A DNA stretch of 64,000 nucleotides, from assembly GCA_003215695.1 (NCBI GenBank), contig QCJZ01000001.1:1-64000 (forward strand), given 5' to 3'. This document shows positions 1-64,000 of this stretch, in pieces. The notes beneath the pieces were generated by a model, which was given only the letters and a program-made list of their open reading frames with translations, was not told where the DNA came from and made no database searches. How positions within the stretch are numbered: position 1 is the stretch's first letter; every line of letters starts with the position of its first letter. The stretch comes from Prochlorococcus sp. AG-409-J03 (GTDB lineage Bacteria > Cyanobacteriota > Cyanobacteriia > PCC-6307 > Cyanobiaceae). The position numbers were made by a program, and so were the translations under genes.

Positions 1-612
1 TATTGATCGATAAATTGGTAAATTGTTCTTCATAGAAAATAATTCTCTATCTGTCTTGACAGCATACGGATTTTCCTCAAAAAATTTCAAACCTCCTATA
101 TCTTTCCTATTAAAATATAAACTCTTATCAACCATTTGAGTCATATATTCAATAAGCTTCAATATATCGCTTTGAATAAATATCTCTCCATCTTTACTCA
201 TATATTTTGCAATTGAATTTAGTAGATTCATATTTAAAACTCTCCTTTTGACGTGTTTTCTTTTAAACCAAGGATCTGGGAATTGAATTGAAACTCTTTT
301 CAATTGGCCACAATCTAAATTTGATAACCATTCATCTAAACTAATATTAACATTACAAAATAGAAACTTCAAATTATTCAAGCCTAATTCCATTCTTTTT
401 TTTTCAGCTAAGCTCACAAGAGGTTCTCTTATCTCAAGCCCAACAAAATTCCAATCAGGATATTTTGTTGCTAATTCAATAAGAAATTCACCTTTTGCCG
501 ATCCAATATCTATATGAATTGGATAATGAGATTTTTTAAAAAGAACATTTTTACTTGGAAGTGATAATGGTAACTGAAAAAAACGGCTTAGAGGATTTAC
601 ATGCTGTCTCAC
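1..612 (-). CDS. trmB: tRNA (guanine-N7-)-methyltransferase, 3' end truncated by the window edge; GTG start at 612
   Basis: Minus-strand frame from 612 reads MRQHVNPLSRFFQLPLSLPSKNVLFKKSHYPIHIDIGSAKGEFLIELATKYPDWNFVGLEIREPL...QFPDPWFKRKH..; SAM-MTase GSAKGEF and PDPWFKRKH motifs typical of TrmB. Not in the ORF track. Confidence 0.9.
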   Translation of the reverse strand, partial: MRQHVNPLSRFFQLPLSLPSKNVLFKKSHYPIHIDIGSAKGEFLIELATKYPDWNFVGLEIREPLVSLAEKKRMELGLNNLKFLFCNVNISLDEWLSNLDCGQLKRVSIQFPDPWFKRKHVKRRVLNMNLLNSIAKYMSKDGEIFIQSDILKLIEYMTQMVDKSLYFNRKDIGGLKFFEENPYAVKTDRELFSMKNNLPIYRSI

Positions 613-845
613 AGAATACCAACTATTATTAATAAATAATAGTTTTATATTAGCAAGTCAATTAGATTTTTCAGGGGATAGTATAAACAAAACAAGTTTT
701 TAATTAGATTCTAAATTATCTTGTTTTATAGACAGATAATAATTAATAAGCCAATGAAGGTATTGGGTTACGATCCTAAGGATTTCTTCAAATATAGAAA
801 ATAGTTTAATCAATAAGGATACGTTAAGGTTAATAATAGATATAA

Positions 846-1469
846 ATGAAATTTTTTTTGACTGAACCTCAATTCCAAATACTAGTTTGGCTCTCATATC
901 GAATTGCGGCTACATTCGCATTTGGACTCCCATTATTTCTATTGATGTGGGCCAAAAAATCTAATGTAAGTTCTATTGAGCGACTTTTATCAATTTACTG
1001 GAAAGTTTCTAGCCTTTATGTTATCAGTCTTTTATTTCTTAGTGTTGAGAGCCAACTTGGCCAATTAATTTCATTCATTGCACCTATACTTATGGTTGGT
1101 TCTATTTGGTTTTGGAGTGATCTAAATGAAGAAATTGATGAAATGCATATTTATAAACCAATTGCTTTCACTACAAGAATTTGGCGATGGACGTTATCTT
1201 TTTGGTTCTTACTAAATACTGGACTTCATCTTTTTAGTTGGAGATGTTTAAATTCTATTAATAAGAGTTATTGTGATAGCTGGAGAGAAATTCCATTTAA
1301 TTCATTTATGACAACGAAAAAGATAATAAAGTTTGTTTTAGACGGTAATTGGAGCTTAGGTTTTGCTACATTTTTTGCATATTTAGCACTAATCTTATAT
1401 TTAATAGGTTTACTACAATGGTTGATTATACAATTGCCAAAGAATGGTCGTTTCGCCGGCAAATTTTAA
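846..1469 (+). CDS. conserved cyanobacterial membrane protein, DUF3177-like
   Basis: 207-aa ORF with several hydrophobic segments; resembles cyanobacterium-restricted DUF3177 proteins by recollection only. Confidence 0.6.
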   Translation: MKFFLTEPQFQILVWLSYRIAATFAFGLPLFLLMWAKKSNVSSIERLLSIYWKVSSLYVISLLFLSVESQLGQLISFIAPILMVGSIWFWSDLNEEIDEMHIYKPIAFTTRIWRWTLSFWFLLNTGLHLFSWRCLNSINKSYCDSWREIPFNSFMTTKKIIKFVLDGNWSLGFATFFAYLALILYLIGLLQWLIIQLPKNGRFAGKF

Positions 1470-1506
1470 TAATGTAATAACTTTAATAATAAATTCTAAT
1501 TTTTAT

Positions 1507-4410
1507 TTATATACCTAAAACTACTTTTTCGCATCTTTTACAAATATTATGATGCTTCTGATTCTTGCTCATTTGAGTTTCATAATGCCAACATCTTTCA
1601 CATTTAAAACCTCTTGCTTTTGCAATCTCAACTGAAGCAATATCATTATGCTCACTCACTAAAACTTCAGCCCAAGGCTCACCACCAATTTGCAAAGATG
1701 AAACTAAGAACCAATCTCTTAATACATCAACATTATTAGATTCACCTTGAGCCAACCATTCAATAGCACCTTGAACTTTTTCGTCAGAAATATCAACTCG
1801 TACCGATGCTTCTAATGAAGAACCTAACTTTTGATTATTTCTACAGCTTTCCAACATACGATTAATAACAGATCTGAGTTTTCTAAGTTCAATAACATGA
1901 CAATTAAAACTACTATTTCGCCATGTTTTAGGGACAGTAGGCCATCCTCTTTGAAATACTGAAACTTCTTCTAAACTATAAGGAATATTCTGCCAAATGT
2001 CCTCTGCCATATGACATAAGACTGGAGCAATTAAGCCAGATATTTTCTCAATAATTAAGGACAAAACTGTCTGACAACTTCTTCTTCTAAAGTCAGATTT
2101 AGAGCTCACATACAACCTATCTTTTGCGATATCTAAGTAAAAATTAGATAGATCAACCACACAAAAATTCTGAATCGTTTGAAAAAACTTCGAGAATTCA
2201 AAATTAGAGTATGCATCTGTTATTTCATCAATCACTTCAGCTGTTCTATTTAACATCCATTTATCTAACAATGGTAAGCTAGAAATATCAATTGAATCAT
2301 TTTTATAATCAAAATCATAGATATTTCCTAATAGATATCTAGACGTATTTCTAACCTTACGGTAAACATCAGAAATTTGCTTAAGTATATTCGATCCAAT
2401 AGGAACATCTGCTGAGTAATCAACAGAACTAACCCAAAGTCTTAAGACATCAGCTCCATACGCAGGATCTAATTTCTTGTTTGAACCACCATTAATTATT
2501 ACTGAAGGATCAATAATATTGCCTAATGATTTACTCATTTTCCTGCCATTCTCATCTAATGCAAAACCATGTGTAAGGACCTTTTTAAAAGGTGCATGTT
2601 CATTGACAGCTACCGAGGTTAATAATGAGGACTGAAACCAGCCCCGATGTTGATCAGATCCTTCCAAATATAAATCCGCTGGATACTTTAAATTGTCTTT
2701 CTTACATATGACTGAGGACCAACTTGAGCCAGAGTCAAACCAAACATCCATAGTATCAGTACCTATTTGCCATCGATCTGCCTCGTTTATATAAGATGGA
2801 GGTAATAATTGTGATATATCATATTCCCACCAAATATCTGCTCCGTGAATAGAAAACAAATCAGCTATATGAGAAATAGTTTCTTTATTTAGCAATATTT
2901 CTTTTCCATTTTTTTCATAAAATACTGGTATTGGCACTCCCCAAGTCCGTTGTCGAGAAATACACCAATCACCTCTTTCCTTGACCATAGAATCAATTCT
3001 ATTTTTCCCAGATTCAGGAAGCCAAGTAACATCTTCTATTGCAGAGAGTGCTTTATCCCTAAATCCTTCTACAGAAGCGAACCATTGCTCTGTCGCTCTG
3101 AAGATAGTTGGTTGCTTAGTTCTCCAATCATAAGGATATCTGTGCTCATATGGAATTTCTTTCAGTAAAGAACCAGTATTATTTAGATCATTTATTATGA
3201 AATTATTAGCATCTTTTAATACATTTAGTCCTTCAAATTTTCCAGCATCTTTAGTCAGAAAGCCTTTTGAATCAACTGGGCAAGAAATTGGCAACTTATA
3301 TTTTTTACCAGTATTGAAATCATCAACACCATGTCCTGGAGCAGTATGTACTAATCCAGTTCCTGAATCTGTTGTTATATAGTCGCCACCTAAAACGACA
3401 GGACTTCTTTTATCAAATAAAGGATGTTTATATACAATTCCCTCTAATTTTGATCCCTTGATTAATACTCTTTTTTCATAATTAATTCCTAGCTTTTGAG
3501 ACACATCTTCTACAAGATCATCAGCAATAATTATCAATGATTTATCGGGACTTTGTGCAATTACATAATCTAATTTTTGGTTAACAGATATCGCTTCATT
3601 TGCTGGAATTGTCCATGGTGTAGTAGTCCAAATGACAAGTTTAACTTCTTTTACTGTCCCTTCAGAATCAATTAGATCTGAAGCTTGATTAGAAATTTCT
3701 TGAATTAGTTTTTTTGGTATTTGATCAACTTTACATCCCACATAAATACTTTTGCTTACATGACCAGCGGGGTATTCTAATTCCGCTTCGGCAAGTGCAG
3801 TTTGAGAACTTGGACTCCAATGAACTGGTTTTAAGCCTCGATAAATGTATCCTTTTAAGACCATTTCACCAAACAACTTGATTTGAGAGGCTTCAAACTT
3901 TTTATCTAAAGTTAAATATGGTTGGTCCCAATCACCCCATACTCCCCATCTTTTAAAACCATCCATTTGTTGAGAAACTTGCTTTCTTGCATAAGCAGCT
4001 GCCTTTTTTCTCAATTTGATAGGGTTTAATTCAGCTCGTTGAGTTTTATCTAAAGCTTGCAGGACTTTTAATTCAATAGGCAATCCATGGCAATCCCATC
4101 CAGGGACATAACAAACTTTTCTCCCTTGCATTATTTGAAATTTATTTATTATGTCCTTCAATACTTTGTTAAGTGCGTGCCCCATATGAAGCGTCCCATT
4201 TGCATATGGGGGACCATCATGCAAAGTAAAAGTTTCTCCAGAATTGTTTAAACCTAATTTGAAATCTATCTCGTTTTCAGCCCAAAAAGCTTGCAACTCT
4301 GGTTCTCTGAGAGTAGCATTTGCCCTCATCCCAAATTTAGTCTGTAAAAGGTTGAGAGTTTCTTTGTAAGAGGGACGATCCTTTTGAGACCTTTTATTGA
4401 CATTATTCAC
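1507..4410 (-). CDS. ileS: isoleucyl-tRNA synthetase
   Basis: 967 aa; HIGH-like [19 protein letters not shown]-terminal zinc motif [12 protein letters not shown]. Confidence 0.98.
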
Positions 4411-4474
4411 TTGAAAAAATATTCAATAATCAACATGGTTGCATGAAGCCCTTTAACCTTATCAAGAAGTCTCT

Positions 4475-4990
4475 TCATTTTTCAGTTAATTCTTGATTTC
4501 TGACCTTATTTGAATCAGCTGAACCAGATTGATCAACTACTTTCTTATTTATTTCCTCTTTCAATTCTGGATGAACCCATTTTTTTTCTTTAAATGGTTT
4601 TTCAGATTTATTTGTAAAGTTTGTAAAGCTTGATAAAAAATTTAAAACGCCATTGAATAATAAAGCAAAACTTTGACCGAGCTGTTTAAAAGATTCCATA
4701 CATCTCTGAAAAGATGCAATCCGCTTTTTTTCTTCCGAGCTTAATTGATACCACCTAATTTGAAAGATCTCTAACATCATTTGTCCATACAAAATTACCA
4801 TGGCAATAACTAGTAGGTTTATCGAACCTCTTAAAAGATCATTTTCCACTAGAAGAAATAATCCTAAAAACAAAAAAAGTCCGCCCATCAGCCAATCTCT
4901 CGGCCTGCTTAATTCGGTAAGCATTAACGGTAAAGCCACTATCAAAAAACCAACAAAAAGAAATAAGTATCCAAAAATAGAAACAACCAT
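4475..4990 (-). CDS. membrane protein, possibly Ycf66-like
   Basis: 171 aa, N-terminal TM segments, polar C-terminus; family assignment weak. Confidence 0.55.
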   Translation of the reverse strand: MVVSIFGYLFLFVGFLIVALPLMLTELSRPRDWLMGGLFLFLGLFLLVENDLLRGSINLLVIAMVILYGQMMLEIFQIRWYQLSSEEKKRIASFQRCMESFKQLGQSFALLFNGVLNFLSSFTNFTNKSEKPFKEKKWVHPELKEEINKKVVDQSGSADSNKVRNQELTEK

Positions 4991-5190
4991 ATTTTTCTCA
5001 ATATGAGTTTATTTTGTAGTGAGAGAGGCTGATTGAAAACTAAAAATCATCCTTAAAAAATAGAATTTCAATTGCCAGACATATAAATATGCAAATCACA
5101 TTAATCTTTTTACGTTCACGAATGAAAAATAGTCTTTAAATAGCCATCAATGAGCTGCTAGAATCTTTTGACAATTGGTCAAAACCTTTG

Positions 5191-5273
5191 GCCCACCTGG
5201 CGGAATTGGTAGACGCGCTGGTTTTAGGTACCAGTGGCTTTATGTCGTGGGAGTTCAAGTCTCCCGGTGGGCA
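5191..5273 (+). tRNA. tRNA-Leu (anticodon UAG)
   Basis: 7-bp acceptor gcccacc/ggtgggc, class II long variable arm, anticodon stem ctggt-tttaggt-accag with TAG, T-arm ggGTTCAAGTctccc. Confidence 0.95.
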
Positions 5274-5321
5274 TTTTTAATTAAGCTGTACAAGCTCAAT
5301 TAATTTCAATCACATCAAGCA

Positions 5322-6356
5322 ATGACCCAGTGCTTATCGAGGTCTGACAAAAACAAGGCAACGAAAAAACTGAAGTCATTACGCGACTGGCAAAATGAGA
5401 TCCAAGAATATCTTGATCCTCCCAAGCCTTTAAACGTAACTTTGGGTCTTTTTTTTGGTGGATATTTTCTTGCAATAGTTACTGTTTGGCAGTGGTATCA
5501 AGGGAACTGGCCGTTACCAATTTTAGTTGCATTAGCTTTTTTAGCTCTTCATATGGAAGGCACCGTTATCCATGATGCCTGTCACAATGCTGCCCATCCA
5601 AATAAATGGATTAATCAATTCATGGGGCATGGGTCGGCGATATTATTAGGTTTTAGTTTCCCAGTTTTCACAAGAGTTCATCTAGAGCATCACAAATACG
5701 TTAATGACCCCAAAAACGACCCAGATCACATAGTTAGCACCTTTGGTCCTATTTGGTTAATTGCTCCAAGATTTTTTTATCATGAATATTTTTTCTTTGA
5801 ACGAAAACTCTGGAGAAAGTTTGAACTAATGCAATGGGGAATTGAAAGAGGAATATTTATTTGCATAATAATTGCAGGAATTAAATATAATTTTATGAAT
5901 GTTATTTATAATTTATGGTTCGGACCAGCATTAATGGTAGGAGTAACTTTAGGAATATTTTTTGATTATCTACCTCATAGACCTTTTCAATCTCGAAATA
6001 GATGGAAGAATGCAAGAGTTTATCCTAGTAAATTAATGAACTTGCTAATAATGGGACAAAATTATCATTTAGTTCATCATTTATGGCCCTCTATTCCTTG
6101 GTTTGAATACAAACCAGCTTACGAAGCTACAAAACCACTTTTAGATCAAAAAGGTTCACCTCAAAGAATGGGTATTTTTGAATCTAAAAAAGATAGTCTA
6201 AATTTTCTTTATGATGTTTTGATTGGTATTAGAAGTCACAAAGAAAGAAGAAGTAATATGAGGCCATTAGCAAGAATACTACCTAAAAACAATTGGAGAA
6301 GACAGTATATAAAATTAATTTATAAAACAAGAATCAGAACAGAAAGTCAAAGATAA
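5322..6356 (+). CDS. crtR: beta-carotene hydroxylase (di-iron fatty-acid-desaturase superfamily)
   Basis: 344 aa; His boxes HDACHNAAH, HLEHHKYVND, NYHLVHHLWP. Confidence 0.9.
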   Translation: MTQCLSRSDKNKATKKLKSLRDWQNEIQEYLDPPKPLNVTLGLFFGGYFLAIVTVWQWYQGNWPLPILVALAFLALHMEGTVIHDACHNAAHPNKWINQFMGHGSAILLGFSFPVFTRVHLEHHKYVNDPKNDPDHIVSTFGPIWLIAPRFFYHEYFFFERKLWRKFELMQWGIERGIFICIIIAGIKYNFMNVIYNLWFGPALMVGVTLGIFFDYLPHRPFQSRNRWKNARVYPSKLMNLLIMGQNYHLVHHLWPSIPWFEYKPAYEATKPLLDQKGSPQRMGIFESKKDSLNFLYDVLIGIRSHKERRSNMRPLARILPKNNWRRQYIKLIYKTRIRTESQR

Positions 6357-6365
6357 TTCTAATCT

Positions 6366-6653
6366 TTACAATATTTTGGGAACTCTAAAAAAATCACCTT
6401 CCCTATGGGGTGATTGATTGAGAATATCTTCTCTTGAGCAATTAACTTCAACTAAATCTTCTCTCATTGCATTAACCACCTCTACAGCTCTAGTAGTTGG
6501 AGGGATATTTTCAGTATCTATTTCTTGAAGTTGATCTACATACGAAAGTATTTCTTCGAGTTGCTTTGTGTAAGTTTCTATTTGATCTTCTGGAAGTTCT
6601 AAGCGAGCTAATTGGGCAACTTTACGAACATCAGATGAAGAAATTTTGGTCAT
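6366..6653 (-). CDS. gatC: aspartyl/glutamyl-tRNA amidotransferase subunit C
   Basis: 95 aa; [35 protein letters not shown] typical GatC. Confidence 0.95.
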
Positions 6654-6837
6654 TGTTATGTTAGAAAATTTTAAAGGTCTTTTGATAATGAGAAGTCAGA
6701 CTTATTAGTAAAGGATCTTAGTGCTTTAGATTGAAAAATAAGTTCTTTACCATTTTGCCATTTGAATGCAATATACGAAATCCTACGTGTTATAAATTCA
6801 TCCTCAAGATAGAGAAATCTATAATTTAGTAAGTAAG

Positions 6838-7475
6838 ATGAGTGGAAAGTATATACTAAGCCAATCTCAATTCTTACAAAAGAATTTTTCTCAAGGCCAT
6901 CTCATGTGGTCGCACCTGAATTAATCGGCTGTTTTTTAATTAAGCGCATATCAAGAAATAGCTCTCTTGCAGGAGCAATTATAGAAACCGAAGCATATTC
7001 TCAAGAAGAAGCATCATGCCATGGTTTCTCAGGAAGAACTCAAAGAAATAAAACCCTTTTTGGTGAACCTGGTAGTTTTTATATATACCGTTCTTATGGT
7101 ATTCATAATTGCGTAAATATTGTTACTGGAAAAAAAAATTGGGCAAATGGTGTACTTCTTCGCTCCATAGCAATAAAAGGAGAAAACGAGAAAATTGCTT
7201 CTGGGCCAGGGTTATTGGCAAAAAGGTTTGAATTAAATCAGAATTTTGACAATTTATCCTTATCCCCTGCAAATGATTTTTGGTTAACAGAAGGGGAGAG
7301 TTTAAAAAAAATGGGAACTATTGTTCAGACTACAAGAATTGGCATATCTCAAGCTAAAGATATACCTTGGCGTTGGTACCTTAAAAGTAGTAGAAGTGTT
7401 AGCAAAAGGGTTAAAGGAGATCGAATTCCTCCAAAAAACAAGTGTTGGGAACCATCGGCATTTGAGAGATTATGA
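6838..7475 (+). CDS. 3-methyladenine (alkyladenine) DNA glycosylase, AAG/MPG family; apparent frameshift near 6885-6889 or non-canonical start
   Basis: ORF 6906-7475 has [49 protein letters not shown]; conserved [16 protein letters not shown] lies in the same frame upstream of the GTG, whereas the only nearby ATG (6838) is in the adjacent frame. Confidence 0.85.
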
Positions 7476-8491
7476 ATAGTTGGAAACATAAGCACATTAT
7501 TGACCTTTCTACGTTTTCTTTAGAGGATTACAAAACAGTTTTAGAACTAACAAAAAGATTTAAAGATGTTCATAAGTCTAGTTCTAGAAAACTTCCAGCG
7601 CTTCAAGGCAGATTAATAGCCAACTTATTTTTCGAGCCAAGTACAAGAACTAGAACTAGCTTTGAACTTGCAGCAAAAAAACTATCTGCGGATGTTCAGA
7701 ATTTTTCTGTATCAACAAGTTCTCTCAGCAAAGGAGAGACTCCCTTAGACACTATTCTCACATACATCTCCATGGGGGCTGATATTTTAGTAATTAGGCA
7801 TGAGTCAACAAATGTTCCTGCGGAGTTATCTCATTACATAGACATAAACAACATCAATACATCCATACTCAATGCAGGTGATGGATTTCACAGCCATCCA
7901 AGTCAAGGTCTTTTAGATTTATTTACACTGGCTACTTTCTTTAATTCAAAAGAACCATCTACTAAAAGTCTTTTGAATAAAAAGATCACAATTGTTGGAG
8001 ATATTCTTCATTCTAGAGTTGCCAGATCGAACCTTTGGGCCCTAACTGCATGTGGAGCAGAGGTAACACTTTGCGGACCTCCTAGTCTGCTTCCTCAGGA
8101 ATTCCTGGATTTTGTTCAAAACCCTCCGCCAGGGCAAAAATTGGATCCTGTTAAGAAGAGAGGTTCTGTTTTCATCGAAAGATCACTTAAAAATGCATTA
8201 AAAAATAGTGATGCCGTTATTACACTTCGATTACAGAAAGAGAGAATGACGCAAAATATGCTTACAGATCTTGATAGTTACTATGCACAATATGGAATAA
8301 CACATGAAAGTTTAAAATGGTGTGAAAAGAAAATTCCTGTTTTACATCCTGGACCAGTCAATAGAGGAATAGAAATAAGCAGTCAATTAGTGGAAGATAA
8401 TTCAATCAATCTTATAAGTAAACAAGTAGAAAATGGGATCCCAACAAGAATGGCTTTGTTGTATTTACTAGGCTTAAATAAAAATAATTAA
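7472..8491 (+). CDS. pyrB: aspartate carbamoyltransferase catalytic subunit
   Basis: 339 aa; [26 protein letters not shown]. Confidence 0.97.
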
Positions 8492-8497
8492 TTGCAT

Positions 8498-8827
8498 TTA
8501 TAATAGTTTCAACCCCTCTGAAAAAAGTCCATAAACTAATCCTATTCTAAACATATCAAAAACCCTTACTAGTATTATAGGTTTTTTAGACTTTAAAAAA
8601 ATAAATCTAGCTCTAATTAGTATCTCCAAAAATATTAATGTAATAAATGCTCCGACAGGATCCATCAAAGCCAGTACACCATTTATCATGCCTAGGGAAC
8701 TGCCTATCGAAAAACCTATTAAAAAAATTATTGCTAACAATGAATATCTCCTCCAAGGGTTTACTGCCCAATTTGCTAACCTGTCAACAATCTTTGTAGA
8801 GGACTTATATAAAAATGTTTTCTGCAT
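8498..8827 (-). CDS. ycf20: Ycf20/DUF565 family protein
   Basis: RLANWAVNPWRRYSLLAIIFLIGFSIGSSLGMINGVLALMDPVGAFITL matches Ycf20-like pattern; start taken at the MQKT methionine. Confidence 0.75.
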   Translation of the reverse strand: MQKTFLYKSSTKIVDRLANWAVNPWRRYSLLAIIFLIGFSIGSSLGMINGVLALMDPVGAFITLIFLEILIRARFIFLKSKKPIILVRVFDMFRIGLVYGLFSEGLKLL

Positions 8828-9049
8828 TCTTGGAACCATAGGAGAAAAGATAAAGAATTAACTCAGAGTTTCTGTATTAGTTAGCTCCCTTACATAAATA
8901 TAATAAATGAAAGCCCAAATAAAGCAAAAAAAATAATTTATTTTTATCCAAGATATAAAAATAATTTTGCCTTATAAGATGCAATATCAAAATAATCTAA
9001 AATTTTAAAATATCTTTAATAGATCTATTTGATATAAAATAAAAGCATC

Positions 9050-10309
9050 ATGAATAATCTGACTTCTTTATCTAGAAAAAAAATATTAGTTGCTGTCACA
9101 GGAAGTATTGCAGCTATTAAGACTCCTCTTTTAGTTAGCCGCCTAATTAAAGCTGGGGCAGAGGTAAAGTGCGTCGTAACGCAAAGTGCTTCAAGATTAG
9201 TTAGTCCCTTATCACTATCAACTTTAAGCAGAAATAAATGTTATCAAGATAAAGATCAATGGGATGAATCTCAAACCAAGCCTTTGCATATTGCTTTAGC
9301 TGAATGGGCAGAGCTAATTATTGTTGCCCCCATGAGTGCCACATCTTTATCCAAATTCAGTAGTGGCAATGCTGATGGACTTTTAGCGAGCATTCTCTTA
9401 GCTAGTCAATCTCAAATAGTTGTTGCTGCTGCAATGAACACATCAATGTGGGAAAATCAATCAGTAAAAAAGAATTGGAATTACGTAAAGAGTCTTGACC
9501 AAATTATTAGTCTTGAACCGAGTGAAGGACTTTTAGCTTGCGATAGAGTTGGTGATGGGAAAATGGTCAACCTAGACATTATTGAATTAGCCTCTGAGAG
9601 TGCATTTATTTTTAATGAAGAAAATAAATTTCTTACCAAAGATTTAAAAGGCTTAAGATTTCTCGTATCAGCTGGTCCCACCGTCGAAGATCTAGATGCA
9701 GCAAGACAATTAACAAATCGAAGCAGTGGAAGAATGGGAGTTTTGATAGCTCAAGCGGCAAAGTTAAGAGGTGCAGATGTCGATTTAGTGCATGGTCCAA
9801 TCAGTTTTGAAGAAGATCTTCTTGAGGGACTTAATACTTATCCAGTCAGGAGCTCGGATGAAATGGGATCAAAAATTGATGATTTGCAACCATCTGCTCA
9901 AGTTATTGTTATGGCTGCAGCAGTATCAGATTTCAAGAAAAATAGTCCAAGCGAAAAAAAAATCTCTAAAGAATTTTTTGTAAAATCCATTTTTGATGGT
10001 TTAGAAATGACCACGGACCTCCTTAAAAACCAAACGCAAAAGAAATTAGAAAATCAAATTTTTCTAGGTTTTGCTGCTGAAACAGGAAGTGATAATGAAA
10101 TCATTAAAAAGGCAGAGAAAAAAAGGGTCCTAAAAGGTTGTGACCTGCTCATGGCCAATCCTATAGATAGACCTGGGCAAGGATTTGATAAAAATTTCAA
10201 CAGTGGCTTTTTGCTAGGTCCCAAAAAAATGGTCAAAAACTTATCTTTCTCAACAAAACTTTCAATATCCCATCAACTTTTAGATGAAATTCGAAATCTC
10301 AAATCGTAA
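9050..10309 (+). CDS. coaBC: bifunctional phosphopantothenoylcysteine decarboxylase/phosphopantothenate-cysteine ligase
   Basis: 419 aa; AAMNTSMW motif and C-terminal ligase SAGPTVEDLDAARQLTNRSSGRMG. Confidence 0.95.
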   Translation: MNNLTSLSRKKILVAVTGSIAAIKTPLLVSRLIKAGAEVKCVVTQSASRLVSPLSLSTLSRNKCYQDKDQWDESQTKPLHIALAEWAELIIVAPMSATSLSKFSSGNADGLLASILLASQSQIVVAAAMNTSMWENQSVKKNWNYVKSLDQIISLEPSEGLLACDRVGDGKMVNLDIIELASESAFIFNEENKFLTKDLKGLRFLVSAGPTVEDLDAARQLTNRSSGRMGVLIAQAAKLRGADVDLVHGPISFEEDLLEGLNTYPVRSSDEMGSKIDDLQPSAQVIVMAAAVSDFKKNSPSEKKISKEFFVKSIFDGLEMTTDLLKNQTQKKLENQIFLGFAAETGSDNEIIKKAEKKRVLKGCDLLMANPIDRPGQGFDKNFNSGFLLGPKKMVKNLSFSTKLSISHQLLDEIRNLKS

Positions 10310-10535
10310 ATTTATAAATATTTTGCATATTTGTTTTTTCTCAAAAATTAGAGCATACACACCGAGAAAGACTGCGGAGAAAGGGTTTCAAAGGAAATGG
10401 GAGTAATAAATCCAACTAACCAAAAGCTACGGCTTGTATAGAGCTAGCAAATGCTTGTGAAAAGAAGTATTTGACGCCTGTATTATCCCAACTGAATTAA
10501 TTGGGCGGTTTCGACCGCAGTCATCTAGCCCTCTC

Positions 10536-11339
10536 ATGCGATTTCGTCCTCTGCTGGCTTTGATGCTGGCTTTTTGTCTCACCTTTACAACTCTCCCATC
10601 AAGCGCATCTGCAGCTTTAAAAGGGCGCGAGCAAGGCAATGCTCGTTTTGGCAACGTTGTTAATACTGGCCAAGCTGATGCTTGCACTGTTTTACCAGCT
10701 GGTTCAACGGGTTCTATTAATGCTGATGGTCAATTTAAGAGCTTGTGCCTTCAGCCAACTGAAGTTTCAGTAAAACTTCCAGGTAACAAGCGAAATAAAT
10801 CTGATTTTGCAATAGCAAAAATTATCAGTCCTCGCTTCAATACAAGTCTTGATGAAGTTTACGGAGATCTTTCAGGAGGTAAATTCACTGAAAAAGGTGG
10901 TATTGACTTCTCTCTAATTACAGTTCTCGCTCCAAATGGAGAAGAATTTCCTTTTGCTTTCTCAGTTAAAGAGATGGTTGCTGAATCCAAAAAAGGAAAA
11001 TCAATTGAACCAGGAGCTGAATTCTCAGGTCCAACTACTACTCCAAGTTATAGATCTGCGGACTTTCTTGATCCAAAGAGTCGAGCCAAATCAACTGGTG
11101 TTGAATATGCTCAAGCTCTCATTGCTCGTGGTGGTGATGATGAAGATCTTGCGAGAGAAAATGTTAAAGATGATCTTGGCGGTAAAGGTGAAATAACACT
11201 TACTGTCGATAGTGTTGATGCTGACACTGAAGAATTTGGAGGCCAATTTGTTGCCATCCAACCTTCAGATAATGACCTTGGATCAAAAGATCCTGTTGAT
11301 ATCAAAATCAAAGGTATCTTCTATGGTCGCAAATCCTAA
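10536..11339 (+). CDS. psbO: photosystem II manganese-stabilizing protein PsbO
   Basis: 267 aa with signal peptide; mature C..C pair and GKGEITLTVDSVDADTEEFGGQFVAIQPSDNDLGSKDPVDIKIKGIFYGRK. Confidence 0.95.
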   Translation: MRFRPLLALMLAFCLTFTTLPSSASAALKGREQGNARFGNVVNTGQADACTVLPAGSTGSINADGQFKSLCLQPTEVSVKLPGNKRNKSDFAIAKIISPRFNTSLDEVYGDLSGGKFTEKGGIDFSLITVLAPNGEEFPFAFSVKEMVAESKKGKSIEPGAEFSGPTTTPSYRSADFLDPKSRAKSTGVEYAQALIARGGDDEDLARENVKDDLGGKGEITLTVDSVDADTEEFGGQFVAIQPSDNDLGSKDPVDIKIKGIFYGRKS

Positions 11340-11361
11340 AAAATAATCATCTTAATCAAAT

Positions 11362-11394
11362 AAAAAAAGAGGGGTAAAACCCTCTTTTTTTTTT
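11362..11394 (+). terminator. intrinsic terminator after psbO
   Basis: aaaaaagaggggtaaaaccctcttttttttt hairpin plus T-run. Confidence 0.85.
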
Positions 11395-11469
11395 GCTGAA
11401 TTTAATAAAAACAATTTTCCAATATGGGCCCTTTATCTGGGAGAATTTCCCGGGTTACTTCAAGGGAAA

Positions 11470-12642
11470 ATGACTAGCAAGCAAAATTCTGATAGAAATC
11501 TCGAAGGTTTAATCAAACCGTATGGTGGAAAACTTATAAACCTTATGGCATCTGATCAAGAAGCAAAAGAGTTAAAAAAAAATTCTTTTAAAACTATAAA
11601 TTGTTCGGATAGGAATGCTTGTGATGTTGAACTTCTTTTAATAGGTGCTTTTTCTCCTTTGAATGGGTTTATGAGTGAGAAAAATTACGACTCGGTTGTT
11701 AAACAAAATCGAATCGAATCAGGTTTGCTTTTTGGTTTACCAATTGTGATGGATACAGATAGAGAAGATATAAAACCTGGAGATTCAGTTTTACTCAATT
11801 ACAAAAATCAAGAACTAGCAATCTTGGAAGTACAAGAAAAATGGATACCGGACAAGGTGATTGAGGCCAAATATTGCTATGGAACAACTTCTTTGGAGCA
11901 CCCTGCGGTACGAATGATCTCTATGGAGAGGAAAAAATATTATTTGGGAGGTCCCATAAAAGGTCTAGAATTACCTAAGAGAGTTTTCACTTGCCAAACT
12001 CCATCTCAAGTAAGAGAGAACCTTCCCTCTGGAAAAGATGTAGTTGCATTTCAGTGCAGGAATCCAATTCACAGAGCACATTATGAGCTTTTCACAAGAG
12101 CATTAGAAGCCAAAAATGTAAGCAAAAATAGTGTTGTTCTTGTTCACCCAACTTGTGGGCCAACACAAGAAGATGACATCCCTGGATCAGTAAGATTTCA
12201 AACTTATGAAAAACTTGCCTCTGAAGTTAACAACCCAAAAATCAGGTGGTCATATCTCCCTTATTCGATGCATATGGCCGGCCCAAGAGAGGCTCTTCAA
12301 CATATGATTATCAGAAGAAATTACGGATGTACTCATTTCATTATTGGAAGAGATATGGCCGGATGTAAGTCCTCTATCAGTGGAGAAGACTTTTATGGTC
12401 CATATGATGCTCAGAATTTTGCTAACGAGTGCTGCAAAGAATTAGAGATGCAAACAGTTCCGTCTTTGAATCTTGTATTTACAGAAGAGGAAGGTTATGT
12501 AACTGCCGATTATGCAAAAGAAAAAGGATTACACATAAAAAAATTAAGCGGCACTCAATTCAGAAAAATGCTTAGAAGTGGAGAAGAAATTCCAGAATGG
12601 TTTGCATTTAAAAGCGTCGTTGATGTACTAAGAGCCGCATAG
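11470..12642 (+). CDS. sat: sulfate adenylyltransferase (ATP sulfurylase)
   Basis: 390 aa; FQCRNPIHRAHYEL, HMAGPREALQHMIIRRNYGCTHFIIGRDMAG. Confidence 0.97.
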   Translation: MTSKQNSDRNLEGLIKPYGGKLINLMASDQEAKELKKNSFKTINCSDRNACDVELLLIGAFSPLNGFMSEKNYDSVVKQNRIESGLLFGLPIVMDTDREDIKPGDSVLLNYKNQELAILEVQEKWIPDKVIEAKYCYGTTSLEHPAVRMISMERKKYYLGGPIKGLELPKRVFTCQTPSQVRENLPSGKDVVAFQCRNPIHRAHYELFTRALEAKNVSKNSVVLVHPTCGPTQEDDIPGSVRFQTYEKLASEVNNPKIRWSYLPYSMHMAGPREALQHMIIRRNYGCTHFIIGRDMAGCKSSISGEDFYGPYDAQNFANECCKELEMQTVPSLNLVFTEEEGYVTADYAKEKGLHIKKLSGTQFRKMLRSGEEIPEWFAFKSVVDVLRAA

Positions 12643-12685
12643 TTGGACCAAATCCTATTAAACTCTAAAAAGATTTAAAAGAACA

Positions 12686-14533
12686 TTGAACAAACGTTGG
12701 AGAAACATTGGTCTTTATGTCCTAATTGTTGTAGTTGTGATTTTTGTTGGAAGTGCTTTTTTCGATAAGCCAAGTCCAACAAAAGCCACTAGGTCACTTA
12801 GATATAGTGACTTCATAGAAGCTGTACAAGAAAAACAAGTCAGCAGAGTACTCATATCTCCAGATAAAGGTACGGCTCAAATTGTTGAAAGTGACGGAAA
12901 CAGAGCTCTAGTTAATTTGGCCCCTGATCAAGAATTACTTAAACTATTAACAGATAATGAAGTTGATATTGCTGTACAACCAACTACTCAAGCAAACCCT
13001 CTTCAGCAAGCTGCAAGTAGCCTGATTTTCCCGATACTTTTATTGGGAGGTCTATTTTTTCTTTTCAGAAGAGCTGGCTCTGGCGGTGGTGGAAATCCAG
13101 CAATGAGTTTTGGAAAGAGTAAAGCAAGGCTTCAAATGGAGCCTGAAACTAAGATAACTTTTGGCGATGTTGCAGGAATTGAAGGAGCAAAGCTTGAACT
13201 TACTGAAGTGGTTGATTTCCTTAAAAACCCTGATCGCTTTACAGCTGTTGGTGCAAAAATTCCTAAAGGTGTTTTATTAGTTGGTCCTCCTGGTACAGGT
13301 AAAACTTTGCTTGCGAAAGCAGTAGCAGGTGAAGCGTCAGTCCCTTTCTTTTCTATATCTGGATCTGAGTTTGTGGAAATGTTTGTTGGAGTTGGTGCAA
13401 GCCGAGTAAGAGATCTTTTTGAGCAAGCCAAAAAGAACGCCCCCTGCATAGTTTTTATTGATGAAATAGATGCTGTAGGTCGTCAGCGTGGAGCTGGCCT
13501 TGGTGGAGGTAATGATGAAAGAGAACAAACACTCAACCAGCTCCTAACAGAAATGGATGGTTTTGAGGGGAACTCAGGAATAATTATTGTTGCTGCAACT
13601 AACCGACCTGATGTGCTCGACTCAGCACTAATGCGACCAGGAAGATTCGACAGGCAAGTTACTGTTGATAGACCTGATTACACAGGGAGATTGCAAATAC
13701 TTAAAGTGCATGCAAGAAGTAAAACTCTTTCAAAGGGAGTTGACCTTGATCAAGTAGCAAGAAGAACTCCTGGTTTTACTGGAGCAGATTTAGCAAATCT
13801 ATTGAATGAAGCTGCGATATTAGCTGCCAGAAGAGAGTTGACAGAAGTCAGCAATGAAGAAATAGGTGATGCAATTGAAAGAATTATGGTTGGTCCTGAG
13901 AAGAAAGACACGGTCATTAGTGAAAAGCGTAAAAGGCTAGTTGCATATCATGAGGCTGGCCATGCCGTAGTTGGAGCTGTAATGCCAGATTATGACCCAG
14001 TACAAAAGATCTCGATCATTCCAAGAGGTCAGGCTGGTGGATTAACCTTTTTCACTCCTAGTGAAGAAAGAATGGAATCTGGTCTTTATTCAAGGTCTTA
14101 CCTCCAAAATCAAATGGCTGTTGCACTAGGAGGCAGAGTTGCAGAGGAAATAATTTACGGTGAAGATGAAGTAACTACTGGAGCATCAAATGATTTAAAG
14201 CAAGTTGCATCAGTAGCAAGGCAAATGATTACTAAATTTGGAATGAGTGACAAGTTAGGACCTGTAGCTCTGGGACGCTCACAAGGTGGAATGTTCCTCG
14301 GCAGAGACATCTCTTCAGAAAGAGATTTTTCTGAAGATACAGCTGCAACTATTGACTCAGAAGTCTCAATTCTTGTTGAAATTGCATACGAAAGAGCAAA
14401 AAAGGCTTTAAATGATAACCGAGAAGTCCTTGAAGAGTTAACAGCAATGCTCATGGAAACTGAAACCGTTGATTCTCTAGAATTCCAGGATTTATTAATT
14501 CGCCATGAAGTTAAAGTTGCTGAGTATGCTTAA
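12686..14533 (+). CDS. ftsH: ATP-dependent zinc metalloprotease FtsH (TTG start)
   Basis: 615 aa; [21 protein letters not shown] region, HEAGH zinc site. Confidence 0.97.
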
Positions 14534-14554
14534 CCTAAAAATATAATTTAGTTT

Positions 14555-15190
14555 TTGGAAGTTAAGCAAAATAATTTAATAAAACGTCTTAAGATACAAC
14601 CCCTTATAGTTGTAATTAGGCTCGAACATCAATTTTTCAACGTCTCGCAGAAACGAGAAAACTTACTTTTAAAAATTGAAAAACTCTCTAATTATGGTAT
14701 AAAAAATATTGAAATAGGATGGGATTCAAATCCGGAATGGATAAATCTAATATTAGAAATAAAAAATAAATTTAAGTCAATTAATATTGGTGTTGCATCA
14801 ATTACATCAAAACAATCTTTAGACTCAATTCTTTCATTAGATCTAAATTATTCTATGAGCTCAGTTTTTAATAAAGATATTCATCTCGAAGCGATTAAAT
14901 ATAATCAATTAGTTATTCCAGGAATATCCAATTTTGAAAATTTCAAAGAGGCTATCAATCTAGGATATAAAATAATAAAAGTCTTTCCTGCATCAAAATT
15001 AGGAATTAACTTTGTTGATAATTTAAGAGAATTAACAAAGAAAGATATTTTTTTTATTGGTGCGGGGGGAATTAAAAGTAAAAACATCAAAGAATTACTA
15101 ACAAATAGCTATGACGCGTTGATCATTGGGAGAGAATTAAGAAATCAAATACCTGATAAATATTTAAAGATGTGGCTAATAGACAATTAG
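14555..15190 (+). CDS. KDPG/KHG aldolase family protein (divergent)
   Basis: 211 aa; class I aldolase Schiff-base KVFPAS motif, C-terminal FIGAGGI; TTG start uncertain. Confidence 0.75.
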   Translation: MEVKQNNLIKRLKIQPLIVVIRLEHQFFNVSQKRENLLLKIEKLSNYGIKNIEIGWDSNPEWINLILEIKNKFKSINIGVASITSKQSLDSILSLDLNYSMSSVFNKDIHLEAIKYNQLVIPGISNFENFKEAINLGYKIIKVFPASKLGINFVDNLRELTKKDIFFIGAGGIKSKNIKELLTNSYDALIIGRELRNQIPDKYLKMWLIDN

Positions 15191-15245
15191 TATAGATTCC
15201 AAAAACCAATATTGAATTCTTTACTGGGCGAATTAACTTAAACAA

Positions 15246-16346
15246 TTAATGATCTGAATAATAGTTCCCACATTGGCCTTTTTGCCTAAGCAAATGATCA
15301 GCTAAAACTAGCGCAACCATTGCCTCAACCATTGGAACTGCTCTTGGCAAAACACAAGGATCATGCCTTCCTGTTGCCTTTAGAGTTGTTGCATTGCCAT
15401 CTTCATCAATAGTCTTTTGACTTTTCCTAATAGTTGCTGTTGGTTTAAAGCCAACTCTCAGAACTATATCCTCACCATTACTTATTCCACCTTGAATTCC
15501 TCCTGAATTATTTGTGGCAGTTTTCAATTGATCAGTATCCGATGGTAAAAAAGCATCATTATGCTCACTTCCTTTCAAATAAGTACCTCCAAAACCAGAT
15601 CCAACCTCAAAACCTTTAGTAGCGGGCAAAGACATTAGTGCCTTTGCCAAATCAGCCTCTAATTTATCAAAAACAGGCATGCCAAGTCCTACTGGCGGAT
15701 TGCGAACAACACATTCTATTACTCCGCCACATGAATCTCCCTCTTTACCAAAAGCTTCAACTCTCTGAATCATTAAATCTGCAGCTGATTGATTTGGACA
15801 TCGAACAATATTTTGCTCAATCTCATCAAAAGTAACTTGATTAGGATAGATCTCGGCTTCGATATCGTGAATTCTCTTTACCCAAGCAAGTACTTCCGTA
15901 TTAGAAAACTGATTGAGGAGTTGCTTTGCAACAGAACCAGCAGCGACTCTACCTATCGTCTCTCTGGCTGATGCCCGCCCACCTCCACTTAAAGCCTGAA
16001 TTCCATATTTTTTTTGATAGGTTGCATCAGCATGAGATGGTCTAAACGTTTTTTTAATTTCAGAATAATCTTGAGGTCGATGATCTTTATTTCTTACAAC
16101 CATGGCAATCGGCGTTCCTAAGGTTTTGTTCCCTAAAAGACCACTAAGAATTTCAACTTCATCACTTTCGTTTCTAGGAGTAGTAATTTTGCTTTGTCCT
16201 GGCCTCCTGCGATTGAGATCATTTTGTATTTCATGGATATTAAGCTCCAACCTTGGTGGACATCCATCAATAATTACACCAACACCACCACCGTGAGATT
16301 CACCAAAGGTGCTGATACTAAAAAGTTTCCCGAAACTACTTCCCAT
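15246..16346 (-). CDS. aroC: chorismate synthase
   Basis: [48 protein letters not shown]; start taken at the second Met. Confidence 0.97.
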
Positions 16347-16424
16347 AAATAAACCTATATACAAAATATTAATGAATACATGCTACAAAACAAACCAATT
16401 AATCAATATATAAAACTAAACAAG

Positions 16425-16462
16425 CAAAAAAAAAGCCCTCTTTTAGAGGGCTTTCAAAAAAT
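16425..16462 (-). terminator. intrinsic terminator downstream of psbA
   Basis: minus strand GAAAGCCCTCTAAAAGAGGGCTTTTTTTTT. Confidence 0.85.
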
Positions 16463-16474
16463 CAAGTTAAAGAC

Positions 16475-17557
16475 TTAACCGATTGCAGGTGCAACAAGAG
16501 CTACAGAAGTAGACTCAGCAGCTGCTAGGTCAAGTGGGAAGTTGTGAGCATTACGCTCGTGCATTACTTCCATACCAAGGTTTGCACGGTTAAGTACGTC
16601 ACCCCAGGTTGGTACAACCTTGCCTGAAGTATCAACTACAGACTGGTTGAAGTTGAAGCCGTTCAAGTTGAAAGCCATGGTGCAGATGCCCATAGATGTC
16701 AACCAAACACAAATCACTGGCCATGAAGCCAAGAAGAAGTGAAGGCTGCGGCTGTTGTTGAAGCTTGCATATTGGAAGATCAAACGACCGAAGTAGCCAT
16801 GAGCTGCAACGATGTTGTATGTCTCTTCTTCTTGTCCAAACTTGTAACCATAGTTCTGTGAATCAAGGCCTGTGGTCTCACGGATAAGTGATGAAGTAAC
16901 CAAAGAACCGTGCATTGCAGAGAACAAAGCGCCACCAAACATACCTGCTACACCAGCCATATGGAATGGGTGCATCAAGATGTTGTGCTCAGCCTGGAAA
17001 ACGAACATGAAGTTGAATGTTCCAGAGATTCCTAGAGGCATACCATCAGAGAATGAACCCTGACCGAATGGGTAAACAAGGAATACAGCGAAAGCTGCTG
17101 ATACAGGAGCTGAGTAAGCAACACAGATCCATGGGCGCATACCTAAACGGTATGAAAGCTCCCACTGACGTCCCATGTATGCAGAGATACCAATGAGGAA
17201 GTGGAAGATTACAAGCTGGTAAGGGCCACCGTTATATAGCCACTCATCAAGAGTTGCTGCTTCCCAGATTGGGTAGAAGTGAAGGCCAATAGCGTTACTT
17301 GAAGGAACAACAGCACCAGAAATGATGTTGTTTCCATACATGAATGAACCAGCTACTGGCTCACGGATACCGTCGATATCAACTGGAGGAGCAGCGATAA
17401 ATGCAACGATAAAACAAGTTGTTGCCGCAAGAAGGCAAGGGATCATCAATACACCGAACCAACCGACATAGATACGGTTGTTGGTAGAAGTAACCCACTC
17501 GCAGAATTGTGGCCAACCTTTGAGCAACGAAGAACGCTGCTGCTGAATGGTGGTCAT
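16475..17557 (-). CDS. psbA: photosystem II D1 protein
   Basis: 360 aa; [45 protein letters not shown]-terminal processing region [12 protein letters not shown]. Confidence 0.99.
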
Positions 17558-17780
17558 GAGGACGAATGTAAATGTCCCTTATGGGACGAGTAAATAAGAG
17601 CAGCTAATTAGACTGCCAGTTGAGATATTAATAGAGAATGATCCCTTTCGTGGGCAATATGTAGGACAATTTATGAAGAAAATCTATAAGTAGATTTCAA
17701 AGCCGACCTAAGCGGTCTTAAGATTATTTTAAGATTTAGCCTTTGAGGTCGCGAATTGGTTTTAATCAAGTGGCTAATTA

Positions 17781-17954
17781 ATGGGCGCAGACTTGAAGAG
17801 AGAGTTCCTTTGTGTGATGCACGTCACAGAAAATATGAATTGGAAGCGCAAGGAGCAGTGGTTTATTGGAGCGAGAGAACTTACTTCTGATGGACTAAAT
17901 CAATCAATGATTTTTTCCATTCTTTTTGAAAATCCCATAATTCTCTTTTTGTAA
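17781..17954 (+). CDS. candidate small ORF, 57 aa, convergent with and overlapping the 3' end of the aspartoacylase gene
   Basis: ATG...TAA reads MGADLKREFLCVMHVTENMNWKRKEQWFIGARELTSDGLNQSMIFSILFENPIILFL; below ORF-track length cutoff; protein-like Trp/charged composition in the first 2/3. Confidence 0.4.
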   Translation: MGADLKREFLCVMHVTENMNWKRKEQWFIGARELTSDGLNQSMIFSILFENPIILFL

Positions 17955-18798
17955 AGCTCATAGCGATATTTTTTTCCGCATACGCTGCTTCATTTATAAA
18001 AACAGGAATATAAAGTTCATCTTCTTCAAACCTAATTATTTCACCATTCAACTTACAAAACAATTCATCGTTTTTCTTTAATTCCTGCCAATCTTTTGAT
18101 TGCCTTAGAGGATGCACATATCCATCAATATTTCCTTCTTCATCTCGAGGGAAATCTATGCTTTTAATATGCCTGTGAATTATCAACTTATCAGGAAAAA
18201 AAAACTTTAAGTTCTTAACTTGATGAATTTGTTCCATCAAAGTCTCAAGAATCAATTTTGTTTGTAAAATGATTCTCGAATTCAAAAGACCCTGACCAAT
18301 CGGTCCAATCTCCACAACAAGGCCACAAGGCCAAGATTCAACTAAAAAACCTGTTTGTTCTTGATCAGATTCGTGAAGATATATGGGTAAACCTAATTGA
18401 TTTTGAATTAAAGAAGCCAAAGCTAAATCTGCATCTCTTCTCCCATAAACAACCAAACAACTACCCATAGAGGCGGTAGTAGTATGAAAATCTAATGCTA
18501 TTTGACAGGGGTTTTCTCCTTTGTCTCCATAAAGATTAACTAACTCACTTGCTCGTCTTTCTTCAAAACTTGAAGAGTTCGTAAATAAAAATGATTCTTC
18601 TTTGAAACTACGATTCAAATCATGATGAATGTATCTTTTCCCGGCCTTTTGAGCCTCAGGATTTCCAATTACCTTAAAGGTTTTCAGACCGTGATTATTT
18701 ATTAAAAACGATGATTTTTCCCATTCATCAAAAAGCCAAATACCATTTATTTCATTACCATGCGTACCAGCCACCAGAAGTACTTGTAGCTGCTTCAT
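17881..18798 (-). CDS. aspartoacylase / succinylglutamate desuccinylase family zinc hydrolase
   Basis: 305 aa; GTHGNEINGIWL, NPEAQKAGKRYIHHDLNRSF, DFHTTTASMG. Confidence 0.9.
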   Translation of the reverse strand: MKQLQVLLVAGTHGNEINGIWLFDEWEKSSFLINNHGLKTFKVIGNPEAQKAGKRYIHHDLNRSFKEESFLFTNSSSFEERRASELVNLYGDKGENPCQIALDFHTTTASMGSCLVVYGRRDADLALASLIQNQLGLPIYLHESDQEQTGFLVESWPCGLVVEIGPIGQGLLNSRIILQTKLILETLMEQIHQVKNLKFFFPDKLIIHRHIKSIDFPRDEEGNIDGYVHPLRQSKDWQELKKNDELFCKLNGEIIRFEEDELYIPVFINEAAYAEKNIAMSFTKRELWDFQKEWKKSLIDLVHQK

Positions 18799-18841
18799 TA
18801 ATCAATAAACACATAGATAACAATAATCTTAAAAGAAATTC

Positions 18842-19816
18842 ATGGCCATACCACCAATATTTGTAAAAGCAGCGCAAGATATATGGGGTTTTGAATGGAA
18901 AATATTAATGAATGGTCTTGCACCATCAGATTCAAATGGAAACTACAAGAGACCAATAAATATTCAACAACAAATTCAAATCCCGACCAAAGAAGATTTA
19001 AAGAATAGAACGTCAAATCAAATGCCAGGTTTGATTATTGGAAAAAGTTGTCCTTGGGCACATAGAGCATGGATAATTCACGAGATCAAAGGATTAAAGA
19101 AATCTATCAATCTTCACATTGCACACGCAGACAGTGAGGGAGGAAGATGGAGATTAGATCCACCAATAAAAGGATGTAAAACCCTTCAAGAGCTTTATCT
19201 GAAATGCGGAAATTATCAATCAAGAAGAGCAACAGTACCAATGCTTTTCGATCCAGGTAAAGAGCGGGAATCAAAACTAAGAATTATAAACAATGAAAGC
19301 GCTGAGCTTGTCGAAATATTAAATAACTGGCCTATATACAATCAGGAAATAGATCTTAACCCAAGCAAATATCAAAAACAAATAATTAACTGGCAGAATC
19401 TAATTCAGGAAAATATTAATAATGGAGTTTATAAATGTGGATTTGCTAGAAACCAAAAAGCTTATGAAAAAGCTTCTAAAAATTTGTTCTCAACTCTAAA
19501 TATTATAGAAAAACATCTTCAATCAAATGGTCCTTGGCTTTGTGGAAAAAATCTTTCAATTGCTGATATAAGACTTTTCCCTACCCTTATTAGATGGGAA
19601 GCAATTTATTACCCACTATTTAAATGTAGTAACAAACCAATTAAATCTTTTCCACATATAATTAAATGGAGAAAAAAGATTTTTAATATGTACAATATAA
19701 AAAAAACATGTGACGTTGATACTTGGAGAAAAGATTATTTTGGGGCTTTATTTCCTTTAAATCCAAGTGGTATTATTCCTCAAGGAGAAGATATTACATC
19801 AACTATCAACAATTAA
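18842..19816 (+). CDS. glutathione S-transferase family protein (glutathionyl-hydroquinone-reductase-like)
   Basis: 324 aa; SCPWAHRAWIIHEIKGL active site, C-terminal WLCGKNLSIADIRLFPTLIRWE. Confidence 0.85.
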   Translation: MAIPPIFVKAAQDIWGFEWKILMNGLAPSDSNGNYKRPINIQQQIQIPTKEDLKNRTSNQMPGLIIGKSCPWAHRAWIIHEIKGLKKSINLHIAHADSEGGRWRLDPPIKGCKTLQELYLKCGNYQSRRATVPMLFDPGKERESKLRIINNESAELVEILNNWPIYNQEIDLNPSKYQKQIINWQNLIQENINNGVYKCGFARNQKAYEKASKNLFSTLNIIEKHLQSNGPWLCGKNLSIADIRLFPTLIRWEAIYYPLFKCSNKPIKSFPHIIKWRKKIFNMYNIKKTCDVDTWRKDYFGALFPLNPSGIIPQGEDITSTINN

Positions 19817-19825
19817 TTATCAACT

Positions 19826-20488
19826 ATGAAAGAAAAAAATTCTTATTTTACATCCTCAAATCCTATTAAAGGAGTCTATGGTGATTTCATAGTTACTTCT
19901 AATGATAAAAAAGAAGTTCTATTTTACCGATTATCAATACTTTTCTGTGGATTATTTTTTTCAATAGGAATAGTTCAATGGTTTTTCAATGGATCTCATC
20001 AAATATGGATTTGGCTATTATGCATGACAATAAGTATAGGTTTAAGTCTTAAATGGATACATATTTATTTAAGACCTTTACATCAAGCACTAACAATTTT
20101 CTGGGTACTCGGTTGTATAGGATTATTGATACTTTTATATCATTTTGGAGTGAAAAATCTAATGTATGGTCTGAGAGAAAATCCAAAATCGATATTACTT
20201 ATCGGTCCACTTTTTGCTTCTTTAACTGGGATAGGTTTCAAAGAGTTTTTTTGTTTCAGAAGAATTGAGGCAATAGGGATAACGATTTTTATTCCAATTT
20301 CTTTAATTGGATATTTAACTGAATTAGCTAATGAAAGTTTTACTTTTGCAACTCTAGTTGTGTCGTCCTTGCTATTGCTATCCATGGGAATAAGGAAATT
20401 CAACCTACCAGCAGAAGCTGATATAGGAGATAAAAGCGTTTTTGAGTATTTAGAAAGCCAAAGAAAGCTAAAAGCATCTGATGCTTGA
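19826..20488 (+). CDS. DUF2301-like membrane protein
   Basis: 220 aa, multiple TM segments; GIGFKEFFCFRRIEA region. Confidence 0.7.
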   Translation: MKEKNSYFTSSNPIKGVYGDFIVTSNDKKEVLFYRLSILFCGLFFSIGIVQWFFNGSHQIWIWLLCMTISIGLSLKWIHIYLRPLHQALTIFWVLGCIGLLILLYHFGVKNLMYGLRENPKSILLIGPLFASLTGIGFKEFFCFRRIEAIGITIFIPISLIGYLTELANESFTFATLVVSSLLLLSMGIRKFNLPAEADIGDKSVFEYLESQRKLKASDA

Positions 20489-20658
20489 ATAAATCAACCA
20501 ATTATCAATTCAAAAGAGAAAACGGACACATAGATCTTTTTTCTAGGTCTTAAGTCAGGAAATGGTGAGGAAATCCAACCAAATTTACAAACCACGTGCA
20601 ATATTCGTCTGTCATAATTATTGTGTTATTCAAATGATCCTGCTCTTTAAAAGACTCC

Positions 20659-20877
20659 ATGAAAACTATTGACGAGCATATTAAAAAGGATGAATCTGAG
20701 ATCCAAGAAGCAAAGGCTCAGGGGAATGAATCCAAGCTCCATCATCTAGAAGATGAACTTAATTCGCTCAAAGAATACAAAGAGCATCATCCTGAAGACA
20801 AGCATGACCCAAATGCCCTAGAACTTTTCTGCGACGCCAACCCTGATGAACCAGAGTGCTTGGTATACGATGATTAA
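20659..20877 (+). CDS. cp12: Calvin-cycle regulator CP12 (variant without N-terminal Cys pair)
   Basis: 72 aa ending ALELFCDANPDEPECLVYDD. Confidence 0.9.
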   Translation: MKTIDEHIKKDESEIQEAKAQGNESKLHHLEDELNSLKEYKEHHPEDKHDPNALELFCDANPDEPECLVYDD

Positions 20878-20902
20878 AAGTTAAAAACAATCAATAGAAT
20901 AG

Positions 20903-20936
20903 AAAAAGGGAGGTTATAACCTCCCTTTATTTTTTG
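20903..20936 (+). terminator. intrinsic terminator after cp12
   Basis: aaagggaggttataacctccctttatttttt. Confidence 0.8.
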
Positions 20937-20951
20937 TTCTATTAGATCCTA

Positions 20952-21134
20952 TTAATAATCCATATTAAAATCCGAAGGACTTCCAGTTAAAGAGCAGATA
21001 ACTGCCTCCTCATTTTTCATTTGACGTACTTCAGCGATTGGTCTACCCATTTTCTTTAAAACATTAATATCTTGATCAGTCTGGCAGCGAGCAATAATTT
21101 CCCCTTGTCCATCAAAACAACTGTAAAAATCCAT
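20952..21134 (-). CDS. conserved small hypothetical protein
   Basis: 60-aa ORF MDFYSCFDGQGEIIARCQTDQDINVLKKMGRPIAEVRQM; well spaced between cp12 and obgE. Confidence 0.6.
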   Translation of the reverse strand: MDFYSCFDGQGEIIARCQTDQDINVLKKMGRPIAEVRQMKNEEAVICSLTGSPSDFNMDY

Positions 21135-21207
21135 AATTTTAATAAATCTCTTTAGTTATGACCAAAAATTATCTGTAAGACAAGTAGGTATCATTCACTC
21201 ATAACAA

Positions 21208-22200
<993 letters not shown>

Positions 22201-22299
22201 TTAGAAATATCTTTAATCAATTAATTAAATAATAATTCTTACATTCATACTTGCTAAATTAAAGAACTAAAAACACTGTTTATAACTTTCACCTCAATT

Positions 22300-24714
22300 T
22301 CAATCAACAATCCACACAACACTACATCCAGGGCCGCCATCATGAGGTTCAGCATCGGCTACTTTTTCAATATATGAAAGTGAATTGAACCATTTCCTCA
22401 AACCTTTTTTCAGTTTTCCAGAACCAATTCCATGAATAACCCATAAAGCTCCGGAACAATGTCTCAATTTTTCTTCAATCACCCCCTCGGCTTCATGCAC
22501 GCGTAACCCTCTTACATCTAAAGTATTTTTTTTAGTACGTACTAAAGATAAATTCTTTCTTACCTGCGAAGTTTTTACTTGCACACTTGGATTGATTTCG
22601 GCCTTTTGACCATCAAGACTTTCTACTTCAGTTAAACTGACTTTGCTTCGAAATACCCCACACAATACTGTTAATCGCATTCCATCATCTGAGAAAGAAA
22701 TTATTTCACCTGCTTTACCTATAGAAGACAATCTAACTTTGTCTCCAATTTTGGGAACCCAGCCAGGCACATGCTGAACCCGCCTATCGCTTCGATATCC
22801 CTTCTCCATTTGCCGAAATCGTTTGCCAGCAATTCTTGCTGTTTCACCACTAGCATTTTGATCGCGCAAACGTTTAATCAAATGTCTAACTTCTTTTTGA
22901 CCTTCTCGAATTGATGACTCTAGTTTGAACCTTCCTTGTTCATTAAATTTCTCCGTTTGTTGACGTTGTTTCTGCCAACTATCAAGTAATTCTTCATGTA
23001 ATAATTCAGTTTTTGCCAATAAAGCCGCGGCATCTTCAGCTGCTGATTGTTGCCGCTCACGTTGTTTTTCTAAGCCTTTAATGACTTGATTGACATTATT
23101 AGCACTTGCGGGATTAATAAACTCTTGAGCACGTTTTATCACTTCCGAATCAAGACCAAGTCTTTTTGAAATCTCAATTGCATTACTCCTACCAGGAATA
23201 CCCCATTGCAAATGAAAGGTTGGTTTTATTGTTTCACTATCAAAAGAAACTGAAGCATTTTCAAATCTTGAATCACTATATTTCATTGCTTTTAATTCTC
23301 CAAAATGAGTAGTAGCAATAGTTAGTCGTGCTCTATCCGCCATTATCTTTAACAGAGCCATAGCCAAAGCTGTACCTTCAGAGGGATCAGTTCCTGCTCC
23401 AACTTCATCTAAAAGAACGAGAGTCGTACCACGAGAAGAAGCTATAGCATCAAGTATTCGACTTATACGAAGAATATGTCCACTAAATGTAGATAAATTT
23501 TGCTGTAATGACTGCTCATCACCAATATCAGCTAAAACATTTTTACACCAGGGTAATCTTGGTGAGCCAGTACATGGTAAAAGTATTCCTGCTTTTGCCA
23601 TTAAAACTGCTAGACCTATACTTTTCAACGCAACTGTTTTGCCGCCAGTATTAGGACCTGTAATTGCAACAACTTTTAAATCAGACGGAACATCAAAACT
23701 AGTTGGAACTACTGTATTTTTTTTCTCATGGAAATCAGTCCATACTAATAAAGGATGACGAAAATCTTTAATCTCAAATAGTGTATTTTCCTTGTCATCA
23801 AGAATTGCTGGCACCCCGTTAAGCCATTTAGAGTAACGTGCTCGTGACAATGCAAACTCAATCTGTAAAAGAATCTCTCCTAAATGAGCTATTACATCGG
23901 CATTAAAACCAACCTCTTTACTCCAATTAGCTAAAAGTCTCCTCTCTTCATCTGAGATTTCAGAATCTATTTTAGCCAAACGATTCCCTATTGATATGAC
24001 AACTTGTGGCTCGACATAGATCGTATTTCCGGAAGCGGAACTATCATGAACCATTCCCTTAATCTGATCGGAAGTCCCAGCTTTAAATGCTAAAACAGGT
24101 CTTCCATACCTCTCTGAAATAATATTATCTTGAAGTAATCCACCATATTTTCGGATCATATCTTGAAGAATATCTTTTCTTTGAAGACGTACCGAATTCC
24201 TATGGCGTCGTAATTCAGAAAGTTTTGGACTAGCACGATCCGCTATTCGCCCACCTTCATCCAGGCCAAATTCAAGTAGTTTTTGCAAATCAGGCAAAGT
24301 TGCAACGTCTTTTAGTAATTCAGAGAGTCGTGGACGTATTAATTGATCAAATATTAGTTTTCGTAATTTTCTAGCAGCTCTTAAAGTATCAGCAACTTTT
24401 AATAAATCCTCACCTATTGCGACACCACCTTTGGAGCATATCAAAAGAATATTTTCCAAATCATGAACACCTTCAAAAGATATTCCTCCATCAAGAGAAA
24501 TATCTAATGATCCAATTTCTAACGTTTGGGACAATAGCTCATGGCTAAGAGATATATCTAATGGCAAATCAAAGCTTTTACATTTATCACGACCTTGTTG
24601 GGTAACCGCGAATGTAGACAAATGATTACAAACAGTTGGCCATTCAAGTAACTCCAAAGACTCTAAAATTATTTGTGTTTTTTCAAAATCATCATGATTT
24701 ATTGTAAATCCCAT
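22300..24714 (-). CDS. mutS2: MutS2 family protein with C-terminal Smr domain
   Basis: 804 aa; GPNTGGKTVALK, LDEVGAGTDPSEGTALA, LDVRGLRVHEAEGVIE..VIHGIGSGKL. Confidence 0.95.
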   Translation of the reverse strand: MGFTINHDDFEKTQIILESLELLEWPTVCNHLSTFAVTQQGRDKCKSFDLPLDISLSHELLSQTLEIGSLDISLDGGISFEGVHDLENILLICSKGGVAIGEDLLKVADTLRAARKLRKLIFDQLIRPRLSELLKDVATLPDLQKLLEFGLDEGGRIADRASPKLSELRRHRNSVRLQRKDILQDMIRKYGGLLQDNIISERYGRPVLAFKAGTSDQIKGMVHDSSASGNTIYVEPQVVISIGNRLAKIDSEISDEERRLLANWSKEVGFNADVIAHLGEILLQIEFALSRARYSKWLNGVPAILDDKENTLFEIKDFRHPLLVWTDFHEKKNTVVPTSFDVPSDLKVVAITGPNTGGKTVALKSIGLAVLMAKAGILLPCTGSPRLPWCKNVLADIGDEQSLQQNLSTFSGHILRISRILDAIASSRGTTLVLLDEVGAGTDPSEGTALAMALLKIMADRARLTIATTHFGELKAMKYSDSRFENASVSFDSETIKPTFHLQWGIPGRSNAIEISKRLGLDSEVIKRAQEFINPASANNVNQVIKGLEKQRERQQSAAEDAAALLAKTELLHEELLDSWQKQRQQTEKFNEQGRFKLESSIREGQKEVRHLIKRLRDQNASGETARIAGKRFRQMEKGYRSDRRVQHVPGWVPKIGDKVRLSSIGKAGEIISFSDDGMRLTVLCGVFRSKVSLTEVESLDGQKAEINPSVQVKTSQVRKNLSLVRTKKNTLDVRGLRVHEAEGVIEEKLRHCSGALWVIHGIGSGKLKKGLRKWFNSLSYIEKVADAEPHDGGPGCSVVWIVD

Positions 24715-24729
24715 TTGTCTACCTGAATT

Positions 24730-25134
24730 CTATTGATTTGTTGGAATTCCTGTTGATGGGTGATAAAGCATTTCCAACCAATTACCTTCTGTATCTTTCA
24801 AGTAAAAAGAAGAAGTTCCATCTCGATGATCATGCAAAGCGCCAACCTGTACACCTTGATTTTTTAGAGAAGAATGAATTCTTTTTATTTCATTCTTATT
24901 AGTGAAGTGAAATGCAAAATGTGGACCAGCCGCTTTATAGCTCGGACCGAGCAAAGCTAGACCATCTTTATTCTCTTCTGTCTCTAAATAACACCAATCA
25001 GGATCATCCCAAACAAGTTTCATTCCCAATCTTATATAAAAACTTTTAGCCCTATCAACATCATCCACTCGTATAGCTACATGGCCGAGGCGATGAACTC
25101 TTTCAATATTTAAATCAGACTGTTTTTCTAGCAT
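24730..25134 (-). CDS. glyoxalase/VOC family protein
   Basis: 134 aa; LGHVAIRVDDVDRAKSFYIRLGMKLVWDDPDW..FYLKDTEGNWLEMLYH. Confidence 0.85.
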   Translation of the reverse strand: MLEKQSDLNIERVHRLGHVAIRVDDVDRAKSFYIRLGMKLVWDDPDWCYLETEENKDGLALLGPSYKAAGPHFAFHFTNKNEIKRIHSSLKNQGVQVGALHDHRDGTSSFYLKDTEGNWLEMLYHPSTGIPTNQ

Positions 25135-25174
25135 GACTTTTAATTGAAATTTTAAATAATATCCCGAATTAACT

Positions 25175-26176
25175 CTATTGTTCTTTTAACCATCCTGCGG
25201 CATCACACGCATGATATGTAAGGATCAGATTTGCCCCAGCTCTTTTAAAACTCAATAAAGTTTCTAGCACAATTGCCTTTTCATCTATCCAGCCTTTTTC
25301 CGCAGCGGCTTTGACCATTGAATACTCTCCACTCACGTTATAAGCAGCAATTGGTAATTCTGATTCTTCTCTTAAACGATAAATAATATCCAAGTAAGCC
25401 AAGCCTGGTTTAACCATTAGGATGTCAGACCCCTCTTGTTCGTCAAGTTGAGCTTCTGTTATGGCTTCTCTAGCATTCGCTGGATCCATCTGATAAGTGT
25501 TTTTATTTTTCGGGATAGGCTTATTTGATAATGATCTAGGAGCAGAATCCAAAGCTTCTCTAAAAGGTCCGTAATAAGCAGATGAATATTTTGCTGTATA
25601 ACTGATTATGCCTACATGCTCAAACCCTTCATCATCTAAGGCTTCTCTTATGGCTCCTACTCTTCCATCCATCATGTCACTTGGACCAATTAAATCTGCT
25701 CCAGATTGTGCTTGAACAATAGCTTGTTTACACAAATAATCAATGGTTTCATCATTTAAAATTATTCCTTGATTACTAACTATTCCATCATGACCATCAC
25801 AAGAATAAGGATCTAAAGCGACATCAGTCATCACACACATATCAGGTATCTCTTCTTTCAACCTTTTAATAGATCTTGGGATTAAACCATTTTCATTAAA
25901 ACACTCAGCTCCATCTTCTGTTTTTTGCTCGTCTGGAACTTTTGGGAAAAGAACGACACATCTAATACCTAGATTCCAAGCACGCTTAACTTCATCAACT
26001 AATCCATCCATTGGCCAACGGAAGGAACCAGGCATCGCTGCTATTTCTTGAATATCTGAGCCTTCATGAACAAAAAGAGGATAAATAAAATCAGAGGCAG
26101 AAACACTATGCTCTCTAACCATATCTCTTAAAGAATTTGTTCTACGAAGACGGCGGGGACGATAAGTAAGATCCAT
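25175..26176 (-). CDS. hemB: delta-aminolevulinic acid dehydratase (porphobilinogen synthase)
   Basis: RPRRLRRTNSLRDMVRE, YTAKYSSAYYGPFREAL; start taken at MDLTYRP. Confidence 0.97.
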   Translation of the reverse strand: MDLTYRPRRLRRTNSLRDMVREHSVSASDFIYPLFVHEGSDIQEIAAMPGSFRWPMDGLVDEVKRAWNLGIRCVVLFPKVPDEQKTEDGAECFNENGLIPRSIKRLKEEIPDMCVMTDVALDPYSCDGHDGIVSNQGIILNDETIDYLCKQAIVQAQSGADLIGPSDMMDGRVGAIREALDDEGFEHVGIISYTAKYSSAYYGPFREALDSAPRSLSNKPIPKNKNTYQMDPANAREAITEAQLDEQEGSDILMVKPGLAYLDIIYRLREESELPIAAYNVSGEYSMVKAAAEKGWIDEKAIVLETLLSFKRAGANLILTYHACDAAGWLKEQ

Positions 26177-26209
26177 ATTAATCAATAGAGATGACTGTTT
26201 AAGAGATAA

Positions 26210-27160
26210 CTACATTTTACTAACATAAGTCCTAGCCTGATCGACCCAACTGAAACGAGGTTCATCTATTCGAACAGATCTAAGCTTTTCAATAAGTCTC
26301 AACTCATCGTCTGACCACTTTTCAGGAAACTTCAATTTTAAAGTAAAGAACAAATCTCCTCTGGCATCTAAGTTATCTAATCCTTGACCTTCCAATTTCA
26401 ACTTTTGGTCAGGCAAGCTTCCAAAGGGTATTGATAAATATATATCTCCTTGTGGAGAGGGAACCGAAATATTTGCTCCAAGAGCTAATTCATCTAAAGA
26501 AATAGGTAAATCTGCATAAACATCTAAACCTTTCACTTTCCAAATAGGATGAGACTTAATAGTGACTTCAATCAATAAATCTCCTCTTTTCCCTTTCCCA
26601 GGCTGTATATTCCCCTTATTTTTAAAAAGTATTTTAGATCCTGTTTTAATTCCTTTTGGGATTTCCACCTCGATACGTTCATCATTAACTAAAAGATTCT
26701 TTTTTGTTCCATTTAAAGCATCTGAAAAACTAATCTTTAAATTAAATTCAGCATCTAGATTTAGTGATTGAGTATTCTTATCTGAAGATATGTTTGAGTA
26801 AATTTCTTGGCCAACCCCACTAAATCTTGCAATTAAATCACTCAAGAAATCATCAAAGTGTAAATATTCCTCAAAGCGATTGTCATTTTTCTTTCTATAA
26901 AAATCTCTAGATTTTCCATCTCTATTTCTGAACCAATAACTTAGATATTCTTCATAAGACTTTTTTTTATCCTCATCAGAGAGGATTTCATAAGCTTCAT
27001 TAATTTCTTTAAATTCCGACTCTGCTCTCTCATTGTATGGATTTAAATCTGGATGAAATTTTCTCGCGAGCTTTCTAAAAGCACTTTTGATGTCTTGATC
27101 GGTGGCATTTCTACTAATACCAAGGATTTTGAAATAATCCTTAAAACCATCAGATGCCAT
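26210..27160 (-). CDS. DnaJ/CbpA-type J-domain chaperone
   Basis: J domain KILGISRNATDQDIKSAFRKLARKFHPDLN plus C-terminal substrate-binding domains; no zinc-finger. Confidence 0.93.
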   Translation of the reverse strand: MASDGFKDYFKILGISRNATDQDIKSAFRKLARKFHPDLNPYNERAESEFKEINEAYEILSDEDKKKSYEEYLSYWFRNRDGKSRDFYRKKNDNRFEEYLHFDDFLSDLIARFSGVGQEIYSNISSDKNTQSLNLDAEFNLKISFSDALNGTKKNLLVNDERIEVEIPKGIKTGSKILFKNKGNIQPGKGKRGDLLIEVTIKSHPIWKVKGLDVYADLPISLDELALGANISVPSPQGDIYLSIPFGSLPDQKLKLEGQGLDNLDARGDLFFTLKLKFPEKWSDDELRLIEKLRSVRIDEPRFSWVDQARTYVSKM

Positions 27161-27284
27161 AGAAATCAAGCTTCTTAAGTACTAAAAATCAATCTTTTCA
27201 ATGATTTTTCTTCAATATAAGTATTTAAAAGTAGAGATTGCAGATCGTAATGGAACCTCAAAGAGATAGGCTTATTCAAGTCAA

Positions 27285-28970
27285 ATGATTAAGGAGAGTC
27301 GATTGACATTAATTAATGGCTTTCACCTAAAAAATATTAGAGGTGATGTATTAGGCGGATTGACCGCAGCGGTGGTAGCCCTGCCACTAGCACTAGCGTT
27401 TGGTAACGCTGCGCTTGGTCCTGGAGGCGCTATATATGGTCTTTACGGAGCAGTAGTCGTTGGATTCCTTGCGGCTTTATTCGGAGGAACTCCCGCTCAA
27501 GTTAGTGGACCAACTGGTCCTATGAGCGTAACGGTAGCTGGAGTAGTTGCAAGTTTGGCAGCAGTTGGGGTCCCTAGAGATTTATCGGCTGGAGAAATTC
27601 TTCCTTTGGTAATGGCCGCAGTAGTTATTGGAGGATTATTTCAGATTTTATTTGGCCTACTTAAGCTTGGAAAATACATCACACTTGTTCCATATTCAGT
27701 TGTTTCAGGGTTTATGTCTGGAATTGGTGTAATCATAATCACGCTTCAAATAGGTCCTTTACTTGGAATATCAACTCGTGGAGGTGTAATAGAGTCCCTT
27801 TCAACTTTAGTTACCAGTTTTGACCCAAATGGTGCGGCAATAGCAGTAGCCGTAATGACCCTTGCAATAGTTTTTCTTACTCCGCGCAAAATCAGTCAAT
27901 GGGTCCCTTCACCACTTTTGGCATTATTAATAGTTACTCCTTTATCAATTCTTCTTTTTGGGGAGAGCTCTATTGATCGAATAGGTGCAATACCTGAAGG
28001 GGGCCTTACTCTTAGTCTGCCAGACCCTAGCTTTGATAATTTCTTCCCCATTATTCTTAAAGCTGGTCTAGTTCTAGCTGTTCTTGGTGCTATTGATTCA
28101 CTTCTGACTTCACTCGTTGCAGATAATATTTCTCAAACAAGACATAATTCTGACCGAGAACTTATAGGACAAGGTATAGGAAATGCGGTTGCTGGCATTT
28201 TCACAGGTCTACCTGGAGCTGGGGCCACGATGAGAACGGTTATAAACGTCAAATCTGGAGGTTCCACACCAATTTCAGGAATGGTTCATTCAGTGGTATT
28301 ACTACTTGTTCTTGTTGGAGCAGGTCCACTGGCTGCACAGATACCTACAGCTCTACTTGCAGGAATTTTAATCAAAGTTGGTTTAGACATTATTGATTGG
28401 GGATTTCTATTGAGAGCTCATCGTCTTTCTCTAAAGACAGCAAGTGTGATGTATGGAGTCCTTCTTATGACAGTTTTCTGGGATTTAATATGGGCTGTAC
28501 TTGTTGGGGTGTTCATAGCAAATATGCTCACAATCGATTCAATTACTGAAACACAATTGGAAGGAATGGAAGCGGATAACCCAATAGATTCAGAAGCAAG
28601 CAATAATGCTGCAATCGCACAACTTCCATCAGATGAAAAAGCACTTTTAGATCGCTGCGCAGGTGAAGTAATGTTATTTAGATTAAAAGGTCCACTTAGT
28701 TTTGGAGCTGCAAAAGGAATAACCGAAAGAATGATGCTAGTAAGAAACTACAAGGTTTTAATCCTTGATATAACTGATGTACCTAGACTTGGTGTTACCG
28801 CAACTCTTGCCATAGAAGATATGGTGCAAGAAGCACTAAATAACTCAAGAAAAGCATATGTTGCTGGTGCCACTGGGAGGGTAAAAGACAGACTTGCTAA
28901 ATTTGGAGTTGATGTAATAGGGACAAGAAAAGAAGCCCTGACGGCCGCAATTGACAGCATAAATGTTTGA
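27285..28970 (+). CDS. SulP family anion transporter with STAS domain (BicA-like)
   Basis: 561 aa; GLTAAVVALPLALAFG, AQVSGPTGPMSV, C-terminal STAS; followed directly by sbtA/sbtB. Confidence 0.9.
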   Translation: MIKESRLTLINGFHLKNIRGDVLGGLTAAVVALPLALAFGNAALGPGGAIYGLYGAVVVGFLAALFGGTPAQVSGPTGPMSVTVAGVVASLAAVGVPRDLSAGEILPLVMAAVVIGGLFQILFGLLKLGKYITLVPYSVVSGFMSGIGVIIITLQIGPLLGISTRGGVIESLSTLVTSFDPNGAAIAVAVMTLAIVFLTPRKISQWVPSPLLALLIVTPLSILLFGESSIDRIGAIPEGGLTLSLPDPSFDNFFPIILKAGLVLAVLGAIDSLLTSLVADNISQTRHNSDRELIGQGIGNAVAGIFTGLPGAGATMRTVINVKSGGSTPISGMVHSVVLLLVLVGAGPLAAQIPTALLAGILIKVGLDIIDWGFLLRAHRLSLKTASVMYGVLLMTVFWDLIWAVLVGVFIANMLTIDSITETQLEGMEADNPIDSEASNNAAIAQLPSDEKALLDRCAGEVMLFRLKGPLSFGAAKGITERMMLVRNYKVLILDITDVPRLGVTATLAIEDMVQEALNNSRKAYVAGATGRVKDRLAKFGVDVIGTRKEALTAAIDSINV

Positions 28971-29013
28971 ACAATAATTTGATTTGAATACTTGAATTAA
29001 CAACTAACAAGAA

Positions 29014-30009
29014 ATGGGACATAACCTTTTCATCCAAAATGCTTTAAGTCCACCAATACTTTTCTTCTTTTTGGGTGCAATTGCATACGCTCTAAAGTCT
29101 GATTTTGAAATCCCAGCTCCTTTACCCAAATTATTTTCTTTATATCTTTTACTTGCTATAGGCTTCAAAGGCGGCATTGAGCTTCAAAAAAGTGGGTTTG
29201 GTTATCCGGTTCTTCCAACTGTGATAGCAGCAATTTTAATGTCGCTATTAATCCCACTTATTTGCTTTTTATTACTGAGATTAAAATTCGATGTTTTTAA
29301 TGCAGCGGCAATATCAGCAGCATATGGATCAATAAGTGCAGTGACATTTATAACAGCTGAAAGCTTTTTAGAAAGTCAAAATATACCCTTTGATGGTTTT
29401 ATGGTTGCAGCTTTAGCATTAATGGAGTCTCCAGCAATAATAATTGGTCTTTTATTAGTCAAATTTGGAGCACCCAAAGATAGGCCGATTAAAAGAAAAA
29501 TGAAATGGGGATCAATTCTTCATGAATCGATGTTAAATGGTTCTGTATATTTACTACTTGGAAGCCTTCTCATAGGTTTTTTAACTTCAGCTATTGATCC
29601 CTCTGACATTAAAAAGATGGAACCATTCACTGGTGAATTGTTCTATGGCGCAGAGTGTTTCTTCCTTCTTGATATGGGAATTGTTGCTGCTCAACGCCTC
29701 GCTCGACTACATAAGACTGGTACTTTTCTCATTATGTTTGCAATATTTATGCCAATAGTTAATGCAGTACTTGGATCAGTAGTGGCTAGATTTCTAAACT
29801 TAGAACCAGGAAATGCTCTTTTATTTGTAGTTCTGTGCGCTAGTGCTTCTTATTTAGCGGTACCCACAGCCATGAGGATGACTGTTCCTGAAGCTCGACC
29901 TGGTTATTACATTTCAACTACTCTTGGATTAACGTTTCCTTTCAATATAATCATAGGAATACCTGTATATATGGGTCTAGTAAACACAATGATTCCATCT
30001 ATTGGGTAA
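29014..30009 (+). CDS. sbtA: sodium-dependent bicarbonate transporter SbtA
   Basis: 331 aa; LLLAIGFKGGIELQKSGF, AAYGSISAVTFITAESFLE. Confidence 0.93.
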   Translation: MGHNLFIQNALSPPILFFFLGAIAYALKSDFEIPAPLPKLFSLYLLLAIGFKGGIELQKSGFGYPVLPTVIAAILMSLLIPLICFLLLRLKFDVFNAAAISAAYGSISAVTFITAESFLESQNIPFDGFMVAALALMESPAIIIGLLLVKFGAPKDRPIKRKMKWGSILHESMLNGSVYLLLGSLLIGFLTSAIDPSDIKKMEPFTGELFYGAECFFLLDMGIVAAQRLARLHKTGTFLIMFAIFMPIVNAVLGSVVARFLNLEPGNALLFVVLCASASYLAVPTAMRMTVPEARPGYYISTTLGLTFPFNIIIGIPVYMGLVNTMIPSIG

Positions 30010-30018
30010 CTCAAAATC

Positions 30019-30300
30019 ATGAAAAGACTTGACTTGATTTTTAGTGAAAGAGAATTAAATGATGTTCTTTCAGTATTAGAAAAAGCTGAAGTTCCTGGCT
30101 ATACGGTTATGAAACATGCCACAGGGAGAGGGCCAGAAAGAATTGTGACTGAAGACATGGAATTCACTGGATTTGGTTCAAATGCACACGTAATACTTTT
30201 TTGTGAGCAAGAGATAATCGACAAGATAAGAGACAATATCAAAACTGTTCTTAGTTACTACGGAGGCGTGGCATATGTTTCTGAAGCAACTCCTCTTTAA
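30019..30300 (+). CDS. sbtB: PII-like SbtB regulator
   Basis: 93 aa PII-like protein directly downstream of sbtA; VMKHATGRGPERIVTEDMEF..YYGGVAYVSEA. Confidence 0.88.
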   Translation: MKRLDLIFSERELNDVLSVLEKAEVPGYTVMKHATGRGPERIVTEDMEFTGFGSNAHVILFCEQEIIDKIRDNIKTVLSYYGGVAYVSEATPL

Positions 30301-30323
30301 ACATTCTTACCAATTAATTTAGA

Positions 30324-31340
30324 TTAAGCATGAACCCAATCGACTCGAATTGATTTCCGACTATTTAAATATCTATCTATTGCCATAGCAGCTATACATC
30401 CATCAGAAGCTGCGACAACTGCTTGCTTGAAAGGGGTATTTCTTATGTCGCCAATCGCCCAAATCCCTTCAACTGTGGTAGACATAAAGTCATCCACCAA
30501 AACTCCACCATCCTCCTTAAAAGCAACCTGATCGCCAAGAAAGTCGGTAATAGGCTTTGATCCACTCATATAAACAAAAACTCCTTCAAGTGCAATATCT
30601 TGATGGGTATCAATTGAACGATTCTTCACTTTAATACCTGTCACCCCAGAATCATTACCTTCAATTTGCATTAACCTCGTTTTACTCCAATGGTTCACAT
30701 TTGGTTTGGATAAAAGGTCTTGCGCATGATGATCATCTGGTTTCGGATCATTGGATGTTATCCAATGAACTTTAGAAGCAAATTTTGTAAGAACATTTGC
30801 TTCTTCAATAGCCTCTTTATTAATCCCTACAACGGCGACTTCTCGGTCTCTATAAAAAGCTCCATCACACGTTGCGCAATAGCTGACTCCCCTACCTAAG
30901 AATTCAGCCTCACCTTTGAATGATGCTGGCCTTCCCATTGCACCACTTGCAACGACCAATGCTTTTGCTTTAAAAGTTCCCTCAGGAGTATATACAGTTT
31001 TCAAGTCACCACTAGCATCAATGCCAAAAACTTGAGCTCTGTGATAATCAGCCCCATATTGAATCGCTTGGTCTCTCATTAGTTTCAACAGGGCCTCCCC
31101 ACTCATTTCACTCGAGACACCTGGGTAATTAGCAATTTGATGTGTTATGGCTAGCGCACCTACATCAGGATTCTTATCAAGAATTACAGTTTTTAAGTCT
31201 GCTCGGGAAGTGTAAAGCGCACAACTGCAACCAGCAGGCCCACCACCAACTATTACAACATCAGTTTCAATGGTTTCCAATGGAAAAGCTCTTAGTAGTT
31301 TTTGCCCTCTTTCAAAAGAGAAAAGGGTGTTTGATATCAC
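30324..31340 (-). CDS. thioredoxin-reductase-like FAD-dependent disulfide oxidoreductase with degenerate NADPH site
   Basis: 338 aa; GGGPAGCSCALYTSRA, YCATCDGAFYRD, C-terminal GIWAIGDIRN; lacks GxGxxA and HRRxxxR. Confidence 0.9.
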   Translation of the reverse strand: MISNTLFSFERGQKLLRAFPLETIETDVVIVGGGPAGCSCALYTSRADLKTVILDKNPDVGALAITHQIANYPGVSSEMSGEALLKLMRDQAIQYGADYHRAQVFGIDASGDLKTVYTPEGTFKAKALVVASGAMGRPASFKGEAEFLGRGVSYCATCDGAFYRDREVAVVGINKEAIEEANVLTKFASKVHWITSNDPKPDDHHAQDLLSKPNVNHWSKTRLMQIEGNDSGVTGIKVKNRSIDTHQDIALEGVFVYMSGSKPITDFLGDQVAFKEDGGVLVDDFMSTTVEGIWAIGDIRNTPFKQAVVAASDGCIAAMAIDRYLNSRKSIRVDWVHA

Positions 31341-31537
31341 TTGGGTTAATAGATTAGACTTTTACCCCAAATCAAATCAAATGTTTGTGTTCTTCAACTC
31401 TAATGAAAATATTCTAGGTTGAGTCATAACAAAACATCTTCTAAATAGATTTAATTGATTAAGAGCAAATCTACATATATCCAGTTCCAATCTGAAGACA
31501 CAAAAAACCCTAGATCTTCTAAAGTAAAAGCTGATTA

Positions 31538-31858
31538 ATGAGATCATTGAGCGACTCAGAAATACTGCTAAAAGCAGCTGTCAATCGAATAGCAGCTCGG
31601 ATAATAGAGAAAGTGATTAATTCTGCTCAAGAATTCACTGAGATTGCTGAAGAATTACCGCAAAAGCTCCAAAATGAATGGTCTAGCTTTAAAGAAGAAG
31701 TTATGGAAGAAGCTGAACGTCTAGCAAAACAGACTAATACTTCAGAAGAACAAAGTTCTAATGAACAATTAAGTAAAGAAGATTTAATTCAAATTCAAAT
31801 CGATCATCTCAGATCGAAGGTTATCGACATAAATAAAGATATTGAGGGGAAAAATTGA
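31538..31858 (+). CDS. conserved hypothetical helical protein, translationally coupled to downstream ABC1 kinase
   Basis: 106 aa; stop overlaps TTG start of next gene. Confidence 0.65.
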   Translation: MRSLSDSEILLKAAVNRIAARIIEKVINSAQEFTEIAEELPQKLQNEWSSFKEEVMEEAERLAKQTNTSEEQSSNEQLSKEDLIQIQIDHLRSKVIDINKDIEGKN

Positions 31859-33534
31859 TCTTTCTAGCTAGTCAACTTCAGAGATTTGGTAGAGCCTTTA
31901 AAATTTGGTTAATATTATTAGGATTACTTTTTTATTTATGGTTTGATTCTAAAAAATGTACATATTTAAAAGGATATACCTCTGAAAGAAGAGAAAAGAG
32001 AAATACTTTAAGAGCGAAATGGCTTACAAAAGAATTAATTAAACTAGGTTCTGCATTTATAAAATTAGGCCAACTCTTATCTGCAAGAGCTGATGTTATT
32101 CCTTCTGCATGGGTTAATGAACTTACCACTTTACAAGATCGAGTTCCCCCTTTTTCATTTAACAAAGTCCAAGAAATATTAATAAAGCAACTCGGAAATT
32201 CATATAAAAAAATCATAAGTATTAACGAAATTCCAATTGGATCAGCATCCCTTGCTCAAGTTCACAAAGCCAGATTAATTAATGACAAAAACGTTATTTT
32301 AAAAGTACAAAGACCAGACATTGAAAAATTTTTCAAGCTTGACTTAGATGTGATGAATCAAGTTGCAAAAGTAGTACAAAGGATAAAGTTTTTAAGTCGA
32401 GGTAATGACTGGGTAGGTATTGCAAAAGAATCTAAGAGAGTATTAATCAGAGAACTAGATTTCCGCATTGAAGCTCAATATGCTGCAAGATTTAGACAAC
32501 AATTTATAGATGACTCAGATGTGTTAATCCCAAGTGTATTTTGGGATTTAAGTACCAGTAAAGTCTTATGCTTGGAGTATTTACCAGGAATCAAGATAAA
32601 TGATATTAAATCTCTAAAAAGTAATAATATTGATACATCTTTAATTGCAAAGATTGGAGCTACAAGTTATTTAAAGCAACTAGTTAATTACGGTTTTTTC
32701 CATGCTGATCCTCATCCTGGGAACCTAGCCGTATCAAAGGGTGGATCTCTTATTTACTATGATTTTGGGATGATGGGTTTTGTCTCTGAGCGAATTAGGG
32801 GCAGGCTCAATTCAATGATCAAAGCCGCAGCACTTGGAGATGTCAATGGACTAGTCAAAGAGCTTCAAATTGCAGGATTAATAGAGGCAAATATTGAAAT
32901 AGGTCCAGTTAGAAGATTAATAAGAATAATGTTAAATGAGGCCCTCACTCCTCCCTTTGATTCTCGCATTATAGAAAAACTTTCTGGTGACTTGTCCGAA
33001 CTAGCTTACGGAAAGCCCTTTAGAATACCAATAGAGTTGATTTTTATATTCAGAGCATTATCAACCTTTGAAGGAGTTGGAAGATATTTAGATCCCGAAT
33101 TTAATTTAATCGCAATAGCAAAACCGTTTCTCCTCCCACTCATGACCTCAAAAAGTTCAGATCCTAATGACTTGTTTAATGAATTAGGTCGCCAGGTTAG
33201 TGAAATAGGAAGTAAAGCCGTTGGCTTACCAAAAAGACTTGATGAAAATCTAGAGCGATTGGAACAAGGTGATTTACAACTACAGGTTCGAATGGGTGAA
33301 TCTGATAGACAATTGAGAAGAATGATTAATGCTCAACAAACATTAGGTAATTCTGTTCTACTCGGATCACTTGCAATATCATCAGCCCTATTAGTCTCAA
33401 CGAATAGACCTTTTTTATTTGTTATACCAATAACTTTAGGAATCCCAATAGCCCTAAGCTGGATTAAATTAAAGTTTAAGATGAGAAGCGAAAGTCGTTT
33501 AGATAAGTTTCAAGGGAAAAAATTCTATGATTAG
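31855..33534 (+). CDS. ABC1/UbiB (AarF) atypical kinase family protein
   Basis: 559 aa; FIKLGQLLSARADVIP, IPIGSASLAQVHKARL, FHADPHPGNLAVS, YYDFGMMG. Confidence 0.93.
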   Translation: MIFLASQLQRFGRAFKIWLILLGLLFYLWFDSKKCTYLKGYTSERREKRNTLRAKWLTKELIKLGSAFIKLGQLLSARADVIPSAWVNELTTLQDRVPPFSFNKVQEILIKQLGNSYKKIISINEIPIGSASLAQVHKARLINDKNVILKVQRPDIEKFFKLDLDVMNQVAKVVQRIKFLSRGNDWVGIAKESKRVLIRELDFRIEAQYAARFRQQFIDDSDVLIPSVFWDLSTSKVLCLEYLPGIKINDIKSLKSNNIDTSLIAKIGATSYLKQLVNYGFFHADPHPGNLAVSKGGSLIYYDFGMMGFVSERIRGRLNSMIKAAALGDVNGLVKELQIAGLIEANIEIGPVRRLIRIMLNEALTPPFDSRIIEKLSGDLSELAYGKPFRIPIELIFIFRALSTFEGVGRYLDPEFNLIAIAKPFLLPLMTSKSSDPNDLFNELGRQVSEIGSKAVGLPKRLDENLERLEQGDLQLQVRMGESDRQLRRMINAQQTLGNSVLLGSLAISSALLVSTNRPFLFVIPITLGIPIALSWIKLKFKMRSESRLDKFQGKKFYD

Positions 33535-33546
33535 TAATTTTTAAAC

Positions 33547-34872
<1,326 letters not shown>

Positions 34873-35000
34873 CTACATTATTCCTATATGTTCCTGAATT
34901 GCTAATCTGGCTTGCTTTCCAAGACCTAATCTATCAAATTTGTCTTAACAAAAAATACACATATACATCACTAGAGGCTCAACCAAAATCAAGCAGGGAA

Positions 35001-37817
35001 ATGACCACTTTGAATCAAAATCGATCAAAAATGAATGGAAGTCTAACTTCAGAACCAGATTCTTTCAGCGATGAAGCTTGGAATTTGTTATTGATAGCTG
35101 AACAATCAGCCAGAAGGTGGCGACATGAGAATTTAGACGTTGAACATATAATTGAAGTACTTTTTAGAAATAAAAAATTTCAAAAATATACAAAGTCATT
35201 ACCTGTAAATCATGACGAAATCAATGAAATTTTAGAAAACTTTATCGCTGAACTTCCAGTTAAGAATCAATCAGACTTGTTTATTGGAGAAGATTTAGAG
35301 ATTCTTCTTGAAACAGCTGAGGGTTTTCGCACTAGATGGGGATCTAATCAAATAGAGATATCTCATATCCTTATGGCAATTGGCAGAGACAGTCGCTTAG
35401 GGGAAGATCTTTTTTATCAAGCAGGACTCCCCAGTGAAATCCTTGAAGCGGAGTTAAGTCGCTTGCCAGCACCGAAGTCTTTTAAAAAAGCAAAACGAAA
35501 TACAACAATTCAACAAAAAGAGGAGCTATCACGAAAAGAAGAACTATCACAAAAAGATTTAAAGTCTTCTTTCTCTACAGAAAACGTCTCAAAGCATCCT
35601 AACCGCGAGCGAATTAATCCTCCCTCTGAAGAAAAAGTCAGATCAAAACAGGAACCTTTAAATCTTAATGAAACGCCAAGTGCATTAGAGTTATATGGCA
35701 AAGATCTTACAGCTGAAGCTGAGAATGGGAAATTAGACCCTGTGATTGGGAGAGAATCTGAAATAAAAGCAATTACAAAAGTTTTATCTCGAAGAGGTAA
35801 AAATAATCCCGTACTAATTGGAGCTCCAGGTGTTGGAAAAACAGCAATTGCAGAACTATTAGCTCAAAAAATCGTATATAACGAACTTCCTGCTTCTCTT
35901 CAAGGTTCACGACTAATTTCACTTGATATCGGTGCATTAATAGCGGGAGCTAAATTTCGAGGGCAATTTGAGGAACGCTTTAGATCATTATTAAGTGAAA
36001 TTAGCAATAGTGAAAAAGGAGTAATTTTATTTATTGACGAGTTACACACAATTATAAGTAAAGACAGATCAAATCCTGATGCTGGTAGCCTATTAAAACC
36101 ATTATTAGCCAGTGGAGATTTACGTTGTATTGGTGCAACAACACCTGAAAATTATAGACGTACGGTTGAAAAAGATCTTGCACTTAATAGACGATTTCAG
36201 CAAGTGTTAATCAAAGAGCCAAGTTTAAATTTAAGTTTGGAAATTTTAAAAGGAGTTAAAGAAAATTATGAGATCCATCATGGTGTAACTATTACTAATG
36301 AAGCACTAATCACAGCAAATCGCTTAGCCCATAGATATATTAGTGATAAATGCCTACCTGATAAAGCTATCGACTTGATAGACGAGGCTTCTGCTCAAGT
36401 AAAAATCGAATCTTCATCAAAACCAAAGATCATAGAAAAAAAAGAATCTCAAATTAATCATTTAGATTCATCAATCATGAATGCAAACAAAGAGACAACA
36501 TTAGAGACTATTAACAATCTTGAAGAGAAAAGAGATTTGCTCCTTGATGAGCTTGTTCAAATAAAACAACAATGGCAAAGTCAAATTGAAAGATCAGCTG
36601 TATTACGAAAACTAAAGAAAAAAGTTGAAGAATTAAACAATTTAATAAGAGAAGCCGATATCTCAGGTGATTTTGAAGAAGTGGAGAGGCTTAGATATGA
36701 GGAGCTATATCAAATTAAAGAAAGAATCAATGAAATCGAGTTTTCTATTCAAGAGGACAATACCTATGGAAATTACTTACTAACAGACCAAGTTGACCCA
36801 GAAGACATAGCTGATGTTGTCTCAAGATGGACAGGAATTCCTGTGAGAAAAGTATTGTCGGGTGAAAGACAAAAACTTTTAAATTTAGAGAAAGACTTAG
36901 AAAAAAAAGTTATTGGTCAATTAAATGCTGTACAAGCTGTTGCAGCAGCAATTCGCAGAGCGAGGGCTGGGATGCAAGATATAAGAAGGCCCATAGGATC
37001 ATTTCTTTTCCTTGGCCCTACAGGTGTTGGAAAAACAGAGCTCGCCAAATCGCTTGCAAATTCTTTATTTGATGAGGAGGATGCTTTATTGAGACTTGAC
37101 ATGAGTGAATATATGGAGAGGAATGCCGTTTCAAGACTGTTGGGTGCACCTCCTGGATACGTGGGATACGAAGAAGGTGGGCAATTAACGGAGGCAATTA
37201 GAAAAAGACCTTATTCAGTTTTGCTACTTGATGAGATTGAAAAAGCTCATCAAGAAGTTTTCAATATCCTTTTACAGGTTTTAGATGATGGAAGACTTAC
37301 CGATTCTCAAGGTAGAACAGTAGATTTTAGAAATACAGTTATTGTTATGACCAGTAATCTGGCTAGCAAAGCAATCTTAAATAATTCACTTAAAGTCCAA
37401 AGCGAAAATTCAAATAAAAAAATTCTTGCACAAGAATTAGATCAAAAAATCAACGAGGCCCTAACGAAATATTTTCGACCAGAGTTTTTGAACCGCATTG
37501 ATGAAGTAATAAGATTTAATCCACTAAAACCCGAAAGTTTGGAAGAAATAGTAAAACTTCAACTTGATGAATTAAAGAAGCTTCTCAAGAACCAAGGATT
37601 AGATCTTTATATTGACGAAAACACAATTAAAACACTTGCTGAGGAAGGCTACGAACCTGAATACGGGGCCAGGCCGCTAAGAAGAGTGATTAGAAGAAGA
37701 TTAGAAAACCCATTAGCGACACAAATTCTAGAAGAGGCTTTTGAAGATGCAAAATCAATTAGGGTTGAGACTAAAGATGACGAGTCTAAAAAACTTCTTT
37801 TTTTAATTGATAACTAA
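35001..37817 (+). CDS. ClpB/Hsp100-type AAA+ chaperone paralog
   Basis: two Walker A motifs GAPGVGKTAIAE and GPTGVGKTELAK, ClpB-type middle coiled coil; start taken at MTTLNQNRSK. Confidence 0.92.
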   Translation: MTTLNQNRSKMNGSLTSEPDSFSDEAWNLLLIAEQSARRWRHENLDVEHIIEVLFRNKKFQKYTKSLPVNHDEINEILENFIAELPVKNQSDLFIGEDLEILLETAEGFRTRWGSNQIEISHILMAIGRDSRLGEDLFYQAGLPSEILEAELSRLPAPKSFKKAKRNTTIQQKEELSRKEELSQKDLKSSFSTENVSKHPNRERINPPSEEKVRSKQEPLNLNETPSALELYGKDLTAEAENGKLDPVIGRESEIKAITKVLSRRGKNNPVLIGAPGVGKTAIAELLAQKIVYNELPASLQGSRLISLDIGALIAGAKFRGQFEERFRSLLSEISNSEKGVILFIDELHTIISKDRSNPDAGSLLKPLLASGDLRCIGATTPENYRRTVEKDLALNRRFQQVLIKEPSLNLSLEILKGVKENYEIHHGVTITNEALITANRLAHRYISDKCLPDKAIDLIDEASAQVKIESSSKPKIIEKKESQINHLDSSIMNANKETTLETINNLEEKRDLLLDELVQIKQQWQSQIERSAVLRKLKKKVEELNNLIREADISGDFEEVERLRYEELYQIKERINEIEFSIQEDNTYGNYLLTDQVDPEDIADVVSRWTGIPVRKVLSGERQKLLNLEKDLEKKVIGQLNAVQAVAAAIRRARAGMQDIRRPIGSFLFLGPTGVGKTELAKSLANSLFDEEDALLRLDMSEYMERNAVSRLLGAPPGYVGYEEGGQLTEAIRKRPYSVLLLDEIEKAHQEVFNILLQVLDDGRLTDSQGRTVDFRNTVIVMTSNLASKAILNNSLKVQSENSNKKILAQELDQKINEALTKYFRPEFLNRIDEVIRFNPLKPESLEEIVKLQLDELKKLLKNQGLDLYIDENTIKTLAEEGYEPEYGARPLRRVIRRRLENPLATQILEEAFEDAKSIRVETKDDESKKLLFLIDN

Positions 37818-37888
37818 TTTTTCAAACATCAGTTAGTGTAGGTTTATAGCCATTCTTTCAAAAGTAACTTCCTTTTAGACTTCCCACA

Positions 37889-38131
37889 GTGACAAGTCCA
37901 ACCTCTCAAGAGGATCAAGACAAGGTAATTCCTACAAAAAAGGAAAAGACTGCCTTAAAAAAAAGTTTTTTATCCTCTACAATCGATGAAATGAAACTCG
38001 TTGTATGGCCCACACGCCAACAACTTTTCAGCGAATCTGTTTCTGTGATTTTAATGGTCACTTTATCAGCCGTATCAATCGCCGCTGTAAGCCGTTTTTA
38101 TGGATGGGCTGCCACTCAGATTTTCCGCTGA
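37889..38131 (+). CDS. secE: preprotein translocase subunit SecE (GTG start)
   Basis: 80 aa; STIDEMKLVVWPTRQQLFSESVSVI, adjacent to nusG. Confidence 0.93.
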   Translation: MTSPTSQEDQDKVIPTKKEKTALKKSFLSSTIDEMKLVVWPTRQQLFSESVSVILMVTLSAVSIAAVSRFYGWAATQIFR

Positions 38132-38173
38132 GTTGATTAACCTAAATTTTTAAACCACTCACAATTTTTTCCA

Positions 38174-38842
38174 GTGTCAGATATTGAAACCACCCCTACT
38201 GAGGATTCAAAAATAATTGATAGATCAGAATTAGTTGAGAATGATCAATCACATTTTGCACCTCAAACAGTAAAAACTAATATTGCACGTTGGTACGCTA
38301 TACAAGTTGCCTCAAGTTGCGAGAAAAAGGTAAAAGCGACACTAGAACAAAGAGCAATCACTCTTGGAGTTAGTGACAGAATTATTGAGATAGAAATTCC
38401 TCAAACTCCAGCAGTGAAGCTAAAAAAAGATGGCAGCAGGCAGACCACAGAAGAAAAAGTTTTTCCTGGTTATGTGCTGGTTCGTATGGTCTTAGATGAA
38501 GACACAATGATGGCAGTTAGGAGCACTCCAAATGTAATTAATTTTGTTGGTGCAGAGGACCGCAGGGCTACTGGTAAATCACGCGGGCATATCAAACCCC
38601 GCCCTCTGAGCAGACAAGAGGTTAATAGAATCTTTAAACGAGCAGCGGAAAAGAAAACTGTTGTCAAGTTGGATGTAGAAGAAGGCGATCAGATTGTTGT
38701 CACCTCAGGTCCTTTTAAAGATTTCCAAGGAGAAGTAATCGAAGTTTCAGGAGAAAGAAACAAACTCAAAGCTCTTTTATCAATTTTTGGAAGAGAAACT
38801 CCTGTTGAGCTGGAATTTTCTCAAATAACTAAACAAAATTGA
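38174..38842 (+). CDS. nusG: transcription termination/antitermination factor NusG (GTG start)
   Basis: 222 aa; WYAIQVASSCEKKV, FPGYVLVRM, KOW EGDQIVVTSGPFKDFQGEV. Confidence 0.96.
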   Translation: MSDIETTPTEDSKIIDRSELVENDQSHFAPQTVKTNIARWYAIQVASSCEKKVKATLEQRAITLGVSDRIIEIEIPQTPAVKLKKDGSRQTTEEKVFPGYVLVRMVLDEDTMMAVRSTPNVINFVGAEDRRATGKSRGHIKPRPLSRQEVNRIFKRAAEKKTVVKLDVEEGDQIVVTSGPFKDFQGEVIEVSGERNKLKALLSIFGRETPVELEFSQITKQN

Positions 38843-38944
38843 TTTTTAATTTCCTTTTGCTGTCTGGTCAGTCTAGGAGTTAAGTTTATTAGATAATTTG
38901 TCTGATTAGTTTCAGATTTTCCGCATTAGTTCAATTTTCCGCCG

Positions 38945-39370
38945 ATGGCAAAGAAAGTAGTAGCCCTGATCAAGTTGGCCTTACAGGCTGGTAAAGCCAA
39001 CCCAGCTCCTCCCGTTGGACCTGCGCTCGGTCAACACGGGGTAAATATCATGGCTTTTTGCAAGGAGTACAATTCGCGCACGCAAGACAAAGCTGGCTTT
39101 GTAATCCCTGTAGAAATATCAGTTTTCGAAGATAGAAGTTTTACTTTCATAACAAAAACCCCTCCTGCTTCGGTTTTGATAACTAAGGCAGCTGGCATTC
39201 CGAAAGGATCAGGAGAGTCAGCGAAAGGAACTGCTGGTTCCATTAGCAAGAGTCAACTTGAGGAAATTGCTAAAACAAAACTTCCAGATCTCAATTGCAG
39301 TAGCATCGAATCAGCAATGAAAGTTATAGAAGGTACTGCCAAAAATATGGGAGTTTCCATAAAGGACTAA
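38945..39370 (+). CDS. rplK: 50S ribosomal protein L11
   Basis: [33 protein letters not shown]. Confidence 0.98.
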
Positions 39371-39403
39371 TCGATCGTAAAATTATTAAATGTTCTCTTA
39401 CAA

Positions 39404-39432
39404 GGGGGAGACTTAATAGTCGCAAGAACCCC
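39404..39432 (+). promoter_or_regulatory. candidate L1-binding/autoregulatory hairpin upstream of rplA
   Basis: gggggagacttaatagtcgcaagaacccc: GACT/AGTC inner stem, GGGG/CCCC outer stem with asymmetric 3' internal loop. Confidence 0.35.
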
Positions 39433-39440
39433 AATTTATT

Positions 39441-40148
39441 ATGAAAAATTTTTCTAAAAGAATGACAACGTTGCTTTCCAAAGTGGAACAACGTTCATAT
39501 TCTCCAATTGAAGCTATAAAGCTTGTAAAGGAAAATGCCAATGCTAAATTCGATGAAACTATTGAAGCTCATATAAGACTTGGTATTGATCCGAAATATA
39601 CTGATCAACAACTTAGGACGACCGTTGCCTTACCCAGTGGGACAGGTCAGCAAGTACGAATAGCAGTAGTAACTCGTGGTGAAAAAGTTGCTGAGGCGAC
39701 TAAAGCAGGCGCTGATTTGGCTGGAGAGGAGGATTTAGTTGATTCAATCAACAAAGGAGAAATGGACTTTGATCTTCTAATTTCAACTCCAGATATGATG
39801 CCCAAAGTAGCCAAACTCGGAAGAGTGCTTGGGCCTAGAGGGCTTATGCCTAATCCAAAAGCAGGAACAGTTACGACCGATCTAGCAGGCGCTATTAAAG
39901 AATTTAAAGCGGGAAAACTTGAATTCAGGGCAGACAAAGCAGGAATTGTTCATGTTCGATTTGGTAAGGCAAGTTTTTCGGAGGAGGCACTCCTTGAAAA
40001 TTTAAAGACATTGCAATTAACAATAGAAAAGAATAAACCAAGTGGAGCAAAAGGTAAGTTCTGGAGAAGCTTTTTTATTACATCCACCATGGGACCATCA
40101 GTAGAAGTAGATATCAACGAATTACAAGACTTACAAAAGGAAAAGTGA
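39441..40148 (+). CDS. rplA: 50S ribosomal protein L1
   Basis: 235 aa; [20 protein letters not shown]. Confidence 0.98.
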
Positions 40149-40164
40149 CCCTTTTTGTTGTAAA

Positions 40165-40290
40165 TTAGATTTGTGGCCTAGCCACAAGGGCATGCGCCCA
40201 GCCAAAGACAGCAGGTCTGATTAATTAAACCTATCGTTTAATTAAATCTATAAACCCCGCCGAGGCATATGCAGGGTTTTATCTTTTTGG
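40165..40290 (+). ncRNA. ribosomal protein L10 leader-like RNA
   Basis: Between rplA and rplJ; stems gtggc/gccac, gggc/gccc, ttaattaaac/gtttaattaa and ccccgccgaggcatatgcaggg element; boundaries approximate. Confidence 0.7.
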
Positions 40291-40370
40291 ATTGAATCAT
40301 TAGCGGCCTCGATTCCCAAAGGGGAATATGGCCGCATGTCCAGTTCTTCCCCCGATTCGATCCAATTATT

Positions 40371-40898
40371 ATGGGCCGCACGCTGGAAAGCAAAAAACAG
40401 ATCGTCAAAACAATAGAGGATCTCCTAGATAACTCTGAGATGGCTTTAGTTCTTGATTACAAGGGCTTATCCACAAAAGAGATGTCTGACTTGCGCTCAA
40501 GATTGCAAAAAAGCGATGGCGTCTGCAAGGTCACTAAAAACACCTTAATGCGTCAAGCCATAAAGGGAAAAGATTCCTGGACTGGTTTGAATTCATTGCT
40601 TACTGGAACTAACGCCTTTGTTTTAATCAAAGGAGATGTTGGGAGTGCTGTTAAAGCTGTACAAGCATTTCAAAAGGAAACTCAAAAATCTGAGACGAAA
40701 GGTGGTCTTTTCGAAGGCAAACTTTTATCACAAGATGAAATCAAAGCGATTGCAAAACTTCCTAGCAAGGAAGCACTTATGGGACAAATTGCTGGTGCTA
40801 TGAATTCCATAACAAGCAAAATCGCTATTGGCATAAATGAGGTCCCCTCTGGACTTGCAAGGTCTCTTAAACAACATTCTGAGAGTAGCGAGAGCTGA
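40371..40898 (+). CDS. rplJ: 50S ribosomal protein L10
   Basis: 175 aa; [27 protein letters not shown]. Confidence 0.97.
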
Positions 40899-40950
40899 TA
40901 CTCCTTATTTAACAATTTGTTTTCTACTTACTTAGTTGCTGATTTAAACC

Positions 40951-41346
40951 ATGTCTGCAAAAACCGATGAAATCTTAGATTCATTAAAAAGCCTCTCTTT
41001 GCTTGAAGCTTCAGAGCTTGTTAAGCAAATAGAAGAAGCTTTTGGTGTATCTGCTGCCGCATCTGCTGGAGTTGTCATGGCAGCTCCAGGAGCTGCTGCT
41101 GGTGGCGATGCTGCTGATGCTGCCGAAGAAAAAACCGAATTTGAGGTAGTTTTAGAGAGCTTTGAAGCTTCAGCTAAAATCAAAGTCCTTAAAGAAGTTC
41201 GAAATGCCACAGGTTTAGGCCTTGGCGAAGCAAAAGCACTAGTTGAAGCTGCTCCTAAAACAATAAAAGAGGGCGCATCAAAAGAAGATGCGGATGCTTT
41301 AAAGAAAGCAATCGAGGCTGTTGGAGGAAAAGTAACTTTAAAATAA
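40951..41346 (+). CDS. rplL: 50S ribosomal protein L7/L12
   Basis: C-terminal [46 protein letters not shown]. Confidence 0.98.
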
Positions 41347-41384
41347 ATATCGTTACTGGAAAAACACCCTTTTTCTGCTTATAT

Positions 41385-41413
41385 AAAACCGGTCTATTCA
41401 GACCGGTTTTTTT
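41385..41413 (+). terminator. strong intrinsic terminator after rplL
   Basis: aaaaccggtc-tattca-gaccggtttt plus T-run, 10-bp stem. Confidence 0.9.
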
Positions 41414-41899
41414 ATGTCTCAAGAAGAAAAATTTGCCATTACTGCAGCGACTGATGGTGCATGTAGTGGTAATCCTGGTCCAGGTGGCTGGGGAGCATTA
41501 ATTAGATTCCAAGATGGAAGCGAGTTGGAATTCGGGGGATTTAGCCCTGAGACAACAAACAATCGCATGGAATTACAGGCAGCCTTATTTGTTCTGGAAA
41601 AATTAAAAAAATTAAAATTTGATCCTTCAATAACCATTAAAACTGATAGCAAATACTTAATTGATGGAATGGAAAAATGGATGTCAAATTGGAAAAAGAA
41701 AGGCTGGAAAACCGCTTCTGGCAAACCAGTTCTAAATCAAGATTTATGGAAAGCTCTTGACCACCCTGATCTACCAAAAATCAAACTTCAATATGTCAAA
41801 GGTCATAGCGGAGAGAAAGATAATGATAGAGTCGATGCCATTGCGGTAGCTTTTTCAAAAGGTAGAAAAATACAACTAAAAGATGTTGTCAAAAAATAA
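41414..41899 (+). CDS. rnhA: ribonuclease HI
   Basis: 161 aa; [51 protein letters not shown]. Confidence 0.95.
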
Positions 41900-43049
41900 A
41901 AAAAACAACTTATACAATATTCTTCTTGGCCAGCTTCTCTCTCAAGACGAGGGTATTGATGAAGAAATACTTACTAATTCCGCTCTTAATGCAATTAAAT
42001 TCGCATCAATAAATAGAAATTTTCCAATAATTTCTAATATTCTTTTAAAAGCATCAAGTGGTTTGCAAAGAAATAATTCAAGACTAAATCAAATTGTTTT
42101 TGGCTCTCACTTTAAAAACCCTATAGGCCTTGCCGCTGGCTTTGATAAAAACGGAGTAGGTGCAGGTCTTTGGAATTATTTTGGATTTGGTTTCGCCGAA
42201 TTAGGAACTATTACTTGGCATGCCCAAAAAGGCAATCCAAAACCCAGACTCTTCAGAATTGCAAAAGAAAAAGCTGCATTGAATCGAATGGGATTCAATA
42301 ACCAAGGAGCAGAAAAATTTTTAAGAACCATAGAAAAACAACAAATCCCTGAACCAGGTAAAAGACCTTGTGTTCTAGGTATAAATTTAGGAAAGTCTAA
42401 AATCACCCCTCTTAATGAAGCCCATAAAGACTATTTCTCATCGCTAAGACTATTAGCTCCTTTATCAGACTATGCAGTTATCAATGTTAGTTCGCCTAAT
42501 ACCCCAGGTCTTCGTTCATTACAAGGCACTAAACAAATAGAAAAATTAATTAGGACGCTTAAAGATTTATCCAATTGTCCTCCCCTACTTGTAAAAATTG
42601 CTCCAGATCTATCAAATGAAGAAATAGATGAAATTGGAAGAGTTGCGATTGATAATGGTATTGATGGAATCATTGCGATCAATACAAGCTTAAATCGATT
42701 TAATTTAAAAAACCTAAAAATCAAAACTGGAAATACTCTTGAACAAGAGAATGGAGGCTTAAGTGGACTTCCTTTGCAACAAAGAGGACTAGAAGTAATT
42801 CGAAGACTAAGAATTAGTACTAATAATAATTTACCTCTGATTGGAGTAGGTGGAATCAGTTCAGCCAAAACAGCTTGGGAGAGAATTGCCGCTGGGGCAT
42901 CCTTAGTTCAAGTTTATACTGGTTGGATATATGAGGGACCAAATTTAGTTCCTGATATTTTAGATGGATTAAATTTGCAAATGGAAAAGCACGGATTCCA
43001 AAATATTAAAGAGGTAATCGGTTCCGAAGAGCCATGGAAATACAAGTAA
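41883..43049 (+). CDS. pyrD: dihydroorotate dehydrogenase (quinone), class 2
   Basis: 388 aa; [42 protein letters not shown]. Confidence 0.96.
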
Positions 43050-43107
43050 AATTATTCAATAAATAATTATAATTATCTCTTAAAATAAACATAATATTTT
43101 CCTAAAC

Positions 43108-44193
43108 ATGCTTAAATCAGACTTTGAAAGTCATGGAGGCAATATTGAAAAAGAAGCTAGAGAGTTAGGTTTAGATCAAGAAAGTATAATCGATGCAAGT
43201 GCATCAATAGTCCCTTTCAAATTACCTAAAAAGTTAAATAAATATCTTGTTAATAGCATAAACAATGGATCAATCAGATTTTATCCAGATAGAAGTTATT
43301 TTGAACTCAGAAATTCTATTTCAAAATGGCATAATATTGATCCTTCAATGATATTGCCTGGCAATGGGGCCTCTGAATTATTTACTTGGGCAGCAAGAGA
43401 TGCAAGCTTGAATGGTATTAGTTCTTTACCTTCGCCTGGTTTTGGAGACTATCAAAGAGCTTTAAGCTGCTGGAATGCAGCTTATATACATAGTCCTTTA
43501 CCATTGACTTGGACTAATAGCAATCCTCAACCATTTCCAATTGAACCAAAAACTAATGTCTTATGGATAACAAATCCACACAATCCAACTGGACAATTAT
43601 GGAGTCGTTCTTCAATAAAAGATTTATTAGCTAATTATAAACTTGTAATTTGCGACGAAGCATTTATTTCTATTACACCAGGAGGTGAAAATCAATCAAT
43701 AATAGATCTAACTAAAAGTTATAAAAATCTAGTTGTAATAAGAAGTTTAACTAAGTTTATTGGCATTGCTGGATTAAGGATTGGATACGCAGTTTCAAGC
43801 GCAGATAGATTATTAAAATGGAAAAAGATAAGAGATCCATGGCCAGTCAATACACTAGCAATAAATGCAACTAATTTAATCATGAAAGACTCTAAAATGC
43901 ATAAAAAAAGATTAAAGAAAATCCACAAATGGGTAGTAGAAGAAGGAAACTGGTTACATCAAAATTTATTAGATTTTTCTACTGTCAAGCCTCTACCATC
44001 AGTTACAAACTTTCAATTAATTAAAAGTGATAGTTCTATATTAAATCTTATTGAGAATTTAAAAAGAAGAGGAATTTTACTTAGAGACTGTAGATCATTT
44101 TCAAATCTAGGTAAAAACTGGATCAGAATAAGTCTCCAAAAAAGAAAACAAAATATTCAAATAATAAACACATTAAAAGATTATATTAACTAA
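43108..44193 (+). CDS. class I/II PLP aminotransferase, threonine-phosphate decarboxylase (CobD/CobC)-like
   Basis: 361 aa; WITNPHNPTGQLW, VICDEAF, RSLTKFIGIAGLRIGYAV. Confidence 0.85.
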   Translation: MLKSDFESHGGNIEKEARELGLDQESIIDASASIVPFKLPKKLNKYLVNSINNGSIRFYPDRSYFELRNSISKWHNIDPSMILPGNGASELFTWAARDASLNGISSLPSPGFGDYQRALSCWNAAYIHSPLPLTWTNSNPQPFPIEPKTNVLWITNPHNPTGQLWSRSSIKDLLANYKLVICDEAFISITPGGENQSIIDLTKSYKNLVVIRSLTKFIGIAGLRIGYAVSSADRLLKWKKIRDPWPVNTLAINATNLIMKDSKMHKKRLKKIHKWVVEEGNWLHQNLLDFSTVKPLPSVTNFQLIKSDSSILNLIENLKRRGILLRDCRSFSNLGKNWIRISLQKRKQNIQIINTLKDYIN

Positions 44194-45244
44194 TCGAATT
44201 TATAATCTCAAATATCTTATTCTCAGGATTTTGGCAATCGTAATTGTTCATATTTGATTTCATTTCCTTAAGATAATTAGAATCAATCAAATTAGATATA
44301 GTGTTTTTTAAAATATCTTTTTCTGGATCATGTTGATTAACTATTATGGCCCCTCCATATCTAGCCATATGCGCAGCATTCAGCTCTTGATGTTGATCGG
44401 CAGAAGTTGGAAGAGGAATTAAAATTGAAGGAGTCTTAGTTACCATTAATTCAGAAATCGCACCAGAACCTGCTCGACTTATTACAAGATCAGCATTTCG
44501 TAGCAAGGCTGATATTTCATCACTAAATTTTCTTACAGCCAATTGAGGGTGGGTATTCACTTTGTTGAAATTTTTATAGAAACAATCATTTTCGCCTGTC
44601 AGATGAATAACTCTGCAACCCTTCTCAAGCAACCAAGGCAAGATATTCCTAACCATCTCATTGATTTTGATTGCTCCTTGACTTCCTCCCATAACCACAA
44701 TCAATAGACCATCTCCATGCGGTGCCCAAGGGGGAAGAGACTCATCTAAAAGAAATCCTGACCTTATTGGTGTTCCTGTAAAACTTGTTCTACATCCTGG
44801 CAAATAATCAGCTGCTGAAGGGATTCCTAATGCTATATGGTCACAAAATCTACCTAATAACCTAGTTACTTTTCCAGGGATAGCATTAGATTCATGCAAC
44901 AAAATAGGGATTCCAGACATTTTTGCACCTAGAATACTTGGTGCAGATATATACCCACCAGTAGTAAAAACAACGTTAATTTTTTTTTGACGTAATAGAA
45001 TAGATACTCGAATTGAAGAAAAAAGTAAATTACATATATCAAACAATTTTCTAAAAATATTTCCTTGTAATCCACCAACTTTTAACTTTGTTAAATTGTA
45101 TTTTTTGGGAACCAATTCAATCTCTAGCCTATTTGGCACACCTAGCCACTCAATTTCCCAAGAATTTGAAAGCGAATCCGCAAAAGACATTGCAGGATAA
45201 ATATGCCCACCTGTTCCGCTTGCAGCAATTAAAAGGCGAGGCAT
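44186..45244 (-). CDS. murG: UDP-N-acetylglucosamine-undecaprenyl-PP-MurNAc-pentapeptide GlcNAc transferase
   Basis: MPRLLIAASGTGGHIYPAMSFAD; GGSQGAIKIN; start shortened from the ORF-track start at 45427. Confidence 0.95.
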   Translation of the reverse strand: MPRLLIAASGTGGHIYPAMSFADSLSNSWEIEWLGVPNRLEIELVPKKYNLTKLKVGGLQGNIFRKLFDICNLLFSSIRVSILLRQKKINVVFTTGGYISAPSILGAKMSGIPILLHESNAIPGKVTRLLGRFCDHIALGIPSAADYLPGCRTSFTGTPIRSGFLLDESLPPWAPHGDGLLIVVMGGSQGAIKINEMVRNILPWLLEKGCRVIHLTGENDCFYKNFNKVNTHPQLAVRKFSDEISALLRNADLVISRAGSGAISELMVTKTPSILIPLPTSADQHQELNAAHMARYGGAIIVNQHDPEKDILKNTISNLIDSNYLKEMKSNMNNYDCQNPENKIFEIINSIS

Positions 45245-45302
45245 AAATAAATAAATAACCTTATACTTAAAGCCTAAGTTATATTGAGCAAAAAAGGTAG
45301 TC

Positions 45303-46022
45303 GTGCGAAATTCACTAATAGCTAAATCAATATTTTTTTTATTACTAAATCCCCTAATCATCAATTCTGCCTTAAGTAAAAATATTGATGAGCACTTATT
45401 AAGTACTAAATTGGAGGAAATTCTCAACCTAAGAAAGGATCATTTGCTGAAAGATCTATTTCTACAAAAATCATTCAGTCAATTTAATAAAAGCTATAAA
45501 GCTTTTAGAGAAAAATACAAAGATGCAAAATGGTCAATTCAACCAGTAGAAAATGATCAAAATATATTATTACTAAATATAAAAATCATATCTACAAGAG
45601 AAATTAATAGTCAAGCTTACACTTTATATACCAAACAGACTGTCAAATTAGAGACTTACAAAAACAAAATCAAAGGTTATAAAGTTATTGAGGAAGAATC
45701 AATTCTCAATACAAAAAATTCACCTCTAATTGTAAAAATTATATCTCCAAAAAAAGTTCTTACTGGTGAAAAATATGAAGTGAATTTAATTATCGAAAAC
45801 CCTTTAGATAACTCATTAACTGCTAGTGGAATGATCGTACTTAAAAATGAAGATAATATAAACATATCAAATGATATCTTTGGGCTTAAGCCAAATCAAT
45901 CAGGTGGTTTATTCAAATATATTCAAGCACCATTAAACCCTGGTTTTCAAACTATTTCAGCAATAATTACTCATCCTGAAGGGATTTATTCAATAACAAA
46001 AAAAATAAAAGTAGGTTTATAA
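45303..46022 (+). CDS. secreted/lipid-anchored-type hypothetical protein with signal peptide and Ig-like region
   Basis: 239 aa, GTG start; N-terminal hydrophobic KSIFFLLLNPLIINSALS; beta-rich C-terminus. Confidence 0.7.
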   Translation: MRNSLIAKSIFFLLLNPLIINSALSKNIDEHLLSTKLEEILNLRKDHLLKDLFLQKSFSQFNKSYKAFREKYKDAKWSIQPVENDQNILLLNIKIISTREINSQAYTLYTKQTVKLETYKNKIKGYKVIEEESILNTKNSPLIVKIISPKKVLTGEKYEVNLIIENPLDNSLTASGMIVLKNEDNINISNDIFGLKPNQSGGLFKYIQAPLNPGFQTISAIITHPEGIYSITKKIKVGL

Positions 46023-46034
46023 AAACCTACTTTT
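46007..46034. terminator. bidirectional terminator between the hypothetical gene (+) and pgk (-)
   Basis: perfect 12-bp inverted repeat aaaagtaggttt-ataa-aaacctactttt. Confidence 0.8.
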
Positions 46035-46055
46035 AAAAATCATAAATTTGAAATA

Positions 46056-47261
46056 TTAAACATCATCTAGAGCAGCAACTCCAGGAAGAACTTTCCCTTC
46101 CAAAAGTTCAAGGCTAGCACCACCTCCCGTTGAGATATGAGACATATTTTTTGCTAAACCGGCTTTCTCAACTGCTGCCACTGAATCTCCACCTCCAATA
46201 ATCGTGCAGCATCCTTGAGCACTTAATTCAGCCAAAGTGTTTGCTATTGCATTTGTACCATTTGCAAATTTCTCAAATTCAAATACACCCATTGGTCCAT
46301 TCCAAATAACAGTTTTACAATCTTTCAGAGCATTTTGAAAAAGCTCAACTGATTCTGAACCAATATCCAATCCCATCCAACCTTCGCTAATAGAATCTAC
46401 TTTTGAAACTTTACTATTTGCATTTGGAGAAAAATTATCAGCCAACACAACATCACTTGGCAAAAGAAACTCAACTCCTTTATCTTTCGCTTTCTTCTCC
46501 AAAGCATTTGCTAATTCAAGCTTATCTTCCTCGACAAGACTATTCCCAACTGATAAACCTCTAGCTTTGTAAAAAGTAAATATCATCCCTCCACCAACAA
46601 TTATCTTGTCGCATTTATCAATCAAAGATTCCAAAACACCGATTTTACTACTTACTTTTGAACCGCCAACTATTGCAGCTAATGGTCTTTGAGGTAGATC
46701 TATAGCTCCTTGAAGGTACTTAAGTTCTTTTTCCATCAAATAGCCAGCTACACAAGGACTTAAGAACTTGGTAACTCCCTCAGTTGAAGCATGCGCACGG
46801 TGGGCAGCGCCAAAAGCATCATTAACATAGACTTCTGCTAAAGAAGCTAATTCCTTTGCAAATTGTGTATCGTTTTTCTCTTCACCAGCAATAAATCGAA
46901 CATTTTCCAAAAGGACAACATCACCATTGGACATTGCATCTACTTTTGACTTGGCTTCACCTCCAATACAACTCTCAGTTTTTACAACTGTTTTACCAAG
47001 CAATTCACTGAGTCTTTGAGCAACCGCAGTCAATCGCATTGTTTCATTAACCTCCCCTTTTGGCCTACCAAAATGAGCAGACAGAATCACTCTTGCACTC
47101 TTCTCAAGCAGGTCATTGATAGTTGGTAAAGCAGCACGAATTCTTGTGTCATCAGTTATTTGTCCCTCATCTCCTAATGGGACATTAAAATCTACTCTCA
47201 CTAAAACACGTTTACCGCATAAGTCTTCAGCGCCGAGGCTTGACAGGGAACGCTTAGACAT
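46056..47261 (-). CDS. pgk: phosphoglycerate kinase
   Basis: 401 aa; [40 protein letters not shown]. Confidence 0.98.
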
Positions 47262-47739
47262 AATCTATAGGATTCAGAAAGGAAACTGAGTGACCATAGC
47301 TCTTGAAAGGCACCAATTGGGTAATTACTAAGACACAGAAAAAATCTACCTAAACCTTTGAGCAGCTAAAAACAGCTTTTAAAAAATTAAAAGTCTATCT
47401 TTTAAATAATTAATTAATCCTCAAACGCCTGCAGTAACTACAAAAAAAACCCCTTGCAATGTCATACCATAAATCGAAATTTTCTTGAACCTACGATATG
47501 AGTACTATATTTCACAGAGAGGTTATTAAATATTGTAATTCTATCAATCTATTTTGATCAATAAAACTTGACTCCAATCAGGATATTCAGAACAATTCAA
47601 TTATTATTATCAACTTATTTAATCTTTTAAGATGATAAGTTGAACTTAGAATTTCATAACAATTCACCCAAGATAAAACGAAAATCAACTTTTACAATTT
47701 TTAGATTAATCAATTTAAACCAACATCTTTTAAGAATCC

Positions 47740-48603
47740 GTGAACAAGCAGCTTATACAATGGTATCCAGGACATATTGCTAAAGCAGAAAAACAATTAA
47801 AGGAGCATCTAAATAAAGTTGATCTAATTTTTGAAGTGCGGGACGCAAGAATACCCCTAGCCACTTCTCATCCATATCTTCAAAAATGGTTAACAGGTAA
47901 GAAGCAAATATTAGTTATTAATAGAAAAGACATGATAAATGATGCGGCCCATCAAGCTTGGGATAAGAAATTAAGGTCGGAAGGAAAAGTCCCATGGTGG
48001 TGTGATGCAAAAGCTGGAACAGGAGTATTCCAAATAAAACAAGCCGCTATTCGTGCTGGGCAAGAATTAAATCAAAGACGTCTTGACCGAGGGATGAAAA
48101 ATCGTGCAATTAGAGTTCTAACTCTTGGGTTCCCAAATGTTGGGAAATCTGCTCTAATTAACAGACTAGTAAAAAAAAAGGTTGTATCTAGCTCAAGGAA
48201 ACCTGGGGTCACAAGAAGTTTGAGATGGATAAGATTGGGACAAGATCTAGATTTATTGGATGCTCCTGGAGTTCTGCCGCCTAGATTTGAAGATCAAAAT
48301 GCCGCGTTAAAGCTTGCTATTTGTGATGATATCGGCCAAGCCGCATACGATACTGAACAGGTTGCCATCAACTTCATGAAACTTCTTGAGAGATTAGAAA
48401 ACATCCAGGAAGCGGGAATTAAGCCAATGTGTCTGCAAAATAGATATGGAATATTTATGAATAAAGCCATTACAGACAAATCTTTATGGCTACTTTCAGC
48501 GGCAAAACGTCACACTTCTGGAGACACTCGAAGAATGTCTCAAAGATTGCTTGATGATTTTCGTAGAAATTTATTAGGCAATATCTCTCTTGAACTACCT
48601 TAA
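47740..48603 (+). CDS. ylqF: ribosome biogenesis GTPase YlqF/RbgA (circularly permuted; GTG start)
   Basis: 287 aa; QWYPGHIAKAEKQL, NRKDM, GFPNVGKSALINRL. Confidence 0.95.
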   Translation: MNKQLIQWYPGHIAKAEKQLKEHLNKVDLIFEVRDARIPLATSHPYLQKWLTGKKQILVINRKDMINDAAHQAWDKKLRSEGKVPWWCDAKAGTGVFQIKQAAIRAGQELNQRRLDRGMKNRAIRVLTLGFPNVGKSALINRLVKKKVVSSSRKPGVTRSLRWIRLGQDLDLLDAPGVLPPRFEDQNAALKLAICDDIGQAAYDTEQVAINFMKLLERLENIQEAGIKPMCLQNRYGIFMNKAITDKSLWLLSAAKRHTSGDTRRMSQRLLDDFRRNLLGNISLELP

Positions 48604-49574
48604 TGGATAAAGAAATAAAGCATGAATTTGGGCAGGGCCCAGGTGAATTATTTGAGGGTGAATATAAGAAACCTTTGCCTATGCGGCTTGACAGATGGCT
48701 GGTAAGTCAACGAACGGAGCAAAGTAGAGCTCATATTCAGAAATTCATTGAAGCGGGGTTCGCAAAAGTGAACGGTAAAACTGGAAAAGCAAAAACTCCT
48801 GTCAGACCAGGTGACATAATTCAACTTTGGGTTCCACCACCAGAGCCTCTTCCTTACTTAAAACCTGAAGAAATTGATTTAGATATTTTATACGAAGATG
48901 ATCATTTAATAGTCATTAATAAAACAGCAGGAATAGCAGTTCATCCTGCACCCGGGAATAAATCAGGAACTTTAGTAAATGGATTAATCAATCATTGTCC
49001 AGACTTACCAGGCATCGGAGGTAAATTAAGGCCTGGAATAGTTCATCGCTTAGATAAAGACACAACCGGATGCATTGTCGTAGCAAAAACTCAAGAGGCC
49101 TTAGTTAAATTACAAATTCAAATACAAAAAAGAGTAGCCTCAAGAAATTATATTGCTGTTGTACATGGAGCTATTAAAGGCAATGAAGGAATTATTGTCG
49201 GATGTATTGGCCGACATCCAAAAGATAGAAAGAAATACGCTGTTGTTGATGAGGAATCTGGTAGATATGCTTGCACACATTGGACATTAATTGAAAATCT
49301 GGGAAATTTCTCTCTTCTTAAATTCAAACTTGATACAGGTAGAACCCATCAAATTCGTGTTCATAGTGCACACATAGGTCATCCTATTGTTGGAGATCAA
49401 ACTTACAGTAGGTGTAAAAAATTGCCTATTAAGCTTGGTGGCCAAGCATTACATGCAATTGAATTAGGTTTAATCCACCCAATAACATTAAAGAAAATGA
49501 AATTCACAGCTCCATTGCCTAAAGATTTTGAGAGACTTTTGAAAGTTTTGCACCCTAAAAATAATATTATTTAG
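48603..49574 (+). CDS. RluA/RluD-family pseudouridine synthase
   Basis: 323 aa; S4 domain, GIVHRLDKDTTGCIVVAKT. Confidence 0.93.
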   Translation: MDKEIKHEFGQGPGELFEGEYKKPLPMRLDRWLVSQRTEQSRAHIQKFIEAGFAKVNGKTGKAKTPVRPGDIIQLWVPPPEPLPYLKPEEIDLDILYEDDHLIVINKTAGIAVHPAPGNKSGTLVNGLINHCPDLPGIGGKLRPGIVHRLDKDTTGCIVVAKTQEALVKLQIQIQKRVASRNYIAVVHGAIKGNEGIIVGCIGRHPKDRKKYAVVDEESGRYACTHWTLIENLGNFSLLKFKLDTGRTHQIRVHSAHIGHPIVGDQTYSRCKKLPIKLGGQALHAIELGLIHPITLKKMKFTAPLPKDFERLLKVLHPKNNII

Positions 49575-51171
49575 GAAGTCTAGGACATGCCTTGACCAAT
49601 TTTTGTGTTAAGTATTTTTGAGGATGATTTAAAAGATTTTTACCAGAATTCTCTTCGATAATTTTCCCTTTATCAAACACTAATACTCTGTGACAAAAGC
49701 CTGCTGCAAGTGATAAGTCATGAGTTATGAAGAACATAGATAGCTTTAATTTCTCCTGCAAAGAGCGAAGCAACTCCAAAATTTCTGCTTGAATTTCTGC
49801 ATCTAACATACTGACACTCTCATCACAGATGAGTATTTTGGGACTTAGTGCTAATGCTCTAGCGATAACTACTCTTTGTTGTTGACCACCTGAAAGTTGA
49901 GAAGGCAACCGTCGTTCATACATGATTGCAGGTGTTAAACCAACTAGTTCTAAAAGATTACGAGCTGTTTCTTTTGCCTGAGATTTACCTGACAATTTAT
50001 GGATAAGAATTGGATCTATAATTGCATCAATTACTGACATCTTAGGATTCAAAGAAGCAGAAGGATCTTGAAAAATAATTTGAATATATTTACGTAATTG
50101 TTTTAAAGATTTTTTATTAATAGTTGAAATATTCTTTCCAAGAAAAAAAACACTTCCACCTCTAGCAGGCAATAATCCAGTCAACGCTCTACATAAAGTG
50201 CTCTTACCACATCCTGATGGGCCTACTATACCAAGAGTTTCACCTTCATACAAAGTCAAGGTAACTTCATTAACGGCTTTCAACCAAAAAGAATTGAATG
50301 GCCAAAAGCCTAAATTATGCCAACAACGTAATCTATTAACTCTCAATAATGCATTGTCATTATTCATTCTTTGTCTCTCAAAACCATCTAATATTCTTCC
50401 TGAATTAACTAATCTTTTAGCAGTATCAGTTTTTGGATTAGCAACTATCTCTTTAATATTTCCAGATTCTACTATTCTCCCAGAATCAAGTATTGCAATT
50501 TTATTACACCATTTATAGGCCATAGATAAATCATGACTAATTAATAGCAAAGCGCTCCCAATCTCGTCACAAAGTAAACTAAGTTCACTCATAACTTGAT
50601 CAGCAACTAGTGTATCCAAACTAGTTGTAGGTTCATCAGCAATTATTAAAGAAGGTTTTAAACAAATTGCCAAAGCAATTGCTGCACGTTGCCGCATTCC
50701 ACCACTAAATTCATGTGGAAAAGAATTGAATCTTAAAGGATCTATTCCAACTTTTTCTAATAAGTTTTTAGCTTTTTCAACTAAGTTGTAAGTTGATTCA
50801 GAATTATCATGAGCTTTAAAAGTATCAACTAGATGATCACCAACAGTCATCAAAGGATTTAAACGAGACATTGGATTCTGAAAAATCAATCCAACCTCTT
50901 TACCTCGCATAGCTTGCAGAGAAACCTTATCTAGATCCAATACATTTTTTCCATTTAAAATAATCTCACCATCACAAACACATCCATTAGGAAGAAGCTG
51001 CATTATAGCCTTAGCAACAGTACTTTTACCACATCCTGAACTACCAACTAAGGCAAGCCTATCGCCACGATTCATATTCAGATTTAATTCACTAAACACA
51101 TAAGTATTAGTATTTGGATAAATAGCTTGTAGTTTATTTATTTTTAAAACTTCTTTTGATGAATTATTCAT
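49567..51171 (-). CDS. fused dual-ATPase ABC transporter protein (oligopeptide/OppDF-like)
   Basis: Walker A GSSGCGKST and GPSGCGKST, two signature motifs LSGGQQQR / FSGGMRQR; start shortened to MNNSSKEVL. Confidence 0.92.
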   Translation of the reverse strand: MNNSSKEVLKINKLQAIYPNTNTYVFSELNLNMNRGDRLALVGSSGCGKSTVAKAIMQLLPNGCVCDGEIILNGKNVLDLDKVSLQAMRGKEVGLIFQNPMSRLNPLMTVGDHLVDTFKAHDNSESTYNLVEKAKNLLEKVGIDPLRFNSFPHEFSGGMRQRAAIALAICLKPSLIIADEPTTSLDTLVADQVMSELSLLCDEIGSALLLISHDLSMAYKWCNKIAILDSGRIVESGNIKEIVANPKTDTAKRLVNSGRILDGFERQRMNNDNALLRVNRLRCWHNLGFWPFNSFWLKAVNEVTLTLYEGETLGIVGPSGCGKSTLCRALTGLLPARGGSVFFLGKNISTINKKSLKQLRKYIQIIFQDPSASLNPKMSVIDAIIDPILIHKLSGKSQAKETARNLLELVGLTPAIMYERRLPSQLSGGQQQRVVIARALALSPKILICDESVSMLDAEIQAEILELLRSLQEKLKLSMFFITHDLSLAAGFCHRVLVFDKGKIIEENSGKNLLNHPQKYLTQKLVKACPRLPK

Positions 51172-51187
51172 GAAAAGGTAGCAGGAA

Positions 51188-53563
51188 ATGTTGAGTTTGA
51201 ATAAAATAAAACTAGCTTCGGTGCTGATGCCTAAAGTCACCTCTGCACACAATTCAAACCAGACTCATATAGTCTGCGATGAATTTTTTGATGGCCAGCC
51301 GCAACTTAGAACTCATCAAATCGAACATGTTGATGATTATGCAATTATTTTGCCAGAGTGGTTAAAAAATTGCATTGAAAATGTTCCGCCTGGAATTGGA
51401 GCAAGTTGCCCACGAGATTCTGAAGCACTCTTAGTTTCCGCTTTTGATCTTGCATTTCAATTGCATAAAGGGCAATACAGAAAAAGTGGTCAGCCTTATA
51501 TAATCCATCCAGTTGCAGTGGCTGACTTACTAAGAGAAATAGGTGCAAGCGCAAGTGTAATTGCAGCGGGTTTTTTACATGACGTCGTCGAAGATACAGA
51601 CATAACACCAGAGCAACTGGAGGGGTATTTTGGGAGTGAAGTTAGATATCTAGTGGAGGGTGTGACTAAATTAGGCGGAATCCATTTTAACAATCGAACA
51701 GAAGCTCAAGCAGAAAACTTACGTAAAATGTTTCTAGCTATGGCTAGCGATATTCGAGTTGTACTTGTCAAGCTTGCAGATAGGCTTCACAATATGAGAA
51801 CTATTTCTTACTTAGACGAAGAGAAGCAAACTCGAATAGCTAAAGAAACGAGAGAAATTTATGCTCCACTCGCAAACCGTTTAGGAATAGGACGTTTCAA
51901 ATGGGAACTAGAGGATTTAGCATTTAAACTTTTAGAGCCAGACCCCTTCCGAGAAATTCAACAACAAATAGCTAGTAAACGTAGTGAAAGAGAAGATAGA
52001 TTAAATACAACTGTTCAATTACTAAAAGATCGCTTGACCTCAGCAGGACTTAGCCAATGCGAAGTTAGTGGAAGGCCAAAGCATTTATATGGAATATGGA
52101 GCAAAATGCAAAGACAACAAAAAGAATTTCATGAAATTTTTGATGTTGCTGCTCTTAGAATTCTTGTTTCCGATGTCGAGACATGTTATCGAGCTCTTGC
52201 TGTTGTCCATGACACGTTTAGACCAATACCTGGTCGGTTTAAAGACTATATAGGCCTCCCAAAACCAAATGGCTACCAATCGCTACATACAGCTGTAATC
52301 GGCAGGCACAGACCTATTGAAGTCCAAATCAGGACTCCAGAAATGCATAGAGTTTCAGAATTTGGAATTGCAGCTCACTGGAAGTATAAAGAAGGAGGAT
52401 CTCCTGCTAATCCTGATTCAGAAAAGTTTAATTGGTTACGCCAATTAGTTGAGTGGCAACAAGAAGATGGGGTTAATGATCACAATGACTACCTTGCATC
52501 AATAAAAGAGGATTTATTTGATGAAGAAGTTTTTGTATTCACTCCAAAAGGAGATGTTTTAGGATTAAGGAATGGTTCTACAGCAATCGATTTTGCATAT
52601 CGTATTCACTCTGAGATAGGGAATCATTGCAATGGTGCTAGAATTAATGATCGTCTTTGTGTTCTATCAACACCTCTTGAAAATGGAGATTTCGTTGAAA
52701 TTCTCACTCACAAGAACTCTCATCCAAGCTTAGACTGGCTAAACTATGTAGCCACACCCACCGCCAAAAATCGCATTAGGCAATGGTATAAAAAAAGTCA
52801 TCGTCAAGAAACAATATCACGAGGGAAGGAACTACTAGAACAAGAATTTGGTCGTAAAGGAATTGATAATTTGCTGAAAGGCGAAGTAATAACCAAAGTT
52901 GCTGAGAGATGTAATCTAAAGTCTACAGAGGACCTATTAGCAGCACTTGGATTTGGAGCATTAACCTTACATCAAGTGATTAATAGATTTAGAGAAGAGA
53001 TAAAAATACAAAACCAGTTACCTGAGCTTGAATTAAGCGATATCGAGCTAGCAAACCAAGTTGGATCAAACACAAATCTAGCTTCAAATAAATCAAAAAA
53101 ATCTCAAACAAAATATTCTCCAATAATTGGCTTAGAAGGGCTTGATTATCGAATAGGGGGATGTTGTAGCCCTTTACCAGGGGAATCAATACTTGGAACA
53201 GTCTCACTTGGCAATCACGGAATAACTATACATCGAACTAGTTGTGTCAACATACAATCAATACCAAACAATAGAAGGATATCAGTTCAATGGAATAGCC
53301 ATAATCAAATCAAAGAAGAGAAATTTCCTATTCAATTAAGAATTGAAGTGATTGATAGGGTCGGTGTACTTAAAGACATATTAATGAGACTTTCAGATAG
53401 AGGTATTAATGTAATCGATGCAAGAGTTAAGACATCTCATGGCAAACCTGCATGTATTGATCTAAAAGTTGAACTGGAAAGTATTAATCAATTAGAACTT
53501 ACCATCAATCAAATACGATCAATGGTTGACGTCTTAGATATCGCTAGAACTGGCATTAAATAA
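51188..53563 (+). CDS. RelA/SpoT homolog (ppGpp synthetase/hydrolase); alternative start at 51227
   Basis: 791 aa; HD domain AGFLHDVVEDTD, synthetase GRFKDYIGLPKPNGYQSLHT, TGS, ACT domains. Confidence 0.96.
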   Translation: MLSLNKIKLASVLMPKVTSAHNSNQTHIVCDEFFDGQPQLRTHQIEHVDDYAIILPEWLKNCIENVPPGIGASCPRDSEALLVSAFDLAFQLHKGQYRKSGQPYIIHPVAVADLLREIGASASVIAAGFLHDVVEDTDITPEQLEGYFGSEVRYLVEGVTKLGGIHFNNRTEAQAENLRKMFLAMASDIRVVLVKLADRLHNMRTISYLDEEKQTRIAKETREIYAPLANRLGIGRFKWELEDLAFKLLEPDPFREIQQQIASKRSEREDRLNTTVQLLKDRLTSAGLSQCEVSGRPKHLYGIWSKMQRQQKEFHEIFDVAALRILVSDVETCYRALAVVHDTFRPIPGRFKDYIGLPKPNGYQSLHTAVIGRHRPIEVQIRTPEMHRVSEFGIAAHWKYKEGGSPANPDSEKFNWLRQLVEWQQEDGVNDHNDYLASIKEDLFDEEVFVFTPKGDVLGLRNGSTAIDFAYRIHSEIGNHCNGARINDRLCVLSTPLENGDFVEILTHKNSHPSLDWLNYVATPTAKNRIRQWYKKSHRQETISRGKELLEQEFGRKGIDNLLKGEVITKVAERCNLKSTEDLLAALGFGALTLHQVINRFREEIKIQNQLPELELSDIELANQVGSNTNLASNKSKKSQTKYSPIIGLEGLDYRIGGCCSPLPGESILGTVSLGNHGITIHRTSCVNIQSIPNNRRISVQWNSHNQIKEEKFPIQLRIEVIDRVGVLKDILMRLSDRGINVIDARVKTSHGKPACIDLKVELESINQLELTINQIRSMVDVLDIARTGIK

Positions 53564-53613
53564 CATTATCTATACTCCTAAATATAGTTGATAACAAATA
53601 AATAGATATAAAC

Positions 53614-54069
53614 TTAATTTTTATTAGAAAATTTTTTGAGTAAAAAATATAAACCAATTCCACCAAGTAATCCAGTCAAAAGGCCCATACATATAGAGCC
53701 AATTATCAGTCTAAAACTCAAGTACCAACCTTGAGACCACAACTCATTAGTAGTTATATGGCGAAAGTCTACTATATTTTTATCCTTATTGATTATTAAT
53801 GAGCCTAGTCTATAATTAAAATAATAAAGAGGAACATAAGTAAATGGGTTGCTAATCCAGGTTCCAACAGCCGCCAAAATACTATTCCCCTGGAAGATTT
53901 TTGCTAAAAGTACACCCATCAAGGTTTGTAAACCAAAGAATGGAAAGCATCCACTAAATATACCCACGCCCAATCCTAATGCTCTCTGAGCGGGAGAACC
54001 TTCCTGATTCCATAGCCAAGAGATAAATTTACGAATTCTTTGTATTAGATTTAGGAAGATTTTTTTCAT
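53614..54069 (-). CDS. DUF2062 family membrane protein
   Basis: 151 aa; GLGVGIFSGCFPFFGLQTLMGVLLAKIFQGN..GTWISNPFTYVPLYYFNY. Confidence 0.85.
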   Translation of the reverse strand: MKKIFLNLIQRIRKFISWLWNQEGSPAQRALGLGVGIFSGCFPFFGLQTLMGVLLAKIFQGNSILAAVGTWISNPFTYVPLYYFNYRLGSLIINKDKNIVDFRHITTNELWSQGWYLSFRLIIGSICMGLLTGLLGGIGLYFLLKKFSNKN

Positions 54070-54140
54070 AATTTAAAAAATCTTAATCCAAAAAAGAAAG
54101 CTAGATTTGATTTTAGTGAAGATCGTATGTTTATTGAGTA

Positions 54141-55535
54141 ATGAATTCGTTTTCCCCTACTGAAGATACTATTGCTGCAATTGCGACTGCTGTTTCTCCA
54201 GGCGAAGGGAGTATCGCTGTCATTAGGATCTCTGGCTCCTTGGCAATTGAGATAACTAAAAGTATCGTTCATATCCCTGGAAAACAAGATTGGAGCACTC
54301 ACAAAGTGCTGTACGGACATGTAACCGAAAAAGATCAAAGAATATATATCGATGAAGTATTAATACTAATAATGAAAGGGCCGAGGAGCTTTACAGGTGA
54401 AGATGTCGTAGAAATTCATTGCCATGGTGGAATTATTGCCGTCCAGAAGATCCTTGAAAGAATATTAGATATCCCAAGCGTTCGAAGAGCAGAACCCGGT
54501 GAGTTTAGTCAAAGAGCAGTGCTTAATGGTCGTATCAGCCTTACTCAAGCAGAATCAATTAGTGAGCTAATATCGGCTAGAAGCAGAAAAGCAGCAGAGC
54601 TTGCGATTAATGGAATTAAAGGGAATATTCAAACTGAAATTGAATTAATCAGGAAGAGATTAGTAGATCAACTAACGGAAATTGAAGCAAGAATTGATTT
54701 TGAAGAAGATCTCCCGATTTTAGATGAAAAACAAGTACAAAGAGAAATTCTCTCCATCAAACATGATCTAAACGAACTAATTGATAATGCCAAAAGAGGC
54801 TCTTGGGTTCGTTCTGGCTTAAAAGTTGCACTAACCGGGAAGCCTAATGTAGGGAAAAGCTCCTTAATGAACAGACTTTCCAAACAAGAAAAAGCCATTG
54901 TGACTGACCTACCTGGTACCACAAGAGATCTTTTAGAAAGTGAGATTGTTGTAGAGGGAATACCCGTAACTTTCATTGATACAGCGGGTCTACGAGAAAC
55001 GAAAAATATTATCGAAAAAATTGGTATTTCTAGAACTAGAAAAACTTTAATTCAAGCTGACCTAATAATGTTAATCTTTGACTATTCCAACGGATGGAGT
55101 AGCGAGGATGAATCAATACTAAAACAATTACCCACAAATATTCCACTTTTAATTGTTGGAAATAAATCCGATTTAATAAATAATGATTCTTTAGAAAAAG
55201 TTCCAAAATATATCTTAGAAAAAGAAAAACTAGTTATAATAAGCGCAAAAACTGGAATAGGAGAAAACGATCTAATTAATTACTTATTAAAGATATGTGG
55301 TTCAACTAAGAATCATGGTTTAGATATCGCGCTCAATGAAAGGCAACTTGACCTAGCAAAGTCAACAATGAAATCATTGGAAAATATTGATCATGTATTT
55401 GAGGAAAAACTACCATGGGATTTCTGGACAATCGACTTAAGACAAGCTATTAATTTTTTAAGCGAGCTCACAGGAGATGATTTAACAGAAAGTTTACTTG
55501 ATAATATATTTTCTAAATTCTGTATTGGTAAGTAA
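54141..55535 (+). CDS. mnmE: tRNA modification GTPase MnmE
   Basis: 464 aa; DTIAAIATAVSPGEGSIAVIRISG, GKPNVGKSSLMNRL, C-terminal FSKFCIGK. Confidence 0.98.
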   Translation: MNSFSPTEDTIAAIATAVSPGEGSIAVIRISGSLAIEITKSIVHIPGKQDWSTHKVLYGHVTEKDQRIYIDEVLILIMKGPRSFTGEDVVEIHCHGGIIAVQKILERILDIPSVRRAEPGEFSQRAVLNGRISLTQAESISELISARSRKAAELAINGIKGNIQTEIELIRKRLVDQLTEIEARIDFEEDLPILDEKQVQREILSIKHDLNELIDNAKRGSWVRSGLKVALTGKPNVGKSSLMNRLSKQEKAIVTDLPGTTRDLLESEIVVEGIPVTFIDTAGLRETKNIIEKIGISRTRKTLIQADLIMLIFDYSNGWSSEDESILKQLPTNIPLLIVGNKSDLINNDSLEKVPKYILEKEKLVIISAKTGIGENDLINYLLKICGSTKNHGLDIALNERQLDLAKSTMKSLENIDHVFEEKLPWDFWTIDLRQAINFLSELTGDDLTESLLDNIFSKFCIGK

Positions 55536-55550
55536 TAAAGCAATTTTTAT

Positions 55551-55649
55551 CTAGTATTTATTATCAATAGTAAAAATATAATATAAATAATAGCATACTC
55601 CTCCAATCAATATAGCAACCATTATATTTACACTATGAACAACTTCCAC
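55551..55649 (-). CDS. candidate 32-aa single-TM small protein
   Basis: GTG...TAG reads MEVVHSVNIMVAILIGGVCYYLYYIFTIDNKY; lies in an otherwise empty 300-bp gap. Confidence 0.3.
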   Translation of the reverse strand: MEVVHSVNIMVAILIGGVCYYLYYIFTIDNKY

Positions 55650-55839
55650 TTTATCTAAATAGTCTAGAACAACTTAATTAAAGCATATTGTTTACATATC
55701 ACAAAAAAAGATATTAGAAAATTTCTATTAGGGTAAAAATAGTTTAGATACAGACTAGAAGATAAAATTTAATAAACAGGAAAAGATATTTTATAAATGG
55801 TTTTGACATTGGTATAGTAACTAATGTATTAGTTGTGTT

Positions 55840-56703
55840 GTGGATCTTCGCTCACCAAAGCTACATAAAATATTAGATACCTGGATTGAGGAAGATCTCG
55901 GTGATGGAGATCTAACAAGATTTGTCCTCAACGACAGAATCGCATCAGCTCATTGGGTTGCAAAAGAAGATGGGGTTTTTTGTGGTGGAGATCTTGTCAA
56001 ATTAATATTTAAAAAAATTGATCCCCGAGTAAATCTGCAACTTTTAATAGAGGATGGTCATAAGTTTGAAAAGAATCAAAGACTCCTAGAATTAAAAGGG
56101 GCATCCGCCTCCTTAGTGGCTGGAGAGCGCATAACACTTAATTTAGCCATGCATCTTTCTGGTATTGCCTCATCTACAGCTGTACTAGTATCTCAACTAT
56201 CAGGATCCAATGTGAAGTTAGCAGACACGCGCAAGACGACTCCCGGGATGAGGATATTCGAAAAATATGCTTTTCATTGTGGCGGCGGTATTAATCATAG
56301 GCTTGGATTAGATGATGCTGCCATGTTGAAGGAGAATCATATTGAATGGTCTCAGGGGATTAGCGAGAGTATTAAAATCTTAAGAACAACTATTCCATGG
56401 ACAAAAAAAATAATAGTCGAGGCAGAGACTCCCACCCAAGCGAAAGAAGCCGTAGAGGCAGGTGCTGATGGAGTTTTACTTGATGAAATGCCTATACAAG
56501 CCATTTCAAAATTAGTTCCAGAATTACGTCAACTTTCAAGAAACAGTAATTCCAAGTACGTCTCACAAAATATCGTTATTGAAGTTTCTGGAATCAATCC
56601 AAATAATTTGTCAGACTATATTTTCACAGATATTGATCTAATCTCAACTAGTGCACCGATCACTAAAAGTAAATGGAAAGATTTTAGTATGCGCTTTGAC
56701 TAA
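55840..56703 (+). CDS. nadC: nicotinate-nucleotide pyrophosphorylase (GTG start)
   Basis: 287 aa; [40 protein letters not shown]. Confidence 0.97.
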
Positions 56704-56780
56704 AACAATGTATCACAAGTTTCTTAGCCACATTCAATAAACCTAAAAATCTACAAAGTACCTACCTAATCATAAACATC

Positions 56781-58604
56781 ATGCTTGAAATATCGGCCAA
56801 ATTAGAAGAAGCCCTTCATAGAGCTTTCCTTAAGGTCTTCCCAACAGATAATCGAAGTTCAAAAACTTCCTCAATACTTACAAGTTCTAGTTTAGTCCCT
56901 GCATCAAAGCCAGAATTTGGAGATTTTCAAATCAATTGTGCTTTAGCACTAGCGAAAGAGATAAAGCAATCTCCACGTGATATTGCACAACAAATAGTTG
57001 ATCAACTAAAAAACGACGATGATTTCTTGAAAATATGCAATCCACCAAGTATTGCAGGTCCAGGTTTCATCAACCTATCTATAAATTCAACAACGCTTAT
57101 ATCTGAAATACATATTCGTCTAAATGATAAAAGATTGGGAGTGCCTTTAAAAGAATTCAGTAATAAGAAAATAGAAGAGAAAAGAAACCATAATCGTGTA
57201 ATTATCGATTTTTCCAGTCCGAATATTGCTAAAGAAATGCATGTTGGGCATTTACGATCAACAATTATTGGGGACTGTCTTGCACGGGTTCTTGAATTCT
57301 GCGGTTATGAAGTCTTACGAATCAATCATGTGGGAGATTGGGGTACACAATTTGGCATGCTCATCACTCATCTAAAAGAGGTGGTACCAGAGGCACTACA
57401 TACAAAAGATGCAGTGGAAATAAGTGACCTTGTGAATTTCTATCGTCAAGCAAAAAAAAGATTTGATGAAGATCAAATCTTTCAAAATAAATCTAGGAGT
57501 GAGGTCGTTAATTTACAAGCAGGTAATCAAGAAAGTTTACTTGCTTGGCAATTGCTATGTAATCAATCTAGAAAAGAGTTTCAAAAAATCTATGATAGAC
57601 TTGATATTAAGCTCACAGAAAGAGGTGAATCTTTTTATAACAAATTTTTAGTAGATGTTATTAATGATTTAAAAAATAAAAATTTACTCATAAATGATCA
57701 AGGAGCTCAATGTATTTTCCTTGATGGCTTAGTCGGAAAAGACGGCAAACCTCAACCCATCATTATTCAAAAAAGTGACGGAGGTTTTAATTACACAACA
57801 ACTGACTTGGCAGCCATTAAATATAGATTGACTAATCCACCTCATGGAGATGGAGCATTCCGGTTGATTTATGTCACAGATGCTGGGCAAGCATCACATT
57901 TTTCTGCAGTTTTTCAAATTGCAAAGCTTGCAGATTGGATTCCTACAAATTGTCAAATCGAGCATGTCCCCTTTGGTCTTGTTCAAGGAGAAGATGGTAA
58001 GAAATTAAAAACTCGTTCAGGCGAAACTATTAGATTAGTAGACCTTCTGGATGAAGCAATTCAAAGAGCAAAAGTAGATCTTAAAGCTCGTCTCAACACT
58101 GAAAATAGATTCGAGAAAGATAGTTTTATAGATACAGTTTCTACAACTGTTGGGATTGCAGCCATCAAGTATGCGGATCTGAGTCAAAATAGAATTTCTA
58201 ATTACCAATTTAGTTTTGATAAGATGCTCTCTTTACAAGGGAATACAGCTCCATATTTACTCTATGCATTAGTTCGAATAGCGGGCATATCTCGCAAAGG
58301 TGGAGATTTAAATGTCTCAAGTAAGAAAATTCAGTTCAATGAAGATCAAGAATGGGCCTTAATTCGCAAACTATTACAACTTGATTCTGTCATTTCTGAA
58401 GTCGAAAGAGAACTTCTTCCCAGTCGTCTCTGCGCATATCTATTTGAACTAAGTCAGATCTTTAATAGATTCTATGATCAAGTTCCAATTTTAAAGGCAG
58501 GTGAACCTGCAAAAACGAGTAGACTGGCCTTATGTTCTATCACTGCGGGTACACTTAAACTGGGGATGAACTTATTAGGTATCCCCACTCTGGAAAGAAT
58601 GTAA
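56781..58604 (+). CDS. argS: arginyl-tRNA synthetase
   Basis: 607 aa; [22 protein letters not shown]-terminal [17 protein letters not shown]. Confidence 0.98.
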
Positions 58605-59719
58605 TGAAAAAAAAAGAAAATTCATTCATAGATCTACCGAGCCCAAGGAAAGATGTCGCGGATTTAACACCATATTCAGCACCACTGGAAGGACGTAGAA
58701 AGTTACTAAGACTCGACTTTAATGAAAACACTATTGGACCAAGCCCACTAGTGATTAAGTCTCTCAGGGAGATCAGCAGAGAAGAAATCTCTATTTATCC
58801 TGAATACTCTGGTTTAAAAGAAAAAGTAGTAGAAACTCTCATCAAACAAAACTCAAAGGTAAATATAAATTCATCTGAAGTTGGTATTTTTAATGGAGTA
58901 GATGCAGCAATAAATGCTATTTTTCACGCCTATGGCGACTTTAATGATCTAATGTTAACTACATCGCCTACTTTTGGATATTATACCCCTTGTGCAAAAA
59001 TGCGAGGAATGAGAATCAACTCAATACCTTATGAGGGTAAAGATTTTAAATACCCATTTGATAATATTTGCGAATTGATCTCTCAAAATCATCCTAAAAT
59101 TTTACTCATATGCAACCCTAATAATCCAACTGGTACAAGATTAAGTCCAGAAAGAATTATAGAGATCACCCAACTTTCATCTAAAACACTAGTTGTTGTC
59201 GATGAACTATACGAGGCGTTTACAGGTGATAGTGTTCTGCCATTTGTCAATTTTCAAAAAATACCCAATCTTATTGTATTAAGATCACTTTCCAAAACAG
59301 CTGGTTTAGCAAGTTTAAGAATTGGTTTTGCTATTGGAAATTCTAAAGTAATTAATATAGTTAACAGAGTCACTGGCCCTTATGATGTTAATAGCTTTGC
59401 TGTAATTGCAGCTTTTGAGGCGCTTAAAGATCAATCTTATATTGATTCTTATGTGAATGAAGTACTTGAGGCTCGCAATTGGATAAAAAATACATTTAAA
59501 AAATATAACGTTAAGCATCATATTGATGGAGGAAACTATTTTCTACTTTGGCCAAAATCAAACCCACAACAAGTTGAGCAAAAGCTCAAGTCGTCTGGAA
59601 TTCTAATTAGGAATATGGATAAGAAAACAAATTTAAAAGGTTCTATCAGAGTGAGTATTGGAACAATTGAGCAGATGAAAAGATTCTGGTCAACTTTTAA
59701 GATTGTCGATGAAGTGTAG
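58604..59719 (+). CDS. hisC: histidinol-phosphate aminotransferase family protein
   Basis: 371 aa; LDFNENTIGPSP, NPNNPTGTRLS, RSLSKTAGLASLRIGFAIG. Confidence 0.88.
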   Translation: MKKKENSFIDLPSPRKDVADLTPYSAPLEGRRKLLRLDFNENTIGPSPLVIKSLREISREEISIYPEYSGLKEKVVETLIKQNSKVNINSSEVGIFNGVDAAINAIFHAYGDFNDLMLTTSPTFGYYTPCAKMRGMRINSIPYEGKDFKYPFDNICELISQNHPKILLICNPNNPTGTRLSPERIIEITQLSSKTLVVVDELYEAFTGDSVLPFVNFQKIPNLIVLRSLSKTAGLASLRIGFAIGNSKVINIVNRVTGPYDVNSFAVIAAFEALKDQSYIDSYVNEVLEARNWIKNTFKKYNVKHHIDGGNYFLLWPKSNPQQVEQKLKSSGILIRNMDKKTNLKGSIRVSIGTIEQMKRFWSTFKIVDEV

Positions 59720-59752
59720 ATTGTTTATTACGTCTCTATAGCTTGAGACAAT

Positions 59753-60349
59753 CTAGGTATTTGCTGCTAAGTCCAAGAAATTAGAAAGTAACTTATGACC
59801 AGCTTCAGTCAATACACTCTCAGGATGGAACTGAACTCCATAAATGTGTGGAAAATCCTTATGGGTTATTCCCATAATAGTTTCATCCTCTAGCCAGGCT
59901 ATAACCTCTAGGCACTCTGGGAAGCTTTCTCTTTCTGCAATTAAGCTGTGGTACCTAGTTGCGACGAGGGGGTTAGGCAAATCTCTAAATATACCAGTAC
60001 CTGTATGCAAAACATTAGATGTTTTACCATGCATTAATTCTTTGGCTTTGATTATTTTTCCACCGAAAGCTTGAGTAATAGCTTGATGGCCAAGACAGAC
60101 TCCAAGGGTTGGTATTTTAATTGATAAATCAGATAAAATGTCTAGACAAACTCCAGATTGATTAGGATCTCCTGGACCAGGGGATAACAAAATCGCATCA
60201 GGATTTAAATCTTTAATTTCACTAATCGTCAGAGCATCATTACGTTCGACTCTGACTTCTGATGCAATAGGATACTGAGAAGCTAATTCGCCCAAATATT
60301 GAACGAGGTTATAAGTGAAGCTGTCATAATTGTCGATCACCAAAAACAT
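59753..60349 (-). CDS. trpG: anthranilate/para-aminobenzoate synthase glutamine amidotransferase component
   Basis: 198 aa; FLVIDNYDSFTYNLVQYLGE, LGVCLGHQAI, GVQFHPESVLTE. Confidence 0.93.
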   Translation of the reverse strand: MFLVIDNYDSFTYNLVQYLGELASQYPIASEVRVERNDALTISEIKDLNPDAILLSPGPGDPNQSGVCLDILSDLSIKIPTLGVCLGHQAITQAFGGKIIKAKELMHGKTSNVLHTGTGIFRDLPNPLVATRYHSLIAERESFPECLEVIAWLEDETIMGITHKDFPHIYGVQFHPESVLTEAGHKLLSNFLDLAANT

Positions 60350-60362
60350 AATTTTTAAGCCA

Positions 60363-60821
60363 TTAAATTCCTAACTGTTTAAGTAATGGAGGAAATAATA
60401 ATAAAACAGCAATCAGCACCGAACTGATTGAAGCTACTAAAACTGCCCCAGCTGAACAATCTTTAGCGATTTGCGCGAGAGGGTGAAATCGCTTCCCAAT
60501 GGCCAAATCAACAACTGATTCAATCGCTGTATTAAGCAATTCAACTACTAGCACACTAGTGGCTGTAAGGGCCATTATTGCTAAATCAGTTTTATTAAGA
60601 CCTAAAAGAAAGCCTAAACCAAACGCACCCAATGCAAAACAAACATGAATCCGAAAATTTCTCTGCGTAACGAAAGCATATCCTAAGCCTTTTGCTGCAT
60701 ACAAAAAGCTAGTTGGTAGATCTTTAGCTATCTTCCACGATGACCTTTTATTTGATCTGTGAAAAGTATTAGGGCTGTCCCTTACTTCTCTATCAGAGTC
60801 ATTTGATATCTCAGTAGCCAT
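60363..60821 (-). CDS. dgkA: diacylglycerol kinase (prokaryotic DgkA family)
   Basis: 152 aa; AAKGLGYAFVTQRNFRIHV, VELLNTAIESVVDLAIGKRFHPLAQIAKDCSAGAVL. Confidence 0.95.
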   Translation of the reverse strand: MATEISNDSDREVRDSPNTFHRSNKRSSWKIAKDLPTSFLYAAKGLGYAFVTQRNFRIHVCFALGAFGLGFLLGLNKTDLAIMALTATSVLVVELLNTAIESVVDLAIGKRFHPLAQIAKDCSAGAVLVASISSVLIAVLLLFPPLLKQLGI

Positions 60822-60844
60822 ATTTTGAAATCTTCATTCTTTAT

Positions 60845-61438
60845 TTAAAGAGTACCTCTTATATCAAGAAGTTGCTCTTGAATCAAAAGCATTTTATTAA
60901 GACTCTCCTCGTCACTATGGTCCCAACCCAAAAGGTGTAAAAAGCCATGAGTCGCAAGCCATCTCAGTTCTCTAAATAAATCAACATCATTAGCTTTCGC
61001 TTGTCTTATTGCTGTAGGGACTGAGATAACTATGTCACCCAATTCAATACATTCATTAGTTAGACCTGAAAATGACTCATCAATGATGGGAAACGAAAGC
61101 ACATCTGTACTTTTTGCCTGCCCCAGCCAAGCATGATTCAAATCAAGAATTTTCTTATCATTCGTTAATTCCAAACCCAAGCTAAAATTAGAAGCATTGC
61201 GTACTATTGCCGGACACTTCAATGCTTCATTTACTTGTATGAATTCAATCCAGCCACCTATCTCATTAATCCAATTACTTGGATTTTTTATCAACTCTAA
61301 AGTCTCACTATTCACAAATACATCTAAATCTTGAACCGAGAAGGGTGTAAAAGAAAGATCTAAGTCTAATTTATATGATCTAGTCAAAGAATTCTCCGTA
61401 AAATTATTGCGGGATATGAGGTTTTCCCAGAACAGCAA
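60845..61438 (-). CDS. ybeY: endoribonuclease YbeY
   Basis: 197 aa; LGDIVISVPTAIRQA, zinc site THGFLHLLGWDH; start uncertain. Confidence 0.94.
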   Translation of the reverse strand: MLFWENLISRNNFTENSLTRSYKLDLDLSFTPFSVQDLDVFVNSETLELIKNPSNWINEIGGWIEFIQVNEALKCPAIVRNASNFSLGLELTNDKKILDLNHAWLGQAKSTDVLSFPIIDESFSGLTNECIELGDIVISVPTAIRQAKANDVDLFRELRWLATHGFLHLLGWDHSDEESLNKMLLIQEQLLDIRGTL

Positions 61439-61595
61439 CTAAAAGAATAAATCCAAGAAAGCCCAAAGCCGTTAAACCAAAATGAGAAAGGCTTTGCCCC
61501 CCTTTGCGAACCATATTTTTCATGGCAAGTTTGACAAAGCTTGGAGATGGCGTTGTTTTTTTGGCGACATCGCCAGAAGTAATTTTATTATTCAT
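61404..61595 (-). CDS. DUF3285-like small membrane protein
   Basis: 63 aa; SFVKLAMKNMVRKGGQSLSHFGLTALGFLGFILLVAVLG. Confidence 0.8.
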   Translation of the reverse strand: MNNKITSGDVAKKTTPSPSFVKLAMKNMVRKGGQSLSHFGLTALGFLGFILLVAVLGKPHIPQ

Positions 61596-61606
61596 ATCAT
61601 CTAAAT

Positions 61607-62717
61607 TTATGATTCTTCGATATTTTGCCTTAAAAGAGACTGAATAAAAATATCTATTTCCCCATTCATGACTGAATCTACATCTGTTGTCTCTTGTTCA
61701 GTACGTAAATCTTTTACCATTTGATACGGGTGAAAAACATAATTTCTAATTTGATTGCCCCATGCAGCTTCAACAATATCTCCCCGAATATCAGCAATCT
61801 CTGCAGCCCTTTGTTCTTCTGCTATCACCATAAGTTTTGATTTTAATAGTGCCATTGCTTTTTCTTTATTTTGAAGTTGCGATCGTTCTTGTGTACATCG
61901 AACTGCAATCCCAGTGGGCACATGAAGAATCCGAACAGCAGTTTCAACTTTATTTACATTTTGGCCACCTGCTCCACCTGAACGACTTGTCGTGATTTCC
62001 AAATCTTTTTCAGGAATCTCAAGTTCAACATCTTCATCAAGTTTAGGCATTACTTCAACTCCAGCAAAACTGGTTTGTCGCTTTCCGTTAGCATTAAAAG
62101 GGGAAATTCTGACTAAGCGGTGAGTTCCTTTTTCATTTTGTAAAAACCCATATGCGTATAAACCATCTATTTCGATGGTGACACTTTTTATTCCAGCTTC
62201 CTCTCCCTCAGAAAGTTCATTAATAATTACTTTCATACCATTATTTTCAGCCCAACGTGTATACATCCTAAGAAGCATTTGGGCCCAATCTTGGGCATCG
62301 GTGCCACCAGCACCAGCATTAATTGAGAGCAGTGCACCCTCCTTAGCGTAGGTACCACTTAGAAGACGCTCCATCTGCCAACGCTCAAGTTCATGCTTTA
62401 ATTTCTCAATGCCATTTTGGGCCTCCAAAAGCATTTCTTCATCAGGATCTATCTCATAAAGCTCTAACGAGAGATTTGCCTCCTCAATAACCCCCCTCCA
62501 TGCAATTAACTTTTCCAACTCTGCTTTTACTTCATCAAGTTGACGCATCTGCTTTTGAGCATCTTTAGGATCGTTCCAAAACTCAGGTTGCGATGCAACT
62601 TGCTCTAAATCCTTTTTTTTAGCCAACAATGCAGGTTCGTCAAAGACAATCCTGAGCAATACTCAGGCGAGCAGTCAATAAAGAAAGATCCCTTTTAAAA
62701 TCCGTAAGGTCTTGCAA
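61607..62717 (-). CDS. prfB: peptide chain release factor 2, with programmed +1 frameshift (CTT TGA C at 62645-62639); TTG start inferred
   Basis: ORF 61607-62659 has SPF and GGQ motifs; upstream frame reads [28 protein letters not shown] then [14 protein letters not shown] in the +1 frame. Confidence 0.93.
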
Positions 62718-62775
62718 AAGAGGTAATAGAATTAATACATTAAAAGCTATCAGCATATCAACCCAAAAACTATAC

Positions 62776-63066
62776 ATGAATAGATCAAGTCACGATTCAG
62801 GCATTACCAAAGTGGAAATATACACTTGGAAATTTTGCCCATTTTGCATTCGTGCAAAAGCCCTGCTAAATGAAAAGGGAGTAAAATTCATAGAATATTT
62901 GATTGATGGAGACAATGATGCAAGAACAAAGATGGCTGAAAGAGCAGGTGGTCTTAGAACTGTCCCACAAATTTTTATCAATGAAAAAAGTATTGGGGGT
63001 TGCGATGACCTATACGAACTTGAAAGGGATAACAAATTAAATGAACTTATTGGAAAAACAAATTGA
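62776..63066 (+). CDS. grxC: glutaredoxin
   Basis: 96 aa; YTWKFCPFCIRAKALLNEKGV, RTVPQIFINEKSIGGCDDLYEL. Confidence 0.95.
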   Translation: MNRSSHDSGITKVEIYTWKFCPFCIRAKALLNEKGVKFIEYLIDGDNDARTKMAERAGGLRTVPQIFINEKSIGGCDDLYELERDNKLNELIGKTN

Positions 63067-63069
63067 TTC

Positions 63070-63999
63070 ATGAAGCAACTTTTTGTTCTAGATCCAATTG
63101 AAAATATTAATCCAAATAAGGATTCATCAGCCGCACTGATGCAAGCCGCATCTAGAGCCAATATAGATGTATGGATTTGCACTCCCTCTGATCTGCAAGC
63201 TCGCGGAAATGATGCATGGGTTGTTTCTAACAAAGTGAATTGTGAGCCTTGGATTAATGTCCAATCACCACAAAGTCTTCCTTTAAGAGATTTCTCTTGC
63301 ATTTGGATGCGCAAAGATCCTCCTGTTGATGAAGCATTTTTATATGCAACTCATTTATTAGAAGTTGCAGAAAGAGACGGAGTCAGTGTCATTAATAAGC
63401 CTGCATCACTTAGAGCATGGAACGAAAAATTAGGAGCTTTAAGATTTAGTGATCTCATGGCTCCCACTCTGGTTGCGAGTAGGGTGGAACAATTAATCAT
63501 ATTTGCGAAAGAATTTGGTGAAGTTGTTCTTAAGCCACTTGGAGGGAAAGGTGGCCAAGGAGTCATACGAATTGCAAAAAATGCTCCAGGCTTAGAAGCA
63601 TTATTGGAACTAATTACGGCACAAGAACATTTGCCAGTGATGATGCAACAATTTCTACCAGCAGTAATGCATGGAGACAAACGAATCCTTTTGGTTAACG
63701 GAGAGCCCTTAGGTGCAATTAATAGACGTCCAAAAGAAGGAGACTTCAGAAGTAACCTAGCTTTAGGAGGAAAAGCTGAAATAACAAAATTAACTCCAAA
63801 AGAAATAGAAATATGTGCTCAATTAAAACCGTCTTTGAAGAAAGAAGGTCTATTCTTTGTTGGTATAGATGTTATTGGAGGTATGCTAAGTGAGATAAAT
63901 GTAACAAGTCCAACTGGTATTAAAGAAGTAGAGAACCTAATGAATGTTCCATTAGCCGATCAAGTAATTGATTGTCTTATAGATCATTTGAACAATTAA
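63070..63999 (+). CDS. gshB: glutathione synthetase
   Basis: 309 aa; [12 protein letters not shown]-like, [32 protein letters not shown]. Confidence 0.96.
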
Positions 64000-64000
64000 C

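Follow-up and report, generated by a model that had tools for sequence, protein, structure and literature searches.

The AAG locus and its reading frame

The window analysed here is a stretch of 64,000 nucleotides (positions 1 to 64,000 of contig QCJZ01000001.1) from Prochlorococcus sp. AG-409-J03, whose genome assembly amounts to 910 kb in 67 contigs and is 55% complete. Between gatC, a divergent upstream neighbour on the minus strand (6366..6653), and pyrB, encoding aspartate carbamoyltransferase on the plus strand (7472..8491), the plus strand carries a gene for alkyladenine (3-methyladenine) DNA glycosylase, hereafter AAG. When only ATG, GTG and TTG are admitted as start codons, its longest open reading frame runs from the GTG at 6906..6908 to position 7475 and encodes 189 amino acids. 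As reported in the first-pass annotation, the frame remains open upstream of this GTG back to a TAA stop (6834..6836), and not a single ATG, GTG or TTG is found between that stop, which marks the upstream boundary of the frame, and a conserved N-terminal motif, FFSRPSH (6885..6905), containing a run of five T (6885-6889). The full coding sequence proposed here occupies 6864..7475 on the plus strand and would begin with an ATC codon (6864..6866) read as Met, yielding 203 amino acids up to the TGA stop at 7473-7475. This delimitation is based on the onset of sequence constraint, on the PF02245 profile and on the alignment with human AAG. The sequence ATGA (7472-7475) contains both the stop of AAG and the start of pyrB, and translation of pyrB may for this reason be coupled to that of AAG, with its presumably weak start.

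The addition of the upstream in-frame segment raised the score of the PF02245 profile (Pur_DNA_glyco, AAG/MPG) from 157.8 to 164.8 bits and extended its coverage from positions 10-180 to positions 1-180 (of 181), the window protein exceeding the gathering cut-off of 27 bits over its full length. The alignment with human AAG (1F4R) begins at residue 4, counted from the ATC at 6864. Since both the score and the coverage rise and the human protein aligns across it, the upstream segment is real coding sequence, in agreement with the earlier proposal that the conserved N-terminus is encoded in frame ahead of GTG 6906. The region of the catalytic Glu, ETEAY, is present as well, the IIETEAY of the window being aligned to the IVETEAY of human AAG. 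Judged by this family match, the window gene encodes a normal, intact alkyladenine DNA glycosylase. It belongs to the same protein family as human AAG/MPG (1F4R, 1BNK), with which it shares the EFF N-terminal segment and the ETEAY catalytic region. The human gene differs in using a normal start, and the enzyme itself displays no oddity. A phage or viral origin of AAG was also considered and was rejected, as the viral contigs contained no related copy and the phage homologs were only distant.

The apparent frameshift in the N-terminus

The first-pass annotation had taken an ATG in the adjacent frame (6838..6840) for the natural start of AAG and had postulated a frameshift of one nucleotide, due to a sequencing indel, to phase variation or to slippage. 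The elements of this proposal are all present in the sequence: the ATG, the T run at 6885-6889, and the fact that one added base would join this ATG to the conserved frame. The fragmented and incomplete state of the assembly also speaks for an error or a recent loss of function. However, when the window was aligned with 14 relatives, the 120 columns contained zero gaps, also across 6885-6889, and the relatives share the frame of the window without any extra base. No base is therefore missing at the T run. Indeed, almost every AAG gene of the window's genus has the same frame, the same N-terminus or a near variant of it, and no canonical start upstream. Of the 31 genus genes that lack a canonical start, 19 have ATG and four have ATA at the place of ATG 6838; a stop often follows this triplet directly, and it is not conserved in other lineages. 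An indel of sequencing or assembly, or a recent inactivating frameshift in the window genome, with or without phase variation at the homopolymer, can be practically discounted in the face of these alignments. The impression of a frameshift results from the assumption that ATG 6838 is the start, and the supposed one-letter break is, on comparison with relatives, the normal, intact form of AAG in Prochlorococcus.

Programmed frameshifting or transcriptional slippage, by which translation would begin at an upstream ATG in another frame, calls for a conserved upstream start in that frame together with a conserved slippery site. In the window's genus, 12 of the 31 genes without a canonical start do have an ATG-led open frame overlapping the FF motif, and long A and T runs are located at the site in some genes of high-light Prochlorococcus. 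Such frames are nevertheless restricted to 2-3 of the 29 start-lacking genes from other AT-rich lineages and to none of the 20 high-light genomes, and the T run is not conserved within the window's genus, so that this combination of features was not found and the mechanism appears very improbable.

Relatives carry the sequence TAAGTAATATG upstream of AAG (6826-6840 in the window), and most of them have retained its TAATAT, also where the ATG has disappeared. Since it persists without that ATG, this TAATAT, which overlaps the place of ATG 6838 in the relatives, may be a -10 promoter element, in which case transcription would start downstream of that place.

The start codon in the window's genus

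The onset of constraint is sharply visible among 30 distinct AAG genes of the genus. The codons ahead of ATC 6864 are variable at each of their three positions, with stops further upstream; from ATC on, the third position varies, the first two being nearly fixed. The codon at 6864-6866 itself is ATC in 28 genes and ATT in two. The first-pass annotation had listed an ATT start among its options. Its notion of a non-canonical start is retained here, with ATC 6864-6866 as the codon in place of ATT, the in-frame ATT at 6870 being CTT in most relatives. The genes L027, L029 and L030 of this genus fit poorly to any of the start positions FF-7, FF-9 or FF-11 (in codons before the FF motif) described in this work.

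In the remainder of the AAG gene, ATC accounts for less than 4% of the Ile codons in this genus. This bias alone is no proof of a start, because TTC, AGG, TTG and GTC codons of the 5' region deviate from the usual pattern as well; more weight falls on the onset of constraint and on the lack of any alternative start than on the rarity of the codon. The first ~20 codons of AAG (6864-6920 in the window, and in relatives) are indeed unusually rich in codons ending in C or G, as though there were a constraint on the RNA sequence itself. A search for a conserved RNA structure at the AAG start gave nothing convincing (consensus of -3.3 kcal/mol; one pair with a two-sided change).

The codon at 6906, which is GTG in the window and mostly TTG or ATG in the genus, has to be weighed as a rival start, giving either a glycosylase without the conserved N-terminal segment or a shorter isoform beside the full-length one. 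It is an NTG codon in 28 of 33 genus genes, above the prediction from codon usage; 22 of the 25 Leu codons at this place are TTG, vs 11% TTG elsewhere in the gene, and an AAGG motif lies about nine bases before it. On the other side, the codon is ATT, ATA, CTT, CTA or TTA in the remaining 5 of 33 genes and mostly CTT in the high-light genus, so that the refuting condition named in the first-pass annotation for its frameshift, orthologs that all start at this place, does not hold. The segment upstream of it is moreover under amino-acid constraint and is part of the family fold. The use of 6906 as the start is on these grounds unlikely, and the codon is better described as an internal one for a conserved hydrophobic residue. 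As the NTG excess goes beyond codon usage, a shorter second product from this possible secondary start may still be made in the window's genus.

The start codon across the family

AAG loci were gathered from the genus and the family of the window, amounting to 160 distinct AAG genes. In 86 of these, the stretch from the upstream stop to the conserved FF motif contains no in-frame ATG, GTG or TTG, a possible canonical start being present in about half of the family. The control neighbours gatC and pyrB begin with ATG in 58/58 copies, some of these loci being duplicates of one genome.

In the genus taken, by its genome size and base composition, for high-light Prochlorococcus (g41; 20 genomes, several of them complete), the frame reads TGA AAA ATA GAA GAA ... 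TTT TTT. The stop lies two codons before the ATA in 15 of the 19 profiled genes. ATA occupies FF-9 in 19/20 genomes and FF-8 in the remaining one, and it is the sole ATH codon within the 14 codons preceding FF in 20/20. The first canonical start codon is located beyond the catalytic Glu in 15/20 genomes, and in 4/20 the entire frame contains none.

The same ATA is found at FF-9 in 21 of the 29 start-lacking genes from other AT-rich lineages. In this column, taken over the high-light and the other AT-rich start-lacking genes, 40 of 41 Ile codons are ATA, vs 37-43% elsewhere in the gene, a difference for which relatedness makes a formal p-value misleading. Among the start-lacking GC-rich genes of the marine Synechococcus type, ATC or ATT stands at FF-11 in 5/6, and the basal GC-rich lineages have mostly kept canonical candidates. 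A point against the start assignment is that the exact codon varies over the family, from ATC at FF-7 in the window's genus to ATA at FF-9 elsewhere and ATC/ATT at FF-11 in five GC-rich genes. On a tree of the 160 distinct proteins, the start-lacking state requires at least 16 changes, vs ~53 with shuffled labels, the count of true switches of start type being uncertain because many of these changes involve canonical triplets possibly present upstream by chance.

Proposed near-cognate initiation and known systems

Taken together, these data make it quite likely that a near-cognate codon overlooked by gene finders, ATC or ATA, serves as the start of AAG translation. Initiation would occur at ATC 6864-6866 in the window and at the ATA of FF-9 in high-light Prochlorococcus and in most other start-lacking AT-rich lineages. 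The ordinary initiator fMet-tRNA would form base pairs at the first and second positions of AUC or AUA, with a mismatch at the third. Direct observations are the reading frame and its conservation, the lack of canonical starts and the point at which constraint sets in; that ribosomes initiate at the ATC/ATA codon itself is what we infer from them. Since near-cognate starts are inefficient, the level of the glycosylase is probably low and might depend on conditions. An excess of glycosylase is harmful through unbalanced base-excision repair, and from this known harm the purpose of the weak start would be to limit glycosylase expression.

A strong Shine-Dalgarno sequence was looked for before the AAG start codon and was absent (median duplex energy near 0), as it is from most high-light genes; a rescue of the weak start by such a sequence was accordingly rejected for the AAG leaders.

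In Escherichia coli, near-cognate start codons are well known to limit some chromosomal genes. The infC gene starts at AUU and is autoregulated by IF3. A loop of this form was considered for AAG by analogy and was rejected, because infC begins with ATG in Prochlorococcus. The E. coli pcnB gene has an AUU start according to Binns and Masters (2002), as cited in PMC13009471. In Staphylococcus aureus, infC, ccpN and citZ start at AUA and cvfC1 at AUU (PMC13009471). Reporters with AUA or AUU starts attain about 10% of the AUG output in this species, and up to 30% in one medium; the near-cognate starts of ccpN and cvfC1 are conserved over genera or a genus, and infC, ccpN and cvfC1 possess extended Shine-Dalgarno motifs (PMC13009471).

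The resemblance of AAG to the S. aureus genes consists in the near-cognate AUH start, in this case deduced from sequence alone. AAG differs by the lack of an extended Shine-Dalgarno motif in its leaders, by a codon that shifts between lineages (ATA, ATC) and by its function as a DNA glycosylase. Two features of the near-cognate class are observed: 86/160 genes of the family offer no canonical start that would fit the conserved protein, the whole frame being devoid of one in 4/20 high-light genomes, and a conserved AUH codon stands at the onset of constraint (30/30 in the genus; 19/20 high-light and 21/29 other AT-rich genes at FF-9). The extended or strong Shine-Dalgarno sequence, which AAG lacks, is a trait of the S. 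aureus cases that lies outside the general definition of the class. AAG would in this respect be a further case of the kind already known from infC, pcnB and ccpN. A literature search that covered few subscription papers yielded no earlier description of a start of this type for Prochlorococcus.

Other candidates in Prochlorococcus

Further cases were sought by screening 414 reciprocal-best ORF pairs from two high-light genomes, using 400 kb of each, that is, a part of each genome. Among the 47 pairs flagged, AAG and crtR stood out, their conserved N-terminus preceding every canonical start in both genomes. The remaining pairs, mostly judged by eye from their sequences, were set aside as shadow ORFs of rRNA or other RNA genes, or as short conserved leaders ahead of a normal start.

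The crtR gene, encoding beta-carotene hydroxylase, lies two genes upstream of AAG in the window (5322-6356). Its start is ATG in the window's genus, and an ATG near codon -31 is present in most other lineages. In high-light Prochlorococcus (L265-L284), a canonical start ahead of the conserved region is missing from 19/20 genomes. The sequence reads GAA ACG ATT TCA AAC TTA, with a conserved ATT that is a candidate start of the high-light gene; in one genome (L270), ATG replaces the ACG.

The leader of a chlD-like gene in two high-light genomes (at G152:C1:286710-288944, within L239, and at G207:C1:277126-279330, within L258) has identical nucleotides for dozens of bases before a GTG/TTG start and is perhaps a conserved regulatory leader.

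A broader reading is that near-cognate ATH starts constitute a lasting, lineage-wide device of Prochlorococcus, applied to a small set of genes without the help of Shine-Dalgarno sequences and kept through the radiation of the group, AAG and crtR being the first two examples. This generalization is put forward tentatively, at slightly less than an even chance of being right.

Implications

Prochlorococcus is the most abundant photosynthetic cell of the ocean. Gene finders restricted to ATG, GTG and TTG must shorten or miss AAG in many genomes of Prochlorococcus and marine Synechococcus, and the repair repertoire and the protein N-termini of very abundant marine cells are therefore mis-stated. 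With AAG, the very short list of conserved AUH starts in bacteria would gain a DNA-repair gene that has no Shine-Dalgarno sequence and is conserved across many lineages of genus rank. The ATG, ATA and ATC versions of this one gene would also provide a natural comparative series on the persistence of weak starts.
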